Origin: Mytilus galloprovincialis
Lineage: Eukaryota > Mollusca > Bivalvia > Mytilida > Mytilidae
Direction of reading: 5' to 3'
Assembly (NCBI RefSeq): GCF_965363235.1
Contig: NC_134850.1
Coordinates: 46,062,602-46,126,601 of the forward strand
Length of the DNA stretch: 64,000 bases
The notes beneath the pieces are model-generated. The model saw only the letters and a list, made by a program, of their open reading frames with translations. It had not been told where the DNA came from and did no database searches. Of the stretch, positions 1 to 64,000 are shown piece after piece (positions within the stretch are counted from its first letter, which is position 1; each line of letters starts with the position of its first letter). The position numbers and the translations under genes are program-made.

Positions 1-700
1 TCGGTAATCTTAGTAACAGTCCATTGGTTCATTCAGGCTTTAAATGTTCAAGGCTATCCACTATGTGCATTTTCCCCCTACCATATAACTAGACAAAAAC
101 TATATGCATATACAATAAAACGTGTATTAATATGTTTTTGCAATTTATGAATGATAAGTACGTCTTACTTATTAGTTTGTGACAACCAAAACTTTTGTAT
201 AGGACTATCCAATATTATGGTCAATTTCAAATATCGACGATGTCAGAGGGATAACTAGAAATAATACAAAAATGCAAAAAAAAAAAAAAAACAAACAAAC
301 AAAAAAACTAAATAAATAAACAAAACGCCATATAATTTTATTTACGTACTGATTACGTACAGCACAACGAAAGCAATAATTATAGAAATATTGAAGTATA
401 TGATATACCCTCTATTGTCACTTTCATTACTAATTGAGACATTAACGTGTTGCACAGTTGTACGTATTTCTAAAACTGAAGTACATTGTACGTCGAACAA
501 GTAATGAAGTGTAAATTGACCAGTTTCTGCTAATTGTTCCATGAAATACTTCTAGAGGCATCAAACTACAAAATTATGTAAATATTCAAAACCACTTGTA
601 CTGGTTTCACATGTCGGTTATCAGCTGAATCGACGTTTGCAGATGTGTTAGGAAAAGCTACCTACAGCTCGTGATGGGCAAAATGTCTGTACCGTTTATA
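1..700. other. Non-coding, no gene seen
   Basis: AT-rich DNA with an A-rich low-complexity run at about 274-325. Only short frames without recognisable motifs are present. Confidence 0.5.
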
Positions 701-704
701 TTCT

Positions 705-1880
705 GACGAAAGTGTCAAAGACTTTTAACAGATTATTCATATTCATGTGTAGTTTTATTGAATACATAGATAATGTTAACTGTTTTAATTACTGCAGTTG
801 TTATATAATAGTTCGTTTCTATGTGTGTTGGCGTTTGACTTTGTTGCAACTCAATGTTCCTGTTGTTTCGTTTTTTTCCTCTTACAGTTGGCATGTTTTT
901 CTCGGTTTTAGTTTATATCCCGGATTCGATTTCTCTCAACCGAACTTTTTGTGTTCAGGCCTGGTTTGTCACTGAGTCGGGTGTGTCTATTTTCTGTGTT
1001 GGTCTTCAATGCATTATGTATTATGGTTTTGTTTTCTGTAATTAGTTAACGTCAGTTTGATCATGTAAATCTTTTATATTCATTTGATAAAATTTACTGT
1101 TTGCGATAGCATAAATTGTTCTATATAATAAGGATGTTCTTATCACAAGCAAAAAACCCTCGCCGTATTTGGCACAACCTTTTTCAACTTTTGATCCTCA
1201 GAGCTGTACAACTTTGTCTCCCCCTTTTTTTGACTTTCGAACTTTTATATCTGGGCGTCACTGGTAAGTCTTGTTTGGACGAGGCGCGTCTTTGACGTAA
1301 TGAATTTTAAACCTTTATGCCTTTTGTTATCTATTATTCATGTGTTTCTATGCCTAATATGTTCTGCTATTTATTTGTATTGTAGTCCTGTATTATTATG
1401 TTGTCATTTTAATGTTATATTTAACAATGACATCAAAGTGCGAGGTTTGGCATGCCACAAAACCAGGTTCAACCCACCATTTTTTTCTTTAAAAATGTCC
1501 TGTACCAAGTCAGGAAAATGGCCATTGTTATATCATAGTTCGTTTCTGTGTGTGTAACATTTTTACGTTGTGTTTCCGTTGTGTCGTTTGTTTTCTCCTA
1601 TTTTTGAGTGTGAATTCACATTACTATAAGACGTATCACGGTACTTTTCTATCCCAAATTCATGTATTTGGTTTTGATGTTATATTGGTTATTCTCATCG
1701 GATGTTGTCTAATGCTTAGTCTGTTGCTGTGTGTGTTACATTTTAATGTTGTGTCGTTGTTCTCCTCTAATATTTAATGAGTTTCCCTCAGTTTTAGTTT
1801 GTCCATAGATTTATGAGTTTTGAACAGCGGTATACTACTGTTGCCTTTAGTTATACTTTCAAACAGCGATATAATACTAT
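705..1880 (+). repeat. Dispersed mussel-type retroelement tail, two related segments
   Basis: Two T-rich segments (about 712-1070 and 1160-1880) share the words TAGTTCGTTTCT and TGTGTGTTACATTTTAATG and resemble the non-coding 3' ends of abundant bivalve retroelements. The second ends with the characteristic GAACAGCGGTATACTACTG stretch near 1825. The short frames here have no domain and are not genes. The parent family is inferred from memory of mussel repeats, not from a search. Confidence 0.4.
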
Positions 1881-4384
1881 TGTCTTTAATGACAACTATT
1901 TTCGGAAATATTTGCTAGAGCAAACAGATCAAAGTCAAAAGAAGTTAATTCCTCGATTATTTTGATATAAAGGTGGTACAGCATTACAGAGAGATAACTT
2001 CGTACAATCAACTGAACGTTTAAAACACAATCTAGTGTTCAGGAAATATGCAACTTCCCAATTATCAAAATTAATGTTTTCCGAATTGCTATGTATTTAG
2101 CCAAATTTTTCAGAAAAAAATGTGTGGATCAAGTTTTTAGATTTTTTTCATATTTTTGTCAATTGATAAAATAATTTGTCCAAATTTTATGAAAAATAAA
2201 CACGTTGAATTAATTTTCGTCCAGGTGTTAGGTACCTACTTAAATTCGTTTTAATCGGTATCATGCACCTGTGTGTGTGTGTGTGTGTTTTTACATATTT
2301 AAGCCTTATTATCTCCTTTCTATCACCAAAGGGGAAAAGACAAACTTTCTAATTAAGCAATCGTATTTTTGTCAAGTAAAATAAACTGTGTTTGTTTATA
2401 TTTACTAGCACACAAAATTATGTAGCGAAAACAAATATTTCTCTCTATTATTTTGATATCAAATACGTTTTTCTCAAATCATATACTAGTACTTTGTTCT
2501 CGTTACATCCGTCTTCCTCCTTACCATCAATCCACAATTCAACAACACACGTTTGAATTACGCAATCGTATTTGATGAACTGCTTTTAACTTATAAATAG
2601 ATTTAAAAATAAAAATAGGGAAACGTTGAATGATTGACAATGACTAACAACTTTCTGCACTTCTCCTGTGACAAGATAATTTCAGATTGTAGATTTAAAA
2701 AAAATGAAAACAAAAGTGCATACTATACTGTTGTTTTATCATGTGATTTTATTTATAATTAGCAATAAATCAGATATACAGCTAGGTGCATCATGAGTAA
2801 ATTTATAGAGCATGTCAACGTAGTTTCTATTAACAGCTTATAAATTATCATATGAATCTAAAATATATCATTTATACCAATATTCATATACAAGCACTTG
2901 TGGTTCTAGTTGGACTTTGTTGTCCATAGAGAATTGCTGTCGATTTGAACAGATGCTAGAATTGACAAATCCTTTTAATTAAAAACATAAGATATCTCCG
3001 ACGCTAAGAACAAATGAGTTATTTACAACTTTCATTGTCTTTCTGTCGTTTCGAAGATATGCACACTAATATATGGTAACACGAGATTAACTAAAACCTT
3101 CAAATTCTGTCAGGGTTTAAATATTTAGATCGAAATTCTATTTTGAGTATAGATTTTTGTCCAAGACGCTTTATTTTTAACTGATTTTGCAATACAATAT
3201 ATTGATACATCTTGTGTTATGGAAGTACTACATGTTAACACTACCTTGGTAGTTTGAACAACCTACATATACTATGTATGGGCTTGAGTAAGCATGCGTA
3301 TTGCTAGTGTATAGTATCCTTGTGTACCTTGTCTCCTGTCGAAGTTCAAACACTAAGCATGCAACATATATAGACTAGTAGGAAAAAGACTTAGAATAAC
3401 CTTACTCGAAAAGTTAATTGAAATAATGATTGCTCTATCATTCAAATAAGCGAATTCAAAGTTTTACGGTCAACAGAAATAATAAACGTCACCGAAAACA
3501 TTGTAGCGATTCTTTCAGTATCTATTCACTGAAAGTGTAAATCGAAATATTCCGATAATGGTTATTATTTCCGTTGAACATTTGAAATAATTAGTTTCTT
3601 TCATGGACTTTGAGACTATAGTGGATTTTTAATGTAGTGCTATAAGCAGCATTATCCTGTTTTGTGGTGGAATTTATTGCAATATCTGCACATGGCCATA
3701 TTTTCCTTTACGCTTTGTGTAACATCTGCAGCATCAAATAAGATTTATATGAAACAATTGTTTGAAATTAGGCTTTCCATAAGTCTGGCAAATTCTTTTA
3801 ACATAGAAAAAGTTTAAAAAGAATTATTTCTTAGTCATTATCGTACACTTTGTTTTAATTATTATCGAGAATAAGATATTATGGAATTTAAAGATGTTAA
3901 TCTTTGTTGTATATTGAAAGAAAAAATTGTAAACAAATTATGTCACATACAAAATATGAAGCTCTTTCCAGTCACTTATATTTGGAGTCTTCCACCTAGT
4001 CATTAGGATTTATACTATTTCACAAAATAAAAATATTTTTTTCTATTCATTTTTCTTTTATCACTATCACTTTTAAAACTAAACTTTTGAATTTGTGTAA
4101 ATATAACGATTTCAATGTTTTGTCCTCTCAGACCTATAAAAAATTACAATGCAGGAGCCCGATGAAAGATTTTTACCTTTTTTATATGTTCATAATAGGT
4201 AGTCTGAAATATTACATGAATGTGTGAAGGGTTCTGGATTTATTTGATTAAATTTTTACATCGGTATATGGTCCGTTTAAGTTCCCAAGAAAGTTAATTT
4301 GAAAAATGTTAACGAATCGAAAAACAGTATTCAACTTATCTAGAAGAATTTAAAAATGTAAGTTATAGATTTTATGGTATTCTA
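1881..4384. other. Non-coding, no gene seen
   Basis: About 2.5 kb of AT-rich sequence with no long frame, no recognisable exon and no clear terminal repeats. A GT microsatellite lies inside it. Confidence 0.5.
2271..2288 (+). repeat. (GT)n microsatellite
   Basis: Nine uninterrupted GT units. Confidence 0.9.
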
Positions 4385-5615
4385 ACCTCGCTGGGGCCCG
4401 AAGGGCCTCGTGTGAGCTTATGCCATCACTTGGCATCCGTCGTCTGTCGTCGTCTGTTGTTGTAAACTATTAAAAAAAATCGTTTCCTCTGAAACTACTT
4501 GGCCAAATACCTTCAAACTTTATGTTTCTTAGGGTATCTAGTATATAAATTGTATACGCAGTTTTGATCCATTAACAAATATGGCCGCCATGGCAAAAAC
4601 GTAGGGGTCAAATGCAGATTTTGGCTTATATCTAAAAAATGAAGCTATAAGAGCAAATCTGACAAAGGGTTAAAAGGTTCCATTGGTCTGATATATCAGC
4701 CCTCAAAATTAAGACAAATATTACAACCAATTGTTGGGATGCTGCCACTTAATTTTGCAGTTTTTTGTTATTATCTTGAATATTATAATAGCTAGAAATA
4801 CATTGTAACAAGCAACCATGTTAAGCAAAGTAAGATCTACAAAAAAGTTTGTATGAACAAAATTTTCAAATCGATCTCTTAATGAGTTATCGACCTTTAA
4901 AAAAAGTTAACACAATTTATTCTTTATGTTGGGTTACATTTAAAACTCTTCTCACCTGAAACTACTGTGCCTAATACTTCTAGAATTCAAATTTTCCTTG
5001 CAGAATCTAGTTAATGATTTGTAACCGAATGTTTGATCCATTAACAAACATGGCCGCCATGGTCTAAAACAGAACATAGGGGTTCTAAAAACTAAAGTAT
5101 TTAGAGCAAATCATACAGCGGAATAAATGGATATCAGGTCAAAAACTATTTGCCTTGGAATTTTCAGACGCATCAGACATGGGTTGCTTCCCCAATTGGT
5201 AATTATAAGGAAATTATTCAGTTTTTGTTTATTATCTTGAATATTATAATAGATACAAATAAACTTTAAACAATTAAATTGTCAATTGACCCTATAAGGA
5301 GTTATTGCCCTTCAAGTATATTTTCACACAATTTTTTTATGCTTTCCAACTTGAAAATATCTTCTAAAATGAATCTAGTATAAATTTTGTTTTTATTTCC
5401 TTGTATGTGAAGAAACGTAGCAACTATGGCTAAAATGAAACATATGGCTAAAAATCATTTATTTGCTTTTGAGGTATATATGACAGTTACAAATAACATT
5501 TAAATGGCATTTTCAAGCCACTTGTTAGTGTATATTGAAAAGCAAAAATAATAATTGATGAAAGATTAAGGCAAAAATAACAAGCTCTTGAGAGCTTCTT
5601 ATTTCTGGACCCATC
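4385..5615 (+). repeat. Dispersed repeat with duplicated core (GGCCGCCATGG family)
   Basis: Starts at CCTCGCTGGGGCCCGAAGG and ends near the inverted words CTCTTGAGAG. The core is present twice: TTGATCCATTAACAAA followed by ATGGCCGCCATGG occurs near 4565 and again near 5032, and ATTATCTTGAATATTATAAT near 4773 and 5233, so the unit is about 465 bp. A piece of the same family occurs at 25965-26135. The element carries no long coding frame. Its class is unknown to me; sequences of this type are widespread in bivalve genomes. Confidence 0.65.
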
Positions 5616-6669
5616 TGATCTACCTTGACAAGATAACAGTGAGGTTTAAAGCCAGAAAAAACAATAAATAAAAATTGTTATACAAGAAACAAATTAGCAT
5701 AGCAATATTTAATCATTATTACACAAAACCCCGTTATCCTTCTTTAATCGTCTATCTCTGTATCAAGATCGAAACGATATCATTATAATTATGGTATTTT
5801 TTATTTCAGTAAATCTGTAGTATTACCTATTACCAGAATGTTTTCTTGTGTATTTAAAATTGACAGCGTCGTTTCGAAAATGGGACAAACATTCAAAAAC
5901 TCAAGTTTTCACTTTTTGCAGGGGAGATGATTTGTTTATATAAGCTTCCCACTGAGGTAGCAACGGAAAGCATGTACAATGTAGTAAGAATGATTAGTAA
6001 TTTATTTAACCAAAAAAACACTTTTTCTTCTTAGTCACATAATGCATTATAGAAATGTACTTTTAGCTTTCACACGTTCTTGTTTAAAATCAATTTAAGC
6101 CATGTGAAAAAGAAAAAGAATTCACGTCATTTTATAATGAATAATTAATCAAATACGACTATTATTTTCATAAAGCGGTTCAACTAATAAATAAATGAAA
6201 TAAGTAGTATTGTAGACTCTCTGTCTTTTACTAGAATAATGATCCTTTGTTATAAAGAGTTAAATTACAAAACTGGCTTATTACATATATTATTTATCAA
6301 AATTGTTATGTACATGCACAGAAATCAAAAATCTCAATTATGAAATTGTTACACCAAGTATACTTCACTAATGCAGTAAACACATCTCAGCAGCATATAT
6401 CTTAATTCTATATTTTGCATTTCTGATAAATTAAAGCTCTACATACAATGCACATAAAAATTCATTGCTGTAATCCAGAAAATAAACCATAATGTGTGAC
6501 TTTTTCACTACAATATTGATAATTAAAATATATGTTACTAAAAAGTTGTACATTGTATACAATATAATTGTAGATAGCCATTGTATACATGTAGCTATGT
6601 AATATGTCCTAGAGAAAGTAACGAAAAGTTTTATAGCAAGATGCTACTGAAATAATATCGCAGTTTCAA
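5616..6669. other. Non-coding, no gene seen
   Basis: AT-rich sequence without a frame or repeat structure that I can support. Confidence 0.5.
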
Positions 6670-7665
6670 TGACAAAAGTGTGTATTTATTACATCATGGT
6701 TTTCAATATTACAGACTAGTCAAAACTTTACCAAATTTCATCATCGATACAAGAACAACATTCGTAAATATAAATCAACATATTATACGTTCAGGTATAT
6801 TACATCCAATCTTTTATGGTAATATTCTTTACAAAGCACAAAAATGTCGGCATTCACCTCAAATGCTAACAAAACCTGTGAATAGACTTATTAAGAAGGG
6901 ATATAGTTACGATAATGAGTGTGTTTATGTCATTAAAGATGGCATATTTTGACTTTAAGATTAATTCAATTGTAGGGTCTTTGCATCGGAAATAAACACA
7001 TTTACTCTAAAACCAGTTGTTGGCATTATACGGGTTATGTTCTTCTCGTATATTTTATGATGTTATAAAACTAAACGCCTAACGGAGGAGAGTATGCTTG
7101 ATACTCATATGATGAAGACATCATCTTTCAATTAGTTTAATTGTGATTTGGAGCTGGCATGTCAATAACTACTAGTAGTTCATTGTTAATGTATGTATCA
7201 TTGTCATTTTGCTTAGTTTCTTTTGTTGTCTTTTCTGACATCGGTTTCGGACTTCTTTTAAATTGCGATTTACTAAGCGTATTGCTGTGTATTTGTTTTT
7301 CTACATTGTCTAGAGGGTATAGAAGGAAGATTGAGATCTCGCAAAATATGCTTAACCCCGCCGCATTTTTTTTTTTTTTTTTTTTTTGCGCCTGTCCTAA
7401 GTCAGGAGCCTCTTGCCTTTGTTTGTCTTGTGTGGTTTTTAATTTTATTTCATTTATACATGTATAATTTAAAGTTTAGTATGACGTCCATTATCACTGA
7501 GCTAGTATACATTTTTGTTAAGTGGTCAGATGTAACACGCCTCCGGGTGCGTGATTTTCTCGCTGTGTTGAAGACATATTGGTGGATTTTGGCCGCATTT
7601 TAATTATTGGTCGTGTTGTTGTCTTTTTGACACGTTCTCCATTTCCATTCTCAATTTTACTTATA
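6670..7665 (+). mobile_element. Retroelement remnant: last coding segment plus 3' tail of an abundant family
   Basis: An open stretch at 6680-6952 reads like the very end of a bivalve reverse-transcriptase polyprotein (PNFII, IFYGNI, NRLIKKGYSYD). It is followed directly by a T-rich tail containing GCGCCTGTCCTAAGTCAGGA (7379-7399) and, at the end, CATTTCCATTCTCAATTTTA. That tail recurs, often without any coding part, at 10030-10330, 25690-25770, 35195-35370, 37990-38040, 44969-45140 and 47360-47660. The copy is 5'-truncated and broken. The retroelement class is not settled from this fragment. Confidence 0.5.
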
Positions 7666-7689
7666 TTCAAGTTTTGCTATTAAGCACCG

Positions 7690-8720
7690 GTCACAACAGA
7701 TCGTACGATTTTCTGTCATGGAAGATCTATAACATAGTTCCCGTTGCACTGTCCTGCAAAATGTAAAAAAATATTTCGAGTCACATCAGCTACGACATTT
7801 CCAAGATTGTTCAACGATAGTTACACGACAGAAAAAAAAAGAATTGTAATTGTACTGTCGTCGATTTGTCGCAAGTCGGTCGTGTGAGAGTCGTACGACA
7901 ATGGTGAGTTGTTCTGTGCTATTTTTCAGGTTTTCATGTCATGGGATGCGCGTGTTACTGTCGTGTCACTGTCGTACAACTATCGTACGACAATCGCACA
8001 ACAGTCGTGCAGGATCAGTCGCGCGTTTGACTCCGAACTACTAGTATATAAAGGAGGCCCGCATTATTGCGTGCCATTTGCCATTTGCTTTCAATATTGT
8101 TCAGTGTCATTATTAGTTCGGTTCAAATAAAATGCCGTTTCCAGTATTAGTTTGACTTATTATAATTGTTCAGCGACTTTAAACCAGGATGCCCACGAAA
8201 AGAAAAATAAACAAAAGAAATGTGGACCATGTTTTGCTCTTGTTGGAGTCCCGCACGGCGCCTTTTCAGCAGGACCAATAGTTATAGTTCTGGTGGAATA
8301 GCCAATCTCTTTGAACATCAGATGGTATGTTTTTTTTTGCGCGAACATCGTACGAAATTTGGTATTCGTGTGACAATCGTGCGAATGTGTCACGAGTGTC
8401 TTGCGACAGTCGTGAGATCATCGTATGACAGTCGCGCGACAGTCGTACGATTGTTTAACTCAAATGGTTTATGTTGGTACCCACGACAATGTGTTTATCG
8501 CACGACAGTTGCACGACTGGGCTAAGACACTCTTACGACAGCCACAAGACAGTGACACGACAAATAAAATCGTAGAGCAAAAAAGGTGCATGTCCAGTTT
8601 TTGTTCCACGACACACGACAGCGCCACGATGCTGAACATATCGTGCGACTGTCGTACGACGATCACAGATGACCCGCGATTTGATAAAATTTCATGTCGT
8701 GGCGCTGCATAGATGTGTTG
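7690..8720. repeat. Region dense in GTCGTACGAC-like words
   Basis: About 1 kb unusually rich in CpG for this window, made of many scattered variants of TCGTACGA, TCGTGCGAC and CGACAGTCGT on both strands. They lie in two clusters (about 7690-8030 and 8340-8700) that flank a different stretch at 8165-8310. The frames that run through it, on both strands, follow the repeated words and show no domain. The middle stretch starts a short ATG frame at 8190 (MPTKRKINKRNVDHVLLLLE) that stops after about 30 codons; I do not recognise it. Confidence 0.55.
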
Positions 8721-9919
8721 TGGGTTCGCTGTGACCAGGGCTTTTAAAGCAATAAACGAGTCAAAATGAATGCATGAAAATCGGGGAATATTATCCCTCG
8801 TGGTATATATAGTGTAACTAAATTCTCGAGCAAATTCAAATTTACCCGAGACAATATTCATCAACGTAATCCTTAAATATATTAGACAAAAAGTTAGATA
8901 CATTGATTAGACAGCAATCAAACGACACAAATGACACAAATGAGGCAACACAATCTTCAACAAAAAGTGTCGACTATATAATGACGTCGCGCAAGATACT
9001 GGTGACAATTTGAAGGTGATTCGAGAAAAATCGGCGAAAAGGCTAACTGTCCGTTTAGGACGCAACAATTTGCAGAATCGCTAAATAATTTTCGTTACCC
9101 AATCTAATGGCAACAAAATATCTGTTTTTCATGATATTTTTTTCACGAATAGGTTTCGATTTGAAGCGCTAAATTTTATGAAATAGGCAATTTTGCCGTG
9201 TAATGCGTAACATTGAACATTGAGATCTCCAAACATTTTTGAGAATGAAATATGGATTGAGTAGCCAAAGGTAGTTCTCATTTGGAAGGAATTAAGAACC
9301 ATATGTAAAGTTTTGAATTACATAATTTTACTTACATATATGACGTCATACATGTAGAAAAATGACGTCATAGCAACTTTTTGATCTTGTAATGGTGACA
9401 AATAATCTAGACTCCAACTGCAAACTTTGAAGATCAAATTCATATACTGAAGGTAATTTTAAAAGGATATCGTTTATATTTATAATTTATAAATTACAAA
9501 CATTTCTGTTTAAATTGGTACCAAACTTTTTGAGTTTACTTGTATTAAAAAAAAACTATTGAAAAAATTTAAAATCAGAAAAAATGTCCCGTATCATCTG
9601 AAATCCAAACAAATATTCCATTTTGACGATTTCGGGATCTACGATGTATCGCGATTAAATCAGAAGAAAAATACTGATACAGATTTCAAAAATTACAACA
9701 AATACTGAACATGATAATATAAATACTGGCTGTTTTTATATTTTATCCTTTTCGCAAATAAAGAAAAGAAAAATCAGAAAAAATGTCCAATGAGACAAAA
9801 AACGTCGAAAAATAATGAAACGTCATATTTCACACAGAGTCAATACGCAAAAGAAATTATAAGAAGAACTTGTAAAGAATCGATCTCCAAACATGAAACG
9901 ATATGGGCATGTTTTTGCC
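8721..9919. other. Non-coding, no gene seen
   Basis: No gene supported. Two perfect CRE-type palindromes TGACGTCA lie close together at about 9340 and 9363, with TGACGTC at about 8982. Confidence 0.45.
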
Positions 9920-9922
9920 TTA

Positions 9923-10502
9923 GGGAGCTTCCATTTGATTTTTAAGGGGGGGGGGGGGGGCTAGAATGAAATTTGAAAAAGAGGGAGGACAGGGGTTTTG
10001 AGTGTAAAAAAAAGGCAGACAGGAGTTTCGAGTAAAAAAATAATGAATAAGAATGGAAACGGGGAATATGTCAAAGAGATAACAACCCGACCAAAACGTA
10101 GAAAACAGCTCAAGGCCACCAATGGGTCTTCAACATGCGAGAAATCCCGCACCCAGGGGAGGTCTTGAGTAGGCCCCGAAATCCTAATGTATACTAGATC
10201 AAGAAAATGGACGCCACTCTTCACTTCGAAACACAGAGATGAACTAAAAGTAAAAAAATATAAAAGACTAACAAAAGCTATAGGTACCTGACTTAGGACA
10301 GGCGCGAACTGCGGTGGGGTTAAAAGGGCAGGATGAGCAGTTGGCAAACAAACCCAGGATAAACTTGTAAAAAAAGGCAGGACCAAATATAGTGAAAATA
10401 AAAAGGCAGGACCGAGATAACAACTAAAAAAAATGCCGGACAAAATTTTTCATCCTAGCACCCCCCCCTCCCCCCCCCCATTAAAATCAAATGGTTGCTC
10501 CC
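9923..10502. mobile_element. PIF/Harbinger-like MITE, 580 bp
   Basis: Terminal inverted repeats GGGAGC-(N2)-CCATTTGATTTT at the left and the matching complement AAAATCAAATGGTTGCTCCC at the right, each followed inward by a G- or C-run. A 3-bp direct duplication TTA lies on each side (9920-9922 and 10503-10505), the signature of PIF/Harbinger insertion. There is no transposase. The inside is largely a nested copy of the abundant retroelement tail. A shorter relative lies at 39318-39564. Confidence 0.75.
10030..10330 (-). repeat. Abundant retroelement tail, minus orientation, nested in MITE
   Basis: Contains AATGGAAACGGGGAATATGT, CCACCAATGGGTCTTCAA and CTGACTTAGGACAGGCGC, in the order expected for the reverse complement of the tail at 7380-7665. 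Confidence 0.65.
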
Positions 10503-10828
10503 TTAATGAAATAAAAATATTATTCTATATTAAAATTCGTAAAAAATGATTTGACTTTAGGAAGTTCTGGAACAATCTAAAAGAAGAGTTACCATATTAG
10601 ATAATTTTCGTAGACAAAACAAGAGGCACCAATCCCTTCAAACAACCGAAATGATCTCTGGTGTTTCAGGAGAATGATTAGTTCCAAAAAAATAAAACAC
10701 GAGACAAAAAAGACTCATATTTAATTATTGAATGTATTTATAAACCAACAATCAATTAAAATAATCGGACTTAAAAAAATCAGACCAAAATTTTGTGTAC
10801 ATTCAAATATAAATATGCTTTCAGAAAT

Positions 10829-13483
10829 ATGAATAACAGAAAAAAAAGTAAACTTTCGGCTAAGGAAATACTTATTAGGAACAGAGAACGAAAAAGGCTT
10901 CAGAAAAATGAAACGAGTAGAAAATCTTATGGAAAGTTGTACAAGAATAAAGAGAGCGAGACAAAAACATATAGTCAAACGATTAATGCAAGAAAAAAGA
11001 GAGAACAAAGGGAGAAATCTAAGAAAATAAATGAAAGAAAACTGAAAAATAAAATGAATGTCCGTAAACACAGAGGTAAAAAAAATGTAGAACTTTCATC
11101 AATGTCACTTGTTGTACCAGAAGGTTCAAATGTTTTCAAAAACAGAATGGAAAAGGCCAGAGCCCTAAGAAAATTTAAAGAAGGTTAACCAAAATCTCCA
11201 TCTAAACGATGCGCAGTTATATCGACTTATTTGGCCCGCAGATCCCCTCGATCGCCAACAATAGCTAATCTGAAACATTCAGTTTCGCCAGTTGAAATGG
11301 CCGTCGTTGCAGATATTCAAGAAATAATAAAATCTACAAAATTAAAGCGATCTAAGAATGCACGTTCGGTAATGAATTCTGTTACTGCATCAATCAGCGG
11401 GGGAAATTTAGCAAACTCGAGAGGTAAAATTAAACTGTGTAAAAATTTAGGTTTGCCAGCAAGAAGGGTTGCTGGAGGCCAGCGTATTAGGTCTAGAATT
11501 CTTAAAAGTGAATCGTCTGCATGGGCTCTTACGCAACAGAAAACAAGAAAAGATTCCATTTCAGAAGAAACAAAGAAAACAGTTTATAACTTTTGGCTCT
11601 CTGATGGCATATCACACCCGACCGGCAACAAATCCGATATCAAAAGAGAACGATTGGGACCAAACTTATATACTTCGCATATGACACACGTGCTGGAAAA
11701 AACACAAACTGATGCGTATTTAGATTTTGTCGCCAAATATCCGGAAATTAAAATTGGACAAAGAGCATTTGAGAAACTTCGACCGTTTTTCGTAAGACCT
11801 GCATCTGAAAAAGATAGAAATACATGCTGTTGTAGATATCACGTGGAAGCAAACCTTGTTTTCAAAGCATGTATGAAGTTCAGAAAATCGTGTGACAGGG
11901 AAACCGATTCGCAAGAAAGTGACTATCCCGTATTTGAGAAAATGTCAGACCTTATACATATTACGCTATGTCCAAAAGTAAATGGATTTTATAGAAAAAA
12001 TTGTCTTGACCGAAAATGTAGCCTTTGCGGAGTTGGTAATTTCAAACTTTCACCCAACGAATCACAGTCGTCTTCAACTGTTGAATGGCAAAAATATGAA
12101 TATATAACTGAAAAATCGAAGGGTAAAAATGTAAGGCGCCGACTGACCCTGATAAAAAAGAAAACTAGCGTAAACGAAATGTTTCTCAATTTAAAAAAGC
12201 TTCTCGAAACTTTCCCCGCTCACCAGCACCGATCAAACTGGCAAAGCAATCAACTTAAAAGTCTTGTTCAGAACTTGCCAGTCAATCATTGCATATGCAT
12301 CCACGATTATTCGGAAAATTATCGCTGTGTCGAGAAAGAAGAAATCCAATCCAATTACTTCCAAAGAACTGAATGCAGCATTCATGTAACCGTCATGCAC
12401 CGACACGCCATTTTAGAATACGATGGTGTAGACAGTACAGAAGAATTTCCGGAAATAATTACGGAACATTTTTTCGTAATTTCCCCGGACCTGCAACATG
12501 ATAATGATTTTACAAAATATGTCCAAAAGAAAGTTAAGGAATATTTAGATTCAATATCATACACAGTTGATCATATGCATGAATTCACAGACGGTTGTTC
12601 TAGCCAATATAAATCGCGGCACTGTTTAGGAAGTTTATCTACTGCCATCCCTGATTTCGGATATAAAACATTCCATAGAAATTTCTTTGAAACAAGCCAT
12701 GCAAAAGGGCCTCAAGATGCCGCGGGGGGATTTATAAAAAGACAGGCGGACATATCTGTTCTACGTGGCAATACAGTGATTCAGAATGCGAAGGATTTAT
12801 TTACGTTCTGCGAAAGTAGCCTTAAAAAGCCAAGAAGTGCATTATTTAAAAGAAGGGTATTTCGATATGTGGACTCAATTGATAGACACAATTCCAAAAT
12901 ATTTAAGCCGATCCAGCAAAATAGACAAATACATCATGTTTTTACTAGTACATGTAATGAAATCATTGTTTCCGATCTCTCTTGTTACACGTGCGATCAA
13001 TGCATTTTGGGGAATTATCTTAACTGTTTAAATGTAGAAAATACCGGGGTAAAGAAAACTATTAAGCCACGCGAAATAACACAAACTTCTAACGAAGAAG
13101 AAGTAGCACAAGACACTGACATTCTTTCAGAAGACATATCAGATTTGGTATCCATAAACTCTGTTGTGGCTGTCAAAACCGACGATGATAACTTTGACTA
13201 TTATTTAATGAAAATTTCCAAAGGTTCACACGTATTGAATTCAGCAGAGAGTGACAGCTGGGGTGCTACATATCCCCCTGGATTCGAGGTTTTCCGGGGT
13301 CATTATTATGACAAAATCAGTGACAATGATCCGTTAAAATATAAACTTTTAAAGACAAAGACTGCTTTGGTACCGACGAAATCTCTGCTATACATACTTG
13401 CTGATGTAGATGCCTCTTATCGTATAACTATTTCAGAGGACACCCATCTAGACATTCTTTCTGTATTGGACAATTTGGATTGA
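10829..13483 (+). pseudogene. DDE transposase-like protein of an unassigned family, interrupted once
   Basis: A very basic N-terminal frame (first ATG 10829; words such as RKKREQREKSKK) and a 750-codon frame (11231-13483) lie in the same reading frame, separated by one TAA at 11186-11188 and about 14 further open codons. The stop falls inside a PKSPSKR-type segment, so the two were probably one protein of nearly 900 residues. Numbering the long frame from 11231, there is a Cys/His cluster at about 199-204 (CCCRYH), a second one (CLDRKCSLCG), then acidic motifs HDYSENY (D359), FTDGCSSQYKSRH (D454) and FFETSHAKGPQDAAGG (E487, D496). These suggest an RNase H-like DDE catalytic core, by inference. 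I remember similar proteins as repeated genes in cnidarians and molluscs but cannot name the superfamily. No flanking terminal repeats are visible and no introns are needed. A domesticated host gene is the alternative; the internal stop argues for a decaying copy. Confidence 0.6.
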
Positions 13484-13604
13484 AATAAGAATTAAATTAT
13501 AAAACATCATGCACTGTTGTTTAGCCACTCATAAAATATTTTAGTAGACCTTTCCGATTCAAATGAAATGATTCAACGTGGCTCTGCTTATAATTAAAAA
13601 ATAT

Positions 13605-13605
<1 letters not shown>

Positions 13606-13690
<85 letters not shown>
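13606..13690. repeat. (TA)n microsatellite
   Basis: About 80 bp of nearly perfect TA units, directly next to a SINE fragment. A second TA run follows at about 13818-13850. Confidence 0.9.
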
Positions 13691-13691
<1 letters not shown>

Positions 13692-13802
13692 AGTACGTCT
13701 GAGTCAGTGACAACCCTACAACAGATGTATCCATCGGATCGCCATCAATGATGGTGATACATGGCTGTGTACATAATGTATATACAACTCGTCTAAACAT
13801 AA
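13692..13802 (-). mobile_element. SINE tail fragment (minus strand)
   Basis: Nearly the same sequence as the tail of the SINE at 26761-27016, with shared words ACGTCTGAGTCAGTGACAA, CATCGGATCGCCAT and CATGGCTGTGTACAT. The tRNA-like head is missing. Its end forms a perfect hairpin: ACAACTCGTCTAAACAT (13784-13800) is answered by ATGTTTAGACGAGTTGT just after it. Confidence 0.65.
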
Positions 13803-13815
13803 TGTTTAGACGAGT

Positions 13816-13854
<39 letters not shown>

Positions 13855-14679
13855 TTTTCGTTAAATAAAATATACATGAATATCTTTACTGAAAAAAAAT
13901 ATTCCCATGAAAAAAAACCTGAATGAATCAATGCTTACACATTAGAAATCACATTAGAAAAACGTTACGTAAAAAACAAGAAAATAAGACGGCTTTTTGC
14001 TATATTTCCGACGTTACGTTATTATCACCAGTATTTTGCGCGACGTCAATATATTCTTATCTGAATTGTTTTGAGTCTAAAAGGGTTTATCTCTGCTATA
14101 TCAATAGTTCAACATCTTGTAAGTGAGTTGAAAAAAGTCCATGTGAGGAATATTTCAATAAACACGAATTCTTTCAAATTGTATTAGGTTGTAATTATGA
14201 GAATTAATTACAGGTTTATATCGATAAAACCCTATAATAGTCCAAAAGGTACAGGTAGGTAGTAGAAAATGTAACAACCATGTTTTTTTTTTTGTTAAAC
14301 CTGTTGTTTCATATACTCGTGCAACGAAAGATTTTGTTATCAATAAATTAATATATTAAGCTTTTTTTTATCAATGAATTAATATATTTAGCTTTTATTG
14401 CCTCGTCAAGTTTCATATTTGAAATAATAATTCTTCGCCACGTTTCATATTTGAACTGATAATTTTGTATGAAAGTGCATTCCTATATTTATTTTTCTAT
14501 TCTAGTGTCTGCATTGTGTTCGTGTTTTAATCTTTATAATTATTTGTTTGTTTCTGTATAAAGAAAAAGGTTTATGTTTGGCACCTGTTTACCTGTTTTG
14601 ACATGTACATTAATTAAATATAAACTGCTAAAACAGAAAGTCACCTTTTAACAACAGATTTTGCGCTTTGTCTCTAGAA
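13855..14679. other. Non-coding, no gene seen
   Basis: AT-rich. The word ATCAATRAATTAATATATT occurs twice at about 14338-14390. No gene supported. Confidence 0.45.
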
Positions 14680-15127
14680 GGTCCGAGACCACAATTATTT
14701 TGTAGTGCATTTCTTTTAGAAGATAAATGAAAATTAAAAAAATCCCAACTGCGCTTTCTCAATAAAATTGTTACAGTGTGTTATACTACTTTTGGGACAA
14801 ATTATATCAAGATTATAGAAAACTTCATCGGCTCTTACTCAAAATATGGACAATTTTATGTTTAGGGCGTCTTGAAATCTTTTGACAGCTTCCGAAGTGC
14901 TAATTTTCAACCTTTGTCAGCTGGACCGAATCACTACTTTCCTTTAAAATTCTGAACCCCAATTTTTTACAGTGTAATTTCACCCCCTTCTTTCAATTTG
15001 AGGTATTTAACATGGAGAAATAAATTTGAAAGGGGTATAAAAATTAATGGCAAGTAACCCACTGTCAACACTAGGGACTATATTTGTAACAACGAAAATC
15101 AAAGGACGACAATTGTGGTCTCGGACC
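14680..15127. mobile_element. Small terminal-inverted-repeat element (MITE-like), about 450 bp
   Basis: GGTCCGAGACCACAATT (14680-14696) is answered exactly by its complement AATTGTGGTCTCGGACC (15111-15127). There is no coding frame. A target duplication is not clear, so the superfamily is open. Confidence 0.55.
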
Positions 15128-15138
15128 GGAAATAAAAG

Positions 15139-15565
15139 GAATATGCTTTTTTCAAATGTCAGCCACACCAGTAACCAAATTACACCATGATGACAACATA
15201 TAGTATTCAACATTACAGATGCTTCAATACAATATATCAACAAGTCAACGGAATATGCATTTTTCAAATGTCAGCCACACCAGTAACCAAATTACACCAT
15301 GATGACAACATATAGTATTCAACATTACAGATGCTTCTATACAATATATCAACAAGTCAACCACCCAAAGACACAAAATTATACTTATAGTTACCAAAAT
15401 ACACCTTGAGGGCAACAAAGGGTATTCAACGTTACAGATGCGTCCATACAATACGTTAATGAGTCCGCCACCGAAAGACACGAACACGTATAGTAACCAA
15501 AATACACCTTGAGGGCAACATAGGGTATTCACGATCAGAGATGTGTTCATGCAATACGTCAAGCA
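15139..15565. repeat. Tandem repeat, about four units of 103-112 bp
   Basis: The word GTAACCAAATTACACC or its variant GTAACCAAAATACACC recurs at 15171, 15283, 15390 and 15493, and GTATTCAAC-(A/G)-TTACAGATGC recurs in step. The first two units are almost identical; the last two are diverged and form a second subtype. Minus-strand frames across it merely follow the repeat. Confidence 0.75.
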
Positions 15566-16826
15566 CTAAACTGTCTTGGGGAAAAAAACAAGTTAATGAA
15601 ACAAAAGCTATCAAAGATTCGCCATCGACGCCAGACATAACACATAACAAAAACAGTACGAAATGACGTAAAACATCCATTGAAGAGGTACCGGCCACGA
15701 AACAAATGTATATATGAAATTGAATATGTCATAAAAAAGGATATGGGTACATATTCTTAAAATGTCTGGAAAAGAGCTTACAGAATAGCGAAAATGCGCC
15801 AAAACAATAAGAAAAAAGTCAAACAAAAATTAGAGAAAAATTGGTCATAAAAAAATCCGACCACCAAAACCTTCTCAAATGACAAAATTATCCATAAATA
15901 TATTTTTCATATCAAATATTCATACAATAACGTTTTGGCATAAGTATTACATGTATATACATATAACGTTTGTTATAATGTATGAATATAAAAAAAAAAA
16001 TCTCATATGCAGAAATGAGTAAAAAAAAAAAAAAAAACCGACTGTAGCAAAACGAAAAAAAAAAAAAAAAAAACATACTAGCCTGTGTCTGTTGAAAAAA
16101 AATAAAACATTAGAAATCCATGATCGTAAAATTCATACAAAGACCGCGTACAAAAAACAATATTGATACCAGTAGAAGGGCCAAACATTATTGCAATAAT
16201 TGAAAGGTAAAATAATTAAAGATACTTTGAACATTTTTGAAGGAACATTCATTTGATTCTTCTAATTTATTAAAAAAAAAAATTGACGTTTGCTTATAAC
16301 GTTGAATTTAAACAAGTAATATCAAATATGAGTCAAATGTTCTATGAAGGATAAGATAAAGCAATGATTAAAATATGAAATCAATTGTGTAGCCATAAAT
16401 AAATTACTAGTATCTCGATTTGCCTTTAGCTTGATGCTAATAATTTCAAAATCTCTCAACACATTTTTTCATTTTAACTATGAAATGTACATATTTGAAA
16501 TTGACAGCTTCATTTCTTTGATATATTCATAGAAAAGGATTGATCCGTGTAGGTCCCGAATGCCATAAATCACGATTTTACTTGAAAAACAATTATTTTG
16601 AAATAATAAAACAAGCGATAACGATGTATTAATTGTCATCTAGAATTATCTTACATCTGTCTAATTATCAAGGGAGATAATTCTTGCCGTACGTCAAAAT
16701 TAATAAGGTGACAATTGATAGGCTGAAATAATTGTCAACGAATTGGATCTATGTGATTTGGGAATATTAAAAACGTCAATGATTGAGCGGTAAATTGTGA
16801 TAGAGAACTACCGTGGGCTTGAGCCG
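15566..16826. other. Intergenic stretch upstream of the neuropeptide gene
   Basis: AT-rich with several A-runs (for example 16021-16037 and 16057-16073). No gene or repeat boundary is supported. Confidence 0.45.
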
Positions 16827-16836
16827 TATATATAAA
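16827..16836 (+). promoter_or_regulatory. TATA box of the neuropeptide gene
   Basis: TATATATAAA lies about 110 bp before the start codon, placing transcription start near 16860 and giving an untranslated leader of about 80 bases. The choice rests on position and motif only. Confidence 0.55.
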
Positions 16837-16939
16837 ACGTGAAAAATTAATCCTTATCCTTATTAAGAACTAGCAGGGAAAGAACAGCAACGTTAGATAA
16901 ACTTTATTTAGTTTTTACTACAGTTAAATTATTTTAGTT

Positions 16940-17074
16940 ATGTCTGAGAAATTAGCTCAAGTTTTTCTTATTGTTTTTACATCTATGTTCGTGTTCACGT
17001 TGACTGTTTGTAAGGCAGCACCAATGGGAGACTACATTCAAGACACAGAAGAATTGACGAATTCGGCTTCAGCG
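16940..17074 (+). CDS. Neuropeptide precursor, coding exon 1 (signal peptide)
   Basis: Codes for 45 residues. The start ATG follows an ATTTTAGTT leader and is the first in frame. The exon ends GCTTCAGCG before donor GTAGGT, in phase 0. Confidence 0.85.
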
Positions 17075-20000
17075 GTAGGTCAACATTTATTATTATTTAC
17101 AGAAAACCTTTTCTTCCTTGATTACATTCTTAATGACGTTGTAATATACTCTTGCAGTTAAGTAGTTCTGGTTTTATAAATTAGAATTTAACAGCAATTT
17201 TACTGAATTTATAGCAGAATTCATCTAATATTCATTTTTTATGGACAGATAGTATTTCGTTTGATTTATTATTCATATAACAAATATACTTACTCTAGTA
17301 AAAATTTTTGTAATGTTCTTTTGCAGTTAAGTAATGTTAGTTTGGAGAACCATTTAATAACAGCAATTTTACTGAATTTCAATAGCAGTATTCATATACT
17401 ATTCATCTTTCATTGACATATAGTATTTCGTTTGATTTATTATTTATAACAAACAAAAATCATACTCCTTTGGTTACATCCGTAAAATACTTTGTAATGT
17501 ACTTTTGCAGTAAAGTAATTCGGGTTACATTAACCTTAATTAATTATGAACAGCAATTTTACTGAGTTTATAGCAGAATGCAACTAATATCCAACGTGTA
17601 TGTCAGATTGCATTACTTCTGATAAATTGTTTGATAAAAAAAATCTTTATGTATGTGCCTGTCCCAAGTCAGGAGCCTGTAATACAGTGGCTGTCGTTTG
17701 TTTATGTGTTACATATTTGTTTTTCGTTCATTCCTTTTTTTAACATATTAAATAAGACCGTTAGTTTTCTCGTTTGAATTGTTTTACATTATCTTATCGG
17801 GGCCTTTTATAGCTCTTCTCAACGGCCTTATTTATGTAAAAAAAAAATGAACGAAAAACAAATATGTAACACATAAACAAACGACAACCACTGAATTACA
17901 GGCTCCTGACTTGGGACAGGCACATACATAAATAGTGGGGCGGGGTTAAACATGTTAGCGGGATCCCAACCCTCCCCCTAACCTGGGACAGTGGTATAAA
18001 ATGTTTATTCTGTGAATTGTTTTTTTTTATAATGAATAAATAGTAAATCAGTCTTAAATTGCTTGCGTAAACTTTGAAAAAAACTTACATTTATAACATA
18101 TTTAGAACATGTAATATGTCATACATGTATTTATTACATACTCGGAGATATCATCAGTCATTTGACCAGACGTTTTCTTATCCTGGTTTATAAAAAAAAA
18201 TAAACATATATCCCATTTCCTGCAAAACTGATAATTCATACTGTGTATCAATTTAGATAATTCAAATATAAGAATGAATTGGGTACGATTTTGTGTTCCT
18301 GAACTATTTATCCAAATAAAAAATCAATTGCATTCTTTGTGCGGTTGATGGGGATTCCATCCCTCAAGCTTTGGTTTGTTATCAAGACACATGCATCTAA
18401 ATTTTACTTATTTTGAAACTTATTTTTTATGTAATGTGTTATAATGTTAAACGTAGTTTGTTGTATTGTATGCCTTTTCCGGAATTGGCCCGATTCATAG
18501 TTGATTGCCTGAACCAAATCTATTATCCGATTCATCTTAATTTCCTACATATTACCAAATTTGCATAGGTGGTGTCGAGTGTGGGAGGTCTTGAGTTCAT
18601 ACTTCAGACTTTAAAATTGATATTTGTTGCTTCTGCGAATTCTTGGAATTTATAATATATCATATTTTGTATAATTATCATGGTAAACAGTTTCCTTTCC
18701 TGAGCGTGAAAACCAAACATGTAACTAATCACTCACGAACCACAATCAAACTTTTAATTATAATCCGATAGCACGCAGTGAACGTTCTTTAATAATGTTA
18801 TTAATGACTTTTGAGAAATACGTTTAGACATTTCTTGAAATTAAATGCGTGAAATAGTTACAAATTCCACATTTCAAATTGGAAACAATAGCAATCATTA
18901 CATGTTTGTTGCAGGTTTTTGGTATTTGAACTGGTAATGTTGACTTTATATACATATACGGATTAAATTAAAGTCATAGCGATACTTTACGATTATAGCA
19001 AATAATCATGTGGATTTTTAAGTACTACATGTAACATTTCCTCGAATCATTTTTAATTATTTTGTAGAATTTGAATTGCCATATTTTGTAGCACTTTTAC
19101 TATGAAGTTTTGAAGAAAAAAAATATATCCTAGAATTGAAAGTTCATATGCACTTCTTTTTTTTCAAAGGTCAAAATATATGGCTGTGCGGCATATTTTC
19201 AACAATTATATGCCCCTCAGAGATATGCCCCTTCAGATGACACTAAACAACCCAACCGACCTTTCATTCTAAAAAAAAACTAGTCTCAAGACATGACCGA
19301 ATGGATATGACAAATCCCTCATGTACGATTTATCTTGATAAGTTCGTAGTACACACCAAACTAATTCGAATATAACCTATAGAATTTTATTTTTAATGGT
19401 AGGCGATCATTCATATGTTCATTTCACTGACGGTTACAACGGCGTAAGAGATTTCAATTATCCTAAAAGTTTGATAAACACTATTTCCACTGCGCCAATA
19501 AATGTCTGTATGACACTTTATTTTACTTAGAAAATACATTAAATATTGAAGGAGTGGTTTTAATGACATATGAGCCCAGAGTTATGAAATAAGGTTAAAA
19601 TTTATTGTTCATTCTTCTGGACACCAATTATGGAAATGTGTATGTATGCTTGTTCTAGGAATGTCTATGCTTATGTGATATACAATGAATACAAAGGCGT
19701 AGTAGCTATGTTCAGTAGTTGTCGTTTGTTGATTTTGTTCATTAGCGTTTCTCGTTTCTTGTTTTTTATATAGATAAGACCGTTGCTTTTCTCATTTGAA
19801 TGGTTTTTCACTAGTAATTTAAAGCTTGCTGTTCGGTGTGAGCCAAGGCGCCATGTTGAAAACCGTACTTTGACCTATAATGGTTTACTTTTATAAATTG
19901 TGACTTGGATGGAGAGTTGTCTCATTGGCACTCATACCACATCTTTTTACATTTATGTAGCTAATCGGTTTGGAGGTTTATCGTGAACAACTACTGTGAT

Positions 20001-23000
20001 CTCGTTCAATGGTCATGTGTTGCACAAAATATACTAAACCTGTCAGTTAACACATTATTTTGCTGGTTTTTTTTTTAATTAAGATTTGAGTTTTCTTTGT
20101 GTGGCTAATTCTGCTTTTAAATCCAAATTCACAGTGTCGAGGCCGTACGGTGACCTATAATTGCTCATATCCACTTCATTTGAACTCGGGTGGATATTTG
20201 TCTCATCGGCAATCATACATGTAACTTTTATTTACAGGCAGAAGAGTCTATTCCCTCAGTGTTACTGTGAAACAAGATGTAACGTAAACGTGAACGTCAT
20301 AAGACTATAACCCAAGTACGGAAGCTTATTAGGACCATCCTTATTTTATTTTATTTTTAAATTGTCGACTTTTATTTGGGAATTTCCAACTTTAATCTTG
20401 GAATTATCAACATTGATCTGGAAATCATTAACATTCAACTTGGAAAGTACAACTTCAATTATCTGACCCAACAACAATTTTACATTGCTAAGAAATATAT
20501 TCTTGTTGATTTTTTTTTATCCTCCTCTTTAATTTATTTGATAATTATGCTTCATTGTTAACAACATTAATCATATGCCCGTTGAACTTATAAGCGAAAG
20601 AAGACTAACTTGTTTAATAATGACATATGCTTGAGAATTAGAACATTTTAATCTGTGTATAGGATTAACTCGTCTATTATTTCTTCAATTGACATTCATA
20701 TAAGTAGTAATTTTATCCTCGTATAGAAAATAATATATTTTCAACCTATTTCAAGATTCACTGATAATGCATACTTGCTATCAATTAATATATGTATGAA
20801 ATGTAATATTTTCATTTAATATAACAATGAATGGACACGATTTCGTTTTCCACAACTCTAACCCTAAACGAAAATCAATTGCATTCCTTCTTAAGTATAC
20901 GTGTTGAAGTGAATCACAAACTATGTATATTTTCATATTAGATAAGATTTACGAAGGCGTGATTAAGGGTCCATAATCGTTATTTTTGTTATATTATACT
21001 ATCAAAATGCAAACACCTAAAATTCGAATGATACAACTTGGACTCTACTCTGGCAAATTTATTATAAAAACACTCTTGGCCGCAGAAAATAAAGAGATGT
21101 GGTGACTGAGTTAAGATTCGAATGATATATAACTTTGACCTTACTCTGGCAAAAGTATTTATAAAACCGCATAATATAATGAGCTATGGCAAGATTGTCA
21201 ATTAGAAAGTCACGATTATTTATATCAGAATGATTTCGTTCTTATTATTTTGCTAACAAATAACATTCCAAAAGTGAGTTTCGTGATTGAATCCGTATAC
21301 AATGTAGGATGTCGAACATGATTTTTGTTTTAAAAATTAATCTTCGTTTAAGAATAAAACCAATCCCCCGCAAATCTCACACTTGCTGGGTAACGTCTGT
21401 TTGATTTCAATAAAAATATCGACATACTCCCCCTTATCTGTTAATATAATTCGATAAACGAAGAGAAGTCAAACTCGATTTGGCAGGCAGTCAATCTGAC
21501 AATGTCGTTAAGGTTATTACAAACGACATGAAACACCAAGCGTGTGAAAATAATGCAGAACGAATGATAAATATGTCATGACTCTAAATGGCCTGCTAGT
21601 CTTACTCTTGCAATCATAGTATTATACAAAGCATATATTAACAACTATAAACATTAACGTGTAGGGTAAATATACGCTATGTGTGAACAGCAAGATCGCT
21701 GATCAAATTACAATCAGATGACCATTATCATGGCATCTTAACATTGCCCCATGGGACCGGAAGTCATTATTCGTTTATATACAGCTATCAAGTATACATT
21801 TTCTACCAACATTTATCCATTAATTTATCTGTGGTTCTTGTTGGGGGTAAAAGTTCGTGGTGTGGTTCATTTTTATTATTAAATTATACCATGCACAACA
21901 ACACTTATAAAAGTACTTTACAAGTGTCAGTGAAGAGTCAAGTCAGGACAGCCACACGTATTTTAATCTGCCTCGCCCTGCTCGTCCGATTATAAAGTAT
22001 TTATCTTATCTTTATCCAATTGGCTATATATAAGAAAACACAGCTATATAGGAATGGTTGCTCGAAGTTACTTCTTATTTACTCTTGACGCAATTTTTAT
22101 TTTAAATTGTTGTACCATGAAAGTATTGACAATAATAGTTCCATGTTTGTACCAACTTCTACTTTAAAAAAAAAATCAATCATAAAAAAACATAGCAGCA
22201 ACTACGTACAAATTTAAAATCTGGCAAACTCCGTCCTTACTTTGATCATCTTCGATAACGATTGGAGTTTTGATCCTTAAATTGAATCAAACAACAACTG
22301 TCATAAAGAGCGCAATGATGTGTGTCGTACACTATGAATACACCTAACAACAACAAGACTGACTGTTGTATACATTACTATATTATGTTTATGGATTCTC
22401 TGATATATAATCATTTCAACAACAAACGGGAAAAACTATTTCACATGAAATTTAATGTGAATTGTGGTACCCACAACATGGTGGAAACAGCTTAGTGGTC
22501 AGTAGCTTGTGACAGCATGGTTGCATACAGTGTTAAAGTCTGTGGGCTAAATCACGGATTAAGTAATGTCAAATCACAATTTATCATCTTCGTATTCCAT
22601 GGTTTTAGTAAAAAGCAAGTAATAATCCGGCATGAGTCATCTATTAGAAGCCATAGGATGACTAACAGTAAAAGAAATCAGAAAAAGCATGGACATTTTG
22701 TATTAGAATTTTCATTTTTCAAATAAGTAAGATGAAAATTGTTGTGGACTTTAGCAGTGTTGTAGATTTTAGAGGAATTGTTGACTTAAACGGTGCCACA
22801 ATGACAATAATAATTAATGTTGATCTGTTTTAAATACATTTGATCATCAAATGACACATTTTCACACAACATATTAAAAAATCAAACATGATATACAAAA
22901 GAATTGCACAAAAAGATGTTTTCACTCCAAATATTTTTTCTAAGAAATTTTCACATACATGTATGTATGCATTATTATCTTTATTTTGAAAGATGTTACA

Positions 23001-26000
23001 GTGTTTATTAAGCAAGAGGGAAAACTAAAATTTCGAATATAATGCATGTAATTGAATATATAAAATTTCAAATCGTTTAGAAATATAGCCTAGTTGTCCT
23101 GACTAGTAATGATATTACAATGTCGGATGGGATTTTTTTTAAACAGTGAAAATACAACTTGAGATAACCGTGTTGTTAAAGGTCAGCTAATTGGACGTTT
23201 TGCGTGGAGTTTTTTTTACCTTCTGTATGTGCATTTTGTAAAAGTACACCACACACACACTGTTTGCTATATGCATTGTTTTAAATCACAAAACTTACAA
23301 AAACAACTAGTTTTTTTATAGACACTTTTATAAGTTTATCAATTTTATTTTTGTCTTTTTAAAGTTCAAGTAAAAATACCACACTCATCCTTTATAACAT
23401 CGAAAAAATATTGCAGTAATTGTATTTAGATACATTTCATCAATAAAAGGGAGTATAATTGATTCCCATATGAATTCCACATCAACTTATCTTAGTGCCT
23501 GAGACAAAAGACAAGAGAAGCCATTGTATTTCAATTATTGTCTCGTAAAAACATGCTGTAGTTGTTTGATATCTCAGCAAAGCAATTATCCAAGGACTAT
23601 CTTTAAATTTAGAACACTGAATACTCCGTAAAACTAGAAATATTGTCATCATCCCGGGGGACACTGCGTCAATCATTGCCGAGGATTTTATGTAGTTTCA
23701 TTTATGATAAATCTCAGATGGGACACCTTTGATGGTAGATTAATTGTAAAAACAATGCTCGTGACGAGATTGATTTAATGGCAAATACCTAGCCGGAATG
23801 TTCTTAATTTCCTCTCGGAAATCATAAGTCGAAGTAACCACAGAAAAACCCAACCTTTTCTTGATGATTATAGTCATTACTTTCATTGGATTCACAAGAT
23901 TTGGTTATTAGATTTGCATATGCAACTACCAAGTTGTGACACGAGCACTTTATAAAATCATAGTTGATTGAATTTATATCAACGGTGATTTAGAAGTGTC
24001 AATGGAACAACTACTTATCATATACTACACTGCCTACTGAAAGTTGATTATCTAATAAAAAAATCAAGTCAACAAAATGGTGTCTAGGTCCGTTGATCTC
24101 TATATTAGACAGAAATATTTCATTGTACTCTAAGGATAGACGGTTTAGCTCAACGAACAATAGAAATTTGCAAAATCTTAGTGTGCAGATTCAGATTCAA
24201 GATTCAATATTTTATATGCAACAAACACTGAAAGGAACATGTAATGCATTGTTGTACATTTGTGAGGGCCCTCATGGGGTTTTTGATTATGTGATTACTT
24301 GTTTTTTTAATGATTATTTGATTATTAAGCCAAATATTTCATGATTATTTGATTACCTAGGACTGTATTTTTAGTTTATGATTATTTGATTACTAAAGAT
24401 AAGCAAATATTTAATGATTATGTGATTATATTGGCAAAAAAATTGTGATTATGTGATTACTAGGACCCCCCATGAGGGGCCTCATTTGTCACTTCGTCGC
24501 CCTATTGGTGTTTGCTCAATTTTGAAGGTCATTCAGCAACCAATATGTTTTATCTTCTTCGTTATTTGGTTCCTGTGACGAGTTGGCAATCCTATCACAT
24601 CTTCTTTTGTATGTATATATATATGTCAATCAAACAAGAACAACAAATTCTATCAATCAATTGAAATTCTGGATGAATTTTAAGCATACAAACTTATTAA
24701 TGTTATCAGACTTCAAATTTATATATGCCATTATTTTTTTTAGGGTGTCACGTGACATGTAATGAAATACCAGTATCATGGAACTAATTGTATAATAAAG
24801 TCAACCATTGTTTGTTACCTCTTCTTATTGGTCATTTCATTTATCATAATATTAAAGCTTATACATGTAACTAAATATTTATTCTTTTGAATTTTATTTG
24901 TTTTAGAATTTGATGTTATCACCCCAATACAGAGAAGCAATTTTACGTAATTTGATGTCAGATCAAGTAAACCAATCGTCAGAAAATGACAGTGTCCCAT
25001 ACAGTAGCGAAAATCTTAAGAGATCAAGTTTCAGAAGAATGATGTCGGCAGCTAAACGAATGGCATTGGCTAGATCTAGCAGGGGTTAGTATGTAATAAC
25101 ATATGTAGATATGAACGTGGCTACGTACTTTTACATCCCGCACAACGAAGCGGTCTCTATGCAATGTACTTGGGTTAATATTTCGTACGATTGATAAATC
25201 TAAGTTCACATTTTAACTGTCGGGGTTCTAATCTATGAAATTTCAAAGCGTAAACTTATTTCATAGCAATTTTTAAATTTAAATTCTGTTACTCATTAAT
25301 TTTGAAAATCTGACATTGCAATTTTTTACACTAGGCATTTGTCATAATGCCTACCTTTTTACTTCAGTACTTCACTATTTAAAACTTCATCTTGACGTGA
25401 ATCGCTTTAAAAACTGGTCTTTTTGAGTAAATGACGATATATTTCATACAGAAGTAGATGAATTGGGCAGAGTATATCATATTTAAAGTATTTTAATACT
25501 AGACGTATTTGCTTGATGTGACTAGAATTCGCAGCTAAACTGAAAAAAAAAATCTATATGTATAAAAATATAAGTGGAATACATGTCAATCAGACAACAA
25601 CAAAAAGACAGAAAAAATACCATAACTTGAATACAATGTGTAATTTCTATTCTTCATTCCTTTTTAAGATGACGTATAAGCATTATGTTGTCTGCTGTTG
25701 TCTGCTCTATGGTCGGGTTGTTGTCTTTTTGGCACATTCCCCATTTTCATTCTCAATTTTATTATGAAAGAATTAATGAAATTCCATTCTCAATTTTATT
25801 ATGAAAGAATTAATGAATTAATCATGTTACATGTAGCTGTTAATTTATGTGTCATTTTAAAATCTTGCGGAAAGTTGTCTCATTATCAATGATAACACAT
25901 CTTCTAATTTATATAGATATTTTATAGATGCCTTTAAAACTATTAAACATGTATATACATGTGTGTTATTATCTTGAATATTATTATAGATAGAGATAAA

Positions 26001-26333
26001 CTGTAAACAGCAATAATTAATGTACTGCAAAGTAAGAACTAAAAATAAGTCAGTATGACCAAAATAGTCAATTGCCCCCTTAAGGAGTTATTGCCCTTCA
26101 TAATCCTTATTTGTTTTTGTTTTTTGTTTTTTTTATAGTTAATTGATTTTTTCTATAAAAATTTTTCGTTGATTTCATTTTTTGTACTTTTATACATCTT
26201 TAGTTGAATTTAATTAAAGCTATTATTGCATATATACATTTGTTTTAATTTTCTTCTTTTTTTAATTCCAGGAGGTGTCGCTCTTTGCTTGTGGAAAGTT
26301 TGCCCAGCTGGTCCATGGTTGTCCAGACAATAA
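16940..26333 (+). CDS. Somatostatin/allatostatin-C/urotensin-like neuropeptide precursor, three coding exons
   Basis: Join 16940-17074, 24907-25084 and 26272-26333 (stop TAA 26331-26333). All four splice borders are GT/AG with matching phases (0, then 1) and give one 124-residue protein. Residues 1-26 are a signal peptide with a hydrophobic core, cut probably after KA. The middle holds dibasic sites K83-R84, R88-R89 and K95-R96. The last part contains C110-L-W-K-V-C115 followed by PAGPWLSRQ. A C-terminal six-residue disulfide ring around W-K is the hallmark of the somatostatin/allatostatin-C/urotensin II group, and molluscan members have this CxWKxC form. The active peptide is probably residues 97-124 or a shorter product after R104. 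It should be secreted and act through a somatostatin/allatostatin-C-type GPCR (family knowledge). The ring and secretory features are seen; assignment to one branch of the superfamily is inference. Intron 1 is 7.8 kb and full of repeats; intron 2 is 1.2 kb. Confidence 0.85.
17140..17590 (+). repeat. Three tandem copies in intron 1, each with an acceptor-like site
   Basis: The word CAGCAATTTTACTGA recurs at about 17192, 17361 and 17551, spacing 169 and 190 bp. Each copy begins with a pyrimidine-rich CTTTTGCAG or CTCTTGCAG followed by a TTAAGTA or TAAAGTA word and contains a TAGTATTTCGTTTGATTTAT block in the first two copies. There is no coding frame. Confidence 0.7.
17650..17990. repeat. Inverted pair of retroelement tail copies (hairpin)
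   Basis: GTGCCTGTCCCAAGTCAGGA to TTTTTCGTTCATTC (about 17655-17735) is repeated as its complement at about 17845-17925, around a loop containing AATAAGACCGTTAGTTTTCT. It is followed by GGGGCGGGGTTAAACATG. The same tail words occur in the copies at 7380 and 19715. Confidence 0.65.
19715..19955 (+). repeat. Retroelement tail copy ending GTTGTCTCATTGGCACTC
   Basis: Contains GATAAGACCGTTGCTTTTCT, GACCTATAATGGTTTACTT and GAGAGTTGTCTCATTGGCAC, then CATACCACATCTTT. This ending recurs at 20130-20225, 25870-25915, 28262-28330 and 42897-42950, so it marks the 3' end of one dispersed family. Confidence 0.65.
20095..20225 (+). repeat. Second, diverged copy of the same tail family
   Basis: Matches the copy just upstream with GTGTCGAGGCCGTACGGTGA, CCTATAATTGCTCATATCC and TTTGTCTCATCGGCAATCAT. 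Confidence 0.55.
20366..20460 (+). repeat. 21-bp tandem repeat, about four units
   Basis: Units of the form ATTnAtCTTGGAAATnATCAAC follow each other and read as a heptad-like SNFNLGI, INIDLEI, INIQLGK pattern in one frame. No gene context supports translation. Confidence 0.5.
21015..21175 (+). repeat. Tandem duplication of about 90-95 bp
   Basis: AAAATTCGAATGATACAAC plus TCTACTCTGGCAAATTTATT is repeated as AAGATTCGAATGATATATAAC plus TTACTCTGGCAAAAGTATTT about 93 bp further on. Confidence 0.5.
24263..24484. mobile_element. MITE-like element with GATTAT-rich core, about 222 bp
   Basis: Ends are an imperfect inverted pair, TGAGGGCCCTCATGGGG (24263-24279) and CCCCCCATGAGGGGCCTCA (24466-24484). 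Between them the word TGATTATTTGATTA or TGATTATGTGATTA is repeated about six times in direct orientation. It lies about 420 bp before exon 2 of the neuropeptide gene. Confidence 0.6.
24907..25084 (+). CDS. Neuropeptide precursor, coding exon 2 (spacer and processing sites)
   Basis: Codes for residues 46-104 plus one base of codon 105. It begins after acceptor TTTTAG and ends AGGG before donor GTTAGT. It contains the three dibasic cleavage sites KR, RR and KR. Confidence 0.85.
25690..25770 (+). repeat. Abundant retroelement tail fragment in intron 2
   Basis: GGTCGGGTTGTTGTCTTTTT, then CACATTCCCCATTTTCATTC and TCAATTTTATTATGAAAG, the last of which is duplicated in tandem just downstream. This matches the end of the tail at 7600-7660. 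Confidence 0.65.
25965..26135 (+). repeat. Fragment of the GGCCGCCATGG-family repeat in intron 2
   Basis: GTTATTATCTTGAATATTAT, AGATAAACTGTAAACAGCAA and AAGGAGTTATTGCCCTTCA match the repeat at 4385-5615. Confidence 0.65.
26272..26333 (+). CDS. Neuropeptide precursor, coding exon 3 (mature peptide)
   Basis: Follows acceptor TTTTTTTAATTCCAG and supplies codons 105-124 plus the stop. The whole disulfide ring CLWKVC and the PAGPWLSRQ tail are encoded here, so the bioactive part sits on its own exon. Confidence 0.88.
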
Positions 26334-26415
26334 GACAACAACAGAAAATATCATCGTTTCAATTACGCCCATAACAGTCCGATATTAAAAAAATGTAGTA
26401 TGGGATTTGAAAAGC

Positions 26416-26421
26416 AATAAA
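26416..26421 (+). other. Poly(A) signal of the neuropeptide gene
   Basis: AATAAA, 83 bases after the stop codon. It is the first canonical signal downstream. Confidence 0.6.
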
Positions 26422-26760
26422 TCAAATTTGACATTTTGAAAGAATCAAATTATAAATCCACATACTATCAAATATAGAAGCCTCCCATTGCATTTTTTTG
26501 TTTACATGTATATTGAATTATGCCTTATGATCTACGAGATCTCGTTAACATACTGTTATTTAATTTCCCAATTGGAATGAGTATGTATACAACTCTTTAG
26601 GATGAAGCGCGGGAAAAGTTTAATTTTAAGATGATATCTCTCTGTGATAGTCTATAGAGAATGACACCATGATTTTGCAAAATAAATTAATTTAATATAA
26701 AGTTAATCATTCATGTTTCTCATACATTTATTTTGAAAAGCAAATCTATCTATATATATA

Positions 26761-27016
26761 TACGTCTGAGTCAGTGACAACTCTACAACAGATTTATCCA
26801 TCGGATCGCCATTAATGATGGTGATACATGGCTGTGTACATTATGTATATACAACTCGTCTGAACATCAACCCAACAATGTTAGATCTGTAAATTTGCTT
26901 TCGCAAATTTTTTGTTCTTCCCTCGCTGGGATTCGAACCCATGCTACTGTGATATCGTGACACCAAATCGCCTGCACTGCAGCCGCCCCGCTAGACCACA
27001 CGACCACCTGGGCTCT
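26761..27016 (-). mobile_element. tRNA-derived SINE, full length
   Basis: On the minus strand the head starts near 27016 and carries an A-box-like TGGTCTAGCGG (26988-26998) and a B box GGGTTCGAATCCC (26928-26940), both typical of RNA polymerase III promoters. The tail runs through CAACTCGTCTGAACATC-type sequence to GTCACTGACTCAGACGT and ends in a short TA microsatellite. It has no cloverleaf, so it is not a tRNA gene. A headless copy lies at 13692-13802. Confidence 0.75.
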
Positions 27017-27024
27017 ACATATAT

Positions 27025-27340
27025 ATATATATATATAACAAGTCAAAAAGGGTACAACATCACCATTAAATAACTATAAAATATACAAATATTAGATATT
27101 TCGGATAACAGATATCCTTCTTCGGTAATTGCACAATGACAAATGAATCATGTCAATTCAAATTGAGACTCTATCAAAATCTTGATTTATACAATTTAAG
27201 CGAACGCTGGAACAATTTTAAAATTTCCAAACACACCGCAAAGACTACAGAAATATGCCAAAAATAAAAATAGTTATTTACGATGTGAAATGGCACAACT
27301 CTAGATAGAGTCTCAATTTGAATTTGAAATTGAAAGCATA
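27025..27340 (-). repeat. Retroelement 3' end, minus orientation (possibly Penelope-like)
   Basis: ATTTCGGATAACAGATATCC and TTCTTCGG, with GGGTACAACATCACCATTAA beside it, resemble the ends of Penelope-like elements in bivalves. No coding part is present. The class is from memory and uncertain. Confidence 0.35.
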
Positions 27341-28261
27341 TCATATATCTCCATTTATCATTCTATCAGCCAACTTTTGTACAAATAACATGTACATGTA
27401 CACATTTTTTTATTTGTACTTGTACTTTTACAAATAAAGTCTCACGTTACCCCACTGCCATAATGAGCAAGCGATAACAGAGATATTTAGTTTTGCGTAA
27501 CTGTTCAATTTTGGTCTTCCTTGCGGTCTGCGTTTAAACTTTGTCGATTTAAAAAAAAAAAATTAGAGGCAATGATATAAATTTTATCAACTTAAGTTCC
27601 AAGTGACGGGTGTAAATTGTAGGATTGATTTATTTGATTATTGGTTTGTTAACGTCCAGTGGAAAATATTTCATGCATGTTCAGGACGAGAACAAGTTAA
27701 CAATAAATACAATAGGTAGGTTTTGCAATAGAGGCAGGGTATCCGCGATGATGTTCGGGAAAATTTTAACTGAAGCTATAAATGTATATATATATATACT
27801 AGTTCTAAAAACTAATTTTAAGAAAGAAACTTTCCGGGCCTTTTCCGACGCCTAGTATGCGAGCAATATGGCCCTCAGAGCCTAAAAGATAACTTTGTTA
27901 ATTTTCTTTCAGTCGTTTTATCTCCCAACTTGTACATGTACATTATTTCCAACTCAAAACTAAAAAACACCGAATTGCCATGCAAGCGTAAATTAACACG
28001 AATATAAAATCTAAATGATTTCAAGGTCTTGCTTTTTTAAAGTCTCTTGCCGTTTGAATAATAAAAAATTAAATTTAAATTTTGTACGAGCGGTGTTTTT
28101 GATGACCATTTTAAAACGAATTTAATAGTTGTAAAATTCCCCGGTTTTTTTTCACACATCATCCTAAGCTTCTATAAATTAGATTTCTACTTTCAAAACA
28201 AAATTTCATGGGGATACGGTGTGAATCATGAATAAGTACTTATTGCAAAAATAAACCAAGG
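27341..28261. other. Non-coding, no gene seen
   Basis: AT-rich. A segment at about 27645-27695 (GTTAACGTCCAGTGGAAAAT and TTCAGGACGAGAACA) recurs in shorter form at about 30630-30680, so both belong to an unidentified dispersed repeat. Confidence 0.45.
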
Positions 28262-28330
28262 TTTATTTTTATAAATTGTTATTTGGATGGAGAGTTGTCT
28301 CATTGGCACTCACACCACATCTTCCTATAT
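28262..28330 (+). repeat. Retroelement tail end, partial
   Basis: TTTATAAATTGTTATTTGGA and GAGAGTTGTCTCATTGGCAC, as at 19890-19955. Confidence 0.6.
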
Positions 28331-28980
28331 CTATACCACGAATAAAAATAAAGTGATAAAACTGTGTCTGTTATGCATAAGAACATATTTAGATAAAGCG
28401 TGCACATGCTTTAATATCAAAGAAACAGAATATTAAAAAGTAAGGTAATACTTTTTAAAGATTACCAATGAGCAGAATGATTGCCGGAAAACGACAAAAC
28501 AATCTATGCCAAATAACCGCTACGTATTCGGCATCAAAACTCTCGGCACTCTGCATCTAGGGAAAGTTACCGTTAGAAATGTCACACAAAACTCGCTGTA
28601 TTGGCTTATATGTATGGACGTTATTCGATAACGTCAGGAACGATAACTCATGGCGTAACGTCATTCGGTATCGTGTTACCTTAACGGCACATCATATAAA
28701 CATCACACAATCATGTGTTCTACATAATTACATTACATGGAGTCCTGAAACCAAAATACGAACATAAACCCTCGGACTCTATTTATAAAAATATACAACG
28801 TAACAAATATTCTTTACTCATTCATATTTGTACTTGATAAAAACTATTTACTACAAAACTATTACTTTATATAAATGGAAACACTTCTCCGTCTTTTACT
28901 TAATAAGCCGTCATTTATAAAATATAGACTATTCATGACAATAACCAAATAGTAATGTACACAAATTAACAATACAATTC
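28331..28980. other. Non-coding, no gene seen
   Basis: No gene, structured repeat or promoter is supported. Confidence 0.45.
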
Positions 28981-30211
28981 TACCGTGGCAAATTCACGGC
29001 CGACACTCGGCTAACCGAGAGATTGGTCGGTTAATCTATATTGAGTATGCGGCTATATCGGCGGTTGGTCTGTTAATCGGGTTGGCTAAAGTCTGTTAAT
29101 CAGGTGTTATCGAGAAAATCATTGAAAGTTCAGCATGTTTCATTGTAAAACTTTCTAAATATATTTTCATCATAAAAAGTATTCATGTCTAACAAAACAA
29201 TTCAATGTACTGAATTCAGTGGTGTAATTATTATTTTTCGAGCTTCGATGTACGATCTATAAAATGAAAAGGCGGGTTACTCATCAACAAATTTATACAC
29301 ATTTTACACACATAAAATGTACACAAAATGACACATTGGTTAAATTTACTTGCATTCAATATTTTGAACATCGAATAAAGAAAGGCATTATGTTTGTTAA
29401 CCATATTGATAACATTGTGTGAAAAATCTACACGAAAATCTGTATTTTGGTGACATAAATCAATCTTTATTTAAAACCTGGTCTGTTAATGGGTCGGATG
29501 TATAAAACCCGGTCTGTTAATTGGTCTGTTAAGAGTTATGAATGGCAATAAAAGTATAATTTTATTGCTATATGGGGTGTTATTGGATCAAATGAGCAGG
29601 CTCACGACGAGCGGCTAAAATATACGAAAACAACACATGAGCAATGAAACATAACATATACGGAAACAACACACGAAATTGAAAATTCATTTGATAAAAA
29701 TGGTTTCAAAAAGTGTAATATTAAAGTAATATTAATTTCATCCAAGAATGATCGCATATATCATGTTGATTCTGTTTAATTGTCATGAATGACACAAATT
29801 TTTCATCTACATTGGTAATCAGTATATAAATCAGAGATAAACGTCGTAATGTAACTAAATATCAGTAAGTAAAATATATTGGGATGACAAAATATGAAAA
29901 ATAAAGAAAGAATAATGAGTAAGATAAATAAAATGTAGAAAAAAAATGACATAACCGTGTTGAATTTAAAGAATACAGAAATAAACAATACCCCAATCAG
30001 GACCGTCATGGTATACACGAGAATCTGGATGGAAACGCAGAATATAGAATAATATATAAGGACAGTAGAGAGTGATACATTGCTAAAAACGAGAGAAAAA
30101 TAATACTTGTTTAAGAATACACACATGAAACACCGATGGCTGTTGAAACAGTAACGGATTGCGAAGTACTTATATTGGTGACAAATTCTAGAAGTTTACA
30201 TGCGGACAACT

Positions 30212-30445
30212 ATGGTGGCAGGTTAATGCCATTTTGCGTTTTAGCGCTTTAGAGTTTTCGCCTTACATATTCTATATGGCGAAAACGCGAAATTGCGAAG
30301 TCGAAAACGCGAAACCTATTTCTCGTTTTCGACTTCGCGTTTTCGACTTCGCAATTTCGCCTTTTCGCAATTTCGCGTTTTTGCCCTATAGAGTATAAAA
30401 GGCGAAATCGCGAAAACGCGAAATGGACTTCCCCGGCCACCATAG
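30212..30445. mobile_element. Fold-back element rich in CGCGAAA words, 234 bp
   Basis: Ends TATGGTGGC and GCCACCATAG are inverted, flanked on each side by ACAACT (30206-30211 and 30446-30451). Most of the inside can fold on itself: GCGAAAACGCGAAATTGCGA and GTCGAAAACGCGAAA are answered by TTTCGACTTCGCGTTTTCGA and CGCAATTTCGC. It is nested inside the 28981-32812 element. Confidence 0.65.
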
Positions 30446-31224
30446 ACAACTGTAGTTCTCCTCTGCACTTCTGTAGAAAGGAACTAAACGAATAAAATGA
30501 ATTGAAACTTAAAATAAATAAATGTAGCTGCATTCGCTCCTTTCCGTTTACTTCTTTAGAGTGATTTGTAAACAACATATGATTAAGTAATAGAAGAAAG
30601 GAACCAATTGGATGATGCTGACGAATTAGGGTTTAACGTCCAGTGACAAATATCATGTTCATATGTGAACGAGAACACGTTATATGTACCCTGTGATGTA
30701 TTAGAAAGACACTTTCAGTCGGAATTGAGAACGTGCTACTTCGAACAGACACAAAAATTAAGGCTGATTGAAAACGTCAATAAAAAACTGGCATATTCCA
30801 GAGGCCAATCCATATTACGCTATATTGAAGTGACACACCCTTCAATAAAATGCAAAGAAAGTCAAAATAAAATGCTCTTTCTAGGATTCTGTGGCACCGT
30901 ATTGTCATTTTTGTTTACTCAGGAACATCTCATTCTTAAATTTTAAGGGGAAAATATAAAGGTAGCAAAATTATTATCGTGGCTAAAAAAACTCTTAACT
31001 GACACAATTTCAATTGTCCAACCCATTAACAGACTTTATTCCCATAATTTTCACTAAAACGTGGTATTATTCACGTTATTTTACAATTATGAAATATTGA
31101 CTAATGTCAATTTATTTTTTAGAACCACAGTACTATTTTCTGTTTTTTAAATGATATCTAAATTTGTTTGTTTCGCCTTTTATTAAAAAAAAAATGCTAT
31201 GCGTATAAGCATAAATACTACATA

Positions 31225-32506
31225 TACACATGGAAAAAAGTATTGCAACACCAAATTGAAATTGAAATTAAAAAAGCAATTTTGATTTTTTTGTGATCTA
31301 ATTTGGTAAAATAGAACTAGTTAAACATTATTTAAGTATCACCTGAGTTTAATCAATAAATATCGACTCAATAAGTTTTTATCTGCACATGCAGCTACTG
31401 TACCCGTGAACAGCAAAACAGATGTTTTTATCCTCATTGTTTTCAACACTTTAAATAACCAAGTTTTTAAAGTTATGTGATTGACACCTTGTAATGGGTC
31501 CTTGACAACTCTTAACTGCAGCAAGATGGCAGATTATCAGCATAAGAGAAGCAGGGATGTCGCTGTAACAACTGCACGTATTGTTGGTCATCACCATTCC
31601 ACTATAAGTCGTTTTGAGAATAAAAGTCAGGAAATAAACGCTGTTAAAGACCTTCCCAGATATTGAAGACCCTCTATACCATTTGCTAGGGGAAATCAAG
31701 CATAATGAAGGTTGGTCAGAAGGAAACCCATTGCATACAAGACAATCCTAAAAAGAGAGTGAGCCTTTTAACAAGAACTGTTCGATATCGACTCATCGCA
31801 ACTGGCTATCGTGCGATAAGACCATTTCGGAGACCTTTGCTAACGAGCAGACACACAGTTTTCCGTATCCAATGTAGTGCAGAGCTCGCCAAAGTTGGAA
31901 ATTAGCATCATGGAAGAAGATCCAATGTTCAAATGGAATTCGGTTCATCTTCCTTGTCCCGATCGTAGCCCGGATTGGAACCATATCAAGCATATTTGGG
32001 ACACTTTTTGGTGGAAAGTGCACGAAAGGACACCCCAGTTCAAACATATCATGAAATAAACAATGCCCTTCATCAGAAATGGTTGCTGCTACCTTAGCAA
32101 CACATTAGTCGATTTATGGCAGGAATCAGAAGACGTTAAGATGCGGTTATCCGTTTGAATGGAGGCTGCGCACAAAGTACTAATTCTTTGGCGTATAACG
32201 ATCAACCATGATGTGAACAGTCATCTGAAGATTAATTTTGAAATATCTGACATTGTAAAGTTCGACTACAGTAAAAGTTGTAAAATGCATTTTTTTGTAC
32301 AAAAAACACTTCATTTTGTTATTTAAATTGTGGTTATATAAATAATTTTTTTTTCAAACATTTTTTGTTCGTTTCAATGCCAATGTTATCATAAACTATG
32401 TTTCAATAATATTATACACATATTTCATTATATTTCATCCAAAAAAAGAGACTGATTTTTCAAGTTTTAAAAAATCAAGGTGTTGCAATACTTTTTTCCA
32501 TGTGTA
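31225..32506 (+). mobile_element. Tc1/mariner element, degraded transposase
   Basis: Perfect 28-bp ends start TACACATGGAAAAAAGTATT at 31225 and close with the complement at 32506, beginning and ending in TA as expected for Tc1/mariner. Inside, a frame from ATG 31526 reads MADYQHKRS and a helix-turn-helix segment ARIVGHHHSTISRF typical of Tc1 transposase. A later piece (31880-32059) has SPDWNHIKHIWD, the region of the last catalytic acid. These pieces are in different frames with stops between them, and the central catalytic part is short, so it cannot make a transposase. It is inserted in the long-inverted-repeat element. Confidence 0.88.
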
Positions 32507-33129
32507 TACTTGCGCGACGCCTTTTAGTTTTACTGAAAACTGCGCAGACTAAGAAATGTTTTTACAAGTGCAAAATGTTCTATGATAGACATCATTTTGT
32601 CAGACACTTTTCTTTTTTTGATTTGGTTCTTATAACATGCCAAAAATCTGTATATTTAATAGAGTTTAACATTAAATTAAGCGTTTTACTCTTAACAGAC
32701 GTATAACCAACCCGATTAACAGACCAGTCGCCCATATAGCCGCATACTCAATATAGATTAACCGACCAATCTCTCGGTTAGCCGAGTGTCGGCCGTGAAA
32801 TTAACCGTAGATTATAAAATCATATTCTTATAGCTTGATAAAATACTCTCTTGTACATCTCGTGTACTTGTGTTACATACATGCGATATGAGGAGAACGT
32901 TACAAAACAAAATAGAAACTTTACTAGAATATCATTTACGTGAAAAATATAAATAATGTTAATAAAGAAGTAACTTACAGTATTCTATAATAATGTTGTC
33001 CAAAATATATGGTTTAAAGGTAAACTATGTGGTCAATATAAACAGATAAATTCAATGGACTGTCATGGCTATCGTCCCGTGGAAGTGTACAGGTACAAAA
33101 CAAAGGAAATTAAACTTAACCGCGAAATA

Positions 33130-34245
33130 TAAACAGCCCGTACGAAATATGTAGTAGGATTCCACCTAGACACTAGTAGGAATGAAGTAGGAATCTACCT
33201 AGATTCATCAATTCCATATAGAAAGTAGGCGGACATGGAAAATGAACAACATTCTGACTGGATTTTTTAATATTCCTACTTTAATAAAAAATCCTACAAC
33301 CTAGGTGGAATTTTAAAAGTCTGTATGGATTTTTTTCTGTTTTGGAAATCTGATTTGATTATTTATTTTCCTACTACATGTTTAAGATTCCTACCAGACT
33401 TTATTTATAAATTCCTACCAGAAAATCTTTCTACCTGGAATGTCATCTTGAACTGGATTCCTGTTTGCTAATGACACACATTTTGCAATGTTAAATGCAA
33501 GCAAGTTCCAGTTCACAAATTCAAAATTTGGAGTGGAAAGAATGAAAAGTTGTGTTGGAATACAATGCTGCAAGCTAGGGTCACACAACTACAATATAGA
33601 AATGTAAGAAAATATGGCTAATCAAGACTAAAGGTAATTCTTATACATTCATGAGTTTTTTTTATCTGCCTGCCAAAAATATTAAGTTATAATTTAATTC
33701 ATCAATAGTGCATAATCCTACTCATTATTTGTTCATTAAACTAATATAGATCTACATGTTTATGTAAAACACTTTTTATAGCTTGCATACATTGCAGTTT
33801 CCTTAAAAATTTAAAAGTCCATTTTTTCAAAAAAGGAATTTATTCCATGAATCTCCTTTGTTCTTTGTTGTTGAGATTCAAACTTATCATTGACCCAGCT
33901 GTGTATTTGTGAATATACACTTACATTTTGTATATTTTTAGATTCCTACCAGAAAATATTTTTTTCTGGGTGGAATTTTGAAAAATTCCTACCAGGTTTT
34001 CTAGTAGGAATTTTATTTTCCTACCAAAGTATTCCTGCTAATTTGCATATTCCTGATAGGAATATTCCTATTAGGAAATTCCTGCTAATTTAAATTTTTC
34101 GGCTGTTTTCCGTGTGGATTCCTACTACTGTCTGACTAGAATATCACTCTTTTCTGGTAGGAATTCAAAGCAATTTTCCTACTATATTTACTTACTTACT
34201 TACTTCCTACTATATTCCGTGTAAATTCCGTATGGATTGTTTCAT
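33130..34245. repeat. Region dense in TTCCTACCAG / CTGGTAGGAA words, MITE-like
   Basis: About 1.1 kb with many copies of ATTCCTAC, TTCCTACCAG and TAGGAATT on both strands. The edges are loosely inverted: CCGTACGAAATATGTAGTAG at 33137 against a complement ending ATTCCGTATGG at about 34233. It ends next to a short TTAC microsatellite (34188-34205). No coding frame has a domain. Confidence 0.45.
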
Positions 34246-37200
34246 ACAGGAGCCAATCAAATAGAACAATTCAAGTAAATCCCTAATGAATATTCATAGA
34301 AAATAACGTGAAATAATTACTATACATAAAAGTAAGATTTGCAAGTACTGATTTAAACTAAATATACAGTATTCAAAATATGTAATTAAGCTTTTATAAT
34401 AAAAATAGTAATTAAATAGATGAATTTTACAATATATAAAATGATCATAAAAATCACCCTGCTACATACCTAATTTACAAAGTAATGTAGATATACCCTT
34501 ATAACGTGTTTGTAATTTCTGAACACTGATGACCCTTAACGAAGTGTTGCTTCATTAATATAAGTTGTTTCCTAACGCCTGTGCTCCTTGTGAAGTATAG
34601 GTAAACCGATACTACAATTTAATCCCTAAGTATGTATGGTATAACACTAAGAATCTTAAGATGTGGTATGGTTGGAACTTTCTATCAGACAAGTCTGTAC
34701 CAGAGACAAAATGGTGTAGAAGTTAACATCTTTATATATTGAATACTATAGTAACAAACTTTAAGAAAGACAGCAGACTTGGACTCCCTTTTCGAGAGTG
34801 GAACTGTATCTATGTCATCCGTGTAAGTTGCTGCTCACGATGCTAATTACAAAATATCTATTACCTTAAACCAAAGCACTAAGTGTGTGTTGTTTTTTTT
34901 GTCCATCATCACTCGTAAACAAGACAGTGCAGCAAAAAATTGAAAGTTTTGCACTGTTCTTCAGCTCAAACCTTATCAACAAGGAAACTCGAATTATAAA
35001 TTATAATTATAAACTCGAATTGACAGCACCGTTAAAGAGCAAAATGCTGGGGTAGTGATTTCGATCCCCCCTTCCCCCCAAAAAAATAAAAATACGTGTA
35101 TGGGCCATTTCTTCGCATTTAGACTAGTTGTTTCAGAATCAAAATGGTGTGCTGGTTGTAGATTTATTTCATTCAACCGAACATATTGATATTGTAAAAT
35201 AAAATTGAGAAAGGAAATGGGGAATGTGTCAAAGCGACCATAGAGCAGACAACAGCCGAAGGCCACCAATGGGTCTTCAATGTAGCGAGAAACTCCCGCA
35301 CCCGTAGGCGTCCTTCAGCTGGCCCCTTAAAAAATACGTATACTAGTACAGTGATGTCAGCTTTGAGTGCCAATATGTTGAATGACCGCAGCGAACGAAT
35401 TCAAAAAGGCTTCATATTGTTTCAAGTAGCTGATATTTTACCATATGAATATGAATACAGCCATGTAGATACTTTATTAAATTGGGTTGTATTTGCGTGT
35501 TTACATAGTAGAAACAGGTGTTTTTTTTGTTAAATCAGTAAACCGGAAGATGAATTGGTAAGTCCGGGTTAAACATACCTCGTCGTTTCATTCATTATCG
35601 ACGATATATCTTGGTCAAAGTTATTTAGACCAGGAACATATATATTAGTTATACTGTTCCCAGTTAAGACCGGGTCAACGTATTTGATCTCACAAAGTAA
35701 TATCATCAGGAGCTGAACATAGTTATACAGACAGTGAGACTACCGAAAAGCATGTAATATTTGCCAGTTGAACTGGTGGAAACATCTTTCTGTGAATTCA
35801 CCAAAAATATGCTAGATATCAACAAAATATGATAAATAATGATTGTATTGTTGATAGTTGACAAAATTAATGAATATTGTGAAGCAGGAACTATTGATCT
35901 TTCTGCAAACTCACTGCAGTTTTTAAGTTGGCTCAACCAAGTTGGATGTGTAAATTAGAATTGTGTTTGTCATTTAATTTACATTTATTTCCTTTGTTTA
36001 TAGTATAATTGTCTTTTCTTTCTTCGAATTTTGTTTATATCATTAGCTTGGCGTCTCCGTCCCTTTTAACACTGTTACCTTTGTGCAAAAAGATAATCAT
36101 GAAGGGCACCTAGCTGTTGACAAAATTTAAATAGTACATGAGCATTTTATTTTAATAATACATGAAGAGTTTTTTTTATCATTCCCCACCCCCTCCCGCA
36201 CAAAAGAATGATTTTTGGCACATTAAGGTTTTATGTTGGATACAAAAATTAAAGCTGGTTGTTCGGGTATTCTTCAGATAAAGGCACACAGTTTACACAA
36301 ACCAGCTCTGTCATAATTTAAATATTTTCGTTGATGACACTGAACAGTGATTCCGAAACTATTTTTTCGAACCATGCACCTGGCAGTTTTACTTACGTCG
36401 TAAATCCCAAGATGGGAAGATTTGCTCCGTTTGAATTTCTATCTAGATAGATAAGTATACAGAATGACACGGGATTTTTGTACTTAATTGATATAACATT
36501 TTTGCTTCGCATCACGGTGCGGAGCTATTAGTTTCAGTTGAAATACACGCCATCATGAATAAATTTGATCTATCTACATTTTGTACTGTTGATGGATTCT
36601 GCGCAATGATACTTTTCAAAGAGAAAAAATACAAAATAAAAAATAAAACGTATTTATATACCCACAAATTTAACAAAATATTCAGAGATTTGTGAAAAGT
36701 AAAACAACAAAACAAAACAAAACGAACTCCGAGGAAAGTCCACTCCCAAACAGCAAAATCAAAAGTTTAAACACACCAAACGAATGTATAACAACTATCA
36801 TGTTCCTGACTTGGTATTGGTTGTGGATTAAATCTGGTGTTATAGCTAAACCTACTAGCTTAAATAAGCTAAACCTCTCGCTTGCATGTCAGTCGCATAA
36901 AATTCCATTATAGTGACAACAATGTGTGAAAATAAACCAGACACAATTGATAACATGTCAAAATTAACGGCGAAAATTTTTTATAATCTTAAACACTTTA
37001 AAAAAAAAACAAAGATATGTCAAAAACAAAAATAAAAAGGCAAATAAACAAAGCACGTTTAGCAAAAGCGAGACAAGAATACTTAAAATTTACCATAGCT
37101 CAATAACACAATGACGGGATAAATAAGTACCGAGCCACGTCATATGAATAATACAAAAATAGACTAAACAGTAAACGTTATCATTTACTAAGACAAATAT

Positions 37201-37485
37201 AAGAACACTATAAGAAGTAAGTAAGATGATAAACAACCACAGTACCTTACTTCTATACTTCAAGACCGGTGTGTATAATTATTTGTGATGTTGATACGGA
37301 ATATTTATAAACAAGGTCTTGGTATCTTCCGATAAACTTTTTTTTTTAAAAGGACGAGATGTTCTTTGTCACAAACATGGCTCATCAACTTTCTGCTCAG
37401 ACAATGGTGTCGTTTACAAAGTCTTAGTCGCAGTTGCAAGCTCTTGAATACCGAATGGGTTGGGAAATGTAAACCCATCTGCAGG
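34246..37485. other. Non-coding stretch with one retroelement tail
   Basis: AT-rich with no supported gene. The only repeat I can place is at 35195-35370. Short frames in it are not supported by motifs, splice structure or context. Confidence 0.45.
35195..35370 (-). repeat. Abundant retroelement tail, minus orientation
   Basis: AATTGAGAAAGGAAATGGGG, CCACCAATGGGTCTTCAATG, AACTCCCGCACCCGTAGGCG and TACTAGTACAGTGATG in order, the complement of 7480-7660. Confidence 0.7.
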
Positions 37486-37489
37486 TGAT

Positions 37490-37775
37490 GTTGGAATATT
37501 ACAATGTACTACTAAGGTGGGGGAAATTGATTATTTCAAAATTGTCTCGTTTGTCATAGATTATGGTACTGTAATGGCCGCTTATGTCAAATTCGAGGTA
37601 TAAGTCTATCGATAAAAAGAGGCCCACAGTTCGCTTCCATAGGAATTCCGGAAATTCGTTGAAAAAGTCTACCTCAAAATTCAACAAATAAATTATGTTG
37701 TCAATGAGAAACTCAGGCATACATTTTGTACTTATCGCTTGTTCCTCGTTGATGGCTAAGCCTTGATACATGGTT
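37490..37775 (-). mobile_element. Reverse-transcriptase element remnant, minus strand
   Basis: On the minus strand the words YDKRDNFEIINFPHLSSTL and FLSIDLYLEFDISG match the C-terminal region of an abundant bivalve reverse-transcriptase element (YDKRDDFNFxIxNFPxLxS in my memory of that family). Broken and short; the class is not resolved here. Confidence 0.5.
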
Positions 37776-37989
37776 TAATTGCTTTTTTTCACTATCAATA
37801 AAACATACCGTATGGTATCCCAAAGTTATAGGTTTATAATGTATGCTACCATTTTGATGTTGAAAAGCATTGTGGCTGCTTTCTTTTCGATAATTGTTCA
37901 AGTTCACACGGAGAAAGTTGAAATACAAGGCTGAAAAGGGAAAAGTTTGAATAGAACTTATTTCACAGGAAGATGGAAATTTAATTAAA

Positions 37990-38042
37990 ATCAAAAATAA
38001 AATTGAGAATGAAAGTGGGAAATGTGTCAAATAGACAACAAC
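37990..38042 (-). repeat. Short retroelement tail end
   Basis: AAAATTGAGAATGAAAGTGG and GTGTCAAATAGACAACAACC match the terminal part of the abundant tail. Confidence 0.55.
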
Positions 38043-38225
38043 CCAATGTACCGTTGTTTGTATGGAATTTAAAGAAGCTTATGTATCCAATACAAGCAAG
38101 GTTAATCTTTTGTCAACATGCTTGTATAAGATGTAAACGAAAACACACTTACAAGGTAGGTGGGAATAAGTTCCTTACAACAACCTGAACTCATTCTTCA
38201 AAATCAAAATGAAGAGTCGTGTGTT

Positions 38226-38605
38226 TAAAAGAGGCTGAGATGATTGTAGATGTTAGTGTAAGCTCCTCGGACTTTTTAGAAGAGGCTGAGATGATTGTAG
38301 ATGTTAGTGTAAGCTCCTCGGACTTTTTAAAAGATGCTGAGATGATTGTAGATGTTAGTGTAAGCTCCTCGGACTTTTTAAAAGATGCTGAGATGATTGT
38401 AGATGTTAGTGTAAGCTCCTCGGACTTTTTAAAAGAGGCTGAGATGATTGTATATGTTAGTGTAAGCTCCTCGGACTTTTTAAAAGAGGCTGAGATGATT
38501 GTAGATGTTAGTGTAAGCTCCTCGGACTTTTTAAAAGAGGCTGAGTTGATTGTAGATGTTAGTGTAAGCTCCTCGGACTTTTTAAAAGAGGCTGAGACTT
38601 TTTAG
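38226..38605 (+). repeat. 51-bp minisatellite, about 7.5 units
   Basis: The unit starts GAGGCTGAGATGATTGTAGA and ends GGACTTTTTAAAA. Because 51 is a multiple of three, one frame stays open throughout and reads a 17-residue repeat (EAEMIVDVSVSSSDFLK). Units differ at only a few positions (for example GAAGAGG or AAAGATG at the junction, one TATATG), which indicates recent expansion. No promoter, intron or flanking coding sequence supports translation. Confidence 0.88.
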
Positions 38606-39317
38606 ACAAAAGAATGAACACAAGAACGCACACAAGAGGAGTATACTTTCCACTTTTAATTGAATATGACATTGTGTATATTCAATGCTATTTGCTTCAG
38701 CTTGAGCAAAGTTGAGATGTGTAATTTGTAATAGAAGTCGGAGTTTCTTAAAACCGTTTGAAGATAATTATAATAGACACATGGACATATTTACTAAATA
38801 TGTTATACGCTTACTTAAAAGATTTAATGAATTAATCGTGTATACTATAATGAGATTTAAGTGTACATGTACTATGATATGCGGATGTAGGCAATAAACA
38901 CCATATTTTTTGCATGTAGCTTCTTTACTGATCAACAGGATCTTGTGGTGTAAAGAAGGTGAGATATTTATCGCTAAAACTTTCATATTTTAAAAACGCA
39001 ACAATTTTGATATATATTTCAAAAATTTATGCATGTATTCAATTTGTTCAAATGTTGTAAAAATTCGTCAAATTTAGTGGTAATCTTTTAACCATTTTGT
39101 ATTATTTTTTCAAATTTTGTTAAGACTCGTTTATATACACTATTCGGTATGGGTAGGACCCTACGTCTCATTCAAGTATGATGGCACATTTCCTTAACTT
39201 TAAGATGAATATACATCTCTTATATATTCAAACAATTGTCAACCTGTGACAAATTCTTTGTGACTTTTTGTCCTATCAAATTTTTTACTTTATGTCCTGT
39301 GATTTTTTGTCCTGTTA
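38606..39317. other. Non-coding, no gene seen
   Basis: AT-rich. The word TTTTTGTCCTRT recurs near 39265-39312 just before the MITE. Confidence 0.4.
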
Positions 39318-39564
39318 GGCAGCAACCATTTGATTTTCGGGGGGGCTATTGTTTCTTTTCTGGACAAATTATTTTTTTCGCGACAAGTCGAAAACAATTT
39401 TTTTCTTTCAATTTTCAGCTGAGGGTGAAACAAACATTTTTTTTTTTCTCAGAATCAAAAACAAATTATTTTTTTCTCCAAAAACTGGAAAAAACTTTTT
39501 TTTCCAGAAAAAACCATAGCCCCCCCCCCCCCCCCCCCCTCCAGAAAATCAAATGGTTGCTGCC
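39318..39564. mobile_element. PIF/Harbinger-like MITE, 247 bp
   Basis: Perfect 20-bp ends GGCAGCAACCATTTGATTTT and complement, each followed by a G-run or C-run, with a TTA duplication at 39315-39317 and 39565-39567. It is the shorter relative of the element at 9923-10502. The internal frame crossing it is not a gene. Confidence 0.8.
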
Positions 39565-39567
39565 TTA

Positions 39568-40090
39568 CTTTCTGTCCGTTTACCGTCTGGAATGGTCTCG
39601 ACAAATGCTGGATCAGTTTCGTCCAGTCATGATTCAGTCTCGACCTGTCTAGACTAAGGATTGACCTTTAAATTTAGTGTCGACTTTTGGAGTTAAGCCT
39701 ATTTAACTCAATCATATATATTAATCTATCAAAATTCCTGGTCATTTGGTACTTTGGTTCATTGCTGTCAAATTAAAAATGATAATTACATGTAACAGGT
39801 ACAAATTAAAACTAGAATTTTCAGTTTGAATTGAGAATAAAGAATGCCAGCTTGTCTGATAGCTTGCTTAATTGCTGACAAATTTAATGACCTGATCAAA
39901 AGGTATAAAAAAGAGGCCAGAATTGTCAGTTCGGACTAAACTAAGATAGATCATTCTGTTAAAAAACAAATTCCTGGATATTTTGATAATACTGAACTCC
40001 CTCTTAATTGTTATGTTTAAAACCAATCTACCCGGAAACATGTGTTTAATTACAGCGAAGTGAGTAAAGATGTAAATACAAATGTATCAG
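39568..40090. other. Non-coding, no gene seen
   Basis: No supported feature. Confidence 0.4.
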
Positions 40091-40094
40091 TGAC

Positions 40095-40745
40095 TGACAA
40101 TACACCTACGTCATGAAAATGCAGTAATTCCAAATACAATTATGGCCCCAGTTCCCATGCTATTACAGGAGACCTTAACATGATTCGAGACCAAGAGTTG
40201 AAATAATTCCTCAGTAAACGACCTAAATATCGTCTCCCGTCAATTATTAATTGGAATGCACCGGAACCTTGCCACTAATGGGAATGAGTGTCGTAATATC
40301 ATCCACGACGCACTTCGTACTTACTGCACTGAACGGATAAAACGAGTAAAAGTTGATAACAACAAATGGAAGTTTTTAACGACCTTGACTGGCTATACAG
40401 CCCTCGCACGGTCGGCAAAGTTGATAAGAAATTGTTGGATTCTTTTTATAAGTCTGTAATGAACATAGTTGACATTGCAAAGAACTATTTTCTACAACCA
40501 TAATAGCCCTATTTCTCGTATCAAACATAAGCTAAAGGAACTCGCCAAATAATATGTTTTTGTCCCGGCTGATAAGGCTACTAATAATATCATTAGTGTT
40601 TGACGTTAATACATATTCATTAAAAGTTCTGAAAAAGGAAATCATGAATTCACCAACATTCCAACTGACTCCATGTTCAGAAAATGACATCTGCAATAAA
40701 CATTATCTTTTAGCTACCTCTTTGCATGCAGTACTACTATCAGTT
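40095..40745 (+). mobile_element. Penelope-like or related reverse-transcriptase remnant
   Basis: Translation pieces ITGDLNMIRDQEL, RPKYRLPSIINW and FVPADKATNNII are hallmarks of the N-terminal region of an abundant molluscan reverse-transcriptase family that I remember as Penelope-like. The copy is old and has several breaks. No 3' part follows. Confidence 0.6.
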
Positions 40746-41741
40746 TAAGTGGGTTTTTTCTTGTTGATATTTACGGTTTTTACTTTTTTTGGTTTGTTAG
40801 TTTGTGTAGTTTTATATGAAATCCGTAATGCTATTTGCAATACATATTTTCAGGAAAAGAGTGATTGTCATTGACAAAAAAGTAGTATAAGCTATAGTTT
40901 AATATGTGTTTATCCATGTTTAGTAGCTGTTAAAGTAGACTGAAACATCCATTGATACATCTAGTAAACGAAGGCATACTAAAGAGTTGAATTGTCGCTC
41001 GTTGCCTAGTATTTCGATAACATTTATAATTTTATTTTAGTTATAATATAGGTCAAAGACATACCTTTTTTCGTAGAGACATTGAAAACCGATTTAGCAC
41101 GCAAATATGGTCATTTACTTATATGAACTAGTATCAATTATGTTTACAGTATACATCCAGTAGATTGTACGATGGGCTAAGATTTCATAGTTATATAACA
41201 CAGTCTCGTATATCATCCTAGTCAGGTAACTGGTTTATAAAGATACAGAAGTAACCTGAGAGCAAGTTCAGGTGAAAAAATAACATTGTCAAATAAAATG
41301 TGATAATATTTCTATATGTCTTGTCTAATATTACTTTAAATCTACCTTAAATTTTAGGCAGTCACTTGGAAAAGGTTATTTTCTTTTTTCTTTATGACAT
41401 ATTCTGGTCAAACATCTGGTCAAGTGGAACTCTAAAGACTTTCAAGGTAGGATGTATTTGTTTACAGGATTATATTGAAAACATAAGTTTCAAAAAATCA
41501 AATACGACCAAAAGATAAACAAGAGTACACAGAAAACAACATAGAAAGCTAAAGACTAAGCAGCACGAACCCCACTATGAAGACTGGTTATCAGACAGTT
41601 TTGCATTTTTACGTCTTATTGTTTACTTTTAATTTTGGAATGTGAACAATATTTTTATAAAAAAGAAATAAAAGTTAAAGCAATAAAATAATAGATAAGA
41701 TCGGCAGACTTGTTTTATACTGAATACATTTTAATTGACAG
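40746..41741. other. Stretch upstream of the SLC6 coding start
   Basis: No coding exon recognised. A segment at about 41358-41446 lies between an AG-ended pyrimidine-rich stretch and a GTAGGA donor and could be a 5' untranslated exon. It cannot add coding sequence because stops occur in the phase that would join 41742. This is a weak suggestion. Confidence 0.3.
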
Positions 41742-41751
41742 TTCTGTAGTG

Positions 41752-41875
41752 ATGACTAAAAACGCCAGGGGAAACTGGAAGAACTGGTATGAGTTTCTAT
41801 TCTCAAGCATTGGTTGTGTTGTTGGACTCGGTAACATCTGGAGATTTCCGTATGTTTGTTATAAAAATGGCGGCG
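41752..41875 (+). CDS. SLC6 exon with TM1
   Basis: The exon body starts at 41742 after acceptor AATTGACAG. It codes [12 protein letters not shown] then TM1, and ends in a split Gly codon before donor GTGAG. Confidence 0.85.
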
Positions 41876-44800
41876 GTGAGTTTATCTCTTATATTTATGG
41901 GGGATATTTAAATGGTTATTTTATCAATATAAACATGTTATACAGAATATATCTATGAAATAGCAGAACAAACCGATGACAAACAAGACACCGGGGGTAA
42001 TCATTAGAGTGTTTACAAAACGTCGATGGAAGATGCTTTTAAATCGCCATGAATATACTAATAACGAAATGTATGTAGCGTTGCCAAAGAGACCAACTTT
42101 TCACATTCCTCTGTCCTTTCAATATATGTCCCTTTGGCAACCATATCCCATCTCCTTATTTTGAAGTTGTTATTAAACGTTTTTTTGAAGTGACCATGTT
42201 TGCATAAACCGACATAAATGCTTATACATGTACACAATGTATATGTTAGCGGCAATAAGTGAAATTAGGCATTAAGCTTAAATCCTAGGCAACAAGCTAA
42301 CGCCTAGGCATTAAGTTATTGCCTAAAATTTTCAGGCATTAAGCTTATAATTTCCTAAAATCTGATGATGATTATTCATCCTATTGCCGAACATAATTTT
42401 AAGCAATAAGTAGTAAACTCTGGAATTTATGCATATTTGGTGATTTATTCTTTATTTAAAGTCGTTTCTCAATTATATTTCTAATAATGCATGTATAAAT
42501 GTACATTCATTTTACAGATCTTCAAAAGTAAGTTTATTTAGTTATTTTAAAAGTTAAAAAACAGAATTAACTCATACTTTTTTCTTGTTTTTGAGTCATT
42601 ACAAAAAATTTAAATGGGGGGAGTGGGGAGATTCTATCATAGAATAATTATAATACTTAGTTGAAAATTTGTACACTTTTCTAGTCGAGCTGGTTTGAAC
42701 TGGTCAAAAGTAGACAAAATTAAGATAATTTTTTGCTCACACCATTTTCGATAAGTAGATTTTCTTTGATAACAGTTCCACAACTTGTGATAACAAAATG
42801 ATTTGAACATAATTTCTATCAAGTTTTCATATTTTTCGATTATTAATTGATGCGTTTTTATATAATAAACATATTTTATTAGTGATTTTAATTCCTGTCA
42901 CTTGTGGACAGTTGTCTCATTGGCAATCATACCACATCTTCTTTTTTATATTTAGGATGAAACTGGGCCCTGTAGTTTTTCATCAGTTATGGTAAAATTT
43001 GATTTTTTTTCTTTTGCTCATATTCGAACTGTTAATTGCAGTAATAAAATAAAGTACTTAGTATTTATATGAAAGATGCACGATTATATATTTAATTTTA
43101 ACTATTTACGATTAGTTTGTTCAATTTTGATATAAAAAAAAGTTATATTTTTTTGACTAATACTTATAATTATTTTCTAATGATGAATCGGTTTTTGAAT
43201 TATTGTATATAATAGTTGTTGGTTAGATTGGATACAATATTTCAAGTTTTCATTTGCTATTTTCTTTTACGTCAAAACTTAGGACAGCGGTTAGGACATT
43301 CTAGCTAAAATAATCCTCAGATACATGTAGCTTCGATGTGCATGCTCAGACATGTCGTAAGTAGGTCCCAACTTAGTTAAAATAATATCCTAATTTCTTT
43401 CCTAAGAATATCTTGTAGGACCGATCTAAGGATAGTTTCGATAAACAGGCCCCAGTTCTCATAATGTTATCATGTAATAAATATATTTTTATCTATAAAG
43501 AAATAAATGTCTTTTATTTACCCCTTATTTATATTTTAGGCATTGAGCTTAATGCCTGCACACATTTTTCAGGATTTAAGACTAATGCCTAACATCAGTT
43601 AGGCAATAGACTTTCTGCCTACTCGTTAGCTTATTGCCTAGGATTTAAGCTTAAAGTCATAAGAAACCTCAAATTAAAATACATTATGCATATGTTTTTA
43701 TAACTAAATGGATAGTTTTCATTATACAACTTATGGACAAATACTTTTTTCTGAGGAAAATTCTTTAATTTGTCCACACTTAGAGGGAAAACGGTACTAT
43801 TACATTTTCCCAGCATTAGGTTGGCCTTTTGTGTACCCAAGACAGGTGAAGGAAGTCAACTTAGGAGGACTGTGATTGGATGTAAGGGTACAATATATTT
43901 TTTTTTATTATCTATGAATAACTGTAGTGTGTAAATTTACAATATACATTTTAAAACCTATTGAAATATTTTCTAGAGAATTATTCAAAAAGGCTTCCAA
44001 AATTTCATAAATTTGGTGTAAATGGATAACATAAACAAGCTCCGTTGGGAATTGGTCATGGTACTATTTGGCTTCAATTGTTATAATAGAGTAATAAAGT
44101 ACTAACACCACACATAACTGTTTTATCCAGGTTTTTATTATTAAAACTGGTAAATTTAGAAAATGTTAATAGTATTGTCGCCTATGGCAGAATAAATAGT
44201 ACCGTTTTCCCTAGAAGAGGTTTACTTATTTTTAATTGCTGCCTTCCTTCCAGGAAGCAATTCGCCGACATATTTTCCGTATGCATAGTTACCTGAGCGT
44301 AATCCTCCTCGTAAAAATCCGGTGATCGCAATACGCATGGATCTGTCATTAAAATAAACAATTATCTGAGTGTACATGTTAAAAACACGTGCTCAATACC
44401 CATGCTTTTTGTTATTTGTTTACTACAAGTTGACAATCGGTAAACTTCGGCTTCAAAACACGGCATTTAATGAGCAGCCATATTTGTTTTAAAAATCATA
44501 ATAGACAGAGAGAACAAAAAATGACGATTAAACTATATATTTTCGGAAAAAATGAGAAATTCGTGCACAGAGGACTAAGTTTATGATATATACACGCATT
44601 GATTCAAGAATTGGATAAACATTATTTTTTACCACTCACTCGTTTCATATGACTTTAATGCCTAAATTCACTTATTGCCGCTGACATATATATATCATTG
44701 CCGATGATATCTAGTTTATATCATGAGAGATTTCAGATGGTTATTAACTACGACCATAACATTTATGTATTTTAATAGTTCATTTTCTATTATTCCAAAA

Positions 44801-47800
44801 GTAGATATCGCTAATAAATTATAATAAAGATAGTTCAACATTTAATATTCTAGTTGCTAATGTATAATGTAAAATAATGCAATTTTGTTTTTGTTTTTGT
44901 TTATTTTTTAATTGCATTTGATCGTGTTGATGAAAAAATATTCATTAATCTTTCTTTAATATATCGATAAAATTAAGAATGGAAATGGAGAATCTGTCAA
45001 AGAGACAACAACCCGACCAAAGAACAGACAGCAACCGAAAGTCACCAATGGGTCTTTAATACAGCGAGAGAATCCCGTATCCGGAGGCATGCTTCACCTG
45101 GCCCCTAAACAAAAAGGTGTACTAGTCCAGTGATAGTCATACATTTGTAATTAACTCCGAAATATATAAATGAATTAAAATGAAAAACCATACAAAACTA
45201 ACACAAGTTGATATACAAAATATATGTATGTATCCTATTATATCTCCAGGAGCTTTCATGATTCCATATTTCATATTCCTATTCATACTTGGTATCCCTG
45301 TGATGTTTACAGAACTGTCATATTCACAATGGTCTAATCTTGGACCAGGACGTGTATGGATCTGCTGTCCGCTCTTTAGAGGTAATTTAAGATACATTTT
45401 CTTTCCAATAATTAAGATATCTGTCATTAAATTTGGTATGAACTGCATATAATAAACGCCTTTTTGAAATAGTATCATGATTTTTCCAAACATGTGAAAA
45501 ATTTAATGTAGCAAGTAAAATCTTTAAAGAATAATAAAGCAAATGTTTCAGATTGTATTACAAATGAAATGTTACAAATATCTTGTTATATGAATATTGA
45601 TGTTAATGAAAAATTGTTTAACTAGTAAGACTTATTATTAAGTCTGGTATCTACCCAACTTTATGGAGAACAAATTTTATTAAGCCCATTTTTAAGGGTG
45701 GGTGTTTTAATGATCCATATTTAAAATATTGAGGTACATGTATAGCCCTTTCAAGTTGTTTAGGAATTTGTTTTCTTAAAGTTCTCTAAAAACCATAATT
45801 GATAACGCATTTAAATCATCAAAAAAGATATATGCCTGTTTCATTCATTTCAGGAAGGCATTTGATGCCCTCTTTTACAAATTGTCTTTTGTACTCGGTA
45901 AAGATCTCGGTAGGTATCACTGATTTTTTTTAATTCCTCAGTTGGGGTAAAACAAGGGTGTATTAAAGCCCTACATTATTTTCTTTTTTTTTTTCGTTTA
46001 CTTCTGTTGTCTTTAACAGGGGTCATATTAGTATTACTTAAAAGTACAAAAAAACAAATGTACAAAAACAGAAACATTGGTTTATAAAAACAGCCGGGAA
46101 CATCAAGAAAGACGACAGACGAAGAAGTTATGGGAACTTTTGACCTAATTATATATTTCTGATAGTTTTCCCGACCTATTCACATATTTTCAAACTTGGA
46201 AAGATGACCTGTTCCAGCGGCGCGTCCTATCGCCATGCATATGTAGGAAGTGCCCCTCCCCCCCCGGACCATCCGATTTTGAACATTACATTGTAATTTA
46301 AAGAGCTGTAAGCCAGGTTTATAATTCATATCATATAGCAACAATCCAAAGTTAAAAGTTATAGGACATGCATATATATGCCAACCATATTCAAAACCAA
46401 GCTGACAATTCTTTGTATGTATTCTTTAATGTCGTTAGCAAATTTGAAAGGCAGCAAACCTACTTTTTTCCCTATTTTTTTTTATTTGACATGACCGAGT
46501 ATCGATCCGACCACGGCGACGGTGACCCCTTATATTCGAAGCAAAAACGCAAAAAAACATGGCGCTTAAAATTCATGATAGGGTAAATAAAGCTAAATAA
46601 TACACTGTACAGACAATATTCGGCAGTTAACCTAGTACGTGTTACTTTGAGAATAAGTAGTGGAAAGTGCCATTACAATTTCTAGTACATACATGCAATG
46701 GTTGAAATTTCATGGAACCGCGCTGTTGTATTCTCTGAATGCCCGTAACAGCAGGTGTTTATGTTGTAATGCAATTGATAGGTAAACTTTCCTGTGATCA
46801 TAGCGTACTTCTCGACAGTTCTGACACGTAGCGTCGCCGTCTAAGAAAAAAATGCATTATGCATAAGAAAAAAAAGGCCAGAGGTTTACAAACTAATATG
46901 GAAAGCTAAAATTGTTTAATGTTTAACCATTTCTATGATACAGGTATAGGATTTGGTATGATCTGTCTAACAGGTATTGTCAGTATATACTACAATGTGA
47001 TTCTTGCATGGGCCCTGTATTATCTAGTGAATTCATTCTATCCCACAATTCCATGGAGTACCTGTACAAATGACTACAACACAGAGCACTGCTACACAAG
47101 GATACAACAGACGTATTGGAATATGTCAATAAACACGACGGTGCTGTCACCAATAGTAAATGCTTTGAATATTACCAGGAAAACAGCGACAGAGGAATTT
47201 TGGGAGTATGTATATCAAAATTAAAAATGTATGATTTATTTTTTATTTCATTTTTATAAATTATTTGTTTTCTGTTGGTGTTTTTTTCGGTCGTCAGTTA
47301 AAGAGGACGACAAGGATCGACAGCATTCATTTGACATCAGTGTCATTTTCTAAACGAACAATGATAAAATTGAGAATGGAAATAGGTAAAGTGTCAAAGA
47401 AATAATAACCCGACCAAAGAGCAGAAAACTGCCGAAGGCCACCAATAGGTTTTCAACACAGCAATAGTATCTCGCACCCGTAGGCTCGCTCCAGATGATC
47501 ACTAAACAAAATGTGTAATACATGGTGTTCAAAGAAAATAGCCGACACACTAAACACCAAAACATATAAAAGAACGAAAATAAAAAAAAATAAAACACAC
47601 AAGCCTATTAAACAAGTCCAGAGTACTTCGGACAGGCGTAAATATGCGGCGAGTTGTAACGTGTGTTGTGATACAATATCTCACTCTCCCACCTCTACCT
47701 CTACCAATGTAGAATAAAAAAACACGCAGCAATACTCACAGTGAAACTCAGTTGAATAAATCTTTCAAACAAAACTTAACTTTGAAATTCACACTCACTA

Positions 47801-50638
47801 TTTCAAATGTAAGCTCGAAGTTGACGCCTATGTCGTATTTATTGACATTCAGCGTGCTAATTATTTTGATAATTGTTAATGAAATATATAAATACATAGG
47901 AAGAAAAATGCATTCTAATCTAAACATTATAGATGTATCAATAGTCAATTTTTTCAAATTGTTTCTCCTACACACGAACTATTTCATTCTGATGTTCCGA
48001 TGCCATTATATACTTCATGTCTACCATTGCAATAAGTAAAACCTAATTGTTTTATTTTCTCAGGATTTCCAACAAATGTTGAAAAAATCTTTATAGAATA
48101 CATCTAGGAGGTCTTCAACAGCTAGTTTCACCAGTTTTAGGGCGTAACAATTAGGGTGGAGTATAATCATTGCACCAACTATATTATACTCCAAGCATTT
48201 AAACTGACTCCTCGATTGAAACATGACCTCAATGCGAACAATTTGAATATGAATTTATCATCATAATGATTTAATGTAAATTTTAACACAGTAAATTATC
48301 CTTTTATGGAGGCGTAAATAATTTTCATTCATAGTTCTAGGTCGTATGATACTTGATAGGTAATAAGACCACAAGAGGTCACACGATCGCTGACATCCTT
48401 TTGTAAAATTGTGTTGTATATATATAAATTGTTTAAACTTTAAAGTGTCAAAAGCTTGTGTCATTTGTAAAAAATATGTTCATTCGAAATAGTGCACTCT
48501 AAAGTCGACAAATTAAAAACGTACTTGAAGTTACCTCATTTAAATGTGACCCGACTGGAATAAGTAATAGGGGGAAAACTGGCCCGGGAAGAAAGTTGTA
48601 AAAATATAAAAACTGAAAAATCTGTAAAACATCATAATTTTATATAGATTGGATTCACTTGATTAACAAACAATTCGTAAATATCCAAGTTGGTCTCAGT
48701 TATGGGTCCTTATCAGTTTCTCTTTCTTTAAAGTGAATAGCTTGTGGTCACATGTTATACGTCTAACAATTTTAAACAAAGAGGTGGGGCCAATTTATCG
48801 GTTTTTTTTTTTCACAGAAGGGCCAATTTCAAAATGTGCCGACAGAATAAAATTCACTATAAAAACAAAAAATAAAAATGCTTTTTGATCAATATCTCGA
48901 TTTACATATATTATGATATGTGTGATCAATAGTTAATGTAACCCTAAAATAGGATGAAAGTCCAATATGCGGGATTTCGGGTGTTTTTGAGTGGGAAAAA
49001 CAGGGAATCCCCCCAGAAGGACATTTCAAACCAAAAAAAGTTATGTTTTTGTTATGACAGTTGTAATTCATACTACTTTTTTTTCTCAAAAACGAAATTG
49101 GTTTAGTGTGTCCTTAATACATAAAAAACAACTTTTTAAAGAAAAAAGTTGTAACATCGCTAAATTGTACCGATATATCTCCTTATTTAGAAATAAATAG
49201 ATAAGCATCGCCGTGGCTCCATCCGTAGTTCACAGAACTACTATTCAATTCAATTCTTTATTAACCAAATGTTTTACAACATATAGGTACATGTATTATC
49301 AATATATACTAAATACTAATTAAGGAAGGTTTTGAAGAAAAGGTTCGAATCTCGCTCAGATTATTTGCATTTTTTGTGTTGTTATATTAAAATTTAATGT
49401 TTCTATCATATTTTTTCGGATGTTTACTTAAATCATAGAGACATTCTGGTTCGTTTTGACCATGTAATTTACTAGTATATCATTTTACATGTATTAAAGA
49501 AAAAAATAATGTATCATTTATTGTGTGCATTCCAATGACTGTCCATACTCTTAACCTACTTTCTATTCGTGTGTTTACATTTAATACATATATTCAAGGA
49601 ACAACTGCGGTCAAACCGATGTAGGTGCCTGTACATAACCAATAACACGATAATTGATTCTATAGGAATGAAGCCCAAATGTTGCGGGTGTAATATACAC
49701 ATAACTTAAAATAAGGCCATTGTATACAAGTTTCAAAACAACACGACCAATTTTTCGAAATCTTTTTTGGACATGGTATTATATGTAACAAATGCAATAA
49801 ACAGCAATTGTGTCGCCAATTCACAAACTGTGTAGATACTAGTACTGAAATTTTTACCACCGTCCCTACACCGGTACCTAAGTCATCAGAAAATAAAAAA
49901 ACACAACAGAACAAATCAATTACACTAGTACTACAAATCGTGATTGTAGGTAAAACATCAAGAAGTTGTTGCATCTGTATCACAACGAAGGGCCGATTTG
50001 TTAAAATGCCAGAAAAGGCAATATAACATGTGTTAGTAACACAGGGTGATCTTTGACCAACTGATGTAAGATGTTCTCCAGTTAAAATCTATACATGTAT
50101 TATCTTATCTTATCTTATAGACGAAAAAACCTTAAAAGACTAGGACAAATACAGATATACATATATTCAGAATGAGAAAAACACGATTTGAATTTGTTCG
50201 ATATTATTTGGCTCCTTGACAAGTTACTTTGTATGGTACCTTGCATAAAGGATGTTAATAATAAAATAAAATGAATATTAAAAAATCAATAGTCTTGGTC
50301 TTGTTTTTGTAGGAATACCTGTTCAGGTTATGAAAATAGATGATGTGAGGTATTTTCATGTACTATATTTAGAATCTATCGGGCTATTCAAAACATGATT
50401 TACCTATCTTATCGAATTAAAAACAATTCCCGACAAATTAGCCCTACCTCTTTCTCATTCATTTAAAATGATAATGATAGAACATATTGATGGTACTACT
50501 TTCAGAAATAAAGTTCTTGAAATAACAGATGGCATAGGTACTCCAGGCGTTATACGATGGCAGCTTGTGTTATGTTTATTAGCAGCATGGGGAATTGCAT
50601 TCCTTTGTTTAATAAAAGGAATAGAGACTTCTGGCAAG
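41752..50638 (+). CDS. SLC6 sodium-dependent neurotransmitter/amino-acid transporter, 5' part, four exons, continues beyond window
   Basis: Join 41752-41875, 45250-45381, 46944-47205 and 50506-50638. All junctions are GT/AG with phases 1, 1, 2 and 0, giving 217 residues without a stop; the family has about 600. TM1 (about 15-36) carries the SLC6 signature [12 protein letters not shown] and KNGGG, which forms the sodium and substrate site. TM2 is residues 44-67 with the ELSYSQW region, TM3 about 88-117 with [11 protein letters not shown], and TM4 about 185-211. The large extracellular loop has the paired cysteines C126 and C135 and N-glycosylation sites N145, N149 and N161. Gly at position 25 instead of the Asp of monoamine carriers points to an amino-acid substrate (glycine, proline or GABA type); that is inference. 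ATG 41752 lies ten bases after an acceptor and gives a short cytosolic N-terminus, so an upstream coding exon is possible. The next exon (TM5 onward) was not found to 64000. Confidence 0.85.
42897..42950 (+). repeat. Retroelement tail end
   Basis: ACAGTTGTCTCATTGGCAAT followed by CATACCACATCTTC, the same ending as at 19910-19955. It lies inside the outer nested element. Confidence 0.6.
43655..44654. mobile_element. piggyBac-like element with TTAA target site, 1000 bp, nested
   Basis: Ends AGTCATAAGAAAC and complement GTTTCATATGACT are flanked by TTAA on both sides (43651-43654 and 44655-44658). The insertion splits the inverted repeat of the outer element exactly at its TTAA. No transposase frame is present, so it is non-autonomous. 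TTAA specificity is known for piggyBac; the family call rests on that. Confidence 0.75.
43785..44211. mobile_element. Innermost MITE, 427 bp
   Basis: Perfect ends GGGAAAACGGTACTAT (43785-43800) and ATAGTACCGTTTTCCC (to 44211) are flanked by TAGA on each side (43781-43784 and 44212-44215). It has no coding capacity and lies inside the TTAA element. Confidence 0.75.
44969..45140 (-). repeat. Abundant retroelement tail, minus orientation
   Basis: AAGAATGGAAATGGAGAATC, CACCAATGGGTCTTTAATAC and CCGGAGGCATGCTTCACCTG in order. It ends about 110 bp before the second SLC6 exon. Confidence 0.7.
45250..45381 (+). CDS. SLC6 exon with TM2
   Basis: Follows acceptor ATATCTCCAG, completes the split Gly codon and codes [18 protein letters not shown] and the loop to PLFR, ending in phase 1 before GTAATT. 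Confidence 0.85.
45620..46000 (+). mobile_element. Non-LTR (LINE) reverse-transcriptase remnant in SLC6 intron 2
   Basis: Pieces [32 protein letters not shown] and VGVKQGCI are conserved blocks of LINE reverse transcriptases of the jockey/CR1 type (KAFD and QGC regions). They lie in several frames with stops between, and the FADD catalytic block is not seen. Old, inactive fragment. Confidence 0.65.
46001..46943 (+). other. Rest of SLC6 intron 2
   Basis: No additional feature supported. Ends in acceptor TTTCTATGATACAG. Confidence 0.5.
46944..47205 (+). CDS. SLC6 exon with TM3 and extracellular loop 2
   Basis: Codes [20 protein letters not shown] through TEEFWE. It carries the two loop cysteines and three N-glycosylation sequons and ends in phase 2 before GTATGT. 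Confidence 0.87.
47360..47660 (-). repeat. Abundant retroelement tail, minus orientation, SLC6 intron 3
   Basis: AAAATTGAGAATGGAAATAG, GACCAAAGAGCAGAAAACTG and CTCGCACCCGTAGGC, then TTCGGACAGGCGTAAATATG. Confidence 0.65.
47661..50505 (+). other. Rest of SLC6 intron 3
   Basis: AT-rich intron. A possible tRNA-derived SINE trace lies at about 49205-49355. No extra exon recognised. Confidence 0.5.
49205..49355 (+). repeat. Possible tRNA-derived SINE, interrupted
   Basis: GCCGTGGCTCCATCCGTAGT resembles an A-box region and GGTTCGAATCTC (about 49342-49353) a B box. Between them lies an unrelated AT-rich insert of about 100 bp. Weak. Confidence 0.3.
50506..50638 (+). CDS. SLC6 exon with TM4
   Basis: Follows acceptor TACTTTCAG, completes a Glu codon and codes [11 protein letters not shown] then TM4 [21 protein letters not shown] to SGK, ending in phase 0 before GTAATA. 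Confidence 0.85.
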
Positions 50639-51639
50639 GTAATACAAGTCTTAGAAATATACAGCACCCAATTCGTTTAGCGATTACCTATAATCAAAGA
50701 TGTATTTGGTTTTACACCAGTAACAAGCTGTGCAACATGCACGTCAAGATTCAGCAATAGAAACAGTGCCATCAACTCAAAAGGAAAGTGTGTTACTACA
50801 CAAGTCATGCTTGAAATTGCCTCTTTTGTCGAATATTGGACATTCAAATTATCCTTTTCGTTTCAATAGTATGTCTAAAATGGAGAAACTTTTGCTTGTT
50901 ATTATTAGCTATAATAGATTTATAGGGTCACGATGGAGTTAGAATACAGAAAAGAGAAAAATTGCGCAAATTAAAAGAATGGGTATAAAGAATAGAAGTT
51001 AATGGGGTGCTTAAATATACATAATAGAACATCGTATACACAAAAAAAGACTAGTGTGGATCTAGCCGGCGTTAATATTCATGAGGCTAGCCGTCAATAA
51101 TATTCATGAGATCAAAACCGCGTTCGATGAAATGTTTTGGGTAGTTATTAGATTGTGACAATAAAATAACTTTTGCTGTTAATATCCAATATGGTTATGC
51201 TATTTATAGCAATATAAAGTAATTAGGAAATAGTAAGCCAATAGGTGTCTTCTGCAAGGTCCGCGTCATTTAAAATGAAAGTAAATGAAAAGTTTAATTG
51301 CATTGCCTCACACAACACAAAACAATTATGAACATTAACATGTTGTTATTATTGAATCAATGTAAACTATAGTAATTAAAACAAGATGATTAAATATAGG
51401 GTAATTAAATGGAATTAATTGTCATATGGGCATTCCATAATCTGTTCGTTGTCTACAAATATAGTCCAATTCTAAAACTAAAATATACAATACATACGAT
51501 AGTATCACACAATTAAAAAGATCAGAAAAACAAGAAACATAGTTTGTTGAAGGAATATAATAAACAGAAAAATAGAAACTGTCAATTACTATTTCAATGA
51601 CATAATTCTTCAAAATTACGGAGATCAATAAGAGTCTTT
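50639..51639 (+). other. Start of SLC6 intron 4
   Basis: No exon seen. The word TATTCATGAG occurs twice at about 51076 and 51100 within a short CTAGCCG-rich stretch. Confidence 0.45.
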
Positions 51640-54600
51640 AATCTCAACATTACCAGTCCATTTAATTGCCTCTAAAATGTCCCATAGCACTTATGCCCTA
51701 GACCCGTACGAGTTAGTCAGAAAAGGATAAGGGGGTACCCTGGTATATCACAAATTCGAAAATGAACTATTGCCGGCTGGCCAAACTAAGAGATTCTCCA
51801 CATCGGCCATTATACCAGAGGTAGAGGTTGGTATTGCCTCTAAAATGGCCCATAGCACTTATGCCCTAGACCCGTACGAGTTAGTCAGAAAAGGATAAGG
51901 GGGGTACCCTGGTATATCACAAATTCGAAAATGAACTATTGCCGGTTGACCAAACGAAGAGATTCTCCACGTGGGCAATGATACCAGAGGAAGAGGTACT
52001 TATTGCCTTTAAAATGGCCCATAGCACTTATACCCTAGACCCGTACGAGTTTGTCAGTAGAGGGTTCAAAGGGAGGATATGGTATCCCGGATACAACGAA
52101 TTCGAACTGAACTATTGCCGGCTGGCCAAACTAAGAGATTCTCCACATCGGCCATTATACCAGAGGTAGAGGTTAGTATTGCCTCTAAAATGGCCCATAG
52201 CACTTATGCCCTAGACCCGTACGAGTTAGTCAGAAAAGGATAAGGGGGGTACCCTGGTATATCACAAATTCGAAAATGAACTATTGCCGGCTGGCCAAAC
52301 GAAGAGATTCTCCACGTGGGCAATGATACCAGAGGAAGAGGTACTTATTGCATTTAAAATGGCCTATAGCACTTATACCCTAGACCCGTACGAGTTTGTC
52401 AGTAGAGGGTTCAAAGGGAGGATATGGTATCCCGGATACAACGAATTCGAACTGAACTATTGCCGGCTGGCCAAACTAAGAGATTCTCAAAATCGGCCAT
52501 TATACCAGAGGTAGAGGTTGGTATTGCCTCTAAAATGGCTTATAGCACTTATGCCCTAGACCCGTACGAGTTAGTCAGAAAAGGATAAGGGGGGTACCCT
52601 GGTATATCACAAATTCGAAAATGAACTATTGCCGGTTGACCAAACGAAGAGATTCTCCACGTGGGCAATGATACCAGAGGAAGAGGTACTTATTGCCTTT
52701 AAAATGGCCCATAGCACTTATACCCTAGACCCGTACGAGTTTGTCAGTAGAGGGTTCAAAGGGAGGATATGGTATCCCGGATACAACGAATTCGAACTGA
52801 ACTATTGCCGGCTGGCCAAACTAAGAGATTCTCCACATCGGCCATTATGCCAGAGGTAGAGGTTGGTATTGCCTCTAAAATGGCCCATAGCACTTATGCC
52901 CTAGACCCGTACGAGTTAGTCAGAAAAGGATAAGGGGGCTACCCTGGTATATCACAAATTCGAAAATGAACTATTGCCGGCTGGCCAAACGAAGAGATTC
53001 TCCACGTGGGCAATGATACCAGAGGAAGAGGTACTTATTGCCTTTAAAATGGCCCATAGCACTTATACCCTAGACCCGTACGAGTTTGTCAGTAGAGGGT
53101 TCAAAGGGAGGATATGGTATCCCGGATACAACGAATTCGAACTGAACTATTGCCGGCTGGCCAAACTAAGAGATTCTCCACATCGGCCATTATACCAGAG
53201 GTAGAGGTTAGTATTGCCTCTAAAATGGCCCATAGCACTTATGCCCTAGACCCGTACGAGTTAGTCAGAAAAGGATAAAGGGGGTACCCTGGTATATCAC
53301 AAATTCGAAAATGAACTATTGCCGGCTGACCAAACGAAGAGATTCTCCACGTGGGCAATGATACCACAGGAAGAGGTACTTATTGCCTTTAAAATGGCCC
53401 ATAGCACTTATACCCTAGACCCGTACGAGTTTGTCAGTAGAGGGTTCAAAGGGAGGATATGGTATCCCGGATACAACGAATTCGAACTGAACTATTGCCG
53501 GCTGGCCAAACTAAGAGATTCTCCACATCGGCCATTATGCCAGAGGTAGAGGTTGGTATTGCCTCTAAAATGGCCCATAGCACTTATGCCCTAGACCCGT
53601 ACGAGTTAGTCAGAAAAGGATAAGGGGGCTACCCTGGTATATCACAAATTCGAACTGAACTATTGCCGGCTGGCCAAACTAAGAGATTCTCCACATCGGC
53701 CATTATACCAGAGGTAGAGGTTAGTATTGCCTCTAAAATGGCCCATAGCACTTATGCCCTAGACCCGTACGAGTTAGTCAGAAAAGGATAAGGGGGGTAC
53801 CCTGGTATATCACAAATTCGAAAATGAACTATTGCCGGCTGGCCAAACGAAGAGATTCTCCACGTGGGCAATGATACCAGAGGAAGAGGTACTTATTGCC
53901 TTTAAAATGGCCCATAGCACTTATACCCTAGACCCGTACGAGTTTGTCAGTAGAGGGTTCAAAGGGAGGATATGGTATCCCGGATACAACGAATTCGAAC
54001 TGAACTATTGCCGGCTGGCCAAACTAAGAGATTCTCCACATCGGCCATTATACCAGAGGTAGAGGTTAGTATTGCCTCTAAAATGGCCCATAGCACTTAT
54101 GCCCTAGACCCGTACGAGTTAGTCAGAAAAGGATAAGGGGGGTACCCTGGTATATCACAAATTCGAAAATGAACTATTGCCGGCTGGCCAAACGAAGAGA
54201 TTCTCCACGTGGGCAATGATACCAGAGGAAGAGGTACTTATTGCATTTAAAATGGCCTATAGCACTTATACCCTAGACCCGTACGAGTTTGTCAGTAGAG
54301 GGTTCAAAGGGAGGATATGGTATCCCGGATACAACGAATTCGAACTGAACTATTGCCGGCTGGCCAAACTAAGAGATTCTCAAAATCGGCCATTATACCA
54401 GAGGTAGAGGTTGGTATTGCCTCTAAAATGGCTTATAGCACTTATGCCCTAGACCCGTACGAGTTAGTCAGAAAAGGATAAGGGGGGTACCCTGGTATAT
54501 CACAAATTCGAAAATGAACTATTGCCGGTTGACCAAACGAAGAGATTCTCCACGTGGGCAATGATACCAGAGGAAGAGGTACTTATTGCCTTTAAAATGG

Positions 54601-57088
54601 CCCATAGCACTTATACCCTAGACCCGTACGAGTTTGTCAGTAGAGGGTTCAAAGGGAGGATATGGTATCCCGGATACAACGAATTCGAACTGAACTATTG
54701 CCGGCTGGCCAAACTAAGAGATTCTCCACATCGGCCATTATGCCAGAGGTAGAGGTTGGTATTGCCTCTAAAATGGCCCATAGCACTTATGCCCTAGACC
54801 CGTACGAGTTAGTCAGAAAAGGATAAGGGGGGTACCCTGGTATATCACAAATTCGAAAATGAACTATTGCCGGCTGGCCAAACGAAGAGATTCTCCACGT
54901 GGGCAATGATACCAGAGGAAGAGGTACTTATTGCATTTAAAATGGCCTATAGCACTTATACCCTAGACCCGTACGAGTTTGTCAGTAGAGGGTTCAAAGG
55001 GAGGATATGGTATCCCGGATACAACGAATTCGAACTGAACTATTGCCGGCTGGCCAAACTAAGAGATTCTCAAAATCGGCCATTATACCAGAGGTAGAGG
55101 TTGGTATTGCCTCTAAAATGGCTTATAGCACTAATGCCCTAGACCCGTACGAGTTAGTCAGAAAAGGATAAGGGGGGTACCCTGGTATATCACAAATTCG
55201 AAAATGAACTATTGCCGGTTGACCAAACGAAGAGATTCTCCACGTGGGCAATGATACCAGAGGAAGAGGTACTTATTGCCTTTAAAATGGCCCATAGCAC
55301 TTATACCCTAGACCCGTACGAGTTTGTCAGTAGAGGGTTCAAAGGGAGGATATGGTATCCCGGATACAACGAATTCGAACTGAACTATTGCCGGCTGGCC
55401 AAACTAAGAGATTCTCCACATCGGCCATTATGCCAGAGGTAGAGGTTGGTATTGCCTCTAAAATGGCCCATAGCACTTATGCCCTAGACCCGTACGAGTT
55501 AGTCAGAAAAGGATAAGGGGGCTACCCTGGTATATCACAAATTCGAAAATGAACTATTGCCGGCTGGCCAAACGAAGAGATTCTCCACGTGGGCAATGAT
55601 ACCAGAGGAAGAGGTACTTATTGCCTTTAAAATGGCCCATAGCACTTATACCCTAGACCCGTACGAGTTTGTCAGTAGAGGGTTCAAAGGGAGGATATGG
55701 TATCCCGGATACAACGAATTCGAACTGAACTATTGCCGGCTGGCCAAACTAAGAGATTCTCCACATCGGCCATTATACCAGAGGTAGAGGTTAGTATTGC
55801 CTCTAAAATGGCCCATAGCACTTATGCCCTAGACCCGTACGAGTTAGTCAGAAAAGGATAAAGGGGGTACCCTGGTATATCACAAATTCGAAAATGAACT
55901 ATTGCCGGCTGACCAAACGAAGAGATTCTCCACGTGGGCAATGATACCACAGGAAGAGGTACTTATTGCCTTTAAAATGGCCCATAGCACTTATACCCTA
56001 GACCCGTACGAGTTTGTCAGTAGAGGGTTCAAAGGGAGGATATGGTATCCCGGATACAACGAATTCGAACTGAACTATTGCCGGCTGGCCAAACTAAGAG
56101 ATTCTCCACATCGGCCATTATGCCAGAGGTAGAGGTTGGTATTGCCTCTAAAATGGCCCATAGCACTTATGCCCTAGACCCGTACGAGTTACTCAGAAAA
56201 GGATAAGGGGGCTACCCTGGTATATCACAAATTCGAAAATGAACTATTGCCGGCTGGCCAAACGAAGAGATTCTCCACGTGGGCAATGATACCAGAGGAA
56301 GAGGTACTTATTGCCTTTAAAATGGCCCATAGCACTTATACCCTAGACCCGTACGAGTTTGTCAGTAGAGGGTTCAAAGGGTGGATATGGTATCCCGGAT
56401 ACAAGGAATTCGAACTGAACTATTGCCGGCTGGCCAAACTAAGAGATTCTCCACATCGGCCATTATACCAGAGGTAGAAGTTGGTATTGCCTTTAAAATG
56501 GCCCAAAGCACTTATGCCCTAGACCCGTACGAGTTAGTCAGAAAAGGATAAGGGGGGTACCCTGGTATATCACAAATTCGAAAATGAACTATTGCCGGCT
56601 GGCCAAACGAAGAGATTCTCCACGTGGGCAATGATACCAGAGGAAGAGGTACTTATTGCCTTTAAAATGGCCCATAGCACGTATGCCCTAGACCCGTACG
56701 AGTTAGTCAGAAAAGGATAAGGGGGGGGTACCCTGGTATATCACAAATTCGAAAATGAACTATTGCCGGCTGGCCAAACGAAGAGATTCTCCACGTGGGC
56801 AATGATACCAGAGGAAAAGGTACTTATTGCCTTTAAAATGGCCCATAACACTTATACCCTAGACCCGTACGAGTTTGTCAGTAGAGGGTTCAAACGGGGG
56901 ATATGGAATCCAAGATACAACGAATTCGAACTGAACTATTGCCGGCTGGCCAAACTAAGAGATTCTCCACATCGACAATTATACCAGAGGTAGAGGTGGG
57001 TATTGCCTCTAAAATGGCCCATACAACTTATGCCCTTGACCCGTACGAGTTAGTCAGAAAAGGATAAGAGGGGGGGGAGGGTACCGTG
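51640..57088 (+). repeat. Satellite array, left part: A/B dimers of 345 bp
   Basis: Built of two related monomers, A (176 bp) and B (169 bp), sharing GAACTATTGCCGGCTG, AAGAGATTCTCCAC, AAAATGGCCCATAGCACTTA and CTAGACCCGTACGAGTT. A contains GTAGAGGGTTCAAAGG and B contains AGTCAGAAAAGGATAAGG. They alternate with period 345; dimers start at 51939, 52284, 52629, 52974, 53319, 53832, 54177, 54522, 54867, 55212, 55557, 55902, 56247 and 56763. Two B monomers in a row open the array and recur at 53550-53831. A 76-codon frame starting at a TTG, not ATG, is open in every dimer. Near-identity of units indicates recent homogenisation. Not genes in my view; see findings. Confidence 0.95.
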
Positions 57089-57093
57089 GTATA
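57089..57093. repeat. Target-site duplication GTATA, left copy
   Basis: Matches GTATA at 60019-60023 on the other side of the LTR element; 5 bp fits BEL/Pao insertion. Confidence 0.8.
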
Positions 57094-60018
57094 TGTCGAG
57101 GCTAACTTCTAATATCGTATACAGAAAACAATACAACCATACAGTTTGACGTTTACTTCATTATAACATAACTGCTAAAGCGACGTCCCACACTGACGTC
57201 AACCCTAGATACATAACGGTAAATTGCGACGTCTTGACTCCCACGGTATTCTCGACATTCTCCGGGCGGCGAAAAGTAAATATCAAAATTAAATTACAAT
57301 CAAGAAAAAAAAATTTAAAATTACTGTCTCTTAAATTCAAAACTTAAACTTAACTTTAGCACAGTCACTAGCTTCCAGACTAGTTATCTTTCGGTTAGAT
57401 TCCAATGAGTCTATTTCGTATACACAAATCACAGTATGTCCATTTTATCTGTGTACCTATTCCTTCTTTCAATGAATAGTATCATGTTATAGGTTTTTGA
57501 AAGTAAGTCAATAAATCAAATATTTTAGTAACAGTCCATAATAAGTCATAACAGTTCAATAGATACGTATCATTCAGTCCATCTTTTGATATTTTCCCTG
57601 TCGGTTCTCCTTCCTAAACTCTCTCGATAATTTGGCAACGTGTCTGTTCCTTTATAATTTCTTCTAAGCCAAATTCCTCTGATTTATTCGAAACCAGTAC
57701 GTTTACTGAGATGCTGGATGTCGTAGACGAAAGTACCCTACCCGGCTGTAAGGGTCCTGATAGTAAGTATCCAAGCTTTGACTTAATCGCGATCGGTCCA
57801 TCTCCTCGTATTACTTTGTCTTCGATAAAGTCCCAATAGTGGTCGGCACCAATAAGTAATGATATCTCAAAATAATCGTCTTTGGTAACTGGGTGAGCGA
57901 GTCTTAATCCCTTCAGATAATCCATATTTCGGTTAACGTACCGCATATGATTATGTATTGGAACTGCTATGGTAGGAACAATAAGGACTTCAATCGGAAT
58001 TTTACGACTATTTTCGGTTTCGATAAAAACGGTGGTTGTGCGTAGTTCTCTCGTGCTCGTGTTGTCCTCTCCAAATGCCGAAAGGTGTACAACTTCAATT
58101 CCTTCAGTTTTCAAATTCAATTTCTTCGCTAGATTCTCTGTTAAAAAAGATCTTTGTGCACCCTCATCAAATAAAACATTCGTATCCATAGATATATAAC
58201 CTGCCCATACAGGAGCTACCGCCGTTTTCAGTAGCACATTTGTACGCATCTGTGTCGATGAATGCAAAACTTTAGTATCTTCCTGGTTTTCAGTGTCATT
58301 TATAAGATTGACTGGTGAAGATTGAATCTGTTTATTTGTATTGCTTGTAATGAACGCTAAACCATCGCTGTTAACATTATTACTCGCACTACATAAGCTG
58401 GAATGGTGTCTCTGGTTGCAGTGTCGACACGTGCGTTTCGATTGACACTCATTAGCATGATGATTTCCTAAACAGTTAAAACATAAATTATCACGAATTA
58501 CGATAGACATTCGGGCTGTGCTATCACTAATATTGGTACAGTTTGTTGGCGCATGTATCTCTTTACAAAAAACACATGGTCTCTCCGTAATATTCCGGGG
58601 TTGGCTCTTCGCGTTGTGTGCTGTGTGTATTCGCGGTGATTCTATTCCTGTATGAAATGTACATGTAGATGCGGTTGTGAAGTGACTTTCTGAAGACTCT
58701 AGATATGTACCTGTATTTTTTCCCGCCTCCATGATATGAATTTCGTTAAGTATACTCTTCCTCAAATCTTTCAAATTCCAACTTGACGGTCCGTGTTGTC
58801 TTGCTAGGTTTTGGCGTATTTCTGTGGGCAACTTGTTCAGAATAACGGGTACCAGTAGTGAACCATAAGTGTCTGTAGTCTGTCCGAGTGACTCTAGACC
58901 TCGTACGTAAGTTTCAGTTTTGTCATAATAATTGCGGAGGCTTACTAAAGTATAAATCGGAGGCGAAATCTCAAGTAGAGCTTGCATGTATGTTTGTATT
59001 ATAGTATGTATCTGTCCATACCTCTCTTGTAACAACGAAATAGCTTTGCCGTAATTAGTGTTTGTCATAGAAAAACCTGATATGATCTGAAACGCTTCTC
59101 CCTGTAGAACTGACTTTAAGTAGTTAAACTTCTGCACGTCGCTGAGTGTTGGATTTGTGTGAATAGATGTCTCATATGAATCCCAAAAGGATTGCCAATC
59201 TAAAATATTCCCTTTAAAAGTAGGCAAGTTCAACTTTGGTAATTTGTGGTACTGATTATTTGTGCTAGAAGACGAATGTAAACTTGGAATATGCATAGAC
59301 GGGTTTGTAGTAGGAATAATCTCTGATATAGCGGGGTTACTTGTATAAAACGAGGCTGCATTCGATTGTACATGAGATGTCGACGTGAAACAATTGGCGT
59401 GCGGGTTCAATTGAGAGGAGTCGCTTGCGGGTACACTATTTGCTGTAGGTGAAATCAAGGTATGCATGGGTGTATCAGAGGGAGTAACGTTACTAGCTTG
59501 AAAAACGGTAGTATTGACGGGTAAATTATGACTTTTCGACTGGGAAGGATTAATGAGTTTTCTAATTTGACGAATTTTTGAATCTAAATCGAACATGTAC
59601 TCATCTGTTTGTTGAATTTCATCCACCACGTCTTCATCCGAGCTTGCGTCCACAATTTTATCATTCAGATCTTTAAGAATATCCCTTTTCTGTAACATGG
59701 AATCTAAAATAGCTGTGACGTCCTCAATTTCTATCTCGGAAGTGTCTCGTATGTCTCCAAAATTCTTCCAAAGTCTTGTAATAGCTCCTTTATGTCCGGA
59801 ACGAATGGCTTTCAGCTTTGTATCCATTTTCCCTTTTGGTCACGGCACCATAAATGTCGAGGCTAACTTCTAATATCGTATACAGAAAACAATACAACCA
59901 TACAGTTTGACGTTTACTTCATTATAACATAACTGCTAAAGCGACGTCCCACACTGACGTCAACCCTAGATACATAACGGTAAATTGCGACGTCTTGACT
60001 CCCGCGGTATTCTCGACA
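57094..60018 (-). mobile_element. BEL/Pao LTR retrotransposon, shortened copy, minus strand
   Basis: LTRs of 164 bp (57094-57257 and 59855-60018), starting TGTCGAG and ending CTCGACA, differ at one position, so the insertion is young. A primer-site-like stretch adjoins the LTR at the 59855 end. The internal part holds a gag and protease frame only; no reverse transcriptase, RNase H or integrase is seen, so the copy is shortened and would depend on other copies. It interrupts the satellite array. Confidence 0.9.
57614..59827 (-). mobile_element. BEL/Pao gag-protease region (fossil)
   Basis: A long frame of 737 codons. In order: an N-terminal helical part, a Ser/Thr/Asn-rich spacer, the gag-type DUF1759 block (PTFKGNILDWQSFWDSYE), three zinc-knuckle-like Cys clusters (CVFC, CFNC, CRHC) and a DUF1758 aspartyl-protease-like block (LFDEGAQRSFLT). 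This order is diagnostic of BEL/Pao. Confidence 0.88.
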
Positions 60019-60023
60019 GTATA

Positions 60024-62335
60024 TCACAAATTCGAAAAATGAACTATTGCCGGCTGACCAAACGAAGAGATTCTCCACGTGGGCAATGATACCAGAGGAA
60101 GAGGTACTAATTGCCTTTAAAATGACTCATAGCACTTATACCCTAGACCCGTACGAGTTTGTCAGTAGAGGGTTCAAAGGGGGGATATGGAATCCAAGAT
60201 ACAACGAATTCGAACTGAACTATTGTCGGCTGGCCAAACTAAGAGATTCTCCACATCGACCATTATACCAGAGGTAGAGGCTGGTATTGCCTCTAAAATG
60301 GCTCATAGCACTTATGCCCTAGACCCGTACGAGATAGTCAGAAAAGGATAAGGGGGGGTACCCTTGTATATCACAAATTCGAAAAATGAACTATTGCCGG
60401 CTGACCAAACGAAGAGATTCTCCACGTGGGCAATGATACCAGAGGAAGAGGTACTTATTGCCTTTAAAATGGCCCATAGCACTGGTGCCCTAGACCCGTA
60501 CGAGTTAGTCAGAAAAGGATAAGGGGGGGGGGGGGTACCCTGGTATATCACAAATTCGAAAATGAACTATTGCCGGCTGGCCAAACGAAGAGATTCTCCA
60601 CGTGGGCAATGATACCAGAGGAAGAGGTACTTGTTGCCTTTAAAATGGCCCATAGCACTTATACCCTAGACCCGTACGAGTTTGTCAGTAGAGGGTTCAA
60701 AGGGGGGATATGGTATTCCGGTTTACAACGAATTCGAACTGAACTATTGTCGGCTGGCCAAAATAAGAAATTCACCACATCGACCATCATACCAGAGGTA
60801 GAGGTTGGTATGGCCTATAAAATGGCCCATAGCACTTATGCCCTAGACCCGTACGAGTTAGTCTTGAAAGGATAAGGGGGGTACCCTGGTATATCACAAA
60901 TTCGAAAATGAACTATTGCCGGCTGACCAAACGAAGAGATTCTCCACGTGGGCAATGATACCTCAGGAAGAGGTACTTATTGCCTTTAAAATGGCCCATA
61001 GCACTGGTACCCTAGACCCATACGAGTTTGTCGGTAGAGGGTTAAAAGGGGGGATATGGTATTCCGGTTTACAACGAATTCGAACTGAACTATTGTCGGC
61101 TGGCCAAAATAATAGATTCACCACATCGACCATCATACCAGAGGTAGAAGTTGGTATGGCCTATAAAATGGCCCATAGCACTTATGCCCTAGACCCGTAC
61201 GAGTTAGTCTTGAAAGGATAAGGGGGGTACCCTGGTATATCACAAATTCGAAAATGAACTATTGCCGGCTGACCAAACGAAGAGATTCTCCACGTGGGCA
61301 ATGATACCACAGGAAGAGGTACTTATTGCCTTTAAAATGGCTCTGAGCACTTGTACCCTAGACCCGTACGAGTTTGTCAGTAGAGGGTTCAAAGGGAGGA
61401 TATGGTATCACGGATACAACGAATTCGAACTGAACTATTGCCGGCTGGCCAAACTAAGAGATTCTCCACATCGGCCATTATACCAGAGGTAGAGGTTGGT
61501 ATTGCCTCTAAAATGGCCTATAGCACTTATGCCCTAGACCCGTACGAGTTAGTCAGAAAAGGATAAGGGGGCTACCCTGGTATATCACAAATTCGAAAAT
61601 GAACTATTGCCGGCTGGCCAAACGAAGAGATTCCCCACGTGGATAATGATACCAGAGGAAGAGGTACTTATTGCCTTCAAAATGGCCCATAGCACTTATA
61701 CCCTAGACCCGTACGAGTTTGTCAGTAAAGGGTTCAAATGGGGGATATGGTATCCCGGATACAACGAATTCGAACTGAACTATTACCGGCTGGCCAAACT
61801 AAGAGATTCTCCACGTGGGCCATTATACCAGTGTTAGAGGTAGGCATTTCCTCTAAAATGGCCCATAACAATCATGCCCTAGACCTGTGCAAATTTGTCA
61901 GCAGACGGTTTAAAGGGGGATATAGTATCCCGGTGTACAACGAAGTCAAAATGAAATATTGCCAGCTGACCGACTAAGATAATCTAAACGTGGACCATAT
62001 TAGCAGAGGTAGAAGTAGCCATTGCCTTTAAGATGGGCCATAGCACTAACCCTGATTGCGTTGTCAAACATATCAGATGTATGGAATAATGTTGCCTCGA
62101 AAATTACCCATGGTTCTTATGTCCTAGACCCGTACCTGTTGAACAGCAAAGGGAAGTACTCTTGTATATCACAAAGACCAAACTAAGAGATTCTCCTTGT
62201 GGGCTAACAAAAAGATTAGCGTAGGTGTTTTCTCTAAAAAGGCCCATGTATCGTATATCATAGATCCGTACGTATTGGTAGGAAAAGGGTAAGGGAAGTA
62301 CTCTTGTATATCAAAATATTCAAACATACTTTTAC
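60024..62335 (+). repeat. Satellite array, right part, increasingly diverged
   Basis: The same A/B satellite resumes directly after the LTR element, with dimers starting at 60047, 60570, 60916, 61262 and 61607. Two dimers are 346 bp: their A monomer is 177 bp, which keeps A and B in one frame over 101 codons. From about 61850 the monomers decay rapidly. Confidence 0.93.
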
Positions 62336-62925
62336 TTGCTGGTCATTTTAAAGGTAATTAGTACCTTAACCTCTGTATCATGGTCCACGAGGAGAATCTT
62401 TTAGTTTGACAAGTCGTCAATAGTTCAATCCGACTTTGAGATATATAAAGGTGCCCATCTTTCTCTTTGCTGACTAGGTCGTACGGTCTAGGGTATAGTA
62501 GTATGGGTCATTTTAGAGGCAATTCCTATTTCTTCCTCTGATATAATGACCCACGTGGAGAATTTCTTAATTTGGCCATCCGGCAATAGTTTTTTTCGAC
62601 TTCGTGATGAATCGGAGTACCACAACCCTTGTTATCCCCTCCTGACAAACTCGTACGGGTCTAGGACATAAGTACTATGGGCCATTATACAACTACTACA
62701 TATACCTCTTGTGTCATGACCCATGTGGAAAATGTCTTGGTTTGGCCAGCTGGCAATAGTTCATTTCGACTTTGTGATATATAAAGGTTCCAACCTTTCC
62801 TTATCCTTTCCTGGCTAAGTCGTACGAGTCTAGGGCATTAAAGATTTTTTGTCATTTTTGAGGCAATGGATACCTCTCCCTCTGATATAATGACTCGTGT
62901 GAATAATTCTTTCTATTCAAGCTCT
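62336..62925 (-). repeat. Decayed inverted edge of the satellite
   Basis: Read on the minus strand the satellite words reappear in degraded form: GAGAATCTTTTAGTTTG, TCGTACGGTCTAGGGTAT, TGGCCAGCTGGCAATAGTTC and CGTACGAGTCTAGGGCAT. At least three monomers are recognisable, all opposite in orientation to the main array. Confidence 0.85.
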
Positions 62926-63224
62926 AATGTCAACATGTTACAATGAATATGGGCAGCGAGAACGTTGCGTTTGTGATTTTGCTCTTAACATACTTGGGCC
63001 GCACATGAATTACTTTAAAATAAATGAAAGTGATCACAACATTAATTATCAATAAAATAAATTACTAGTAAAATTTTAAATTTATATGTAAAATATTTAA
63101 CAGCCCACGGTTTAAATTCATTTTAATGTCCATATGCTAATCACACGTTATCATTTAACTTTTCACGATTTATATTTAACACATGTTAGTCTATGTTTTT
63201 ATTTTCGTCTTTTCCTCACTCTGA
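62926..63224. other. Non-coding, no gene seen
   Basis: AT-rich spacer between the satellite edge and the retroelement remnant. Confidence 0.45.
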
Positions 63225-64000
63225 GCTGCTATATTTTCAAGTTCCAAAGAATTCAAGTTTGATGATTGGTCTAGATATCAAACCAGTTTTTGTTCGAATT
63301 ATGGCTGATCGTGTAAGTCCATCTTTGCCGTAAAAAAATTTGTCACTGATCGCCAAAGTCCAATTTACTCTAGATACATAGTCCTGAATCTGAACTACAT
63401 ATTTCCGACGTTAATGTTCTATGTGTTTCGATCTGTGTATCGGTAATATTTCCTAAGCGAATTTATGTATTCCTGCTTCCATCTTTTTATGTAGTTTTTA
63501 AGAATTAATGAAAGAAACTTCGATTGTCTAGCCAGTTACTGGTTCATGCGTAGTGTCTTTGGTTCCTGGTTGTAAACTACAGTCTTTAAGGCCGTTATAC
63601 GGTAGCATCTTGGTCCGTTTTCAATATAATAAATGTGACGGAGTAAGGGGTTCGTCGTCCGCGTTTGATCCGATGAAACGTATGTTAGTGGGCGATCACT
63701 GAGTAAACGTTCTACTTCAGTCATTATCGTGTTGAGTGTTTTATTGTCCATATGTGCTCGTTTAATTCAGTTTTTCGTTATTCCTCTCAATCTCTCCCAC
63801 CATCCACCGAACAAAATTGTTCCATAAGGATTAAGCTTCTCGGTTACATGATGATTTTGATAAATGTTCAATTTCTTATGCTCTCGCATCATACAAATCA
63901 TTTACAAATACTAAACGTGATGCATGGAAGAAGTCTAACAAAGCTCTTTGTTAATTAAAGCTCGATATAATATTGTCAACATAAAAGTATTTCTTTAACA
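63225..64000 (-). mobile_element. BEL/Pao pol end (integrase C-terminal region), broken, runs off the window
   Basis: Minus-strand words WWERL, TEVERLLSDRPLTYVSSD, KQEYINSLRKYYR and GKDGLTRSAI are the characteristic end of BEL/Pao integrases. The copy is old and broken in several places, and no LTR is seen beside it. It is a separate insertion from the element at 57094-60018. Confidence 0.75.

Follow-up and report, generated by a model that had tools for sequence, protein, structure and literature searches.

In an SLC6 transporter gene of the mussel Mytilus galloprovincialis, the dimeric satellite array does not stand alone: it forms the left arm of a foldback-type DNA transposon. This transposon is very probably a large, non-autonomous element of the cut-and-paste kind that extends from 51050 to 88752 (37,703 bp), its right part lying beyond the window (the whole stretch of 64,000 nucleotides that was analysed, in whose numbering all positions are given). 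From left to right, the window element consists of a tip, an end domain termed L1, a plus-strand array, a core with retrotransposon remnants, a minus-strand array, a second end domain termed L2, and a tip. The features of the element and of its host gene are as follows.

41767-41886, plus strand: SLC6 transporter exon, positions 1-40 of the Pfam SNF profile (E 2.3e-15).
50501-50656, plus strand: SLC6 exon to the left of the transposon, covering SNF profile 159-210, with a match that extends a little beyond the splice site.
51042-51049, plus strand: left target-site duplication AAAAAAAG, 8 of 8 bases shared with the right flank and a ninth that is not.
51050-51068, plus strand: tip of the terminal inverted repeat, ACTAGTGTGGATCTAGCCG, 19 bp.
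51050-51664, plus strand: L1 end domain; 40 of 260 candidate places were scored, and identity at these is 99-100%.
51665-57093, plus strand: left satellite arm of A/B dimers, from TRF and dimer identity.
57094-60018, minus strand: LTR retroelement within the array, with 164-bp LTRs, a 741-aa ORF, and the target duplication GTATA.
60019-62330, plus strand: continuation of the left satellite arm, degenerate after 62053.
62341-62892, minus strand: four inverted monomers (ABAB), the start of a fixed inner module, M1.
62893-75031 (the window ends at 64000), no strand: core, with retrotransposon remnants and a module X.
75032-87986, minus strand: right satellite arm, outside the window.
Up to 88752: L2 end and terminal inverted repeat, outside the window.

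The array of A/B dimers proposed by the sequence-only reading is real. TRF gives a period of 345 over 51665-57072 (15.7 copies, 94% matches) and of 346 over 60040-61885 (5.3 copies, 88% matches). Each dimer joins an A and a B monomer (176 + 169 bp) that are about 82% alike, and with the dimer at 52284 as reference, identity is 96.5-100% for the 13 full dimers between 51939 and 56591 and 90-97% past the LTR element. Alternation of the two monomers had been stated to be strict, but BB and AA steps are present. The variants GGCCTATAGC and CTCAAAATCGG were described as linked, and they do co-occur in three dimers, those starting at 52284, 54177, and 54867. Within the window element, CTCAAAATCGG is confined to these three dimers, and GGCCTATAGC has one further occurrence at 61515 and seven more in the right arm; among the stretches examined of 15 loci, CTCAAAATCGG occurs only in the window copy (three times) and in C12_20.4 (twice). 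The repetition of variant order at an offset of 2583 bp is likewise supported by an exact repeat of 1058 bp, a length reached in 1 of 300 trials when dimers were permuted. The larger order thus exists, but as one local two-copy duplication, and dimer order is not common to different elements.

The span 51640-62335 had been taken as satellite throughout, which holds for the arrays on both sides and fails at 57094-60018, where an LTR element of 2.9 kb inserted into a monomer and breaks up the left array of the window copy. The two LTRs of this element show one difference, its target duplication is 5 bp long, and its ORF contains DUF1759 and DUF1758. One of the scanned core ORFs shares 42% identity with the DUF1758 region of this ORF over 104 aa, and the core therefore contains decayed retrotransposon material, which we take to be BEL/Pao; a minus-strand core piece of 151 aa, read by eye, is presumably a BEL/Pao reverse transcriptase. 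None of the seven core ORFs scanned, out of 50 of at least 55 aa, gave a Pfam match at 0.01.

Evidence that the array belongs to a mobile element comes from its copies elsewhere in the genome. The dimer recurs at many places, and 14 further loci were examined in 20 stretches, each 10 kb long. The same sharp left edge at the tip ACTAGTGTGGATCTAGCCG, with unrelated flanks outside it, was seen at all 12 of the 15 loci for which a left edge was covered, and the right side of the array is followed by either M1 or the alternative module X. In reverse, X matches sequence at the far right of the window element, which led to the expectation, not recorded in advance, of a second array of opposite orientation near 75,030; this array begins at 75,032. 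The arms of the window element accordingly lie at 51665-62053 (broken by the LTR element) and 75032-87986. Long inverted arms of tandem repeats, as in foldback transposons, were seen directly in the window element, in C3_10.75 and C6_41.5, and in the miniature L072; in the remaining elements one arm, or the inverted tips alone, were seen. L1 and L2 have the 19-bp tip in common and are 79% identical over 333 bp.

Across the genome, 175 exact matches were found for the tip 19-mer and none for its reversed control; 22-mers specific to L1 and L2 have 89 and 84 matches, respectively. Convergent neighbouring tips less than 100 kb apart form 77 pairs, every one of which combines an L1 with an L2 end (77/77). 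These paired elements measure 2,273 to 57,811 bp (median 30,399), with 71 of 77 exceeding 20 kb. Of the 173 tips, 19 have no partner in such a pair, and at least four of these 19 (C12_20.4, C3_47.7, C3_1.53, and C13_4.0) have an L1 or L2 partner with a changed tip. The pairs are found on all 14 large contigs, although unevenly (chi-square p 0.014), with 13 on C9 and 2 on C1. These 14 contigs contain 98.8% of the assembly, in which the Me15 primer has one match, suggesting a Mytilus species, and Me16 has none.

The ends of the elements are precise and bear target-site duplications, as is characteristic of foldback transposons. A perfect 9-bp duplication flanks 23 of 24 elements, the exception being C11_52.3; these 24 are C12_20.4, C3_47.7, and 22 elements drawn from the 77 exact pairs, and do not include the window copy. 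When the left flank of one element was set against the right flank of another, a 9-bp match appeared in 0 of 552 combinations. A 2,273-bp copy with a deleted interior, L071, retains its 9-bp duplication, and L072, a 3,245-bp copy in which the arms are joined directly, lacks a target-site duplication. The 8-bp match AAAAAAAG of the window copy is perhaps a 9-bp duplication altered by poly-A slippage.

An ordinary dispersed or centromere-type higher-order satellite, present in the gene by chance, would explain the dimeric higher-order unit and the repeated variant order. The unit does resemble alphoid-like repeats in being composed of several monomers with high identity between units (96.5-100% for dimers against about 82% for A and B). 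However, the likeness to centromeric alphoid DNA drawn earlier is not supported beyond this. Complete arms, miniatures aside, measure 3.3-21.9 kb and lie at scattered sites between transposon ends with 9-bp duplications, in contrast to the long single-site arrays of alphoid-like higher-order repeats, and chromosome-specific units were not seen among 16 arrays, whose consensus units differ by 0-7 letters. Against a satellite of this kind also stand the defined ends and the spread over 14 large contigs. Moreover, among the dimer matches listed, 18 of 20 places lie inside an exact L1/L2 pair; of the other two, C12_20.4 lies in a pair with one changed tip and C1_109.0 adjoins an unpaired L1. The matches at these 20 places, compared by eye, are part of 242 dimer matches, and 35 of 917 candidates were scored, so free arrays may exist elsewhere. 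Altogether, an ordinary satellite is very unlikely.

A carrier of the Helitron or Helentron type was also considered. Rolling-circle elements are not known to make target-site duplications, and none are known at Cg_HINE, pearl, or MgE. Such a carrier would have a bivalve precedent in these satellite-like repeats of oysters, whose monomers are mostly 160-180 bp long (PMC7492417). The identical inverted tips and the 9-bp duplications at 23 of 24 elements speak against it, and it was rejected because of these duplications; its probability is close to nil.

The foldback transposon appears to depend on a transposase encoded elsewhere. Its 9-bp duplication falls within the 8-11 bp typical of Mutator elements and, as the sole basis for the assignment, suggests membership of the Mutator superfamily. 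Searches for MULE and Merlin transposases found none inside the 77 elements, either among 140 genome matches to PF10551 (MULE; 150 of 324 candidates scored) or among 48 matches to PF12762 (Merlin, DDE_Tnp_IS1595; 63 of 63 scored). For comparison with MULE copies, the element tip can be given as ACTAGTGTGG. The short motif AGCCGGCAATA, which the monomer shares with the tip region of L2, was considered as a transposase site and dropped. Sharing of this kind was equalled in 5 of 300 shuffles, and short-motif sharing between L1 and the monomer in 56 of 300; because shuffles reach it, no such site is claimed.

Dimers were compared across 16 arrays of 15 elements, for which 350 full-length dimers of at least 90% identity were kept. 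The consensus units of these arrays differ by 0-7 letters, no element-specific consensus units were seen in the 16 arrays, and identity within arrays is mostly similar to that between arrays. For example, the two arms of the window element, at 0.956 identity, do not resemble each other more closely than arms of different elements do (0.949-0.991). Three arrays (C9_1.46, C10_41.2, and C10_34.9) are internally more uniform, at 0.984-0.995, and keep to the consensus that all arrays share. Dimer order was not seen to be conserved from one element to another, with 2 of 120 array pairs scoring above all of 12 shuffles. We read these patterns as a shared pool of variants whose order is rewritten within each element, the 2,583-bp block being one such event.

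Each dimer also contains an ORF of 94 aa, and the array could in principle be a protein gene built from coding repeats. The ORF is intact in 187 of the 233 ungapped dimers (of 350), and the synonymous share of changes is 0.31 against 0.22 expected when counted by occurrence with transitions unweighted. When counted by variant type with transitions weighted, however, synonymous changes number 85 of 343 (p 0.61, omega about 0.94), the ORF frame is no better than the other frames, and the ORF has no Pfam match. As the two counting schemes give different synonymous shares, selection is not clear; this candidate was rejected and is extremely improbable.

The core of the transposon occurs in two orientations. 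Among the 40 best of 97 M1 candidates, 38 lie in known elements; going by strand, M1 is turned towards L1 in 25 of these and towards L2 in the other 13. Perfect duplications are carried by 7 of the flipped elements. X lies at the end opposite M1 in C9_58.4, C10_34.9, C12_48.9, C9_1.46, and the window element, in which both sides were seen. The two orientations are best explained as inversion isomers, probably arising from recombination between the inverted arms. They might instead be two old subfamilies that descend from a single inversion, without recurrent recombination between arms, a reading that deserves weight even if we find it somewhat doubtful. A tree of 26 cores (all 13 that face L2 and 13 of the 25 that face L1, with about 1 kb of sequence per core and 647 bp for one) bears on both. 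In favour of a single inversion, orientation is clustered on the tree, with 4 changes on the best tree compared with a shuffled mean of 9.0 (0 of 500 shuffles as low), and at most one change is forced. Against it, the best tree nonetheless needs 4 changes (4-5 in bootstraps), and C13_7.3 is flipped whereas its nearest relatives, on a weakly supported branch, are not. Given 4 changes, fewer than in shuffles, on a tree without any well-supported branch, flips of the core probably occurred several times, yet were inherited and are not in free equilibrium. A high frequency of flipping is not established, because at most one change is forced.

The host gene encodes an SLC6 transporter (PF00209), as the earlier placement of the dimeric repeat inside a transporter gene implied. 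Profile segments 1-40 and 159-210 lie left of the element, and the next exon (204-250), followed by segments 251-284, 282-337, and 326-365, lies to its right. Since the exons on both sides keep their order and strand, the element is in an intron; splice sites were set by eye.

Foldback elements with tandem-repeat arms are already known. FB/FB-NOF of Drosophila melanogaster and Galileo have long inverted repeats with internal tandem repeats, and FB makes 9-bp duplications. These elements are much smaller than that of the mussel and are likened to it here in structure. The nearest published relative is Tetris of Drosophila virilis, a foldback transposon described as apparently non-autonomous and placed by its authors in Mutator; Galileo is assigned there to the P superfamily (PMC4079207). 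Tetris has an outer end domain, a tandem-repeat domain of ~220-bp units, and inner and middle domains, and makes duplications of 8-10 bp; its terminal inverted repeats are at most 1,735 bp long, and three copies with complete structure were found (PMC4079207). It resembles the mussel element in domain layout, apparent non-autonomy, and duplication length; the mussel element differs in its arms of 3.3-21.9 kb, dimeric units, 77 paired copies, and two core orientations. Teratorn of medaka, a herpesvirus joined to a piggyBac transposon, is a giant TIR element that has long inverted repeats and occurs in subtypes distinguished by a large inversion (PMC6431247). It is alike in giant size, inverted repeats, and inversion subtypes, and differs in its transposase and its herpesvirus part; satellite arms are not mentioned in the description used here. 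The bivalve Helentron carriers mobilize tandem repeats of ~160-180 bp, with at most six repeats in pearl (PMC7492417). They agree with the mussel element in bivalve host and repeat length, and differ in being of the rolling-circle type with short arrays.

Several Mytilus satellites are also comparable. Mytilus satellites in HSP70 introns were reportedly described by Kourtidis in 2006 (cited in PMC7492417 and PMC5139131) and are comparable in their intronic place. By description, these satellites, named Mg1-Mg3, and the ApaI satellite have monomers similar in length to the A and B monomers. The open-licence literature yielded no paper on Mytilus ApaI satellite DNA and no earlier report of the mussel element. 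What seems new is the size of the arms and of the element, the dimeric units, the number of copies whose duplications are perfect, and the occurrence of the core in two orientations.

These observations would fit a mechanism in which a transposase of the Mutator superfamily, provided in trans, acts on the tips to cut out the unit and integrates it with a stagger of 9 bp. An arm would alter its length through unequal exchange within it, which would also create local higher-order structure, the 2,583-bp block being an example, and homologous recombination between the inverted arms would flip the core. The window copy would have inserted into the SLC6 intron, with the small LTR element entering its left arm later. 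The authors of Tetris suggest that larger arrays may have disrupted transposition (PMC4079207). In contrast, large-armed mussel copies have perfect duplications, though their arms may have grown after insertion. On balance, and with modest confidence, we favour a recent burst of giant satellite-armed transposons, whose arms act as recombination hubs that flip the core in place and rebuild array order, with cut-and-paste transposition dispersing the satellite over all chromosomes and 20-kb arms posing no bar to it, contrary to the suggestion made for Tetris.

At the level of the host gene, an SLC6 intron of roughly 1 kb without the element is nearly 39 kb with it, and copies of such elements are a hazard for assembly and gene annotation. 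More broadly, the mussel element offers a countable bivalve case in which a DNA transposon with target-site duplications carries a higher-order satellite along as it spreads, unlike the bivalve cases found in print, which ride rolling-circle elements. With many marked copies, both the dispersal of satellites along chromosomes and the role of inverted transposon arms in driving inversions become testable.

Two miniature derivatives of the foldback-type element occur elsewhere in the searched genome, G000, and the core of the full element is itself partly palindromic around 72.5 kb, its inverted repeats being about 77-80% identical.

G000:C1:19190981-19193453, miniature derivative L071
G000:C8:14040651-14044095, miniature derivative L072
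L029 6789 to L030 500 (sequence right of the window; extended window coordinates 70789-74500), partly palindromic core section

L072 has lost the core, so that both arms are directly joined; no target-site duplication was found at its flanks.

Other features lie within the window.

57094-60018, small LTR retroelement within a satellite monomer of the left arm
38224-38597, 51-bp tandem repeat (7.3 copies, 97%)
15138-15562, tandem repeat (unit about 107-112 bp)

The retroelement, with a gag/protease-like ORF of 741 aa, is judged young from its 164-bp LTRs, which differ at one position. The 51-bp repeat, open on both strands and read as 17-aa repeats (plus-strand example, LKEAEMIVDVSVSSSDF), is possibly coding. 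The repeat with the longer unit combines degenerate copies with two almost identical ones.

Among the matches listed, three to the MULE domain (PF10551, Mutator transposase) lie near element tips, all on the outer side.

G000:C10:74632207, 3.3 kb from the tip
G000:C9:72864246, 6.8 kb from the tip
G000:C7:87347288, 9.3 kb from the tip, adjoining an unpaired L1 end

Though they sit outside the elements, these three by rough reckoning exceed the expectation for 140 matches in 1.4 Gb, the genome holding at least that number (150 of 324 candidates scored).
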